The position numbers and the translations under genes are program-made. Positions 1 through 35,337 of a stretch of DNA of 35,337 nucleotides are shown piece after piece. Numbering within the stretch: position 1 is the first letter of the stretch; each line of letters begins with the position of its first letter. The notes under the pieces are model-generated. The model had not been told where the DNA came from. It worked only from the letters and a program-made list of their open reading frames with translations, and did no database searches. The DNA comes from Nitrososphaera sp. (GTDB lineage: Archaea; Thermoproteota; Nitrososphaeria; Nitrososphaerales; Nitrososphaeraceae), in contig NZ_JACAEH010000027.1 in assembly GCF_013388945.1 (NCBI RefSeq), forward strand, positions 1 through 35,337. The letters run 5' to 3'.

Positions 1-79
1 AGACTATCCTGCACGGCTCGCCGTCGATGATGATGTACGAACCGATCTTCAGTTGGCCAAGTTCCATCGGCTTGCTCAA
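1..79 (-). CDS. Translation factor eIF5A/aIF5A, N-terminal fragment
   Basis: Only the first 26 codons are inside the window; the gene continues off the left edge. The reverse-strand reading gives MSKPMELGQLKIGSYIIID followed by GEPCRIV, which is the start of the archaeal/eukaryotic eIF5A SH3-like domain. The family binds the ribosome and relieves stalling at difficult peptide bonds, and its hypusination loop would lie just outside the window. The start is taken as TTG at 79 because the family commonly begins MSKP; an in-frame ATG at 67 is the alternative. Identity rests on a short stretch, but the pattern is characteristic. Confidence 0.75.
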   Translation of the reverse strand, partial: MSKPMELGQLKIGSYIIIDGEPCRIV

Positions 80-122
80 TATAATTCAGGGTTGTGAAAA
101 AAGGCAGCATATTTAATATTTG

Positions 123-305
123 CTAAATTCTGTCAAGCGCGGCGTCGATGAAGTCGTCTGTTATCATGGACGGCATGGCAAGCTCTGGCGGGTAAGACAG
201 CTTTTTGCGGATCTTGTTGTAGAGGGCTGTCTTTTTATCCATGTCCCTTTCTTCCCGGCATGCCCAGACCAGATCCTGGATGTTTGCCCGGTGTCGCATG
301 GGCAA
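123..305 (-). CDS. Small hypothetical protein (60 aa)
   Basis: This is a 60-residue reading frame lying between eIF5A and the unknown 200-aa gene, in the same direction as both. The first available codon is TTG (305) with an ATG two codons later (299); an in-frame stop lies seven codons upstream of the TTG. The product is charged and helix-prone, with a basic central part (KIRKKL) and an acidic end (DDFIDAALDRI). I recognise no domain. It is kept because it fills the gap between two same-strand genes and has a protein-like composition, but it could be spurious. Confidence 0.4.
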   Translation of the reverse strand: MPMRHRANIQDLVWACREERDMDKKTALYNKIRKKLSYPPELAMPSMITDDFIDAALDRI

Positions 306-351
306 TATGCGCGTCCATCGCTTTTAGGTCTTCTGCAAATAGTTTACGTAC

Positions 352-954
352 TTATTTCAGCTTGTCAAGGATTGAAAAACTTACAAGGTTGTTGAGCATT
401 ATGCCCTTCCTTGCCACGTCGCGCCTCGTGCGCTCGCAGTATTTCTGGTCGGTCTGGTGAGTCTCTGACCCCTCCACCTCCAGAATGACGAGGTTCTTTG
501 CATAGGGGAACGTAAAGCGCGGCTGCTCCTGCGCCAGAAGCTGCATCTCTGCAAGGCTTGCCTTCTTGACCCTGTCCCTTCTGGCAATCACATTTGCGAC
601 GTCGCTTATCGCCGGGTCGCCGTTTGAGTATTTCGTGAAATAAAGCGAGATGTAGTTCAGCCTGTCGCCGACGCGCTCAAAGAGCGGGCTGTTCATCGCA
701 AACATGAACGCAAGCCTGTCGAGGTCGTGGCTGTTGATGTCAGAGAAGACGCCCTTGACATCTTTGAACGACGCCACCATGTAGTTGTTGGCCTTGTTCG
801 GAAAGTACGGCACGCTCTCTTCGGAAAACGTGGCCGTGGCAAAGTAAATGTCGACGATGTTGTCGTCTTTCTTCCAGGCTTCCAGAAGCGATGCGGTCTG
901 CTTGCCGTGCGGGGTGCAAACGTATCCGCTAATCTCGTCCGCCTTTCCCGCCAA
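352..954 (-). CDS. Conserved-looking hypothetical protein (200 aa)
   Basis: The 200-residue soluble protein has no signal peptide or membrane segment. The only start that fits is TTG at 954: an in-frame stop lies eight codons upstream, and a TATA-like box (GAGTATAAATAA on the reverse strand, centred near 982) sits about 28 nt before it, as expected for a leaderless archaeal transcript. The C-terminal half is basic (RRDRVKKASLAEMQ, CERTRRDVARKG), the N-terminal half mixed alpha/beta. I do not recognise the family. It lies downstream of and parallel to corA, separated by about 117 nt of AT-rich sequence. Confidence 0.7.
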   Translation of the reverse strand: MAGKADEISGYVCTPHGKQTASLLEAWKKDDNIVDIYFATATFSEESVPYFPNKANNYMVASFKDVKGVFSDINSHDLDRLAFMFAMNSPLFERVGDRLNYISLYFTKYSNGDPAISDVANVIARRDRVKKASLAEMQLLAQEQPRFTFPYAKNLVILEVEGSETHQTDQKYCERTRRDVARKGIMLNNLVSFSILDKLK

Positions 955-1071
955 CCCTTTCTTTGTGTTATGCTGCTATTATTTATACTCTTTGGCTTTT
1001 CTCAAGGAAATTTCCAATATCGGGTCTATAGATGATAAAATTACATTTTTGGCGAAAGATTAGAAAAATAA

Positions 1072-2034
1072 TTATCTGGGCCTCTCCAGCCAGCCCAGGC
1101 GGTAGAACCACACGAACATGAGGGCCGCCGGCACGAGCGATATGAGCAGGACAAAGATGAACGTGGTGTAGGGCCCAAGCTGCGTCCAGGGGCCGGTCTG
1201 GATGCCGCCTGGGATGTTGACGTTCATGCCGTAAAACGCCCCTATTACAGTCGCAGGTATCGAAAGCGTGAATATTATGGTCAGGACTGCGAGGATCTTG
1301 TTGGTCTTTTCAGAACTGAGCACGAAATCGGTGTCTTTGTAGATTTCCACGGTCTCCTTTGCCTCCTCCAAAGTCTCGGCGACCTTCTCGACGTGGTCCT
1401 GCACGTCCTTAAAGTATGCAGACAGGTCCTCCTTTGAGAAGCGCTGGACGTCCTTTGTCAGATCTATCACCGTGCGCTTTAGGTGCAGCACTATCCGCCT
1501 GAGGGTCGTTATCTCGCGGCGCAAGAGCGCCAGCTGCCTTGATGCCGAGAAGCGCTCGTCAAAGACGAGGTCTTCGATGTCCTCGATGTTGCCCACCACC
1601 TTCATGAGGAGGTGCAGCATGTCGTCTACAAGCGTGTCTATTATCTTGTGGAGTAGATAGCCCGACGACTTGCCCATTATGGTCTGCCTCAGGCCGTCGT
1701 CCTTGACGCAGATGTTGAACAGCTCCTCTATGGGTTTCAGTTCGCCCTGGTGCACGGTCACGAGGTAGTCTGCCCCCATGAATATGGAGAGCTGCGAGAA
1801 TACAAACCCCCGCTCCTTGTCCGGCGTGGGAAAGTGCATGATGACAAAGACGTGGTCCTCGTAGCGGTCTATCTTTGGAAGCTGGATCTTTGAGAGCGAG
1901 TCCTCAAAGTTGAGCTTGTTAAACGACGGGTGCTTTTTGCCAAGCTCCACCAGGTCCGCGTAGGCCGGCTTTTGCATGTCCGTCCACGTAAGGCCGTTGT
2001 TGGTAACCGATTCTTGCCTCTTTTGAGCTTCCAT
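1072..2034 (-). CDS. corA: CorA-family Mg2+/divalent cation channel
   Basis: The 320-aa protein has the CorA plan: a cytoplasmic N-terminal alpha/beta domain, a long helical stalk in the middle (for example LALLRREITTLRRIVLHL and KVAETLEEAKETVEIYKD), then two C-terminal membrane helices. The first of these ends in the pore signature YGMN (YGMNVNIPGG). CorA pentamers take up Mg2+, sometimes Co2+ or Ni2+, across the cell membrane. The start ATG at 2034 has a GGAGGT-type ribosome binding site 11 nt upstream. That suggests translation as the second gene after the glycosyltransferase, whose stop is 78 nt upstream. Length is normal for the family. Confidence 0.92.
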   Translation of the reverse strand: MEAQKRQESVTNNGLTWTDMQKPAYADLVELGKKHPSFNKLNFEDSLSKIQLPKIDRYEDHVFVIMHFPTPDKERGFVFSQLSIFMGADYLVTVHQGELKPIEELFNICVKDDGLRQTIMGKSSGYLLHKIIDTLVDDMLHLLMKVVGNIEDIEDLVFDERFSASRQLALLRREITTLRRIVLHLKRTVIDLTKDVQRFSKEDLSAYFKDVQDHVEKVAETLEEAKETVEIYKDTDFVLSSEKTNKILAVLTIIFTLSIPATVIGAFYGMNVNIPGGIQTGPWTQLGPYTTFIFVLLISLVPAALMFVWFYRLGWLERPR

Positions 2035-2112
2035 TTTCCGGGCCTACCTCCTGTGCACCTGCCAGTTGGCTTGTTACAGTTTGCGGTGTCATAAAAAGGT
2101 GTGCGACGTAGA

Positions 2113-3009
2113 TCACATCATGCCAAGCGACTTGGAGCTGGCAGCCGTGTGCCAGAGGGCCGAGTTTGTGCCCGCAAGCCTCGACCTGTAGTACGGGAGT
2201 GGGGAATACCCTATGGCGACTGAAGCCGCGCCTATCGGGTCCAAAAGAACCGTCCTTGCAGTCTGGGCGATTGCGACGTGCAGCGGCAGGCCGACCCCGA
2301 GCCTCTCGACGTGCTCTTTGACCTGCCGGTGGCCGTTTACAGCCCGGAGCACCTGCGAGGCCAGGTCCTGCATGCTCTCTGCAGGCCTGAAATACACGAC
2401 GGCGTCGTCGTTGTATGCCACGTCAAGCCCCATCTCCATCACGGCGCACTGGAGGTACAGGTCTATCGCTATCATGTCGTGCGGGATTGTTATCCGCCTG
2501 GCTGCCGCAGAGTCGATGGCAAGTCCCCTGCCCATGACCGTGTACTGTGACAGGCGCGCCTTTCTCACGACCCTGAGCCAGTTTGAGATAAACGCCGACG
2601 CCCTGCCGGCTACGCCCCGCGTTCGCACCGGCTGCGAGTTTGAGGCACACAATGCAACATTACCGGATACGCCTGCCGCAAGCCTGGCGGTGCAGCCTTT
2701 TTCCGGCAGCGTGTCCGCGTCGTAAAGCACTATGGTGTCGCCGGATGCACGCTGGAATATCTCGTTCCACGCAGCGGCAGCTCCCCGCCTCTTGGCGTGA
2801 TGGAAATGGACGACAGGGATGGGCGACTTTTTTGCAAACTGCTCGATCAGAAACGGGGTCCCGTCCGACGAGTCGTCTGATACTATGATCTCGCTGACAA
2901 GGCTTCCGGCGCTACCCTCTATCGACCTTAGCAAATGGAGGATGTTGTGTTCCTCGTTGTATGCCGGGATGCCGACTGTCACTCGCACTGCCGTTCTTTT
3001 CGCGGGCAT
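2113..3009 (-). CDS. Family 2 glycosyltransferase
   Basis: The 298-aa protein opens with the GT-A fold signature of family 2: VTVGIPAYNEEHNI, then IIVSDDSSDGT, RRGAAAAWNEI and the metal/sugar-nucleotide motif DAD in IVLYDADTLPEKG. GT2 enzymes transfer a sugar from a nucleotide sugar to a lipid, glycan or protein acceptor. There is no clear C-terminal transmembrane pair, so it looks soluble or peripheral. The acceptor cannot be read from sequence. It starts at ATG 3009, only 28 nt from the divergent hemB start, so the two promoters overlap each other's coding sequence. It is followed by corA on the same strand. Confidence 0.85.
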   Translation of the reverse strand: MPAKRTAVRVTVGIPAYNEEHNILHLLRSIEGSAGSLVSEIIVSDDSSDGTPFLIEQFAKKSPIPVVHFHHAKRRGAAAAWNEIFQRASGDTIVLYDADTLPEKGCTARLAAGVSGNVALCASNSQPVRTRGVAGRASAFISNWLRVVRKARLSQYTVMGRGLAIDSAAARRITIPHDMIAIDLYLQCAVMEMGLDVAYNDDAVVYFRPAESMQDLASQVLRAVNGHRQVKEHVERLGVGLPLHVAIAQTARTVLLDPIGAASVAIGYSPLPYYRSRLAGTNSALWHTAASSKSLGMM

Positions 3010-3037
3010 GTTTTATCAAGTTTAGGGGAAAACAGAT

Positions 3038-4015
3038 TTGACAAGGTATTCATACCGCGCTACCCCTAGCATTTTTGTGCAGGCGGTCCTTGCGCAGTAC
3101 CACGACGCCCTGTCGGCCGCGGGCCTTCTAAAGGAGCACCTCATCTGCCCCCTCTTTGTGTCAGAGAGGCCGCAGAGCACTACAAGTGCGATGCCGGGCG
3201 TGCCCCTCACGCCTGCCGGCGAGGCGGTCAGCCGGGTGCAAGAGATAGCAGGCGCGGGCATACCATCGGTGATAGTTTTTGGCATACCGAAAAGCCGCGA
3301 CGCAAAAGGCTCTGGCGCGTTTGGCAAAGACGGCCTTGTCCAGCGCGCGGCAAGGGAGATAAAATCGGCGTTTGGCAGGTCAGTCAGCGTCGTTACAGAC
3401 GTGTGTCTGTGCCAGTACAACCTGTCCGGGCACTGCGGCCTGCTCTTGGGCAACAGAGTCGACAACGACACAACTTGCAGGGCACTTGCAGAGATAGCAG
3501 TCAGCCACGCTGAAGCCGGCGCCGATGTCGTCGCGCCGTCGGCCATGATGGACGGCCAGGTGCTGGCGATAAGAAAAGCGCTTGACGCCGGCGGGCTGGC
3601 GACGCGCATACTCTCCTATTCTGCCAAGCACGCCTCGTCGCTCTACACGCCGTTCCGCTCGGCTGCCTTTCAAAAAGCCGGCGCAATTGACAAGTCGGCG
3701 TACCAGGTCGGGTACGCAAACCCAAGGCAGGCCATGAGGGAGATAGAGCGGGACATAACGGAGGGCGCGGACATGGTGATGGTCAAGCCCGCGCTTGCCT
3801 ACCTCGACCTTGTGAAAAGGGCAAAAGAGGCTTTCAGGACTCCTGTCGCCGTGCAGAACGTGTCAGGCGAGTACGCCATGATAAAGGCGGCTGCTGGGCG
3901 CGGCCTGATAGACGAGGAAGAGTGGAAGGTCATGTCGATGGTCGCAATGCGCAGGGCAGGCGCGGACAGGATAATCTCTTATTTTGCGCTTGATATAGCT
4001 AGATATCTTGCGTAA
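3038..4015 (+). CDS. hemB: Delta-aminolevulinic acid dehydratase (porphobilinogen synthase)
   Basis: HemB condenses two 5-aminolevulinate molecules to porphobilinogen in tetrapyrrole (haem/sirohaem/cobamide) synthesis. The 325-aa protein has the paired active-site lysines Lys197 (ILSYSAKHASS) and Lys250 (MVMVKPALAYLD). It also has the cysteine-rich zinc site Cys123, Cys125 and Cys133 (DVCLCQYNLSGHC), so it is the Zn-dependent type. The start is TTG at 3038; there is no better in-frame start, and a TATA-like TTTTATC lies about 26 nt upstream. It is transcribed divergently from the glycosyltransferase. Confidence 0.95.
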   Translation: MTRYSYRATPSIFVQAVLAQYHDALSAAGLLKEHLICPLFVSERPQSTTSAMPGVPLTPAGEAVSRVQEIAGAGIPSVIVFGIPKSRDAKGSGAFGKDGLVQRAAREIKSAFGRSVSVVTDVCLCQYNLSGHCGLLLGNRVDNDTTCRALAEIAVSHAEAGADVVAPSAMMDGQVLAIRKALDAGGLATRILSYSAKHASSLYTPFRSAAFQKAGAIDKSAYQVGYANPRQAMREIERDITEGADMVMVKPALAYLDLVKRAKEAFRTPVAVQNVSGEYAMIKAAAGRGLIDEEEWKVMSMVAMRRAGADRIISYFALDIARYLA

Positions 4016-4087
4016 GATTATATATCATGCAAGCAGTGAACGGAACTGTCCCGCTGTAGCTCAGCCTGGTAGAGCTTTCGGCTGTAG

Positions 4088-4144
4088 ATGTCGGCAAGTT
4101 TGCTGACCGCGTGCAACAGCCTATCGGGCGCACAGGTAGCAGTA
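4088..4144 (+). other. tRNA-Tyr intron 1, canonical position 37/38
   Basis: This 57-nt archaeal intron lies in the anticodon loop. It forms a classical bulge-helix-bulge: CTGT (32-35) pairs with GCAG (4139-4142), flanked by the bulges AG|A and TA|A, with the anticodon stem outside and a TGTC/GGTA helix inside. It is expected to be removed by the archaeal splicing endonuclease EndA. Confidence 0.88.
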
Positions 4145-4165
4145 ACCGAAGAGTCGCAGGCTCAA

Positions 4166-4196
4166 ACAAGACAGGGGAGATCCTGTTTTGGGGCAA
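4166..4196 (+). other. tRNA-Tyr intron 2, in the T loop
   Basis: This 31-nt insertion in the T loop contains a 9-bp hairpin CAAGACAGG (4167-4175)/CCTGTTTTG (4182-4190). A central helix GCTC (4160-4163)/GGGC (4191-4194) with AAA bulges on both sides resembles a relaxed bulge-helix-bulge. Because CAAA is repeated at both borders, the exact cut can slide by a few nt (55/56 to 59/60) without changing the spliced product. Confidence 0.8.
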
Positions 4197-4252
4197 ATCC
4201 TGCCGGCGGGATACATCTATTCCTTATTAGTGCGCTGTGCGCAGATGCTCTC

Positions 4253-5641
4253 ATGCAAATTGATACTGTCAACCCCGCCACCGGGAAGGTCATCGCGTCA
4301 TACGAAGCAGAGAGCAGCGAGGACGTCGGCAGGAAGGTCAGGCTTGGGCGCGAGGCCTATGCAGAGTGGAAGAAGGTCGACCTTGGCGAGCGCGCCGAGC
4401 TGATGCGCAGGCTTGGAAGGGTGATGCGCAAAAACCGCGAAGATTACGCCAGGACTGTCACGGAGGAGATGGGCAAGCCGGTGCGCCAGTCGCTTGCAGA
4501 GATTGAAAAGTGCGCGTGGGTGTGCGACTATTACGCCGAGCACGCAGAGGTGTTTTTGCGCGACCAGATAGTCCCTACAGAGTTCCGCAAGAGCTTTGTG
4601 TCTTTTGAGCCGCTTGGAGTGATAGCGTCGATAATGCCGTGGAACTTTCCGTTCTGGCAGGTGATGAGGTTTGCAGTCCCGGCGCTCACGGCCGGCAACG
4701 TCGGCATTTTGAAACATTCAAGCGTCTGCCTTGGCAGCTCGCTAAAGATAGAGCAGGCGTTCCACGACGCGGGCTTTCCTGAAAACGTATTCCAGATAGT
4801 GATAGGCGACTACCGCGTCGGAGAGGCTCTGGTACAGGCAGACATTGACGCCGTTTCAGTCACTGGCAGCCTGAACACCGGAAGGCGCGTGGCCGAGCTT
4901 GCGTCTGCGGGCATGAAAAAGTTCGTGCTCGAGCTTGGCGGGAGCGACCCGTTTGTAGTGCTTGAAGACGCTGACCTGAACCAGACGGCGCACATGGCGA
5001 CGCAGTCGCGCCTTTTGAACACGGGCCAGTCGTGCATCGCGGCAAAGCGCTTTATCGTGGTGAGGAGTGTCGCAGAGAAATTCACAAAGCTGTTCGTGGA
5101 AAACACCGAGGCGGAGGTGGTCGGCGACCCGCTTGACCCCAAGACTACAGTGGGCCCACTTGTCAGGGACAGCCAGCGCCAGGCCCTGGCAAAGCAGGTG
5201 GAAGACGCAAGGGCAAAGGGCGGCAAGGTGCTGATAGGAGGCAACCCCGTCAAGCGCGACGGCTTTTTCTACGAGCCCACAATCGTGTCAAACGTGGGCC
5301 ACGAAATGGACTTGGTGAGGGAAGAGGTGTTCGGGCCCGCGGCCCCTATTATAGTCGTCGAGAACGAGGAGCAGGCGGTGCGCGAGGCAAACAATTCCGA
5401 GTTCGGCCTTGGCGCCAGCATCTGGACAAACAACATCGAGCGCGGGATAAAGATTGCAAGGCAGATAGAGTCCGGCCTGGTATCTGTAAACGAGATGGTC
5501 AGGTCCGACCCGCGCCTCCCGTTTGGCGGCGTCAAAAAGTCCGGCATCGGCCGCGAGCTGTCAGAGTTTGGAATCCGCGAGTTTGTCAACATCAAGTCAG
5601 TCGTCGTCAAGGACATACAGAGCAGGCTGCTTGTCGAGTAG
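4253..5641 (+). CDS. NAD(P)-dependent aldehyde dehydrogenase, succinate-semialdehyde type
   Basis: The 462-aa protein has the full aldehyde dehydrogenase plan: PWNFPFWQV in the cofactor fold, Glu227 in LELGGSDP, catalytic Cys261 in NTGQSCIAAKRF, and the EEVFGP and PFGGVKKSGIGRE motifs. The overall pattern matches the short succinate-semialdehyde dehydrogenase subfamily, which oxidises succinic semialdehyde to succinate; the substrate is inferred from family resemblance only. The start is ATG 4253 (MQIDTVNPATGK). The frame is open further upstream, but that part is the tRNA-Tyr gene and its introns. The gene follows the tRNA by 41 nt. Confidence 0.88.
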   Translation: MQIDTVNPATGKVIASYEAESSEDVGRKVRLGREAYAEWKKVDLGERAELMRRLGRVMRKNREDYARTVTEEMGKPVRQSLAEIEKCAWVCDYYAEHAEVFLRDQIVPTEFRKSFVSFEPLGVIASIMPWNFPFWQVMRFAVPALTAGNVGILKHSSVCLGSSLKIEQAFHDAGFPENVFQIVIGDYRVGEALVQADIDAVSVTGSLNTGRRVAELASAGMKKFVLELGGSDPFVVLEDADLNQTAHMATQSRLLNTGQSCIAAKRFIVVRSVAEKFTKLFVENTEAEVVGDPLDPKTTVGPLVRDSQRQALAKQVEDARAKGGKVLIGGNPVKRDGFFYEPTIVSNVGHEMDLVREEVFGPAAPIIVVENEEQAVREANNSEFGLGASIWTNNIERGIKIARQIESGLVSVNEMVRSDPRLPFGGVKKSGIGRELSEFGIREFVNIKSVVVKDIQSRLLVE

Positions 5642-5694
5642 CGACTTGGTGTAGAGTCTTAGAAAATGACACGTGCACTGAAGCTGTAACCAGA

Positions 5695-6183
5695 CTAGAG
5701 GTGGTGAGATTCTAACACACTCTTGGTGTCCTCACACGCCCTCTGGATGCACCACCTTGCATATCTGCGGGCAAGGAGCGTTCCGATTATCCAGCCCCAC
5801 GGCGTTTTTGGAAGCGAATAATCAATCTCAAACAAAACCCGAGTTCCCCTTTCGGTTGGAGTCAGTAGTAGGTGCATGATATAGTCAGACATCACTATCA
5901 TCTTTGGCTTTCCGATCGTCTGCCAGGTCTTTTCCTTGTTTTCTATCCATTTGGTGACGGTTTCTTGGATGTCAATAACCATGCCCATGACGCTGCCTTT
6001 CCACCTGTATGCGGCGCCTATGCCTTTTCTGTCATCAATCACTTCCAGCTCAAGACGGCTGCCCATCATCGGCATAGAGCTCTCTGCGCTCATGTGCCAG
6101 CCTACGTTGTTGATGTCATCCATGTGAGCAAATACCTTCTCTGCAGGAGCCAGAATCACCACCTCGTATTTCTCTCTGGCCAT
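5695..6183 (-). CDS. SRPBCC-family protein (polyketide cyclase/START-like)
   Basis: The 162-aa protein begins EVVILAPAEKVFAHMDDINNVGWHM, the typical first strand and helix of SRPBCC ligand-binding folds, and ends in a long amphipathic helix. The family binds hydrophobic ligands; no catalytic role can be assigned. The start is ATG 6183 because a strong GGAGGT lies 6 nt upstream. A GTG at 6225 is also in frame and would overlap the stop of the Met-rich gene as GTGA, so translational coupling is possible from either start. It is the second gene of the Met-rich protein operon and marks the left edge of the metal-related block. Confidence 0.8.
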   Translation of the reverse strand: MAREKYEVVILAPAEKVFAHMDDINNVGWHMSAESSMPMMGSRLELEVIDDRKGIGAAYRWKGSVMGMVIDIQETVTKWIENKEKTWQTIGKPKMIVMSDYIMHLLLTPTERGTRVLFEIDYSLPKTPWGWIIGTLLARRYARWCIQRACEDTKSVLESHHL

Positions 6184-6221
6184 GCGTTTACCTCCAGCAT
6201 AGAGAAGAGTGTTTGCTGCTT

Positions 6222-6818
6222 TCACTGCATGGTACCCATGCCGCTGCTTCCTTCCATGGCTTTCTGGAATTCTTCCATGAACTCTTGATTCTCAAGCATG
6301 TGGCCTATCATCTGCGTCCTTATCGCAGGATCGTCCATCATGCGCATTAGCATGTCCTGCGTAAAGTCGTGGTTTTCATTCATGTACTGGATCATCTGCG
6401 CTCTAAATTCCTCGGTTCCCATCATGCCCTGCATGAATCCCTGATTTTGCATCATCATGGTCATCATCTGGCCGGAGACCTCGGGGTCTGCCATCATCCC
6501 GGACATCGTGTTCTGCATAAACTGCGAGTTTGTCCTCATGTTCTCGATCATCTGCGCACGGAATTCAGGATCGTCCATCATTTGCTGCATGAACTGCTGG
6601 TTCTGCATCATTGACATCATCATCTGCTGCCTGCCTGTCTGGTCGTTCATCATCTGCTGGTTCCACTGGTTCATCATCTGGGGGTTCTGGATCATCTGGC
6701 TGAACATCTGGTTTGTCGTCATCTGCGCGCTGGTGCTGAGAAAAATGCCGTAGCCTATGCCTATACCTGCGGCAAATACTCCTACTGCAATTCCAATCCA
6801 AACGTACTGGCTTGCCAT
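6222..6818 (-). CDS. Methionine-repeat, membrane-anchored putative copper-binding protein
   Basis: The 198-aa protein starts at ATG 6818 (MASQYVWIG). It has one N-terminal membrane helix (about residues 6-27) followed by an outer domain extremely rich in Met, Gln and Asn. That domain is built of about five degenerate repeats of 24-28 residues, each opening with MM and acidic residues and carrying the spaced core FRAQMI..M..N..FMQ. Methionine-rich extracytoplasmic domains commonly bind Cu(I), and it is divergent from copA, so a copper sponge or chaperone role is a reasonable inference. A TATA-like TCATAAATGATA about 29 nt upstream and a copy of the shared operator beyond it support this start. 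Confidence 0.85.
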   Translation of the reverse strand: MASQYVWIGIAVGVFAAGIGIGYGIFLSTSAQMTTNQMFSQMIQNPQMMNQWNQQMMNDQTGRQQMMMSMMQNQQFMQQMMDDPEFRAQMIENMRTNSQFMQNTMSGMMADPEVSGQMMTMMMQNQGFMQGMMGTEEFRAQMIQYMNENHDFTQDMLMRMMDDPAIRTQMIGHMLENQEFMEEFQKAMEGSSGMGTMQ

Positions 6819-6865
6819 ATAATGGCAGGGTACGCCGGCTATCATTTATGACGTTAGAGTACTTT

Positions 6866-6896
6866 GTAATGCACTGCAGTGGTACAATCCGCTAAA
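6866..6896 (-). promoter_or_regulatory. Shared operator, copy 1 (Met-rich gene promoter)
   Basis: Reading toward the Met-rich gene, element I is TTTAGCGGATTGTACC (6896-6881), the reverse of GGTACA-N5-CTAAA. It is followed directly by element II, GCAGTGCATTAC (6877-6866), then a TATA-like box at about 6841-6853 and the ATG at 6818. The arrangement is nearly the same as at 22827-22857. Confidence 0.75.
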
Positions 6897-6913
6897 AACA
6901 TGGTCCGCTTACC

Positions 6914-6950
6914 GGTACAGTTCTCTAAATGCACTGTGCACTGCATTGCA
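6914..6950 (+). promoter_or_regulatory. Shared operator, copy 2 (copA promoter)
   Basis: Element I is GGTACAGTTCTCTAAA (6914-6929), element II is GCACTGCATTGCA (6938-6950), then a TATA-like TCATATACTT (6966-6975) and the copA ATG at 6999. Element order and spacing to TATA match copy 3 at 10151 within about 2 nt. Confidence 0.75.
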
Positions 6951-6998
6951 TTGAATTCCCCTTAATCATATACTTGAAATGAGAAACTGACTATCGCC

Positions 6999-9164
6999 AT
7001 GGCAAAGGACCCCGTATGCGGAATGGTAGTGGACGAGAAGACTGCCCTCTCCTCTGAGATAGGCAGCAGGACCTTTTACTTCTGCAGCACCAACTGCCTT
7101 AACACTTTTGTAAATCCCGAGAAGGAACTGTCCAAGCTCAAAAAGCGGATGTACGTCGCCGCGTCGGGCGCGCTGGTATTGGCTATTCTCAGGGCTGCCG
7201 TATACCTCGGGCTTGCTTTCGGCGCCGTGACGGTCACCTGGGCTCCGATACCGGATATCCCGTTCCTCACGTGGGGCTTGCTGCTGTTCATCATCGTCAC
7301 GCCCATCCAGTTCATAGGAGGATGGACCTTCTACGTCGGCGCATACGAAGCTGTCAAAAGAAAGACGGCAAACATGGACTTGCTTATTTCCATCGGAACA
7401 CTTGCGGCCTACATCTACAGCACAGTCGTGCTATTTGCGCCCGATGCTCTGCCAGTCAAAGAGCGTGATGTTTACTTTGAAGTCTCTGCTGTGATCATCG
7501 CCTTCGTCCTTTTGGGAAAGTACATGGAAGAAGCCATCAAGAAAAGGAGCTCCGCTTCTGTGAGAAAGCTGCTGGACCTGCGGCCAGCAATGGCCCGGGT
7601 GGTTCGTGGCGGCGAGGAAAAAGAGATTCCGGCATCAGAAGTGGCTGTTGACGACATTTTGGTTGTCAAGCCCGGCGAAAAAATTCCTACTGACGGCGTA
7701 ATAATCGACGGTTCTTCTGCAGTGGATGAAAAGATGATCACCGGCGAGTCGATACCCGCGGACAAAAAGCTTGGTGACCAGGTGATTGGTGCCACCGTCA
7801 ACAAGCAAGGACTGCTCAAGGTGAGAGCAACAAAGGTGGGCAAAGAGACGGCACTTGCACAGATAGTTCACATCGTGGAAGAGGCGCAGGCATCGACAGG
7901 CAAGATCCAGAGGCTCGTCGATTCCGTTTCAGCCAAGTTTGTCCCTGCTGTTGTCGGCGTATCGATCGCGTCGTTTGTGATATGGTATTTCGTAATGGGC
8001 AACTTTGTCATGGGTTTGCTCTCCTTTATCGCTGTCCTGATAATTGCCTGCCCCTGCGCGTTGGGAATTGCAACGCCGGCTGCTTTGATGGTTGGAGTCG
8101 GCAAGGGTGCAGAAGCCGGAATACTGATCCGTGGAGCCGAGTACCTTGAGAGGTCTCAAAAGATCACAGCAGTAGTGTTTGACAAGACAGGCACGCTCAC
8201 AAAGGGAGAGCCGTCAGTCACCGACATCGTCACAGTTTCGGGCAACAAAGAAGAGCTGCTCAGTGTAGCAGGTTCTGCGGAAATGGGCTCGGAGCACCCG
8301 CTTGCGCAGGCGATATTGAAGGAGGCCAAGAAACAGGAAATAAAGCTGCAACCGCCGAAGGATTTCGAAGCGGTCTCCGGCATGGGCGTTACTGCACATC
8401 TTGACGGAAAACGTATTCTGTTTGGCAACAGGAAACTGATGCACAAGTTTGGTATCGATGCAGGTCGCATAGAGCAGAGCATGGAAAAGCTCGAGTCTGA
8501 CGGAAAGACGGTGATGATTGTTGCCAGAGAGAATGAGATACTGGGCCTCATAGCTGTAGCAGACACCATCAAGCAGTCGTCGCCGGCTGCCGTCAAGGCA
8601 TTGAGAGAGCTGAAGGTGGAGACCATCATGCTGACAGGCGACAACGAGAAGACGGCCAAGGCGGTTGCAAGAAACGTTGGAATTGACAGCGTCATTGCAA
8701 ATGTTCTGCCGGCCGAGAAAGCTGCTGTAATCAAGCGGCTTCAGTCAGAAGGCAAGGTGGTCGCAATGGTGGGCGACGGGATAAACGACGCGCCTGCCCT
8801 GGCTCAGGCTGACATAGGGATTGCCATAGGCAGCGGTTCGGATATTGCAAAGGAAACCGGCGGAATAATACTGATTAAAGACGATGTTATGGACGTGGCC
8901 CGCTCTATAAGACTTGCAAGGGCAACTATGAAGAAGATAAGGCAGAACCTCTTCTGGGCGCTGATATACAACACGGCAGGGATCCCAGTTGCTGCAATAG
9001 GATTGCTTAGTCCGATAATAGCTGCTGCCGCCATGGCTCTGAGCTCGATTTCAGTAATTGCCAACTCATCGCTACTCAAGAGGTTGAAGATTATTGAAAA
9101 AGAACAGACCCGTCCGACTGCAGGAACTGTACAGAGTTTGAAAGAAATGGGCGTAGAGGCATGA
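6999..9164 (+). CDS. copA: CopA-type Cu(I)-exporting P1B-ATPase with N-terminal YHS/TRASH-like domain
   Basis: The 721-aa P-type ATPase begins with a YHS-type metal module (DPVCGMVVDEKTA to FYFCSTNCLNTF, about residues 4-40) instead of HMA domains. It then has paired N-terminal membrane helices, the actuator MITGES, the transport motif Cys351-Pro-Cys353 in IIACPCALG, phosphorylated Asp395 in DKTGTLT, GSEHPLA in the nucleotide domain, GDGINDAPAL, and a last membrane helix with MALSSISVIANS. CPC plus MxxSS marks Cu(I)/Ag(I) export (P1B-1). The TATA box lies about 30 nt before ATG, implying a leaderless mRNA under the shared operator. It overlaps the next gene by ATGA. Confidence 0.94.
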   Translation: MAKDPVCGMVVDEKTALSSEIGSRTFYFCSTNCLNTFVNPEKELSKLKKRMYVAASGALVLAILRAAVYLGLAFGAVTVTWAPIPDIPFLTWGLLLFIIVTPIQFIGGWTFYVGAYEAVKRKTANMDLLISIGTLAAYIYSTVVLFAPDALPVKERDVYFEVSAVIIAFVLLGKYMEEAIKKRSSASVRKLLDLRPAMARVVRGGEEKEIPASEVAVDDILVVKPGEKIPTDGVIIDGSSAVDEKMITGESIPADKKLGDQVIGATVNKQGLLKVRATKVGKETALAQIVHIVEEAQASTGKIQRLVDSVSAKFVPAVVGVSIASFVIWYFVMGNFVMGLLSFIAVLIIACPCALGIATPAALMVGVGKGAEAGILIRGAEYLERSQKITAVVFDKTGTLTKGEPSVTDIVTVSGNKEELLSVAGSAEMGSEHPLAQAILKEAKKQEIKLQPPKDFEAVSGMGVTAHLDGKRILFGNRKLMHKFGIDAGRIEQSMEKLESDGKTVMIVARENEILGLIAVADTIKQSSPAAVKALRELKVETIMLTGDNEKTAKAVARNVGIDSVIANVLPAEKAAVIKRLQSEGKVVAMVGDGINDAPALAQADIGIAIGSGSDIAKETGGIILIKDDVMDVARSIRLARATMKKIRQNLFWALIYNTAGIPVAAIGLLSPIIAAAAMALSSISVIANSSLLKRLKIIEKEQTRPTAGTVQSLKEMGVEA

Positions 9165-10129
9165 CCGCGTCAGAGAACTTCCGCGCGGTGATGAATGCAC
9201 AGTCTAGCATGAAAAATATTGGCTACTGGAAAGAGCATTATGTTATCGAAACAGATGCAGACGAGATTGAAAGAAACAGCAAATTGACGCATTTTGTCTC
9301 GGATGGCAAGAGTTTTGAATTGTTATATTTTGAGAAAGGCAAAGATGCTCCGAACATTCTAATTTCACAGGGATCGGCTGGTCATTCACGTGTATTTGCT
9401 GAGCTCGGTTACCTGATGCATTTACAGGGGTATAACGTATTCATAATGCCAAAGCACGGCGGTTACACGATCAGCAAGCTCGTTGCAAGACATAAAGATG
9501 CACTTCAGCACATTTTAACTAAATTTAATGACAAGATAGGTGTCTATGCCGAAGGGCTTGGCGGTTATGCGACCTTCTATCTGGCATTGGCTCACGGCCC
9601 AATGAAAAGCATGGTATTGGAGAATGCGCCGGCAATTCTCACAGAGAAAAAGTTCCATATCGCGCTTTTTGAAGGTAAAGAACATGCTGCAGAAAGAAGA
9701 AAGAAACTTCTACCTTTAATCAAGATTCTGGCAAAATTGTTTCCAAGAATGACATTGCCCATATCAGTTTATTTGGATTTCAGCGAGCTGATAGATACGA
9801 AGCAAGAAAATCGTGAAATAGAGCGTCGGTTGGTAGAGAGCTTCCTGAAAGACCCTGATTTTGACAGACGGTATCCGCTATCTGCAATTATGTCTCTAGT
9901 TTCAACTTCTCCACCAAACCCCTTGTCCGTGCTTAAGGTTCCGACCATGTTGTTGGTCGCCAAAAGAGGCCTGTTCGCCTCGTATTTGAAAGACCTGTAC
10001 GGCCAGCTTCCGGATATTGAAAAAAGGCTTGTTGAAGTCGACGGTGGTGTGTTTTGGATGTGCTCGCATAAGAAAGAAGCGGTCAGAGTGATATGCGGTT
10101 GGTTCGATAAAACTCTAAAATTAGCTTAG
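9161..10129 (+). CDS. Alpha/beta-hydrolase-fold protein, probably without hydrolase activity
   Basis: The 322-aa protein has the alpha/beta-hydrolase core: ILISQGSAGHSRVFAELGYLMHLQGYNVFIMPKHG and the elbow region YAEGLGGYATFY. The nucleophile position of the usual GxSxGG elbow is Gly132 instead of Ser, so classical esterase chemistry is unlikely. The C-terminal region keeps a late histidine (CSHKKEA). It starts inside the copA stop codon (ATGA overlap), so the two are translationally coupled and it may act with the pump. Its base composition is visibly more AT-rich than the core genes on either side of the block. Confidence 0.72.
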   Translation: MTASENFRAVMNAQSSMKNIGYWKEHYVIETDADEIERNSKLTHFVSDGKSFELLYFEKGKDAPNILISQGSAGHSRVFAELGYLMHLQGYNVFIMPKHGGYTISKLVARHKDALQHILTKFNDKIGVYAEGLGGYATFYLALAHGPMKSMVLENAPAILTEKKFHIALFEGKEHAAERRKKLLPLIKILAKLFPRMTLPISVYLDFSELIDTKQENREIERRLVESFLKDPDFDRRYPLSAIMSLVSTSPPNPLSVLKVPTMLLVAKRGLFASYLKDLYGQLPDIEKRLVEVDGGVFWMCSHKKEAVRVICGWFDKTLKLA

Positions 10130-10150
10130 GATTGCGGAAATAACGGAACT

Positions 10151-10187
10151 GGTACAATTCGCTAAACGTGCGCCGCACTGCATTGCA
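10151..10187 (+). promoter_or_regulatory. Shared operator, copy 3 (TRASH operon promoter)
   Basis: Element I is GGTACAATTCGCTAAA (10151-10166), element II is GCACTGCATTGCA (10175-10187), then a TATA-like AGATAAATAT (10201-10210) and ATG at 10232. The same order and near-identical spacing occur before copA. Confidence 0.75.
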
Positions 10188-10231
10188 CAAGAATCTTTGT
10201 AGATAAATATTCTGCGAGGAAAAGAGGAAGC

Positions 10232-10411
10232 ATGGCAGAACAGGCCAGTTCTGGATTATATTGTGAGGTCTGCGGGATAGATGTCAAACAAGACAACGAA
10301 TTGAAGAGGTTTGGCAAGTTCTTCTGTTCGAAGGAGCACATGGAAATGTACGTAAATGCAAAGCAGCGAGAACTGGGAGCAAGGGAACGACGCCGGTTTA
10401 GAGGCTGTTAG
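10232..10411 (+). CDS. Small TRASH-like metal-binding protein (59 aa)
   Basis: This is a short gene of 59 codons ending in TAG at 10409-10411. The product has Cys11-x2-Cys14 (LYCEVCGI) and then Phe-Cys32-x3-His36 (KFFCSKEHMEMY), the spacing of TRASH/YHS treble-clef metal modules found in archaeal copper chaperones and sensors. The rest is a basic tail (RERRRFRGC). It probably binds copper or zinc and could deliver metal or act as a co-regulator. It opens the operon with UspA, the DUF4352-like protein and the second P1B-ATPase; UspA starts 1 nt after its stop. A TATA box about 31 nt upstream and the shared operator precede it. Confidence 0.82.
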   Translation: MAEQASSGLYCEVCGIDVKQDNELKRFGKFFCSKEHMEMYVNAKQRELGARERRRFRGC

Positions 10412-10412
10412 T

Positions 10413-10910
10413 ATGAAGCTGAAGCGAATCCTTGTGCCGCATGACGGGGGGCAGATGTCCGACAAGGCGCTCCTTTATGCGGAAGAACTAGCCAAGGCGC
10501 TCAATTCGGAAGTCACAATTCTGTACGTCATAGAGGAAATCGAGGTGCCTGCCACCCTGTTGCTTGGAAACGACCGCATCATGATAGCAAAGGCCAGAAG
10601 GTCGATAGCCAGGGAGCTTGAGCAGAAATGGAACAATTTTGTTCAGGGAAAGGTAAGGCTTTTGTCATCAGAGAATGTGAAGGCAACTTCTGAAGTGAGA
10701 GTAGGCGACCCCGGCGAGCAGATTCTAAAGTTCGCCAAGGATAACAAGGTCGACCTCATAGTGATGGGGAGCAGGCGGCTTGAAGGCATGTCAAAGGTGG
10801 TTGTAGCGCTAGGAAGCGTTGCAAGGAAGGTCTCTGAAAGGGCGCCGTGTCCTGTCATGATCATACACTCTTCTCATACACACCCAACATGGGGGATGCA
10901 AGAAGATTGA
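10413..10910 (+). CDS. Universal stress protein (UspA family)
   Basis: The 165-aa single-domain Usp protein starts at ATG 10413 (MKLKRILVPHDGG), two bases after the stop of the TRASH-like gene. It has the classic first strand (ILVPHDGG), DLIVMGSRR, and the ATP-binding end GSVARKVSERAPCPVMII, with G-2x-G spacing approximated by VMGSRRLEG and LGSVARKV. Usp proteins are ATP-binding stress modulators. Here it sits between two metal-related genes, which suggests a metal-stress role. The DUF4352-like gene begins inside its 3' end. Confidence 0.9.
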   Translation: MKLKRILVPHDGGQMSDKALLYAEELAKALNSEVTILYVIEEIEVPATLLLGNDRIMIAKARRSIARELEQKWNNFVQGKVRLLSSENVKATSEVRVGDPGEQILKFAKDNKVDLIVMGSRRLEGMSKVVVALGSVARKVSERAPCPVMIIHSSHTHPTWGMQED

Positions 10911-11986
10911 AGGACGCGGTCCTGATCATACCGGCAGTAGTTGCGGCAACAATAGCAATTGTTCTGGTTGTAGCTAATCCGCTAGCAATGCCTAATGATC
11001 AGTCAACCATAAATGAACTAACATCGCCTACTGAGAACCAGCCGCGAGAAGAAGAGCGGCAGCCCACGCCGGAAGAACCGACCACCATTGGCACAAGCGG
11101 GCCGGCGGTTAAAAACCCGCCAGAGGAGGAACTGGAACAGCATGGTACCATGCCGATGGAGCAATTTGCTGAAAGGACGGGAAAGACAGGCGAAGTGCTT
11201 CATGACAACAGGATGATGGTTGCAGTCAATGGTTACAAGGTCACAGATACAATACCGATAACCGGACCAGACGGCTCCAGTATCAATACCGGATCCGAAC
11301 TTGGAAGCAAGTTCCTCACGGTAGACTTGACGGTCAGAAGCATCACGGGTCATACTATACCGCTTTCACCAAACGTGTTCAAGCTAAAGACAGACGTAGG
11401 TGAAATATTGCCGAGTCCCTCCACGCCTCTGGTAGACGCAGGTCTAAAAAAACTGAATCTCCCAGATGGCCAGGCTGCAAGGTTCTTTGTTGTATTCGAG
11501 GCGCCATACTTTGGAAACGATCTTGTCTTAAAGTATTCTGACCTGACCTCGACTTTCGAAGTTACACTCTCGGATAATGAAGCACGTCCTCCCATCTTGT
11601 CAAGCGAATCGCAGCCTGTTTATAATACGAACCAAACCATGCAGGACGGTTCTCTGCAGCTGCTGGTGACAAATGTAACGCCAGTTAACGATAATGCCAG
11701 CGACGGCGATAAAACTCTATTGAAACTTTCCTTGACGTTCAAAAATACCGGTCAGTCTACAATCAGGGTATACCCGTCCTACGTATTCATACAGGACGAA
11801 GAGCTGTATGTTTATGGTCAGCACGATTCGACTGCCGGTATCCTGTCGTCGCCATTAAGTGTGACCGATCTGGAAGCCGGCGAAAGTGTAAGCGGCGACA
11901 TCATAATCATGATGCCTGCTAATTCTTCGAATTTGATCTTCATGTACACAGGCCCTAACAACTCCTATATCGCAAGGATACCTTAA
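10889..11986 (+). CDS. Membrane-anchored protein with DUF4352-like domains
   Basis: The 365-aa protein has an N-terminal hydrophobic helix (AVLIIPAVVAATIAIVLVV) followed by a Pro/Glu-rich linker (EERQPTPEEPTT). The rest is beta-rich extracytoplasmic sequence in two similar parts, each with a strand pattern like FLTVDLTVRSITGHTIPLSPNVFKL and LLKLSLTFKNTGQSTIRVYPSYVFI. That resembles the DUF4352 immunoglobulin-like fold. The start ATG 10889 overlaps the end of uspA by 22 nt; a TTG at 10907 that overlaps the uspA stop is also possible. The function is unknown. It lies 24 nt before the second P1B-ATPase gene. Confidence 0.75.
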   Translation: MGDARRLKDAVLIIPAVVAATIAIVLVVANPLAMPNDQSTINELTSPTENQPREEERQPTPEEPTTIGTSGPAVKNPPEEELEQHGTMPMEQFAERTGKTGEVLHDNRMMVAVNGYKVTDTIPITGPDGSSINTGSELGSKFLTVDLTVRSITGHTIPLSPNVFKLKTDVGEILPSPSTPLVDAGLKKLNLPDGQAARFFVVFEAPYFGNDLVLKYSDLTSTFEVTLSDNEARPPILSSESQPVYNTNQTMQDGSLQLLVTNVTPVNDNASDGDKTLLKLSLTFKNTGQSTIRVYPSYVFIQDEELYVYGQHDSTAGILSSPLSVTDLEAGESVSGDIIIMMPANSSNLIFMYTGPNNSYIARIP

Positions 11987-12010
11987 TGGTTCTGGTGTGA
12001 TATTAAAAAG

Positions 12011-14497
12011 ATGAAGACTGTTGTCGTAAGCATCGAGGGTATGATGTCCGTGTGCGACGGGCTGGGAGTTGAAAAACGACTTTCGACTCATCCCGGAATA
12101 CGATGTGTTGAAGCTAATTTCCTTAGTGGCACCGCCACAGTCGAGTACGATAAAACCAAGATGAGTTTGGCTGATGTCAAAAAGCTTGTCGCAGAATGCG
12201 GCTATCACTGTGCGGGTGAACATGTTCCCGAACACATCGTCAAGCCGTCGGACCCCCCTCACGATCATTCTGGTGCGCACGATGTCAAGCCCAAGGCCGT
12301 GCAACCTCAATTAGTAAAGGAAGCGCCCCCTGCACCCGGTCCATCAGAGGCAAGAGAACATGTCAGACACGAAATGGCAGGAATGGGAGGTCAGGCTGCA
12401 ATGGCACACGAAATGGGTCACGGAGAGGGAATGTCTATGGAAGCGATGGTCAAAGATATGCAAAGGCGTTTTATTGTAGCCCTTGTCTTTGCAATCCCTG
12501 TCTTCATCTATTCCCCATTGTTCACACAAGTCTTTCAGATTCAGGCTCCTCTGCCGTTTGGAGTCTCCAACGAACTGTTATCCTTCTTTCTGGCATCTCC
12601 TGCAGTGCTCTATGGAGGTTGGGTCTTTTACGTTGGTGCTTGGCGCGCCTTGAAGAATCGCGTTCTCAACATGGCCGTTCTCGTATCGCTATCGGTTTTG
12701 GGAGGATACCTGTTCAGTGTTGGCGCGACGTTCTTCTTTGAATCGGAGGTCTTTTATGAAGCTGCTTCGCTGCTTCTGGTTTTCGTGTTGTTTGGACACC
12801 TTATGGAGATGCGGGCCCGTGCGGGCACCTCTCAGGCTATCCGCACATTGATGAACTTGGCTCCTCCGAAAGCTACTGTGATCCGGGATGGACAGCAGAT
12901 TGAGTTGCCCACCTCAGAAGTTCTCGTTGGCGATATCGTCCTCATCCGGCCAGGGGACAAGATTCCAGTTGATGGTGTTGTAATCGAAGGCTCGTCGGAT
13001 GTGGACGAATCAATGATCACCGGCGAAAGCGTGCCTGTCAAGAAGTCAGTTGAGGATGAGGTGATCGGCGCCACGATAAACAAGACGGGTTCATTCAAGT
13101 TCCGTGCAACCAAGGTGGGAAGAGACACCGCCCTTGCACAGATAGTGAAACTCGTTCAGGAAGCTCAGAACTCCAAGGCTCCATCCCAGAGGCTTGCCGA
13201 CCGCGCATCCCAGTGGCTTGTTATTGCAGCTATTGTGGCATCGCTTGCTACCTTTTTTGTATGGTATGGAATAGCGCTTGAACCACTAGTATTTGCAACT
13301 ACCCTTGCAATTACGGTCATCGTGATCGCATGCCCGGATGCACTAGGATTGGCCACGCCCACGGCAGTTATGGTAGGCACAGGATTAGGTGCCCTAAACG
13401 GCATTTTGTACAAGAATGCTGTTGCACTCGAAGAGGCTGGGAAAATCAACGCTGTTATCCTTGACAAGACAGGAACGCTCACCCTCGGTCAGCCCAAGGT
13501 CGTGGAAATTGTGACTGCAAAGGACGGGCTCTCCGAATCAGAGATTCTCCGCTTTGTTGCCTCGGTAGAGCAAGGAAGTGAGCATCCACTAGCGCAGGCG
13601 ATCCTCGAAAAAGCACGTGAAAAAGGGGCGAGTCTCAGCAAGGTAACAAACTTTGATGCCATCCCCGGCCACGGTATTAGTGCAGTAGTCGACGGTCGGA
13701 GAATATTGATAGGGAATCGAAAGCTCATGCGCGACCGTCAGATTGCCATTACAGAAGTCGACAGTCAAGCCGCAGTCCTTCAGGGAGCAGGCAGGACGGT
13801 GATCATGGCCGGCATAGATGGTCGGCTCGAAGGCGCCTTTGCGGTTGCCGACGCCGTACGCCCAACCAGCAGAGAAGCTGTAAAAAGACTAACATCGATG
13901 GGCATCCAGGTCGCTATGCTGACAGGCGACAACCGAGCCACGGCTGAACGCATCGCCACAGAGCTTGGGATCAAGACGGTCTTTGCAGACGTCCTGCCCG
14001 GAGACAAGGCTGCAAAGGTTCAGGAGCTCCAGACACAGGGAAAGAAGGTAGCAATGGTTGGAGATGGCATTAACGACGGTCCTGCACTAGCTCAAGCAGA
14101 TGTCGGGATCGCAATAGGCGCGGGAACCGACGTAGCCATGGAGACTGCAGATGTGGTTCTCACCAGAAGTGATCCGCTTGATGTTGCAAAAGTGGTTCTT
14201 TTGAGCCGGGCTACACGAAGGAAGATGCAGCAGAACCTCTGGTGGGCCGCCGGTTACAACATGATAGCTTTTCCAATAGCTGCAGGAATTTTGTATCCGG
14301 CGATAGGCCTGATCTTAAGACCAGAAATCGCTGCAATCGCAATGTCAGGTTCATCTCTTGTGGTGGCGCTCAATGCCTTGTCACTCAAGCGCGTGAAGGT
14401 GAAAGAGCTTGTCCCCATGTCGGCCGAAGTGTTGCCTGAAGAAACAGCGCCACCACAAGATTCCAAACCAGGGCGGCATGTACACGTAGGCGCGTAG
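12011..14497 (+). CDS. P1B-type heavy-metal ATPase with CPD motif and His/Met-rich N-terminus
   Basis: The 828-aa protein begins with an HMA-like domain whose CxxC is lost (GMMSVCDG, so Ser13 and Asp16 replace the two cysteines). A His/Met-rich linker follows ([33 protein letters not shown]), and then a full P-type core: [28 protein letters not shown]. The transport motif is Cys441-Pro-Asp443 (IACPDALG), neither CPC nor CPH. The last helix has [17 protein letters not shown], and the protein ends in a short His tail (RHVHVGA). Overall it looks CopB-like, a Cu or other soft-metal exporter. It is the last gene of the TRASH operon and converges with ppsA. Confidence 0.9.
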
Positions 14498-14513
14498 CCA
14501 ATACCGATTACAG

Positions 14514-16736
14514 CTAGGTCAACTCTGATATCTCTAGCTCTTTTTCATGCACGGCCATTCGTATTGCATCCACTGCATCTATATTGCAAGAGATGCTCTT
14601 TATTCCATATTTTACCAGAATTTTAGCCATCTCTGAGTCGCTACCGGCCTCGCCACAGATAGAGGTCTCTACGCTGTAGCGGCTGCAGGTATCTATTACC
14701 ATCTTCATCGAACGTAAGACTGCGGGATGGAAGGTAGAAGACAGATTTGCCAGTCTTTCGTTGCCCCTGTCGATGCCCAACGTCAGCTGGGTCAGGTCAT
14801 TTGTTCCAAAGCTCGCAAATGCAATGCCTTCCTTACAAAGCTCTTCAATAATCATCACCGATGCAGGCGTCTCCACCATTATGCCAATTTTTGCTGCATC
14901 AGGCAAACCAACCTCGTGGGCGATCTTTCTGGCTTTTTGAACCTCCTCGGCAGATATCACAAATGGAAGCATGACCTGCAAGTTGGTCAGACCCTCTTCA
15001 TGCATCTTCTTTATGGCACGGAATTCTGACTTTAGTAATTCAGGTTCGTCCAAGCTTCTTCGTATTCCATGCCACCCAAGCATAGGATTTGCCTCTTGCG
15101 GTTCATCCTCACCGCCTTTCAGGTTTTTAAACTCGTCTGACCGCGCATCCAGAGTTCTTACCCAAACAGGTTTCGGACTGAAGGCTTTCGCGATCGGTCG
15201 TATCCCGTCGATCAGGAGCTTTACGTATTCCTCTTGTTTGCCTTCCTTCACCAGCTTGGATGGATGCACTCCGAACTGGGTAATGAGATGCTCTATTCTC
15301 AGCAAGCCAACGCCATCAGCTTTTGGTGCTATTTCATTCAACCCCTGTGCAAAAGCAAGGTTTACCTTCACCTTTGTCCGGGTCATTCCCGCGTGAACTT
15401 CTACAGGCGTTTCAATATCTACTTCAATTCTTCCATCGTAAACAATGCCATCGTATGCGTCAACCGTGACTTCCTGACCGTCTTTCAAAACTGTAGTTGC
15501 CTGTTGAGTACCTACGATCGCTGGAATGCCCATTTCCCTTGAAACGATCGCAGCGTGGGAGGTTCTCCCGCCCAAGTCAGTTATTATCGCTGCAGACCTG
15601 CTCATTGCAGGGACAAGGTCGGGCGAAGTCATGGTAGTCACGATTATGTCTCCCTTGTTGATTTTGGCTACATCGTCCTTGCTTGAAATGATCCTCACTC
15701 TGCCACTGGCAGCGCCTGGAGATGCCCCGACGCCCTTTAAAAGCTGGTTACCTTTGATCCCGACCTTCTTAGTCTTTCCTTTCGTGGTAATTGCGCGTGT
15801 CTGTACTATTGCTATCTTTCCGTTCTCTATGGCAAACTCGACGTCCTGTGGATGGCGATAGTGTCGCTCAAGGGTCAAACCGAATTCTGCAAGATTTAGA
15901 ATCTCTTGTTCCGTCAACACCTGTGCATTAGCCTTGTCCTGCGGCACGTCAAGCTCGACTGTGGTGTTGGAGGCTTGATCGCGTACGCGCATCCTCGTTT
16001 TGTTGGATACTTGTATATCGATAATCTTGCCGTTCTTGTCAACCCTGTACGAGTCAGGCGAGACTTCTCCACCGACTATGCTTTCTCCCAGTCCCCACGT
16101 TGCTTCGATCAGAACCACATCCTCCCCGGTAGTAGGGTCAGCTGTGAACATCACTCCGGACTTGTCTGCCTCGATCATCTTTTGTACTATTACAGAGATA
16201 CTTGATTTGGCGAATCCATGTTTTGCCCGGTAGAAGATCGCGCGTGGCTCAAACAAGGAGGCCCAGCACTTTTTGATCGATTCGACCAATTCATCTGAGC
16301 CCTTCACGTTAAGGAAACTGGCCTGTTGTCCTGCGAAAGAAGCAGTTGGCAGATCTTCAGCAGTGGCCGAACTTCGGACTGCAACCAGTGGCAAACTGCT
16401 GTCAGAAGTAGCTGAATCAGGCAGGCTCTTGTAAGCTTCATCAACTTTTAACCTGACCTCAGGAGGCATCTCGTAGGAGAGGATCATGGCCTTTATCTCC
16501 TTTGAGGCATCCAGCAGCTTTGCGGTATCGTCAACGTTGATGCTGCTGATAATTAGTCCTATTTTCTTGCCAAGGTCGTGCATTCGCATCAGCAGGTCGA
16601 ATGAGGCGGTAGTCACAGCAAAGCCGGGAGGTACCGGGATGCCCAGCTTGAGCATTTCTCCAAGGTTCGCTCCCTTGCCGCCGGCAATTCTTAGATCATC
16701 TTTGCCTATTTGATCGAGCCGGACAACGTAATCCAC
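14514..16736 (-). CDS. ppsA: Phosphoenolpyruvate synthase (pyruvate, water dikinase)
   Basis: PpsA makes PEP from pyruvate and ATP, releasing AMP and phosphate, the entry step of gluconeogenesis. The 740-aa protein has the ATP-grasp N-terminus (AGGKGANLGEMLKLGIPVPPGF, VRSSATAEDLP), the swivelling phosphohistidine domain with His394 (GGRTSHAAIVSREMG), and the C-terminal PEP-binding barrel (GTNDLTQLTLGIDR, SICGEAGSD). The start is GTG 16736 with a TATA box (TTTTATAGG) 26 nt upstream. Copy 4 of the shared operator overlaps the promoter, which is unexpected for a central metabolic gene. Confidence 0.93.
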   Translation of the reverse strand: MDYVVRLDQIGKDDLRIAGGKGANLGEMLKLGIPVPPGFAVTTASFDLLMRMHDLGKKIGLIISSINVDDTAKLLDASKEIKAMILSYEMPPEVRLKVDEAYKSLPDSATSDSSLPLVAVRSSATAEDLPTASFAGQQASFLNVKGSDELVESIKKCWASLFEPRAIFYRAKHGFAKSSISVIVQKMIEADKSGVMFTADPTTGEDVVLIEATWGLGESIVGGEVSPDSYRVDKNGKIIDIQVSNKTRMRVRDQASNTTVELDVPQDKANAQVLTEQEILNLAEFGLTLERHYRHPQDVEFAIENGKIAIVQTRAITTKGKTKKVGIKGNQLLKGVGASPGAASGRVRIISSKDDVAKINKGDIIVTTMTSPDLVPAMSRSAAIITDLGGRTSHAAIVSREMGIPAIVGTQQATTVLKDGQEVTVDAYDGIVYDGRIEVDIETPVEVHAGMTRTKVKVNLAFAQGLNEIAPKADGVGLLRIEHLITQFGVHPSKLVKEGKQEEYVKLLIDGIRPIAKAFSPKPVWVRTLDARSDEFKNLKGGEDEPQEANPMLGWHGIRRSLDEPELLKSEFRAIKKMHEEGLTNLQVMLPFVISAEEVQKARKIAHEVGLPDAAKIGIMVETPASVMIIEELCKEGIAFASFGTNDLTQLTLGIDRGNERLANLSSTFHPAVLRSMKMVIDTCSRYSVETSICGEAGSDSEMAKILVKYGIKSISCNIDAVDAIRMAVHEKELEISELT

Positions 16737-16757
16737 AGAATGCCATTATGTCTGCAA

Positions 16758-16790
16758 CCTATAAAATAATTCTTGGTACAAGTCTCTAAG
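16758..16790 (-). promoter_or_regulatory. Shared operator, copy 4, beside the ppsA TATA box
   Basis: GGTACAAGTCTCTAAG (16775-16790, plus strand) is a copy of element I. Read toward ppsA it abuts the TATA box TTTTATAGG (16766-16758). The arrangement CTTGTACCAA then TATA(A/G)GG closely matches copy 6 at 22898-22929. Element II is not seen. It could alternatively serve the divergent gene at 16890, whose own TATA-like TTTATACA lies near 16851. Confidence 0.6.
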
Positions 16791-16889
16791 TGCAAGATGC
16801 TGGCTCGCTAGACTCTACGATTTTCATACGATGGCCTAAGTCGATGAAGATTTATACAACTAAGAGAAAAATAGCTAGAAGTATTGTAA

Positions 16890-17858
16890 ATGCAGTATGA
16901 AGGAGTGCCAGTCGTTATACTTAATGATGAAGTTTACAGCCTGTACTCCTACAAGCGTGAAAAAGAATTAGAAAAGCTGGCAGTAGAGCATACGGAGGAG
17001 TTATTCGGGAAGAATGCCCATTTTTTCAATGTCAAGAGAAAAATAGTAAGCAAGAGCGGAATAGGCAGCACGCCAGATGGCTACTTGGTCGATCTCGCCA
17101 GCGACAAATTCTTTATCATTGAAGTAGAGCTGAGTTCTCATGACATTGTACATCATGTGATGAACCAGCTATCCAGATTCAAACTGGCGATGGGCAATTC
17201 TGAAACAAGATACGATTTAGCGAGGTTTCTAGCTAACACCGTGAAAAAGGGCGGAAAGGTTTCCGATATGAATTACTTGGCGCGGACTATTGAGCATGGA
17301 GTAGGGATCTTCATAATTATCGATAGCGTCTCCGAGCAGCTTACGGAAGTGGTTGAGCATCTAGCGAAGGACGGGACGGATGTAAGGGCAATACCTTTCG
17401 AGACATACGCAAACAGCCGGAACCAGCTCCTTCACAAATTCACCACGTTCACAAGGGAGGCTTTGGAGCAGGAAGCCAAGAAGTGGACCTTCAAGTGGAC
17501 GACAGTTCCTGTGGACCAACACCTTGAAAAGACCGATAGCGGCCTGAAGGGTGTTTACTCGACATTGAGTAAACAGATTTGTTCGCTGCCAAATGTCAAG
17601 GAAAAATCAAGAAAGAACTGGATTACTTACCAGACTTCTCCGCTTAAGAACTTCTGCACAGTAAAAGTTCTTCCAGACCGTTTGGAAGTTCACATAAAGT
17701 GCGATAATTCATTTATGGATGAAAAAGGCATCACAAAGAAAATCGAAAGAACTCCTTCATGGACTTTTGATAGAGTGTTTACAGTCAGTTCACAGAAAGA
17801 TGTAGAAGATGCGATGCGTCTCATCAGGCAAGCATACCGGTGTACGTGTGTCCGATAA
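16890..17858 (+). CDS. PD-(D/E)XK nuclease-like protein with DUF5655-like C-terminus
   Basis: The 322-aa protein has an N-terminal region with a plausible nuclease core: TPDGYLVD about 18 residues before IIEVELSS, the spacing of a D...ExE motif in RecB-like nucleases. The C-terminal end (WTFDRVFTVSSQKDVEDAMRLIRQAY) resembles DUF5655, a domain often found on uncharacterised nuclease or restriction-related proteins. It is divergent from ppsA and convergent with another nuclease-like gene. I see no methyltransferase partner, so it is probably not a classical restriction system. Function beyond nucleic-acid processing is inferred. Confidence 0.65.
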   Translation: MQYEGVPVVILNDEVYSLYSYKREKELEKLAVEHTEELFGKNAHFFNVKRKIVSKSGIGSTPDGYLVDLASDKFFIIEVELSSHDIVHHVMNQLSRFKLAMGNSETRYDLARFLANTVKKGGKVSDMNYLARTIEHGVGIFIIIDSVSEQLTEVVEHLAKDGTDVRAIPFETYANSRNQLLHKFTTFTREALEQEAKKWTFKWTTVPVDQHLEKTDSGLKGVYSTLSKQICSLPNVKEKSRKNWITYQTSPLKNFCTVKVLPDRLEVHIKCDNSFMDEKGITKKIERTPSWTFDRVFTVSSQKDVEDAMRLIRQAYRCTCVR

Positions 17859-17933
17859 TAGGTCATGCATGCTACAATGGACGGATGAAAAATGTATCGC
17901 AAGAAGGTAATGATGAGCTGATCTTGTTTATTC

Positions 17934-18812
17934 TTAGAAGCTCAATGTTGGCTTTTGGCAGAGTTCATCGATTTCTCTAGCCACCTTTGAGATGTTCTGC
18001 TGGCTAACTCCTACAGATTTGAGGAGCTCTGTCTTTCCGACAAGATCTTTACAGAGTATGGCTCCTTGATTCAAGAGTTGGCGTTTCTGGGAGTTGTTCA
18101 GGGTGGTCAAACAGGTAAGGGGATGAAGTCCAGATTTTTCTATTAGGTTTTGCAGGCTTTCTTCATTTGGATAATTCCAGCCGATTACCTTCATGCCGAT
18201 GCAAGTTCCATAACGAATGGCATCGGAAGTCAGCTTTGTGTTGGTCACGAGCCATGCTTCATGGAACTTCTGCCCGTGACCTGGTTGCGCCCTCCATTTT
18301 CTCTCGATATCTTCAAAACGTGCCTGGACATATAGCGCAACCTTCACATCCGATTTACTTCCAGGGCTGTTGTGAAACTTGCACTCTACCATGATGTGGT
18401 AGTCGTTCTTCTCGCCGGCTACATCAACCTCATGGGTGACGCAAAAGCCCTCCACTGGTCTGCCCATTTCAACTTTGAATCCCTTGGATTTTAATAACTC
18501 CCCGACAAATCTCTCAAACAGATAACCTTCTGGGCCCAGCTCCATGATGGCTCTTTTCAGATTATATCGAGCCGCTAAGGGAGGGTGATAATTTTTAAGG
18601 AGTGAAAAAGCATGCCTGTATATCTCAGAGGTGGTCATTCCCTCTCGGAGTTCGCCCAGGATATGATTAACGATATCTTCTACCACTTTGGGAGGAGCCG
18701 AGGACTTTTCTAAAGAAAGTCTCAACTTAGCTTCAGAGAATCGCTCCCTTTCCCCCGATGCTTTTACGATGAATATCTCCTGTCCTGCCCTTTTATCCAT
18801 ATCCCGTGTCAT
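17934..18812 (-). CDS. ATP-cone plus Mrr-like PD-(D/E)XK endonuclease fusion
   Basis: The 292-aa protein has three parts. Residues about 10-95 form an ATP-cone (FIVKASGERERFSEAKLRLSL, then MTTSEIYRHAFSLL), a nucleotide-sensing module. Residues about 100-210 are a restriction-type nuclease core (HEVDVAGEKNDYHIMVECKFH, the D...ECK motif). The C-terminal helical segment (LCKDLVGKTELLKSVGVSQQNISKVAREIDEL) resembles a helix-hairpin-helix or SAM-like DNA-binding unit. This suggests a nucleotide-controlled DNA endonuclease; the target is unknown. It follows AMP phosphorylase by 51 nt but has its own TATA-like TTAAATAAAG in that gap. Confidence 0.72.
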   Translation of the reverse strand: MTRDMDKRAGQEIFIVKASGERERFSEAKLRLSLEKSSAPPKVVEDIVNHILGELREGMTTSEIYRHAFSLLKNYHPPLAARYNLKRAIMELGPEGYLFERFVGELLKSKGFKVEMGRPVEGFCVTHEVDVAGEKNDYHIMVECKFHNSPGSKSDVKVALYVQARFEDIERKWRAQPGHGQKFHEAWLVTNTKLTSDAIRYGTCIGMKVIGWNYPNEESLQNLIEKSGLHPLTCLTTLNNSQKRQLLNQGAILCKDLVGKTELLKSVGVSQQNISKVAREIDELCQKPTLSF

Positions 18813-18862
18813 CCATTACGAGACAGGCTTTATTTAACATGGAGATGCTCACAACAGCAGCC

Positions 18863-20401
18863 TTAGCGCTCCAGAATGAAGGCTTTTTTCGTTATCGGTA
18901 TTTCCTTTACTTCGCGTATCAGCATTTCCATCCTATCGCCAACTCCAAATGGCTTTTCTTCCTGCAGGATTTTCTCGGCAAGCCCGAGTTTCGTCGCCTT
19001 TTCAGAGTATATTTCAAGTATCGGCTCGCCCTTCTCCACCTTCTCTCCAATTTTCTTATGAAGCAACACGCCTGCCTTCTTATCTTTTGGTGCTCCTGCT
19101 GCCCGCGCAATTTCTACGAGAAAGTTATTGTCCAGCCAGAGAACGATTCCTGACTTTTCGGCCTTTATGTCTACACTATATCGACCAATTTCGATATCGT
19201 CCGGTTGTATGTTGGGATTGCCCCCTTGCTGAGTTATTATCTCCCTCATCTTCTTTTCTGCTTTGCCGCTCTTGAGAATTTCAAGGGCGAGCCTGCCGTC
19301 GCCCTTTCCGGTCATCTCAAAGAGCAGCCCGCACAAATGTACGGCCTTATCGATAAGATCGGGTACAGCACCGCCCTGCAGTGCCCGAAGGGCCTCCCGT
19401 GCTTCCAGCGCAGGCCCTATTGCATGTCCAATGGGCTGCTCGCCGTAACTAATGATGCACTGCGTTTTGATGTCTATTCTTCTTCCAAGCTCTATGAAGT
19501 CTTTGGCAAGCAGGTTTGCATCCCCTATTGTCTTGACCTTTGTTCCACGGCCTGTAGGGATGTCGAGGGCCAGGAAATTGGCGTGCACAGCTCTCTTTTT
19601 TGCCATTATTGAAGGGAGAAGCATAGGGTCTATGGATAAAGGATACTCTACCTGTACAAAGACGTCATCTGCAGGAGCAAGATGAAGGGACCCTCCCCAT
19701 GCGAAGCAGCCGTTGGTTTTCTCTACAACATCTTTCATCTCTTCTACGCCAAGGGTGACCGGCATCAGCACCTCTGCACGGTCTGCGCTTCCTGCAGCAG
19801 AGGTTATCGCACGCGACGAGGTCTTCGGGATAATGAGACCAGCGGCCGCAACTATCGGAACCACAAGCAATGTAGTCTTGTCTCCTGGTACCCCGCCTAT
19901 CGAATGTTTATCACAAATAGGACCTTTTCCTATCTCCAAGTGTTGCCCTGTCTCGACCATGGCAACTGTCAAGCTCGTTGCCTCGTCCAGATCCAGACCC
20001 TGTTGCTCAAGTGCTATCACAAAAGCAGCCATTTCTACTTCGCTGAGGTTGCCTGCAACCGCGTCTTTTACAATTTCAAGAATCTCCTCGTAGTTTAGCT
20101 TCCTTCTTCTCAGCTTGTTTCGTATGTGCTGGAGCGATGCAGGAAAGTGGGCTGGCTCGACCTCTATTGTATCATTTTCCTTTATGCTTAATGACTTTGA
20201 CACTTCATCATAGACTCCTACAATGCCTGCCTTCACAGATTTGGTTACTATGTTGACGATGGCGCTTATCTCGCGACCGTTGGATCTTAGCCTTATCCTT
20301 TCTCCACTTCGTACGCCCAACTCTCCTGCATCTTCGATGCTAAGAGTGACTACCGGCTTTCCTCCAGATTCTATTCCGAGGCATTTTGCTTGTAGCTTCA
20401 T
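18863..20401 (-). CDS. deoA: AMP phosphorylase (archaeal DeoA-like)
   Basis: AMP phosphorylase converts AMP and phosphate to adenine and ribose-1,5-bisphosphate, the first step of the archaeal AMP/pentose-bisphosphate pathway. The 512-aa length includes the N-terminal domain of about 85 residues that separates archaeal AMP phosphorylases from bacterial thymidine phosphorylases. The nucleoside phosphorylase core follows, with KHSIGGVPGDKTTLLVVPIVAAAG and SSRAITSAAGSADRAE. It overlaps rbcL by ATGA (20398-20401) and is the last gene of the three-gene pathway operon. Confidence 0.93.
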   Translation of the reverse strand: MKLQAKCLGIESGGKPVVTLSIEDAGELGVRSGERIRLRSNGREISAIVNIVTKSVKAGIVGVYDEVSKSLSIKENDTIEVEPAHFPASLQHIRNKLRRRKLNYEEILEIVKDAVAGNLSEVEMAAFVIALEQQGLDLDEATSLTVAMVETGQHLEIGKGPICDKHSIGGVPGDKTTLLVVPIVAAAGLIIPKTSSRAITSAAGSADRAEVLMPVTLGVEEMKDVVEKTNGCFAWGGSLHLAPADDVFVQVEYPLSIDPMLLPSIMAKKRAVHANFLALDIPTGRGTKVKTIGDANLLAKDFIELGRRIDIKTQCIISYGEQPIGHAIGPALEAREALRALQGGAVPDLIDKAVHLCGLLFEMTGKGDGRLALEILKSGKAEKKMREIITQQGGNPNIQPDDIEIGRYSVDIKAEKSGIVLWLDNNFLVEIARAAGAPKDKKAGVLLHKKIGEKVEKGEPILEIYSEKATKLGLAEKILQEEKPFGVGDRMEMLIREVKEIPITKKAFILER

Positions 20402-21702
20402 TTAGGTCTCCTGAAACCCCATTTCTTCAGAGCCTCTTTCAGCTCTGAATGGCCCTCTGCATATTCTCGAAGATCTATATTCTGATGATAGGCATCGATG
20501 GTCTGCATTACGGCCCTCGCTCCAGCCTCCGTCCCCATAGGATGGCCCTGCGTGCCGCCGCCAACCTGCGCAACCATGTCCGTCGTTTTGTAAATATCAA
20601 ATATCTGCGGCAATAATCCTGGATGTAAGCCTCCAGATGCAACTGGCAGCATTGGTTTTATGCTGCCCCAATCTTGATGCAGCCGTAACATTGGAATTTC
20701 ATTTACTTCTTTGGATAAAATCATATCCTTTGTAGCAACAATTGCCTTCTTGCTTCCTTCAAGTTTTCCTATTGCAGTTCCGATGTGCAGCTGGTCTACC
20801 CCGATAAGACGCATGAGCTTTGCCAGAAGGAGCATAGAAATGCCATGCTTTTCATTTCTCGTGAACATGGCATGCATCGCCCTATGCGCATGTATAGCCA
20901 TATTGTAGTCATGTGCCATATTAGACGCTGTCTGGGCAGCAGTAAAGCCGGAGATCACGACATCTAGCATAAAGTATCTAAAACCATTATCGTATACCAT
21001 CTTGATGCGCTTTTCAAGTTCTCTGAGGTCCGGCGCTGTCACATTAACGAAAGCCTCCTTGATCTCGCCGGTCTCTTTCTCTGCTTTATCCCGGACCCTT
21101 GCCAACGATTTTACTCGCTCAGAGAACCTGTTAAATGTTTGATTGGTCAGGTTTTCATCATCTTTTACACAGTCTATCCCGCCTCTCCATATGGCGTACG
21201 CAACCTTCTCGGCATGTTCTCTTGCAGTATAGCCAAGCTTTGGTTTTGGAACAACGGCCGTTATGGGCCCGCTTTTTTTCTTGAATATTCTCTTAATCGC
21301 GTCTACTCCAAAGGTAGGTCCTCTGAAAGATTTGACGTATTCCCTTGGAAACGCAACATCAACCAACCGAAGGTTATCCACGGCCTTCATTCCAAAGATA
21401 TTGCCTGCGGGTCCTGCCAAAAACCCTGTAATGCTTCCTGGCTCGAAAAGAATACGTGGATAGGCAACCTTGCAGAAATCTCTGTTTCTCCAAAATGAAT
21501 GGGCTTTCAACTTTGGCAACACTTTTGGGAGCGTGGCCAGAGTTGTCCATGTGCCCACAGAGCTCTCTGACGCAATTCTGCCCATTGCCTCCGTCTTTGA
21601 GATCCCATCCGCAGCGTTGAATCTAAACAGGCAGACAATGTCGTCATTTTTTGGAATGTATTTAGCATCTACGAAATCGGAATACCATTCGTTCTTTCTC
21701 AT
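20398..21702 (-). CDS. rbcL: Type III ribulose-1,5-bisphosphate carboxylase/oxygenase
   Basis: RuBisCO adds CO2 to ribulose-1,5-bisphosphate, giving two 3-phosphoglycerate. In the 434-aa protein all key sites are intact: Glu46, Thr51 and Trp52 (ESSVGTWTT), Asn101 (GNIFG), Lys143 and Lys145 (PKPKLG), the carbamylated Lys170 with Asp172 and Glu173 (KDDE), HRAMHAMFTRNEKHG, loop 6 GKLEG, and the phosphate sites ASGG and GGGTQGHPMG. Linkage to AMP phosphorylase and ribose-1,5-bisphosphate isomerase marks it as archaeal form III. The start is ATG 21702, overlapping the isomerase stop by ATGA; the frame stays open upstream but only within the isomerase gene. Confidence 0.95.
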   Translation of the reverse strand: MRKNEWYSDFVDAKYIPKNDDIVCLFRFNAADGISKTEAMGRIASESSVGTWTTLATLPKVLPKLKAHSFWRNRDFCKVAYPRILFEPGSITGFLAGPAGNIFGMKAVDNLRLVDVAFPREYVKSFRGPTFGVDAIKRIFKKKSGPITAVVPKPKLGYTAREHAEKVAYAIWRGGIDCVKDDENLTNQTFNRFSERVKSLARVRDKAEKETGEIKEAFVNVTAPDLRELEKRIKMVYDNGFRYFMLDVVISGFTAAQTASNMAHDYNMAIHAHRAMHAMFTRNEKHGISMLLLAKLMRLIGVDQLHIGTAIGKLEGSKKAIVATKDMILSKEVNEIPMLRLHQDWGSIKPMLPVASGGLHPGLLPQIFDIYKTTDMVAQVGGGTQGHPMGTEAGARAVMQTIDAYHQNIDLREYAEGHSELKEALKKWGFRRPK

Positions 21703-22550
21703 TTTAATCGCCTCATCAATTGCGAAGGTTTCATTATGCCCTCGTCTGTTACCACGGCAGTAACATATTGCCAAGGTGTGATATCAAATGCAGGATTTCT
21801 GATTTTTATTCCGCGCAAATTTCTTGCTGACGTCATCTTTCTGTAAATCTCCGCCGCGGGCCTTTCCTCGATTGTGAAATCCTTTCTTTTATCCAGCTTC
21901 AAAACATTTGCAACCACATAGAAGGGTTTTCCGTGATGTTTTGCCGCAAAGGCCAAGAGGCACGTACCTATCTTGTTGATAACCCCTTCTCTGCGCAAGG
22001 CGTCCGCCCCGACCACCACCATATCCGCGTCCTTCATGAAGTGTCCCATGGCGCTATCGAGGATAAGGGTCACTGGGATTTTAGCCCGCGCCAGCTCTTT
22101 TGCGGTTTTGACGCCCTGCTCAAGAGGTCGAGTTTCTGTGGCTATCACAGATACTTTCCTCTTATGGTCAAGACCATAGTGTTTTACAAAAGCCAAGGCC
22201 TCACCAGAGTGGCAGTGCGTCATTATAGTCGTATTGTTTCTTAACACTTTGTCCGAGTATCGCCCTATTTTTTCAGAGGACTTTGTCAGATATCCAATTA
22301 GGCGGTCCATGGACGAGATCTTTCTTTCCTTTTTTATTATCTCTATGCAGTTATGGAGCACAACGGCCGTCGGACGTACTTCCTTCAGAAGTTCGGCAAC
22401 CTGATCAAATTTGCTGTCAAAACCCTGCTCCTTTGCAAAGTCGCGCAGAAATTTGAGGCCATAGATGGCTATCTCTTTTGCACCTTGCACCCGGACACTC
22501 TTGATCTCCTCTACAACATTCTCAAGAGAAGGCATATTTCCATATCCCAT
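21699..22550 (-). CDS. Ribose-1,5-bisphosphate isomerase
   Basis: The 283-aa eIF2B-alpha-related sugar-phosphate isomerase converts ribose-1,5-bisphosphate to ribulose-1,5-bisphosphate for RuBisCO. The active-site cysteine is in MTHCHSGEA and the aspartate in VVVGADALRREGVINKIGT, as in characterised archaeal enzymes. It could be confused with eIF2B-like or methylthioribose-1-phosphate isomerase paralogues, but the ATGA overlap with rbcL settles the role. It starts at ATG 22550, and a TATA-like CTTATACATAA precedes it by about 17-27 nt. The 119 nt between it and the 36-aa gene hold no other feature I can support. Confidence 0.92.
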   Translation of the reverse strand: MGYGNMPSLENVVEEIKSVRVQGAKEIAIYGLKFLRDFAKEQGFDSKFDQVAELLKEVRPTAVVLHNCIEIIKKERKISSMDRLIGYLTKSSEKIGRYSDKVLRNNTTIMTHCHSGEALAFVKHYGLDHKRKVSVIATETRPLEQGVKTAKELARAKIPVTLILDSAMGHFMKDADMVVVGADALRREGVINKIGTCLLAFAAKHHGKPFYVVANVLKLDKRKDFTIEERPAAEIYRKMTSARNLRGIKIRNPAFDITPWQYVTAVVTDEGIMKPSQLMRRLK

Positions 22551-22669
22551 CGGTTATGTATAAGGATGTAATAGACATCTAGAATCATGTTTGTGTACCT
22601 GATGTTTTGACGACGCATTACCCAAGCATCGATGGGCCATTACCGTATGTACATTCACCTTTTTGACTT

Positions 22670-22780
22670 TCAGTGTTCCTCGTTTCCTTCATGCATCATG
22701 TGCCTGAAACAAAAGAGAAAGCCACCCGCGGCGCCCGCAACCAGTACAGCGAAGACGATAAAGCCCCAATCTATTGTCAT
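22670..22780 (-). CDS. 36-aa single-pass membrane peptide with His/Met tail
   Basis: This very short gene starts at ATG 22780 and stops with TGA at 22670-22672. The product is one hydrophobic helix (about residues 4-24, with a Cys near its end) followed by a hydrophilic tail RHMMHEGNEEH carrying three His and two Met, so it may bind a soft metal at the membrane. The case for a real gene is its promoter: a TATA-like TAATAATATC about 25 nt upstream, with elements I and II of the shared operator arranged as for the Met-rich gene. Small membrane peptides of this kind often tune transporters; a role with the copper pumps is inferred. Confidence 0.68.
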   Translation of the reverse strand: MTIDWGFIVFAVLVAGAAGGFLFCFRHMMHEGNEEH

Positions 22781-22826
22781 TGATGTATCGTATATGGTTC
22801 GATATTATTAGCAGCGAGACTACATC

Positions 22827-22857
22827 GTAATGCACTGCAGTGGTACAATTTGCTAAA
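22827..22857 (-). promoter_or_regulatory. Shared operator, copy 5 (36-aa peptide promoter)
   Basis: Read toward the 36-aa gene, element I is TTTAGCAAATTGTACC (22857-22842) and element II is GCAGTGCATTAC (22838-22827), then TATA (about 22811-22800) and ATG 22780. Thirty-one aligned positions differ from copy 1 at only two. Confidence 0.75.
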
Positions 22858-22897
22858 GTGTGCTCGATTTTCTTTGCCAGTATACAAAATGAAGCGC

Positions 22898-22929
22898 TTT
22901 AAGCGGCTTGTACCAAATTGTCTATAAGG
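22898..22929 (+). promoter_or_regulatory. Shared operator, copy 6, beside the TATA box of the secreted-protein gene
   Basis: TTTAAGCGGCTTGTACC (22898-22914) is element I with one extra base between its halves. It is followed by TATA-like TCTATAAGG (22921-22929) and a GTG start at 22964. The layout matches the ppsA promoter more than copA. An adjacent palindrome AAGCGCTT lies at 22892-22899. Confidence 0.55.
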
Positions 22930-22963
22930 CGTACGCCCCGGATTTGTTGCCGGACCGAGACTC

Positions 22964-23986
22964 GTGACAGACAAGAGGGTTTTCATCATTCTGGCAATCT
23001 CCGTGTCGTTCCTCTTTGTATCGCTGCCCCTCGACTATGCGTACGGAGCAGGAGGCCACGACCTTCCTCCTTCAGACATAGGCGACAGGCAGGCATTCCT
23101 GCGCTTTAATGCACCTTCCATTGCCAGCGGTTCTGAGGTATCCATGTCATATTCGCTGATAGATGAGTCTACAGGCAGCAACATACAGCATGTGACTTAT
23201 TTTCTAACAGTCGTCGACCCTGAAGGCCAGAACGCATTTTCTGAGGTACTACACGGACATGACGGAACTGTAAACGTTGAGTTCAGGTCAGGATCAGAGG
23301 GGCAGGAGAATTACAAAATCAATGCAAACTATGACAACCTTGCTGCAAGCCACGTCGCCGATCAGGCCGGCCTCATAACAGTGGTTGGCCCGGTCTTTGA
23401 TAACCTTGGCACCTACAAGGTCGATATCGAAGTGAGCGGCATCGACTTTGACAATACCTTTCTGCCGGAGCCCTTGAAATACGACTATACCCTGGCGATA
23501 GCCGAGGCGCAGGTCTTTGACGTTTCATATCAGGAAGCTACATTCAATGTCAATATTGTTTCGCCGTCAGCAGTTGAGGAAGTAACGTTGGAGCCCGAGA
23601 GGAAACAGCTTATCATCCAGTATCCTTCAGGAGAATGGCAGCACTTTGACGACTTTCGCGTGTATGTCGACATACCGAATGAAATGATGTATGGTCCGTT
23701 TACCGCTGTGTTCAACGGGATGGAGCTTGAGGTAAGCGAAGAAAGAAAAGACGACAAAACTACCACCCTTGTTCTGAATGGAACGCATCTTGATGTACTG
23801 ATGAACGATAGTGCGGACGGAATGGAGGGGATGGACGTGAACGGTCCTGCCCAGCAACAAAATGCCATAGTGATAACTGCCACGTCGGCGGTTCCAGAGT
23901 TTCCATTAGCGCTTCCTCTTGCGGCCGCAGGACTTGGGTTGGCGATTGTTATTGCGAGAGAAGCCAAGAGAAGGCTGCTGTTTTAG
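22964..23986 (+). CDS. Secreted surface protein with PEF-type C-terminal sorting tail
   Basis: The 340-aa protein begins with a signal peptide (VFIILAISVSFLFVSLPLDYAYGAGG), continues as a beta-rich extracytoplasmic domain, and ends with VPEFPLALPLAAAGLGLAIVIA and a basic tail AREAKRR. That pattern (PEF motif, hydrophobic helix, positive cluster) is the archaeosortase-type anchor seen in Thaumarchaeota. A short Met-containing stretch (MNDSADGMEGMDVNG) precedes the tail. The start is GTG 22964; no ATG lies close. Its ligand or partner is unknown; promoter copy 6 places it in the proposed metal regulon. Its stop codon lies inside operator copy 7. Confidence 0.78.
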   Translation: MTDKRVFIILAISVSFLFVSLPLDYAYGAGGHDLPPSDIGDRQAFLRFNAPSIASGSEVSMSYSLIDESTGSNIQHVTYFLTVVDPEGQNAFSEVLHGHDGTVNVEFRSGSEGQENYKINANYDNLAASHVADQAGLITVVGPVFDNLGTYKVDIEVSGIDFDNTFLPEPLKYDYTLAIAEAQVFDVSYQEATFNVNIVSPSAVEEVTLEPERKQLIIQYPSGEWQHFDDFRVYVDIPNEMMYGPFTAVFNGMELEVSEERKDDKTTTLVLNGTHLDVLMNDSADGMEGMDVNGPAQQQNAIVITATSAVPEFPLALPLAAAGLGLAIVIAREAKRRLLF

Positions 23987-23997
23987 CGAGTTGTACC
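23982..23997 (+). promoter_or_regulatory. Shared operator, copy 7 (winged-helix regulator promoter)
   Basis: TTTAGCGAGTTGTACC overlaps the stop codon of the secreted-protein gene. Downstream come a TATA-like ATCATATTTG (about 24033-24042) and the ATG of the regulator at 24080. If the regulator binds this motif, this site would give autoregulation. Confidence 0.6.
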
Positions 23998-24079
23998 GGA
24001 AGGGGCATTTTTCAGGCACAGCTGCAACAAACATCATATTTGAGCCCGCCCCACCAAACATTCGAGAGATACTCTCGGC

Positions 24080-24619
24080 ATGTCTTCCAATCCCGATGAA
24101 AGCACGAAGGACCGCGTGTATGGATTCATAGCGAAACATCCCGGCTCTTACTTCAGGGAAGTTCTGCGATCGCTCAGAATAGGCACGGGCAACCTTCAGT
24201 ATGTGATTGAGGCGCTAGAGCGTGAAGGGAGAATTACAGCAATCAGGGTCGGCTCCTACAAACACTTCTATCCGTCCGACGTGGATGAAGACAAGAAAAA
24301 GATTCTTGGCATTCTATCTCAGGAATCGCCGCGGGAAATACTGCTATTTCTTGCAAGAAGGCCGGGTGCCTGCCAGACGGACGTTGCCAGAGAAATAAAG
24401 TGCTCCTCGCCCACCGCTCGCTGGTATCTGGTCAGACTCGAGTCGCTTGGACTGATATGGAGCAGAAAACAAGGAGTAGAGGTGAGATATTATGCGAATA
24501 CTTCTGTCCCAGAGCTGGCCAGCCTTCTAAAGGCCTACAGACCGAATGTCTGGAGCAGGTATGCTGACAGGATGGCGGACTTGATGAGGACTTTTGACGA
24601 AAGCGGAAGTGATGATTGA
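24080..24619 (+). CDS. Tandem winged-helix transcriptional regulator
   Basis: The 179-aa protein has two winged-helix units in a row. The first (about residues 8-67) is DRVYGFIAKHPGSYFREVLRSLRIGTGNLQYVIEALEREGRITAI; the second (about 78-150) is REILLFLARRPGACQTDVAREIKCSSPTARWYLVRLESLGLI. This is the MarR/ArsR-like double-HTH layout common in archaea. There is one cysteine in the second recognition region and no obvious metal cluster, so direct metal sensing is not shown. It overlaps the following membrane-protein gene by one base and carries operator copy 7 upstream. It is the best candidate in the window for the regulator of the shared operators. Confidence 0.85.
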   Translation: MSSNPDESTKDRVYGFIAKHPGSYFREVLRSLRIGTGNLQYVIEALEREGRITAIRVGSYKHFYPSDVDEDKKKILGILSQESPREILLFLARRPGACQTDVAREIKCSSPTARWYLVRLESLGLIWSRKQGVEVRYYANTSVPELASLLKAYRPNVWSRYADRMADLMRTFDESGSDD

Positions 24620-24921
24620 TGGCAGGCTTGCTTGACTTCCTGCAGCTGAGCCACCATGGCTTCTGGTGGGAACTCTTCAGCCTTGCCAGTGCCGGTTTGG
24701 CCATAGCGCTGCTCGTCGTTGCTATCGTTGCCTACCGGAGGCACAGGCTGAGAAGGCTCCTCCCTCTTTCTATTGCTTTCAGTCTCTTTGCCGTGAAGGT
24801 CGGACTTCTGCATCTTGACAGTATCTATCCCATGCTGCAGGCGGAACTCGCAATTTCCTCTGTGGCAGCCGAGTTTGGCATGCTCTCAATGATATTTCTT
24901 GCAATGGTTAAAAAGTGGTGA
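24619..24921 (+). CDS. Small three-helix membrane protein paired with the regulator
   Basis: The 100-aa protein has three hydrophobic segments (FWWELFSLASAGLAIALLVVAIVAY, LLPLSIAFSLFAVKVGLL, AVAAEFGMLSMIFLAMV-like at the end) and a basic cytoplasmic loop RRHRLRRL. It starts at ATG 24619, sharing its A with the TGA stop of the regulator (TGATG); a TTG one codon earlier is also in frame. Regulator plus small membrane protein pairs are common in archaea (the haloarchaeal DUF7521 proteins are similar in layout), suggesting membrane signalling or sequestration of the regulator. The function is not established. It converges with the ADH gene. Confidence 0.72.
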   Translation: MAGLLDFLQLSHHGFWWELFSLASAGLAIALLVVAIVAYRRHRLRRLLPLSIAFSLFAVKVGLLHLDSIYPMLQAELAISSVAAEFGMLSMIFLAMVKKW

Positions 24922-24929
24922 AGAAAAAA

Positions 24930-25982
24930 TCAGGGGTTGATTACGGCCCTGCCCACTATTTTTCGCGCCTTCAGCTCCTCAAGCGCCGTATTTGCCTCGT
25001 CAAGTGTGAACCTGCGCGAGACTATAGACTGCACCTTGCCCTTCTTTGCAAGCTCGACAAGGTCCACAAGGTCTGCGTACTTGCCGGTGTAGGCGCCTGT
25101 CAGCGTAAAGGCGCGCAGGGGCACCAGTGGCAGATTGAGCTCCATCGAGCCTCCAAAGAGGCCGACCATTATCATCTTGCCGCGCTTTCTCAGCATGTTA
25201 AACGTGTTTGGCGCCGTCTTCGAGTTGTTGACAAAGTCGATGACTGCCTCTGCGCCAAGGCCCTTTGTCAGGTCCTTGACTGCCTGCACCGGATCGACAG
25301 AGCCAGAGTTGATGATGTTGTCAGCGCCTAGCTTTTTGGCTTCTTCAAGGTTCTTTTCGCCAATGTCGACCACTGCGACTCGCGCCTTTGTTATCGCCTT
25401 GGTGATCTGGACTGCCATCAGCCCAAGGCCGCCTGCGCCCACGATTACAAGCGTCTCGCCGTCTTTTACTGCCGCCTTTTTCACAGCCGTGTAAGCGGTA
25501 AGACCGGAGCATGCAAGCGACGCGGCCGCGCTTGGGTCAAAGTCTCCAAGTTTCACAAGGTACTTGAAGTTTGGCACAAGCGCGTATTCGCCGTAGCCCC
25601 CGTCCTGGTATACACCAAGCGACCTTGGCGCGTCGCAGAGGTTTTCCTCGCCGGCCCTGCACGCGGGGCACGAGCCCTCGCCTATCCACGGGTAGACAAG
25701 CACGCGCTCGCCCTTTTGAAAACCTTTTACAGAATCGCCAAGCTCGGCTATGGTGCCGGCTATTTCGTGACCGGGTGTCAGCGGGAATTTCACGCCGCGG
25801 TCTTCGACCTTCATGAATACGCCCTGCGGTCCTGCGTAGCCTCCCTCCCACAAGTGCAGGTCGCTGTGGCAGACGCCCGCGCTCTCTACTTTAACCAGTA
25901 CCTGGTCGCCCTTGGGCTTGGGCGTATCGATATTTTCAATTTTTAGTGGCTCATTCGTCTTTAGTATGCGCGCGACTTTCAT
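24930..25982 (-). CDS. Zinc-dependent medium-chain alcohol dehydrogenase
   Basis: The 350-aa MDR enzyme has catalytic-zinc residues in AGVCHSDLH and GHE, a structural zinc site of the Sulfolobus type (Glu then Cys-x2-Cys-x7-Cys in GEGSCPACRAGEENLC), and the NAD(P) fold motif GAGGLG. It interconverts an alcohol and an aldehyde. Thaumarchaeal homologues have been linked to semialdehyde reduction in the 3-hydroxypropionate/4-hydroxybutyrate cycle, which is a possible role here, not one the sequence proves. It marks the return to GC-richer core genes on the right side of the accessory block. Confidence 0.9.
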   Translation of the reverse strand: MKVARILKTNEPLKIENIDTPKPKGDQVLVKVESAGVCHSDLHLWEGGYAGPQGVFMKVEDRGVKFPLTPGHEIAGTIAELGDSVKGFQKGERVLVYPWIGEGSCPACRAGEENLCDAPRSLGVYQDGGYGEYALVPNFKYLVKLGDFDPSAAASLACSGLTAYTAVKKAAVKDGETLVIVGAGGLGLMAVQITKAITKARVAVVDIGEKNLEEAKKLGADNIINSGSVDPVQAVKDLTKGLGAEAVIDFVNNSKTAPNTFNMLRKRGKMIMVGLFGGSMELNLPLVPLRAFTLTGAYTGKYADLVDLVELAKKGKVQSIVSRRFTLDEANTALEELKARKIVGRAVINP

Positions 25983-26055
25983 GAGTTTGTCTTGCTAGGC
26001 AAGTAGTATTAAACTAAACGCATGAAACGCTTTAATTGCTAAAACGCACGTTTTT

Positions 26056-26427
26056 GTGGTGTTGAAAGGCGGTCCGGTCGCCTACGTCCTTGCGGCTATC
26101 AGCGTCGTCGGAGCCATCGCGATTCCTGCAGGGAACCCCATGTTCATCGACAGGGCAATCGCTGTCGAAGTGGCGTTTGTCGCCCTGACAGCCCTGACTT
26201 TTGCAGGCTACAAAAAGCAGCTGTACGCGTGCTTTCCGCTTGCCGCTCTTGTGATTGCAGGAAACTCGCTTGCGCCGCCGCATGTCGAGATAATGACCAC
26301 GTTTTCAAAGCCCTTCAACGCAGTCATCCTGATACTCGGCGGCTACATACTGCAAGGCCTGCTGGTTGCGTTTGCGGCCCTCGAGATAGCAAGAAACCGC
26401 AAGGCTATAAGGCAGGAAATAAGCTAG
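26056..26427 (+). CDS. Small multi-pass membrane protein, unknown function
   Basis: The 123-aa protein has about four hydrophobic segments (VAYVLAAISVVGAIAIPAG, AVEVAFVALTALTFAGY, ACFPLAALVIAGNSLAPP, AVILILGGYILQGLLVAFAAL) and a basic end. No family is recognised. The start is GTG 26056, with GTG 26059 and TTG 26062 as alternatives. Its TAG stop and the TAG stop of the convergent fumarase gene share the palindrome CTAG at 26424-26427. Confidence 0.7.
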   Translation: MVLKGGPVAYVLAAISVVGAIAIPAGNPMFIDRAIAVEVAFVALTALTFAGYKKQLYACFPLAALVIAGNSLAPPHVEIMTTFSKPFNAVILILGGYILQGLLVAFAALEIARNRKAIRQEIS

Positions 26428-27806
26428 GACCCGAGTATGCTCGACTTTGAAAGCGCCTTGTCCAGCTGAGCTTTGGTCATCAGCTTCTTTTCCAAGACCA
26501 GCTCGCGGATGCTCTTGTTTGTCTTGAGCGACTCTTTGTAGATTTCGGCGGCCTTCAGGTATCCGATATACGGGTTCAGCAATGTAACCAGCACAGGGCT
26601 CTTTTCAATGTAGGACTCGAGCCGCTCGCGGTTTGCCTTCAGGCCGTCTATCATGTGAGCCGAAAATATCGGCAGGAAATTTTTCAGCATGTCGGTAGAG
26701 TCAAGCACGCACTTTAGCATGCCAGGAAGCATGACGTTGAGCTCAAACTGCCCCGCCTGCGCCGCCATTGCTACAGAAACGTCGTTTCCAATCACGTTGA
26801 AGCAGACCATGTTGAGGCACTCTGCAAGCGACGGGTTGACCTTGCCCGGCATTATGGACGAGCCGGCGTGCACCGCCGGGATAAGAACTTCGGCAAAGCC
26901 GGCGGTAGGCCCGGACGCCATCAGCCTGAGGTCGTTTGCCATCTTTGTCAGCTCGATTGCAAGGTTGCGCAGGGCCGACGAGCAGTTTGCCACGTCGTGC
27001 TTGCTCTGGAGCGAGTAGAACATGTTAGGTGACGGCCTGAGGTCCAGCTTTGAGACTTCCGATAAATGCTTGATTGCAAGCTTGCGGTATCCTTTCGGCG
27101 TGTTTGCGCCGGTCCCAACCGCAGTGCCTCCGAGGCCGACCTCGCGCAGCTCGTCCATCGCCTCGCGCATCCTCTTTTGCGCCCGCTCTATGGAATACGC
27201 GTACTCTTCAAACTCGGCACCCAAAGTGACTGGTATTGCGTCCATAAGGTGCGTCCGGCCTATCTTGATGGCGCTCTGGAATTCCCTGGCTTTTTTGCGG
27301 AGCGACCTGACTAGTATAGTGACAGCGGCGTCGGTCTCGACCATGTTTGCCAGGATTGCGACGTGCATTGCAGTCGGGAAGGTGTCGTTTGACGACTGCG
27401 ACATGTTGACGTGGTCGTTTGGGCTGACGATGTCGTACTGCCCCTTCTTTTTGCCCATTATCTCAAGGGCCCTGTTTGCGATGACCTCGTTGGTGTTCAT
27501 GTTAAACGCCGTGCCGGCGCCCGAGTTTATCGCCTCAACCACGAACTGATCCAAGAGCTTTCCCTTCAGGATCTCGTCGCACGCCTTTACAATGGCGTCG
27601 GCCTTGCCGGCGTCAAGCGCGCCCAGCTCCTTGTTTGCAAGGGCTGCCGAGCGCTTTATCATGACAAAGGCCCTGACAAGGTTGACGTGTGCGCTCTGGC
27701 CCGTGACCTTGTACATCTTTTTTGCCCGGGACGCAAACGGCCCGTAGTATGCACTTGTTGGTACCTTTACCTCGCCAAGAGAGTCCTTGTCTATCCGAAA
27801 CGACAT
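26424..27806 (-). CDS. Class II fumarase / aspartate ammonia-lyase family enzyme
   Basis: The 460-aa protein of the fumarase/aspartase superfamily has the signature GSSIMPGKVNP and the substrate loop NDHVNMSQSSNDTFPTAMH. SQSSND and GKVNP favour fumarase (fumarate to malate), while NTPKGYRKLA, CFNVIGND and LLNPYIGY are closer to aspartate ammonia-lyase. Fumarase is preferred because the chemistry fits the TCA and 3HP/4HB cycles of ammonia-oxidising archaea, but the substrate is open. The ATG at 27806 has an AT-rich TATA-like region about 28 nt upstream. Confidence 0.88.
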   Translation of the reverse strand: MSFRIDKDSLGEVKVPTSAYYGPFASRAKKMYKVTGQSAHVNLVRAFVMIKRSAALANKELGALDAGKADAIVKACDEILKGKLLDQFVVEAINSGAGTAFNMNTNEVIANRALEIMGKKKGQYDIVSPNDHVNMSQSSNDTFPTAMHVAILANMVETDAAVTILVRSLRKKAREFQSAIKIGRTHLMDAIPVTLGAEFEEYAYSIERAQKRMREAMDELREVGLGGTAVGTGANTPKGYRKLAIKHLSEVSKLDLRPSPNMFYSLQSKHDVANCSSALRNLAIELTKMANDLRLMASGPTAGFAEVLIPAVHAGSSIMPGKVNPSLAECLNMVCFNVIGNDVSVAMAAQAGQFELNVMLPGMLKCVLDSTDMLKNFLPIFSAHMIDGLKANRERLESYIEKSPVLVTLLNPYIGYLKAAEIYKESLKTNKSIRELVLEKKLMTKAQLDKALSKSSILGS

Positions 27807-27846
27807 CGCAATTGCTGGTGCGGTCCGGCGGTAATAAATTAATCGA

Positions 27847-28239
27847 CTATGAGACCATCCTCGAGGCGACGAGGCGGTCTATCTCCCCTGCCTGTTCCTT
27901 CGTTATTTCAAGGCCGTGCAGGAGCGCAGGCCTTGTGGCTGCAAGGGGCGTGTCCTGAATTTTGATAGGCGGCAAAAAGCGCTCGACGCGCTCAAAGACT
28001 ATTTTCCCGTACCAGTTGTTCTGCAGGCAGAGCTCTTTTTCCTGCTCGTCCATCTCGCCAAGCTCGACTGTCTTTTCAAAGATGCCTGCGCCTATCAGGA
28101 CGTCTGCGTCTGTCTTGCTTGCAAAAAACAGCCTAGAGCCCTTTGCCCAGTCCCTGCGTATGCCCACGTACAGCTCGCGCCTTGTATAGAGGCGCCGCTC
28201 CTGGCCTTTTACGCGGAGCGCAAAGCTTGCCACGCCCAC
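27847..28239 (-). CDS. Conserved-looking hypothetical protein, possibly PUA-like fold
   Basis: The 130-aa protein is beta-rich in its first half (RRLYTRRELYVGIRRDWAKGSRLFFA, ADVLIGAGIFEKTVEL), with a layout resembling ASCH/EVE PUA-like domains, followed by helical sequence ending EITKEQAGEIDRLVAS. The fold suggestion is weak. The start is GTG 28239, with GTG 28233 as alternative. It lies between fumarase (40 nt downstream on the same strand) and divergent serA. Confidence 0.68.
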   Translation of the reverse strand: MGVASFALRVKGQERRLYTRRELYVGIRRDWAKGSRLFFASKTDADVLIGAGIFEKTVELGEMDEQEKELCLQNNWYGKIVFERVERFLPPIKIQDTPLAATRPALLHGLEITKEQAGEIDRLVASRMVS

Positions 28240-28307
28240 TGTTGCGGCGCCCCGACAATAAGCGTTTGCCGCAATAGATTATATTATCACCGTCATTCTC
28301 AACGCAC

Positions 28308-29237
28308 ATGCAGGCAAGCGGCAGAGTTCTCGTTTGCGACTCTATAGACCAGGCAGGCATAGACAGTATGAAGCGCGCCGGCCTGAACGTAGACTACAAG
28401 CCGGAGATAAAGGCAGACGAGCTTGTAAAGACGGTCAGGGACTATGACGTTATTGTCGTAAGGAGCAGGACCAAGGTCACAAAGGACGTCGTCGATGCTT
28501 CCAATGCAAAGATAATAGCGCGTGTGGGCGTCGGCCTTGACAACGTCGACACAAAGGCCGCAGAAGCTAAAAAGATCAGGGTGATAAACGCGCCCGAGGC
28601 CGCGTCAGTCGCGGTAGGCGAGCTTGCAATAGGGCTGATGATATCGCTTGCAAGGAGCATCCCGCGGGCCGACGCGGAGGCAAAGAAGGGCAACTGGATA
28701 AAGAAGGAGCTCATGGGCTCTCAGCTTTCAGGCAAGTACCTCGGCATCGTCGGCGTAGGGAACATCGGCAGGAACATAGGCAGGATGGCAAAGGCGCTGC
28801 GCATGAACCTGATAGGTTACGATCCGTACCCGATAAGCAAAGAGTTTGTCAGCGAGACCGGCATGATAGTGACAGACCTTGACACTCTTTTGGAAAGCGC
28901 CGACTTTGTCACGTGCCACGTGCCGTCGACCCCGGAGACAAAGCACATGTTCAACGCCGGGCGCCTTGCAAAAATGAAGTCGACTGCATTTCTGATAAAC
29001 ACCTCGAGGGGGGAGATAATCGACGAGAACGCGCTGTATGAAGCATTGAAATCTGGCAGGCTTGCCGGCGCCGCTCTTGACGTGTTTGAAGTCGAGCCTC
29101 CAACAAACAAGCAGCTGATCTCGCTTCCAAACGTGGTGTGCACGCCACACATTGGCGCGCAGACAAAGGAAGCCCAGGAGCTTGCGTCGACTGTGATTGC
29201 GGAGAAGATAATCCAGATCCTGCGTGGCGTAATATAG
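28308..29237 (+). CDS. serA: D-3-phosphoglycerate dehydrogenase
   Basis: SerA oxidises 3-phosphoglycerate to 3-phosphohydroxypyruvate, the first step of serine synthesis. The 309-aa protein has the Rossmann motif GVGNIG, the D-2-hydroxyacid dehydrogenase active-site set (INTSRGEIIDE with Arg, DVFEVEP with Glu, TPHIGAQT with His), and no C-terminal ACT domain, so allosteric serine inhibition is unlikely. An ATTATATTAT box about 25-30 nt upstream fits a leaderless mRNA starting at ATG 28308. The L15e gene follows 34 nt later with its own TATA-like box. Confidence 0.92.
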   Translation: MQASGRVLVCDSIDQAGIDSMKRAGLNVDYKPEIKADELVKTVRDYDVIVVRSRTKVTKDVVDASNAKIIARVGVGLDNVDTKAAEAKKIRVINAPEAASVAVGELAIGLMISLARSIPRADAEAKKGNWIKKELMGSQLSGKYLGIVGVGNIGRNIGRMAKALRMNLIGYDPYPISKEFVSETGMIVTDLDTLLESADFVTCHVPSTPETKHMFNAGRLAKMKSTAFLINTSRGEIIDENALYEALKSGRLAGAALDVFEVEPPTNKQLISLPNVVCTPHIGAQTKEAQELASTVIAEKIIQILRGVI

Positions 29238-29271
29238 ATTATAAAGGGCTGTAAAACAGGAGAGTGGTATA

Positions 29272-29730
29272 ATGCACAGCTACATGGCCCAGACTTGGAC
29301 CCGTATGTGGAAGCAGAACGCAGAGGAGCTAAAGTCAAAGGCCATCGCATGGAGAAAAGAGCCCACGATAAACAGGATTGAAAGGCCCAGCAGGATTGAC
29401 AGGGCCCGCCGCCTGGGATACAAGGCAAAGCAGGGCATTGTAGTCGTGCGCATCAGGGTCGGCAGGGGCGGCATGCGCAAGCAGAGGCCGGTAGCAGGCA
29501 GGAGGCCCAAGCACCTTGGCGTCGTGCACATCAAGCAGGGCATCAGCATGCGCAAGGTGGCAGAGCGCAGGGTTTCCGAGAAGTTCCCCAACCTGGAGGT
29601 CATGGGCTCGTACTACCTTCACAAGGACGGCACGAACCTCTGGTACGAGGTTATTCTGGCAGACCCGAGCCACCCAGCGATATCGAAAGACCGCGAGATG
29701 AGGGGCCGGCTCAAGGCGTTTGCAAAGTAG
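29272..29730 (+). CDS. rpl15e: Large-subunit ribosomal protein L15e
   Basis: The 152-aa basic protein has the L15e features RRLGYKAKQGIVVVRIRVGRGG, KHLGVVHIKQGISMR, the core NLEVMGSYYLHKDG, and YEVILADPSHPAI. L15e is an archaeal/eukaryotic 50S/60S protein binding 23S/28S rRNA, with no bacterial homologue. The start is ATG 29272 (MHSYMAQTW); an internal ATG at 29284 is an alternative. The TATA-like box GATTATAAAG is about 25-34 nt upstream. Confidence 0.95.
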   Translation: MHSYMAQTWTRMWKQNAEELKSKAIAWRKEPTINRIERPSRIDRARRLGYKAKQGIVVVRIRVGRGGMRKQRPVAGRRPKHLGVVHIKQGISMRKVAERRVSEKFPNLEVMGSYYLHKDGTNLWYEVILADPSHPAISKDREMRGRLKAFAK

Positions 29731-29800
29731 TCGTTGTCTCGTTTTGCACTGCAGGATCTACAGGATAACTTATTTACAGAGAATTTACCTGTATTGAGCT

Positions 29801-30313
29801 ATGAAGGTGTTCGTATTCGTGCTTGTGGCGATGCTTGCCTCGGCCGCGCTTTTGCAGCCAGCGTTTGCAGAAGGGATGCGGCAGGCTTCAAGTGGCAACT
29901 CCCTTGACATACTCGTGGAGCCGCGGTGGGACCAGGATCGCATGGCAGACCTCAAGTTCTCGTTTCTGCAGCCCGGCACCGACACCATACAGGTGCACGT
30001 AGACTTTGACGTAAAAGTGGTGGATAGCGGCGGAAACCAGGTGTTCAGCGCCGCGGGGCTTTTGGGATTTCCTACTTTGCACACCGCAGAGGGTGTGGTA
30101 GAGATACCGTACAGGTTTGAAGAGGATGGCAGCTACACGCTGGTCGTGGATGTCACGGGCATACAGTTTGCCCCCATAGCTCAGGAGACTGCCGAGTTTT
30201 CAGTCAACGTAACGCCAGAGTTCCCGGCTGGCGCGATGGCAGCAACAGTGGCAGCGGTTGCCGGCGCCATATCGGCTGCGAGGCTGAAGAGGCTTTTGCC
30301 GAGTCACTTGTAG
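29801..30313 (+). CDS. Small secreted protein with PEF-type C-terminal tail
   Basis: The 170-aa protein has a signal peptide (KVFVFVLVAMLASAALLQPAFA), a beta-sandwich-like domain of about 110 residues, and a C-terminal VTPEFPAG followed by a hydrophobic helix (AMAATVAAVAGAISA) and basic residues (RLKRLL). The tail is the PEF archaeosortase-type anchor also seen on the protein at 22964. The domain patterns VHVDFDVKVVDSGGNQVF and YTLVVDVTGIQF resemble the C-terminal part of that protein, suggesting a shared family. It overlaps the end of the convergent methyltransferase gene by 10 nt. Confidence 0.8.
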   Translation: MKVFVFVLVAMLASAALLQPAFAEGMRQASSGNSLDILVEPRWDQDRMADLKFSFLQPGTDTIQVHVDFDVKVVDSGGNQVFSAAGLLGFPTLHTAEGVVEIPYRFEEDGSYTLVVDVTGIQFAPIAQETAEFSVNVTPEFPAGAMAATVAAVAGAISAARLKRLLPSHL

Positions 30314-31329
30314 CCAATCGCGATTTGCGCCGGGCCTGCAAGGGTCCTCTTTTCGATGTTTTTGAATCCGGCCTTTTTCAGCATCTCTGAAATCTCGGCA
30401 AACGAGTAGTTCCGCCCGCCGTTTGTCTCGATTATCATGTTCATGCCCATCATGGCAGAAGGAACTGGGCCGGTCTTGTCGTCGTTTAGCATCCACTCGC
30501 TGATTATCACGGCCCCTCCCGGGTTGAGGCTTGCGTAGATCTTTTTCAGCAAGGTGACGTCCTTTTCCTCGTCATAGTCGTGGATGATGTGCGACAGAAA
30601 CGCCACGTCGTGCCCCTTTGGTATGTCCTGTTTCCAGAAATCAAGCTGCGTGGTCTTGACCCTGCCGGACAGGCCGTACTTGGCGATGTAGCCTTCGGCG
30701 ACCTTGCACACCGGCGCAAGGGCGGCCACGGTAGCTGTCATGTTCGGGTACTCTTTGGCGACTTGCAGCGAGTACGCGCCCGAGCCACCGCCGATGTCTA
30801 TCATGCTCTTGTATTTTGTAAAGTCAAACGCCTTTGCTAGCGCCATTGCCGGCCCTATGCTGATTCCGTGCATCGCGTGGGTGAACTTTTGTATCGCCTC
30901 TATGCCCTGCTCGTTCTTGGCGTCGTTGAAGAGGCTCTCCGCGTCGCCTCCCTTCTTTACCTCTACCGGCTTGTTGTTTGCAAGCGACCACGAAAGGCTG
31001 TCCCAGCCCTTGTAGAGCCGCTCGTCGGCCATCCTGACAAAGTCGCCCATGTACGCCGGGCTCTTCTTTGAGAGGAACGCGGCTGCGACCGGAGAGTTTG
31101 AGAACCTGCCGTTTTTTGCCTCAAGAAGCCCGACTGAGGCAAGCGCTGACGCAAAGACCTGCGCGGGCCGGCTCTCCAGCTTCAAGACCTGCCCGAACTC
31201 TTGCGCAGTGACCTGCCTGCCGTCAATCTTTGTAAAGACGTCCATCTCTACTGCGGCCATCAGGGTCTTTGAAGCAAAAAAGCCCGTGAGCATCTGGAAC
31301 ACCGGATCCGGAGAAACTTGACCTGACAT
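30304..31329 (-). CDS. SAM-dependent O-methyltransferase (plant COMT/hydroxyindole type)
   Basis: The 341-aa protein has an N-terminal winged-helix dimerisation domain (TLMAAVEMDVFTKID, then RPAQVFASALASVGLLEAKNG) and a class I methyltransferase domain with MIDIGGGSGAYS and the partner motif LSHIIHDYDEEKDVTLL ahead of LNPGGAVIISE. The catalytic histidine usual in plant enzymes is plausibly the His in SHIIHD. The substrate is unknown. It starts at ATG 31329 and converges with the secreted PEF protein gene. Confidence 0.88.
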   Translation of the reverse strand: MSGQVSPDPVFQMLTGFFASKTLMAAVEMDVFTKIDGRQVTAQEFGQVLKLESRPAQVFASALASVGLLEAKNGRFSNSPVAAAFLSKKSPAYMGDFVRMADERLYKGWDSLSWSLANNKPVEVKKGGDAESLFNDAKNEQGIEAIQKFTHAMHGISIGPAMALAKAFDFTKYKSMIDIGGGSGAYSLQVAKEYPNMTATVAALAPVCKVAEGYIAKYGLSGRVKTTQLDFWKQDIPKGHDVAFLSHIIHDYDEEKDVTLLKKIYASLNPGGAVIISEWMLNDDKTGPVPSAMMGMNMIIETNGGRNYSFAEISEMLKKAGFKNIEKRTLAGPAQIAIGYK

Positions 31330-31379
31330 GCTGTGGGGTTAAGGGTGTACCATATCTAAGATTTACTGTAAGGCACGAG

Positions 31380-31766
31380 CTACGCCGCGGCTTTGCGGGC
31401 GGACTCGATTATCTTGGCGACTTCGGAAGCAGGCGTCTCCTTGTCCATCGTTATGTAATAGATGTTGTCGACGTCGGCAAGGGTCAGTATCTTGACCCTC
31501 TCGTTCTCCGTCAGCGTGTATTCCGTCCTGCCTATTGACTTTTCAAAGCTCCTGCGCATCTGGCTCCTGGCTGCCTCGATAAAGTACTCGCTCTTTGCCT
31601 CCTCCGGCTTTAGCAGCGGGACGACTCCCTTGCGGAGAGACCCTGCCAGAGTCCGGCCAAACTTGTTCACAATGCCGGCGTAGCGGATGCGGGGCGATAT
31701 GCCAAGTATGCTGTTGCATTTTTCCTTGTACCTGGCGGTATTGGGATCGGCGTGTGGTCGAGACAT
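31380..31766 (-). CDS. DUF6659-like thaumarchaeal protein
   Basis: The 128-aa protein has the layout CNSILGISPRIRYAGIVNKFG, then KGVVPLLKPEEAKSEYFIEAARSQMRRSFEKSIGR and YTLTENERVKILTLADVDNIYYITMD. I recognise this as the DUF6659 type, abundant in ammonia-oxidising archaea and of unknown function (possibly Roadblock-like sensing). It lies 50 nt upstream of the methyltransferase gene in the same direction and 92 nt from the nirK stop. Confidence 0.78.
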   Translation of the reverse strand: MSRPHADPNTARYKEKCNSILGISPRIRYAGIVNKFGRTLAGSLRKGVVPLLKPEEAKSEYFIEAARSQMRRSFEKSIGRTEYTLTENERVKILTLADVDNIYYITMDKETPASEVAKIIESARKAAA

Positions 31767-31857
31767 CGCACTAGTTTACAGCTTCAAGTATATGAAATCT
31801 TTGAAATGGAAGAAAAAGGAAAAAGATGTGGGCATTTAGCCCATCATCGATTTTCTA

Positions 31858-32913
31858 TCAGGCTTCAGGAGCCAAGGAAACCATTGTGCCTTCTGGGTGA
31901 TCATCGTCTGTGGAGTCCTCCGACGAGACGACTACAAACGCGGCGCCCTTCAGCACGTGGCTCATGTTGTGGTCGACGCCCACGAAGGTTCCTGCGGGGA
32001 ATGTGGCTTCGACAACAGTCGAGGAGCCTGGAGGTATGGTCCAAGTCTCGTCCTGGAGTATCTGCCTGCCAAGGAAGTTGCCCTTGACGTTGCCATCCCT
32101 TACGTCGATCATTCCATTAATGAAGTGGAATCCGACGTAGCCGTTAGGACCTGGGTTGACGATGTACCATCTTGTAAGCTCGCCCGGCTTGACCTTGAAG
32201 ACCTGCGCGTCAGGGTTCAGAGGTACCTGTGTCGATACTCCGATCCCCGGCACGTACTTGTGTGCCATGCCGTTGGTCAGGACCAGATCTGGGTCGTCAG
32301 CCAGAAGCTTACCTACGTCAAAGCTTCCTGTCACGCCTTCAGTGCCTGCGAAGAGGCCCTTGTCAGCGCCGTTGTAGATCTCACCGAAAACCATGTAGAA
32401 CTCTTTTGCTGGAGCTTCTCTCACTGGCTTCACTATGATGCCACCGTACATGCCGTTGGCAATGTGCTCCCATACGCCAAAGAGGCCGTCAGCGCCGCAG
32501 TGGTACAGGAATGAGCCAGCAGTGTTTGCATGAAGTGTCCATGTCTTTGTCTCGCCTGGTCCTACGTTGCCAGAGAGTGCGTCGCCAATGCCTGCGTGGA
32601 AGTCGAGGCTGTGTATGGTGGTGCCCTCATTTACAAGGGTGATTTCGATTTCATCACCAACGTTGGCTACGACTGGCGGTGCAGGGATTGTACCGTTGAA
32701 GACCATTGCGTTGTACATGATGCCACCTGGATGCAGAGGATTGTCTGGAGCCACTTGGACTTCCATCTCGTCTGCTACCAAGGTGACATGCCTTGTCACG
32801 CCGGTGTGATCAGCTTGCGCTGACTGGAGCGGGGAGCCATTGAACAGGGGGCTGAAAACAAGACCCACTACAAGAATACCGGCGGCGATACCAGCTATGA
32901 TCGCCTTGTTCAT
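31858..32913 (-). CDS. nirK: Copper-containing nitrite reductase, thaumarchaeal NirK
   Basis: The 351-aa exported two-cupredoxin-domain enzyme has an N-terminal membrane/signal helix (AIIAGIAAGILVVGLVFSPLF). Type 1 copper ligands are His101, Cys129, His140 and Met145; type 2 ligands are His106, His128 and His305. The catalytic pair is Asp104 (HSLDFHAG) and His253 (GFHFING). This is the full set of a nitrite-to-NO reductase. In ammonia-oxidising archaea NirK is among the most abundant proteins and is thought to supply NO for ammonia oxidation. A TATA box about 29 nt before ATG suggests a leaderless mRNA. No copy of the shared operator lies upstream. Confidence 0.93.
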   Translation of the reverse strand: MNKAIIAGIAAGILVVGLVFSPLFNGSPLQSAQADHTGVTRHVTLVADEMEVQVAPDNPLHPGGIMYNAMVFNGTIPAPPVVANVGDEIEITLVNEGTTIHSLDFHAGIGDALSGNVGPGETKTWTLHANTAGSFLYHCGADGLFGVWEHIANGMYGGIIVKPVREAPAKEFYMVFGEIYNGADKGLFAGTEGVTGSFDVGKLLADDPDLVLTNGMAHKYVPGIGVSTQVPLNPDAQVFKVKPGELTRWYIVNPGPNGYVGFHFINGMIDVRDGNVKGNFLGRQILQDETWTIPPGSSTVVEATFPAGTFVGVDHNMSHVLKGAAFVVVSSEDSTDDDHPEGTMVSLAPEA

Positions 32914-32934
32914 TAGGCTACGTCAAACTATGAC

Positions 32935-32951
32935 AACTATATATGTCTTAT
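32935..32951 (-). promoter_or_regulatory. nirK TATA box
   Basis: AAGACATATATAGTTG on the reverse strand is a strong TATA element centred about 29 nt upstream of the nirK ATG. A small inverted repeat GTCA-N5-TGAC (32922-32934) covers the expected transcription start. The rest of the 242-nt gap up to the Lrp gene holds no gene I can support. Confidence 0.6.
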
Positions 32952-33140
32952 ACTGGACATTCATTTCGAATAGTTTTATGTCATTTTTTACGCTCAAGAT
33001 GATTCATTTTTGCCGATAACGGGATGCGTGACACCTCTTACGCGCCGTGCGACATACTGCATTTTTGTGTATTATAGGGCAACACTATAGATCAGGTCTT
33101 AACAAGGCCTAATGTACAAGCTAGTGTCCATGAAAGGTGC

Positions 33141-33161
33141 AAGTGAGCCGGAGACTCACTT
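33141..33161 (-). terminator. Hairpin at the end of the lysM gene
   Basis: AAGTGAG (33141-33147) and CTCACTT (33155-33161) form a perfect 7-bp stem with a 7-nt loop, and the stem includes the lysM stop codon. No U-run follows, so it may be a processing or stability element instead of a terminator. Confidence 0.3.
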
Positions 33162-33581
33162 CATGGTCTTTAGGATTATCACGGTGTTGGTGTCAGACAC
33201 GCCCTCTATCTTGCGTATGTCGTCGATGCACTTGTTTATCTCCGCTATTGCAGGGGCGGCTATTATGGTGGCGATGTCATACTGGCCGGTTATCTCGTAG
33301 ACGACCTCGATGCCCGGCAGCTTCATCAGTCTTGACGACACGGCTGACGTGTCTGCAGTAGAGCTGACAGAGATGAGCGTGATTGCGCTTGTCTTGTCGC
33401 TTGCGCCAAGTTCTAGCGTGAAGCGCTTGATTATCCCCGACTCTACCAGGTTCTTGACGCGCCTTCGCACCGCCGATTCTGACAGCCCTATCTCGTTTGC
33501 AATGTCCACAAACGCCTTCCGAGAGTCTTCCTGGAGTATGCGGATTATCCTTTCGTCCGTCGCGTCTATGTTAGCTGACAT
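33156..33581 (-). CDS. lysM: Lrp/AsnC-family regulator, LysM-like
   Basis: The 141-aa protein has an N-terminal HTH (DERIIRILQEDSRKAFVDIANEIGLSESAVRRRVKNLVESGII) and a C-terminal RAM effector domain (GIEVVYEITGQYDIATIIAAP). In Sulfolobus, LysM is the Lrp-type activator of the lysWXJK genes and responds to lysine. Here the gene overlaps lysJ by 11 nt, downstream in the same operon, which supports the assignment. A generic Lrp regulator is the alternative. Confidence 0.85.
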   Translation of the reverse strand: MSANIDATDERIIRILQEDSRKAFVDIANEIGLSESAVRRRVKNLVESGIIKRFTLELGASDKTSAITLISVSSTADTSAVSSRLMKLPGIEVVYEITGQYDIATIIAAPAIAEINKCIDDIRKIEGVSDTNTVIILKTMK

Positions 33582-34752
33582 TTTTCCTCTGTTCCTCCCT
33601 TGTCAATACACCGTCCATTATTTCAACTGCGCGGGAAACCGTCGATTCGTCCATGACAAGTGGCGGAAGCAGGCGCAGGATGTTCCTTCCCGAATACAGC
33701 ATCAGCAGTCCTTGACTGATTCCGTCGAAAAGCACATCCTTTACCTCGAAGCGGAGTTCCACTCCAAGCATCATGCCAAGTCCGCGGACCTCGCGGATTA
33801 TCTTGTGGCGCTCTTTGAGCCCTTCCAGCTTTTCCTTGAAGAACCTGCCTGTCTTGGCGGCGTTTTCGACAAGGCCGTCCTGCGTCAGCGCGTCCATTGT
33901 CGCAGAAGCGGCGGCGCAGGCAAGCGGGCTTGCGCCAAAGGTTGACGAGTGCTCGCCCAGTTTTATCGAGTCCATTATCTCCGGCCTTGTCAGCACCAAG
34001 CCCATCGGGACGCCCCCTGCTATTCCCTTTGCAAGGCACATTATGTCCGGCGTGGTGTTCCAGTTCTGGCCTGCCCACATCTTGCCCGTCCTGCCAAGGC
34101 CGGCCTGTATCTCGTCAAATATCAGCACCAAGTTCTTGCGGTTGCATATCTCGCGGATCTTGGGGATGAGGTCATCTGGCGGCACTATGATTCCGGTCTC
34201 GCCCTGTATCGGTTCCAGAATGACCGCGCCTATGCTGTCGTCTACTGCCTCTTCCAGCTTGGCAGGGTCGCTGTACGGAACGAACTTGACTCCTTCCAAA
34301 AGCGGCATGAACGACTTCCTGTATTTTTCGTTGTACGTCACTGAAAGCGCGCCAAAGGTCTTGCCGTGGTACGCGCCGTTCATGGCAATCACGCCGGATT
34401 TCCCGGTGAACTTGCGTGCAAACTTTAGCGCCGCTTCTACCGACTCGGCGCCCGAGTTTGTAAAGAACATCTTTGTCAGCCCGGGCGGCGCCTGAGCGGC
34501 CATCTTTTTCATGAACTCAAGTCGCGTCTCGTTGTACACCGACATGTGCGCGGTTATCAGGGTCTCGGCCTGTTTCTTTATTGCAGAAACAACGCGGTCG
34601 TTGCAGTGCCCGACGAGCGCGACGCCGTAGCCTCCCATGCAGTCGATGTACTCCTTGCCGTTGACGTCCCATATCCGCGCGCCCTTGCCCCTTGCGACGT
34701 TTACCGGGAAGCGTTGGTACAGCGTGCCAAGGTAGTTGTCCTCGCCGTTCAT
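33571..34752 (-). CDS. lysJ: LysW-[amino acid] aminotransferase (LysJ/ArgD)
   Basis: The 393-aa class III PLP aminotransferase has FTNSGAESVEAALK, the HGKTFGALS loop, LIFDEIQAGLGRTG and the PLP lysine Lys242 (LAKGIAGGVPMG). In archaea using the carrier protein LysW it acts on LysW-bound semialdehydes of lysine and/or ornithine (arginine) synthesis, so it may serve both. It overlaps lysZ by ATGA upstream and lysM by 11 nt downstream. Confidence 0.92.
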   Translation of the reverse strand: MNGEDNYLGTLYQRFPVNVARGKGARIWDVNGKEYIDCMGGYGVALVGHCNDRVVSAIKKQAETLITAHMSVYNETRLEFMKKMAAQAPPGLTKMFFTNSGAESVEAALKFARKFTGKSGVIAMNGAYHGKTFGALSVTYNEKYRKSFMPLLEGVKFVPYSDPAKLEEAVDDSIGAVILEPIQGETGIIVPPDDLIPKIREICNRKNLVLIFDEIQAGLGRTGKMWAGQNWNTTPDIMCLAKGIAGGVPMGLVLTRPEIMDSIKLGEHSSTFGASPLACAAASATMDALTQDGLVENAAKTGRFFKEKLEGLKERHKIIREVRGLGMMLGVELRFEVKDVLFDGISQGLLMLYSGRNILRLLPPLVMDESTVSRAVEIMDGVLTREEQRKNVS

Positions 34753-35337
34753 TTCGGGGTTATCACCGTGCAGTTGCTGTGCGCTATCGCAGACGATACA
34801 GGATTGTCGACCTGGCCGGATGCTATTATCGCTTCCTTGACCCCCATTTCAAGGGCCTCGGTGCAGGCAAGCACCTTCTTTTCCATGCCAAAGCCTATCT
34901 TTGGAAGTGTCTCCTTTGCCTGCTCAAGTGTCATCGACGTGACCAGCTTCTCGTTGAGCATCAGGCCGTTGACGTTTGTGATGAATATGACCTTGTCGGC
35001 CTTTAGTCCGCCTGCCACGTACGCCGCGGCCCTGTCGCCGTCCACGTTGAGAAAGTCAAACTCCTCTGAAAGCGCTATTGGCGATATCACCGGCACGTAG
35101 CCGCTTGAGACGAGGTGGTTCACAAGCGTGGGGTCGACCGCGTTTATCTTGCCCGTGTATCCGCCGTCTATCACCATCTTGCGGCCCTTCTCGTTTACTA
35201 TCATCAGCTTTTTCTTGCGCTCGGCCTTCAGTATGCCGCCGTCTATTCCTGCGACGCCGACTGCCTTTATCCCCTGGCGCAGGAGCATTCCCACTATCGC
35301 CTTGTTTATCTTGCCGGACATGACCATCGTGTAGATC
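34749..35337 (-). CDS. lysZ: LysW-aminoadipate/glutamate kinase (LysZ/ArgB), 5' end outside window
   Basis: The amino-acid kinase phosphorylates the LysW-bound side-chain carboxylate before reduction by LysY. The visible C-terminal 195 or so residues include IYTMVMSGKINK, GGYTGKINAVDP, LNVDGDRAAAYVAGGLKADKVIFITNVNG and the end VSSAIAHSNCTV. The frame continues through the window edge (codons for I-Y-T precede the first Met), so the apparent ATG at 35327 is internal. It overlaps lysJ by ATGA. Confidence 0.9.
   Translation of the reverse strand, partial: IYTMVMSGKINKAIVGMLLRQGIKAVGVAGIDGGILKAERKKKLMIVNEKGRKMVIDGGYTGKINAVDPTLVNHLVSSGYVPVISPIALSEEFDFLNVDGDRAAAYVAGGLKADKVIFITNVNGLMLNEKLVTSMTLEQAKETLPKIGFGMEKKVLACTEALEMGVKEAIIASGQVDNPVSSAIAHSNCTVITPK

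Follow-up and report, generated by a model that had tools for sequence, protein, structure and literature searches.

A 59-residue CopM-like protein gene heading a predicted operon with a bacterial-type CPD ATPase in a Nitrososphaera genome

The window, that is, the whole stretch of 35,337 nucleotides analysed here, is contig C11 of a Nitrososphaera genome (2.0 Mb, 31 contigs). At 10232..10411 (+) it carries an open reading frame of 59 codons for a putative CopM-like, TRASH/YHS-type treble-clef protein, as judged from the ORF, family profiles and a predicted structure. Three genes follow on the same strand, encoding a 165-aa universal stress protein (Usp; PF00582, E 9.2e-33; 10413..10910), a 365-aa protein with a hydrophobic N terminus and a DUF4352 domain (PF11611, E 3.4e-18; 10889..11986) and an 828-aa P1B ATPase with a degenerate HMA domain, a His/Met-rich linker, CPD in TM6 and MSGSS in TM8, a bacterial P1B-3 variant (12011..14497). 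The 59-aa and Usp genes are 1 nt apart, the Usp and DUF4352 genes overlap by 22 nt, and 24 nt separate the latter from the ATPase gene, so that the four genes between 10232 and 14497 are packed as a predicted operon; this spacing, the Usp and DUF4352 domains above their Pfam cut-offs and the CPD motif confirm the gene content claimed in the original prediction. Upstream, copA (6999..9164, +) encodes a P1B ATPase with an N-terminal YHS domain (E 3.4e-7) and a CPC motif. An alpha/beta-hydrolase-like gene (9161..10129, +; below the Pfam cut-off) overlaps its end, and a gene for a Met-rich membrane-anchored protein (6222..6845, -) diverges from it; relatives of the Met-rich protein are found near several homologues of the 59-aa gene. 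A multicopper-oxidase-like protein is also encoded on this contig (31858-32913; PF07732, E 6.6e-8).

The translation of the small frame (MAEQ...YCEVCGIDV...RFGKFFCSKEHMEMY...RRRFRGC) contained the predicted ligand-type residues, C11-x2-C14 and F31-C32-x3-H36, and the predicted basic C-terminal tail, which ends in Cys; its Cys/His content amounts to 4 Cys and 1 His. The homologue in a close named relative of the same genus, Nitrososphaera sp. bin14 (L008), shares 67-71% identity. In a core of 36 codons, 16 are unchanged, 13 show synonymous and 7 nonsynonymous changes, and the base differences fall 3, 5 and 17 at codon positions 1, 2 and 3. This codon-position pattern indicates selection on the frame, by which the predicted ORF is a real, conserved gene. 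The bin14 homologue (L008 6001-6186) has a frameshifted tail, with the expected -RFRFGGC in another frame, and the homologue in G044 (L009 5010-5282) has an internal TAG; decay or assembly error is possible in both.

The family is patchy across Nitrososphaeria and missing from most relatives. A search for loci related to the 59-aa gene returned one locus. A four-sequence profile gave matches in 6/70 genomes of the family, one of the six being a weak zinc-ribbon match, and in 45/398 genomes across the phylum, where many were the ends of ~700-aa frames, taken as YHS ends of ATPases, and another group consisted of small ORFs beside copA. In 11 aligned small homologues C-x2-C-G, K-R-F-G-K, F-C-S and the His are kept, and C11, C14, C32 and H36 are each conserved in 10 of the 11; the exceptions are L053, without three core Cys, and L052, with Cys for His. 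In most members the C terminus reads -GGCC or -GCC; that of the window protein is -RGC. A limited search of the literature on ammonia oxidisers found no account of this family or of the promoter elements described below.

Curated models placed the protein only loosely. A Pfam scan of the single 59-aa sequence gave no TRASH or YHS match, the gathering cut-offs of both lying above the window protein, and single-sequence Pfam and PHROGs scans were discarded as yielding chance-level matches only. Extended to the 11 members, Pfam gave weak matches throughout, to DUF2116 (a treble clef) in 9/11 and to YHS in 3/11, with Arc_trans_TRASH not among the families matched; YacG also matched weakly among family members. 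Profile comparison was more informative: in hhalign the family profile scored 96.7% (E 3.5e-10) against six CopM-type sequences, 96.6% (E 5.2e-10) against ten CopM and YHS sequences, 94.8% (E 5.4e-8) against seven CopA YHS ends and 33% against nine CopT TRASH domains. A two-sequence zinc-ribbon control reached 85.7% (E 5.5e-6), and the negative controls against CopM (five column shuffles and one reversed control) all stayed at or below 2.3%. Reciprocally, when models were run over all window frames of at least 30 aa, the 59-aa ORF was recovered at 0.0016 with the CopM model and at 0.00089 with the CopT-TRASH model, and at E <= 1 the CopM model gave a single further match, to the YHS end of CopA, and the CopT-TRASH model none. 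The predicted TRASH/YHS likeness thus holds for family profiles and reciprocal models and fails for the single sequence; of the two outcomes on which the original prediction had been staked, the frame proved conserved and the profile search found family-level similarity to CopM/YHS.

An AlphaFold2 model built from two sequences shows a knuckle, a hairpin and a helix (pLDDT 76.5). Its PDB structure matches were weak and mostly treble clefs (metallothionein, LIM, L24e, the ZMYM5 TRASH domain), with a Pseudomonas metallothionein at Foldseek rank 2; as E was never under 0.15 and Z never above 5.3, these searches support a treble clef and nothing beyond. The protein has the TRASH-type ligand pattern C-x2-C ... 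(F)C-x3-[CH] in such a fold, together with the size (a small single domain, about 56-71 aa) and the profile relation of CopM. On these sequence comparisons we call it CopM-like, outside any curated TRASH family.

As the original prediction had proposed, gene neighbourhoods were compared, here at 15 places, the window included, with flanks from about 1 to 25 kb. The 15 include degenerate copies (L009 with an internal stop, L050 and L051 with stops, L053 with Cys lost, L054 partial) and leave out weak or partial profile matches (G109, G225, G312, G176 and others, E about 1e-4 to 1e-2), the ~700-aa ATPase matches and the copT-copM-copA places. A P1B-type ATPase gene lies within 4.2 kb of the homologue at 11/15 places, or 12/15 with the continuation of G105; chance linkage is roughly estimated at a few percent from 1-14 loose P-type ATPase candidates per 1-5 Mb genome. 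At 4/15 places (window, L008, L014, L050) the homologue has a Usp gene no more than 150 nt away. At E <= 1e-10 the DUF4352 protein was matched in none of the remaining 150 of 151 sampled genomes of the order. The gene combination had been called unrecognised, and this stands for the full set of four, the DUF4352 match being confined to the window's own genome; it does not stand for the parts, as the pair of 59-aa and Usp genes recurs and the CPD ATPase belongs to a bacterial subtype described in the available part of PMC5552934.

Two other uses of such a fold deserve consideration. The protein might be a metal store of the SmtA/PP0621 kind, a treble clef induced with stress proteins and holding Zn, Cd or Cu for no specific partner. 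Metallothionein SmtA (1jjd) is its best PDB-sequence match (E 0.031) and, besides the Foldseek hit, Metallothio_Pro appears in 2/11 members and PP0621 in 9/11, the latter being the best NCBIfam match of the 59-aa protein (E 3.5e-5) at 24 bits against a cut-off of 45 (NF041023); promoter element 2, described below, is moreover common to the 59-aa gene and Usp genes. The NF041023 search of the genome itself was discarded as uninformative, with below-cut-off matches in 13/14 control genomes too. Prokaryotic metallothionein clusters use about 9 or more Cys/His ligands. The four Cys and one His of the 59-aa protein fall short of that number and are too few for a metal cluster, the CopM profile match is far stronger, and P1B ATPase genes are linked at 12/15 places, all of which makes a simple store unlikely. 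Treble clefs often act as adaptors, and the basic tail, the Usp adjacency and the weak YacG matches would suit a zinc-structured adaptor or small regulator whose tail binds Usp or DNA, with no metal traffic. The -GGCC or -GCC end of most homologues counts against this and indicates metal or thiol chemistry, leaving an adaptor quite improbable.

The ATPase of the operon has a damaged HMA motif, with SVCD where CxxC is expected, and its translation has CPDALG in TM6 and MSGSS in TM8, both features of P1B-3 subtype VIc. Among 29 other ATPase frames of the order, 28 have CPC and one has CPD (G528, 51% identity). Plasmid-borne bacterial relatives reach 53-60% identity among the best 40 matches, and four bacterial regions examined all contained a CPD ATPase, with multicopper oxidase genes adjoining in two. 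According to the accessible text of PMC5552934, subtype VIc of P1B-3 is made up of rhizobial ATPases that carry CPD and MSGSS, those of Xanthobacter autotrophicus and Nitrobacter hamburgensis among them; both species occur among the bacterial matches to the window ATPase. Judged by identity to bacterial proteins, the CPD ATPase was probably gained from bacteria by horizontal transfer. The locus combines a bacterial-type pump with archaeal promoter signals.

The original prediction had seen one promoter architecture before both copA and the 59-aa gene, and this was confirmed and extended to two elements, element 1 (GGTACARTYCKCTAAA) and element 2 (GCACTGCATTGCA), upstream of both genes. Element 2 lies at 10175..10187 (+), 57 nt before the ATG of the 59-aa gene, and before copA at 6938..6950 (+); a TATA-like box, AGATAAATAT, was read from the sequence at 10201..10210 (+), and its distance to the ATG suggests that the mRNA may be leaderless. 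A sigma-70 and terminator scan was set aside as unsuited to archaea. Exact GCASTGCATTGCA sites number 48 in 8 genomes against none for the reversed pattern. An ATG-started frame begins 55-60 nt after 16 of 46 unique sites, compared with 3.4% of 5000 random positions for this 55-60 nt range. At exactly 57 nt there are 11 ATG frames, and in the window as in bin14 the 59-aa gene starts at this distance. Several Usp genes and Met-rich proteins follow the element, and some sites have no obvious gene. As a more general observation, GCASTGCATTGCA appears to be a Nitrososphaeraceae promoter element placed about 57 nt before Usp, Met-rich and copA-type starts, with examples at 6938 and 10175 of the window and at L139, L140, L150, L118, L125 and others.

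Element 1 is more restricted. It occurs before the 59-aa gene (GGTACAATTCGCTAAA, 10151..10166, +), in two copies before copA (6881-6896 and 6914-6929, +), in two copies (22842-22857, +; 22899-22914, -) before the gene for a 340-aa exported-type protein (22964..23986, +), and at 23982..23997 (-) before a gene for a protein with two winged-helix domains (HTH_HVO_0163_N and HTH_24; 24080..24619, +), which is paired with a gene for a 101-aa membrane-type protein (24616..24921, +). The 340-aa protein is weakly similar (E 1.2e-6) to a 611-aa protein of the genome's own CopC/D-like cluster. With up to two mismatches, TGGTACAATTCGCTAAA has 8 sites in the genome of 2.0 Mb, and all but one of these are in the 35-kb contig; the reversed pattern has 10 sites in the genome. 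Because 3 of the 7 contig sites served to define the pattern, the naive probability of 4e-12 for this clustering is too small; of the other 5 genome sites, 4 are still in the contig. The site at 16775 has no copper gene nearby, and a match on G000:C31, inside a coding frame, was taken as chance. With one mismatch the element is present in 3/18 genomes of the genus; outside the window it stands before copA in bin14 (G012), whereas in G007 it precedes the winged-helix/membrane pair (L074), as it does in the window, and at one further site an unrelated 197-aa gene. In bin14 the winged-helix gene diverges from the 59-aa gene, which there has element 2 only. The winged-helix gene is linked to the module or to element 1 in three Nitrososphaera genomes, and because of this linkage and the placement of element 1, the protein encoded at 24080 is the leading candidate for a regulator of the element 1 genes.

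The available portion of PMC7785015 reports a motif, TTCSGSMTTTGWACYANT, that marks the N. viennensis genes induced when copper is limiting; CopA2 of this species is likewise induced. Judged by eye, element 1 at the 10151 site (ACTGGTACAATTCGCTAA) matches the reverse-complemented motif at 15/18 positions. The published pattern, at 2 mismatches, has no site in the window, which makes element 1 related to the N. viennensis motif and not identical with it, and identity of the two was dropped; at the same tolerance it matched in 7/7 genomes tested, in several not above the reversed control. Paralogous winged-helix genes occur in the CopC/D-like clusters of G014 (probably N. viennensis) and of the window's own genome (G000:C26), beside TGGTACAA sites. 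The original prediction of a metal-export operon was not kept; the related published motif marks copper-limitation genes (PMC7785015, in the part available). The motif agreement, the CopA2 induction and the paralogous winged-helix genes raise the possibility of a copper-limitation response, in which the chaperone and the P1B ATPases would supply copper to enzymes outside the membrane and not serve detoxification. Against it, the two motifs differ and the CPD ATPase has two annotated bacterial relatives in copper-resistance-like clusters; we consider it somewhat doubtful. It overlaps with the reading that we prefer, with the same activity under opposite regulation.

Taken together, the 59-aa protein may be a CopM-like protein that chaperones or buffers metal within a regulon linked to copper and to stress, switched on with copA; we give this reading a probability of about 0.6. 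It would be a small cytoplasmic treble-clef metal binder acting like archaeal CopM, holding a single soft metal ion, of which Cu(I) is the likeliest, by C11, C14, C32 and H36, possibly helped by the terminal Cys, and could hand the metal to P1B ATPases (CopA and/or the CPD ATPase of the operon) or buffer it. Its operon would be induced together with copA via the two common promoter elements, element 1 probably being the operator at which the linked regulator with two winged-helix domains (24080) acts, and element 2 a genus-wide promoter element that could also drive Usp genes. Several points count against this CopM-like reading: no curated cut-off is reached, DUF2116 is commoner than YHS among the members, the zinc-ribbon control scored 85.7%, Usp lies directly downstream, unlike copMA, a CopZ-like chaperone is present, and the family is rare. 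According to the consulted part of PMC7830388, CopM with its TRASH domain replaces HMA-type CopZ in many archaea. The present genome has an HMA-type CopZ-like gene beside another P1B ATPase on contig C19, which rules out replacement of CopZ by the 59-aa protein; the protein would add to CopZ.

More broadly, and only tentatively, some soil ammonia-oxidising archaea may possess an undescribed copper regulon in which the winged-helix regulator (24080), acting at TGGTACAATTCGCTAAA, controls copA, the CopM-like chaperone and the exported protein; in the present species the chaperone operon may have captured a bacterial CPD P1B ATPase, with an archaeal chaperone serving the foreign pump under Usp-type stress and copper control. 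Ammonia-oxidising archaea depend on copper enzymes. By offering a specific operator, a candidate regulator and a CopM-like family with an unusual Cys tail, the locus is a testable candidate for copper control in soil ammonia-oxidising archaea.

Among known systems, the comparison with Sulfolobus CopM made in the original prediction was apt. In the excerpts available from PMC3595675, CopM1 (71 aa) and CopM2 (56 aa) of Sulfolobus metallicus are TRASH proteins co-transcribed with copA, which is induced by Cu and Cd. The order copT-copM-copA was seen in L057, L059, L060, L061 and L063, probably Sulfolobales-type clusters. Archaeal CopM (copTMA, SSO10823-type, 56-71 aa) and the 59-aa protein have in common their size, a single treble clef, C-x2-C, FC-x3-C/H and a P1B ATPase gene nearby, and the -CC end usual in the 59-aa family is also found on some CopM-type proteins (L056, L060). 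They differ in the fourth ligand, Cys in CopM and His in the 59-aa protein, in the next gene downstream, copA for CopM and Usp here, and in position, copM lying directly 5' of copA whereas the window copA is a unit of its own 1.07 kb upstream of the 59-aa gene. The adjacent copT (HTH and TRASH) of CopM clusters has no counterpart in the window, which has only a TRASH-less Lrp-type gene, and the 59-aa promoter carries elements other than those of CopM clusters. Elsewhere, regulators of CopT-like type (Lrp+TRASH) and a TRASH protein standing alone were observed at L009 178-399 and 4273-4803 and at L069 664-1095; L069 belongs to the window's own genome, and its CopT-like gene is unlinked to the operon.

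The YHS domain (PF04945) of P1B CopA has Asp as first ligand and is part of the pump, whereas the 59-aa protein has Cys, stands alone and lies below the Pfam cut-off; a YHS domain makes an adenylyl cyclase Cu(II)-responsive, as stated in the accessible text of PMC4626032. SmtA/PP0621 proteins resemble the 59-aa protein in the treble clef, C-x2-C and R-x-G-x-[YF]-[YF]-C-S-E, but it has fewer cysteines and all matches are below cut-off. The N. viennensis motif and CopC/D cluster, in the part of PMC7785015 available, resemble the window in the TGGTACAA core, a winged-helix gene and copper genes downstream; the second half of the motif differs from element 1, and so do the genes, which in the window are those for CopA, the CopM-like protein and the 340-aa protein. 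Finally, the Cu-ATPases of P1B-3 subtype VIc (PMC5552934, in the text available) have TM6 CPD, TM8 MSGSS and YN(x)4P in common with the window ATPase, but whereas subtype VIc is bacterial, the latter has an archaeal host and is placed in an operon with genes for a CopM-like protein, Usp and a DUF4352 protein.
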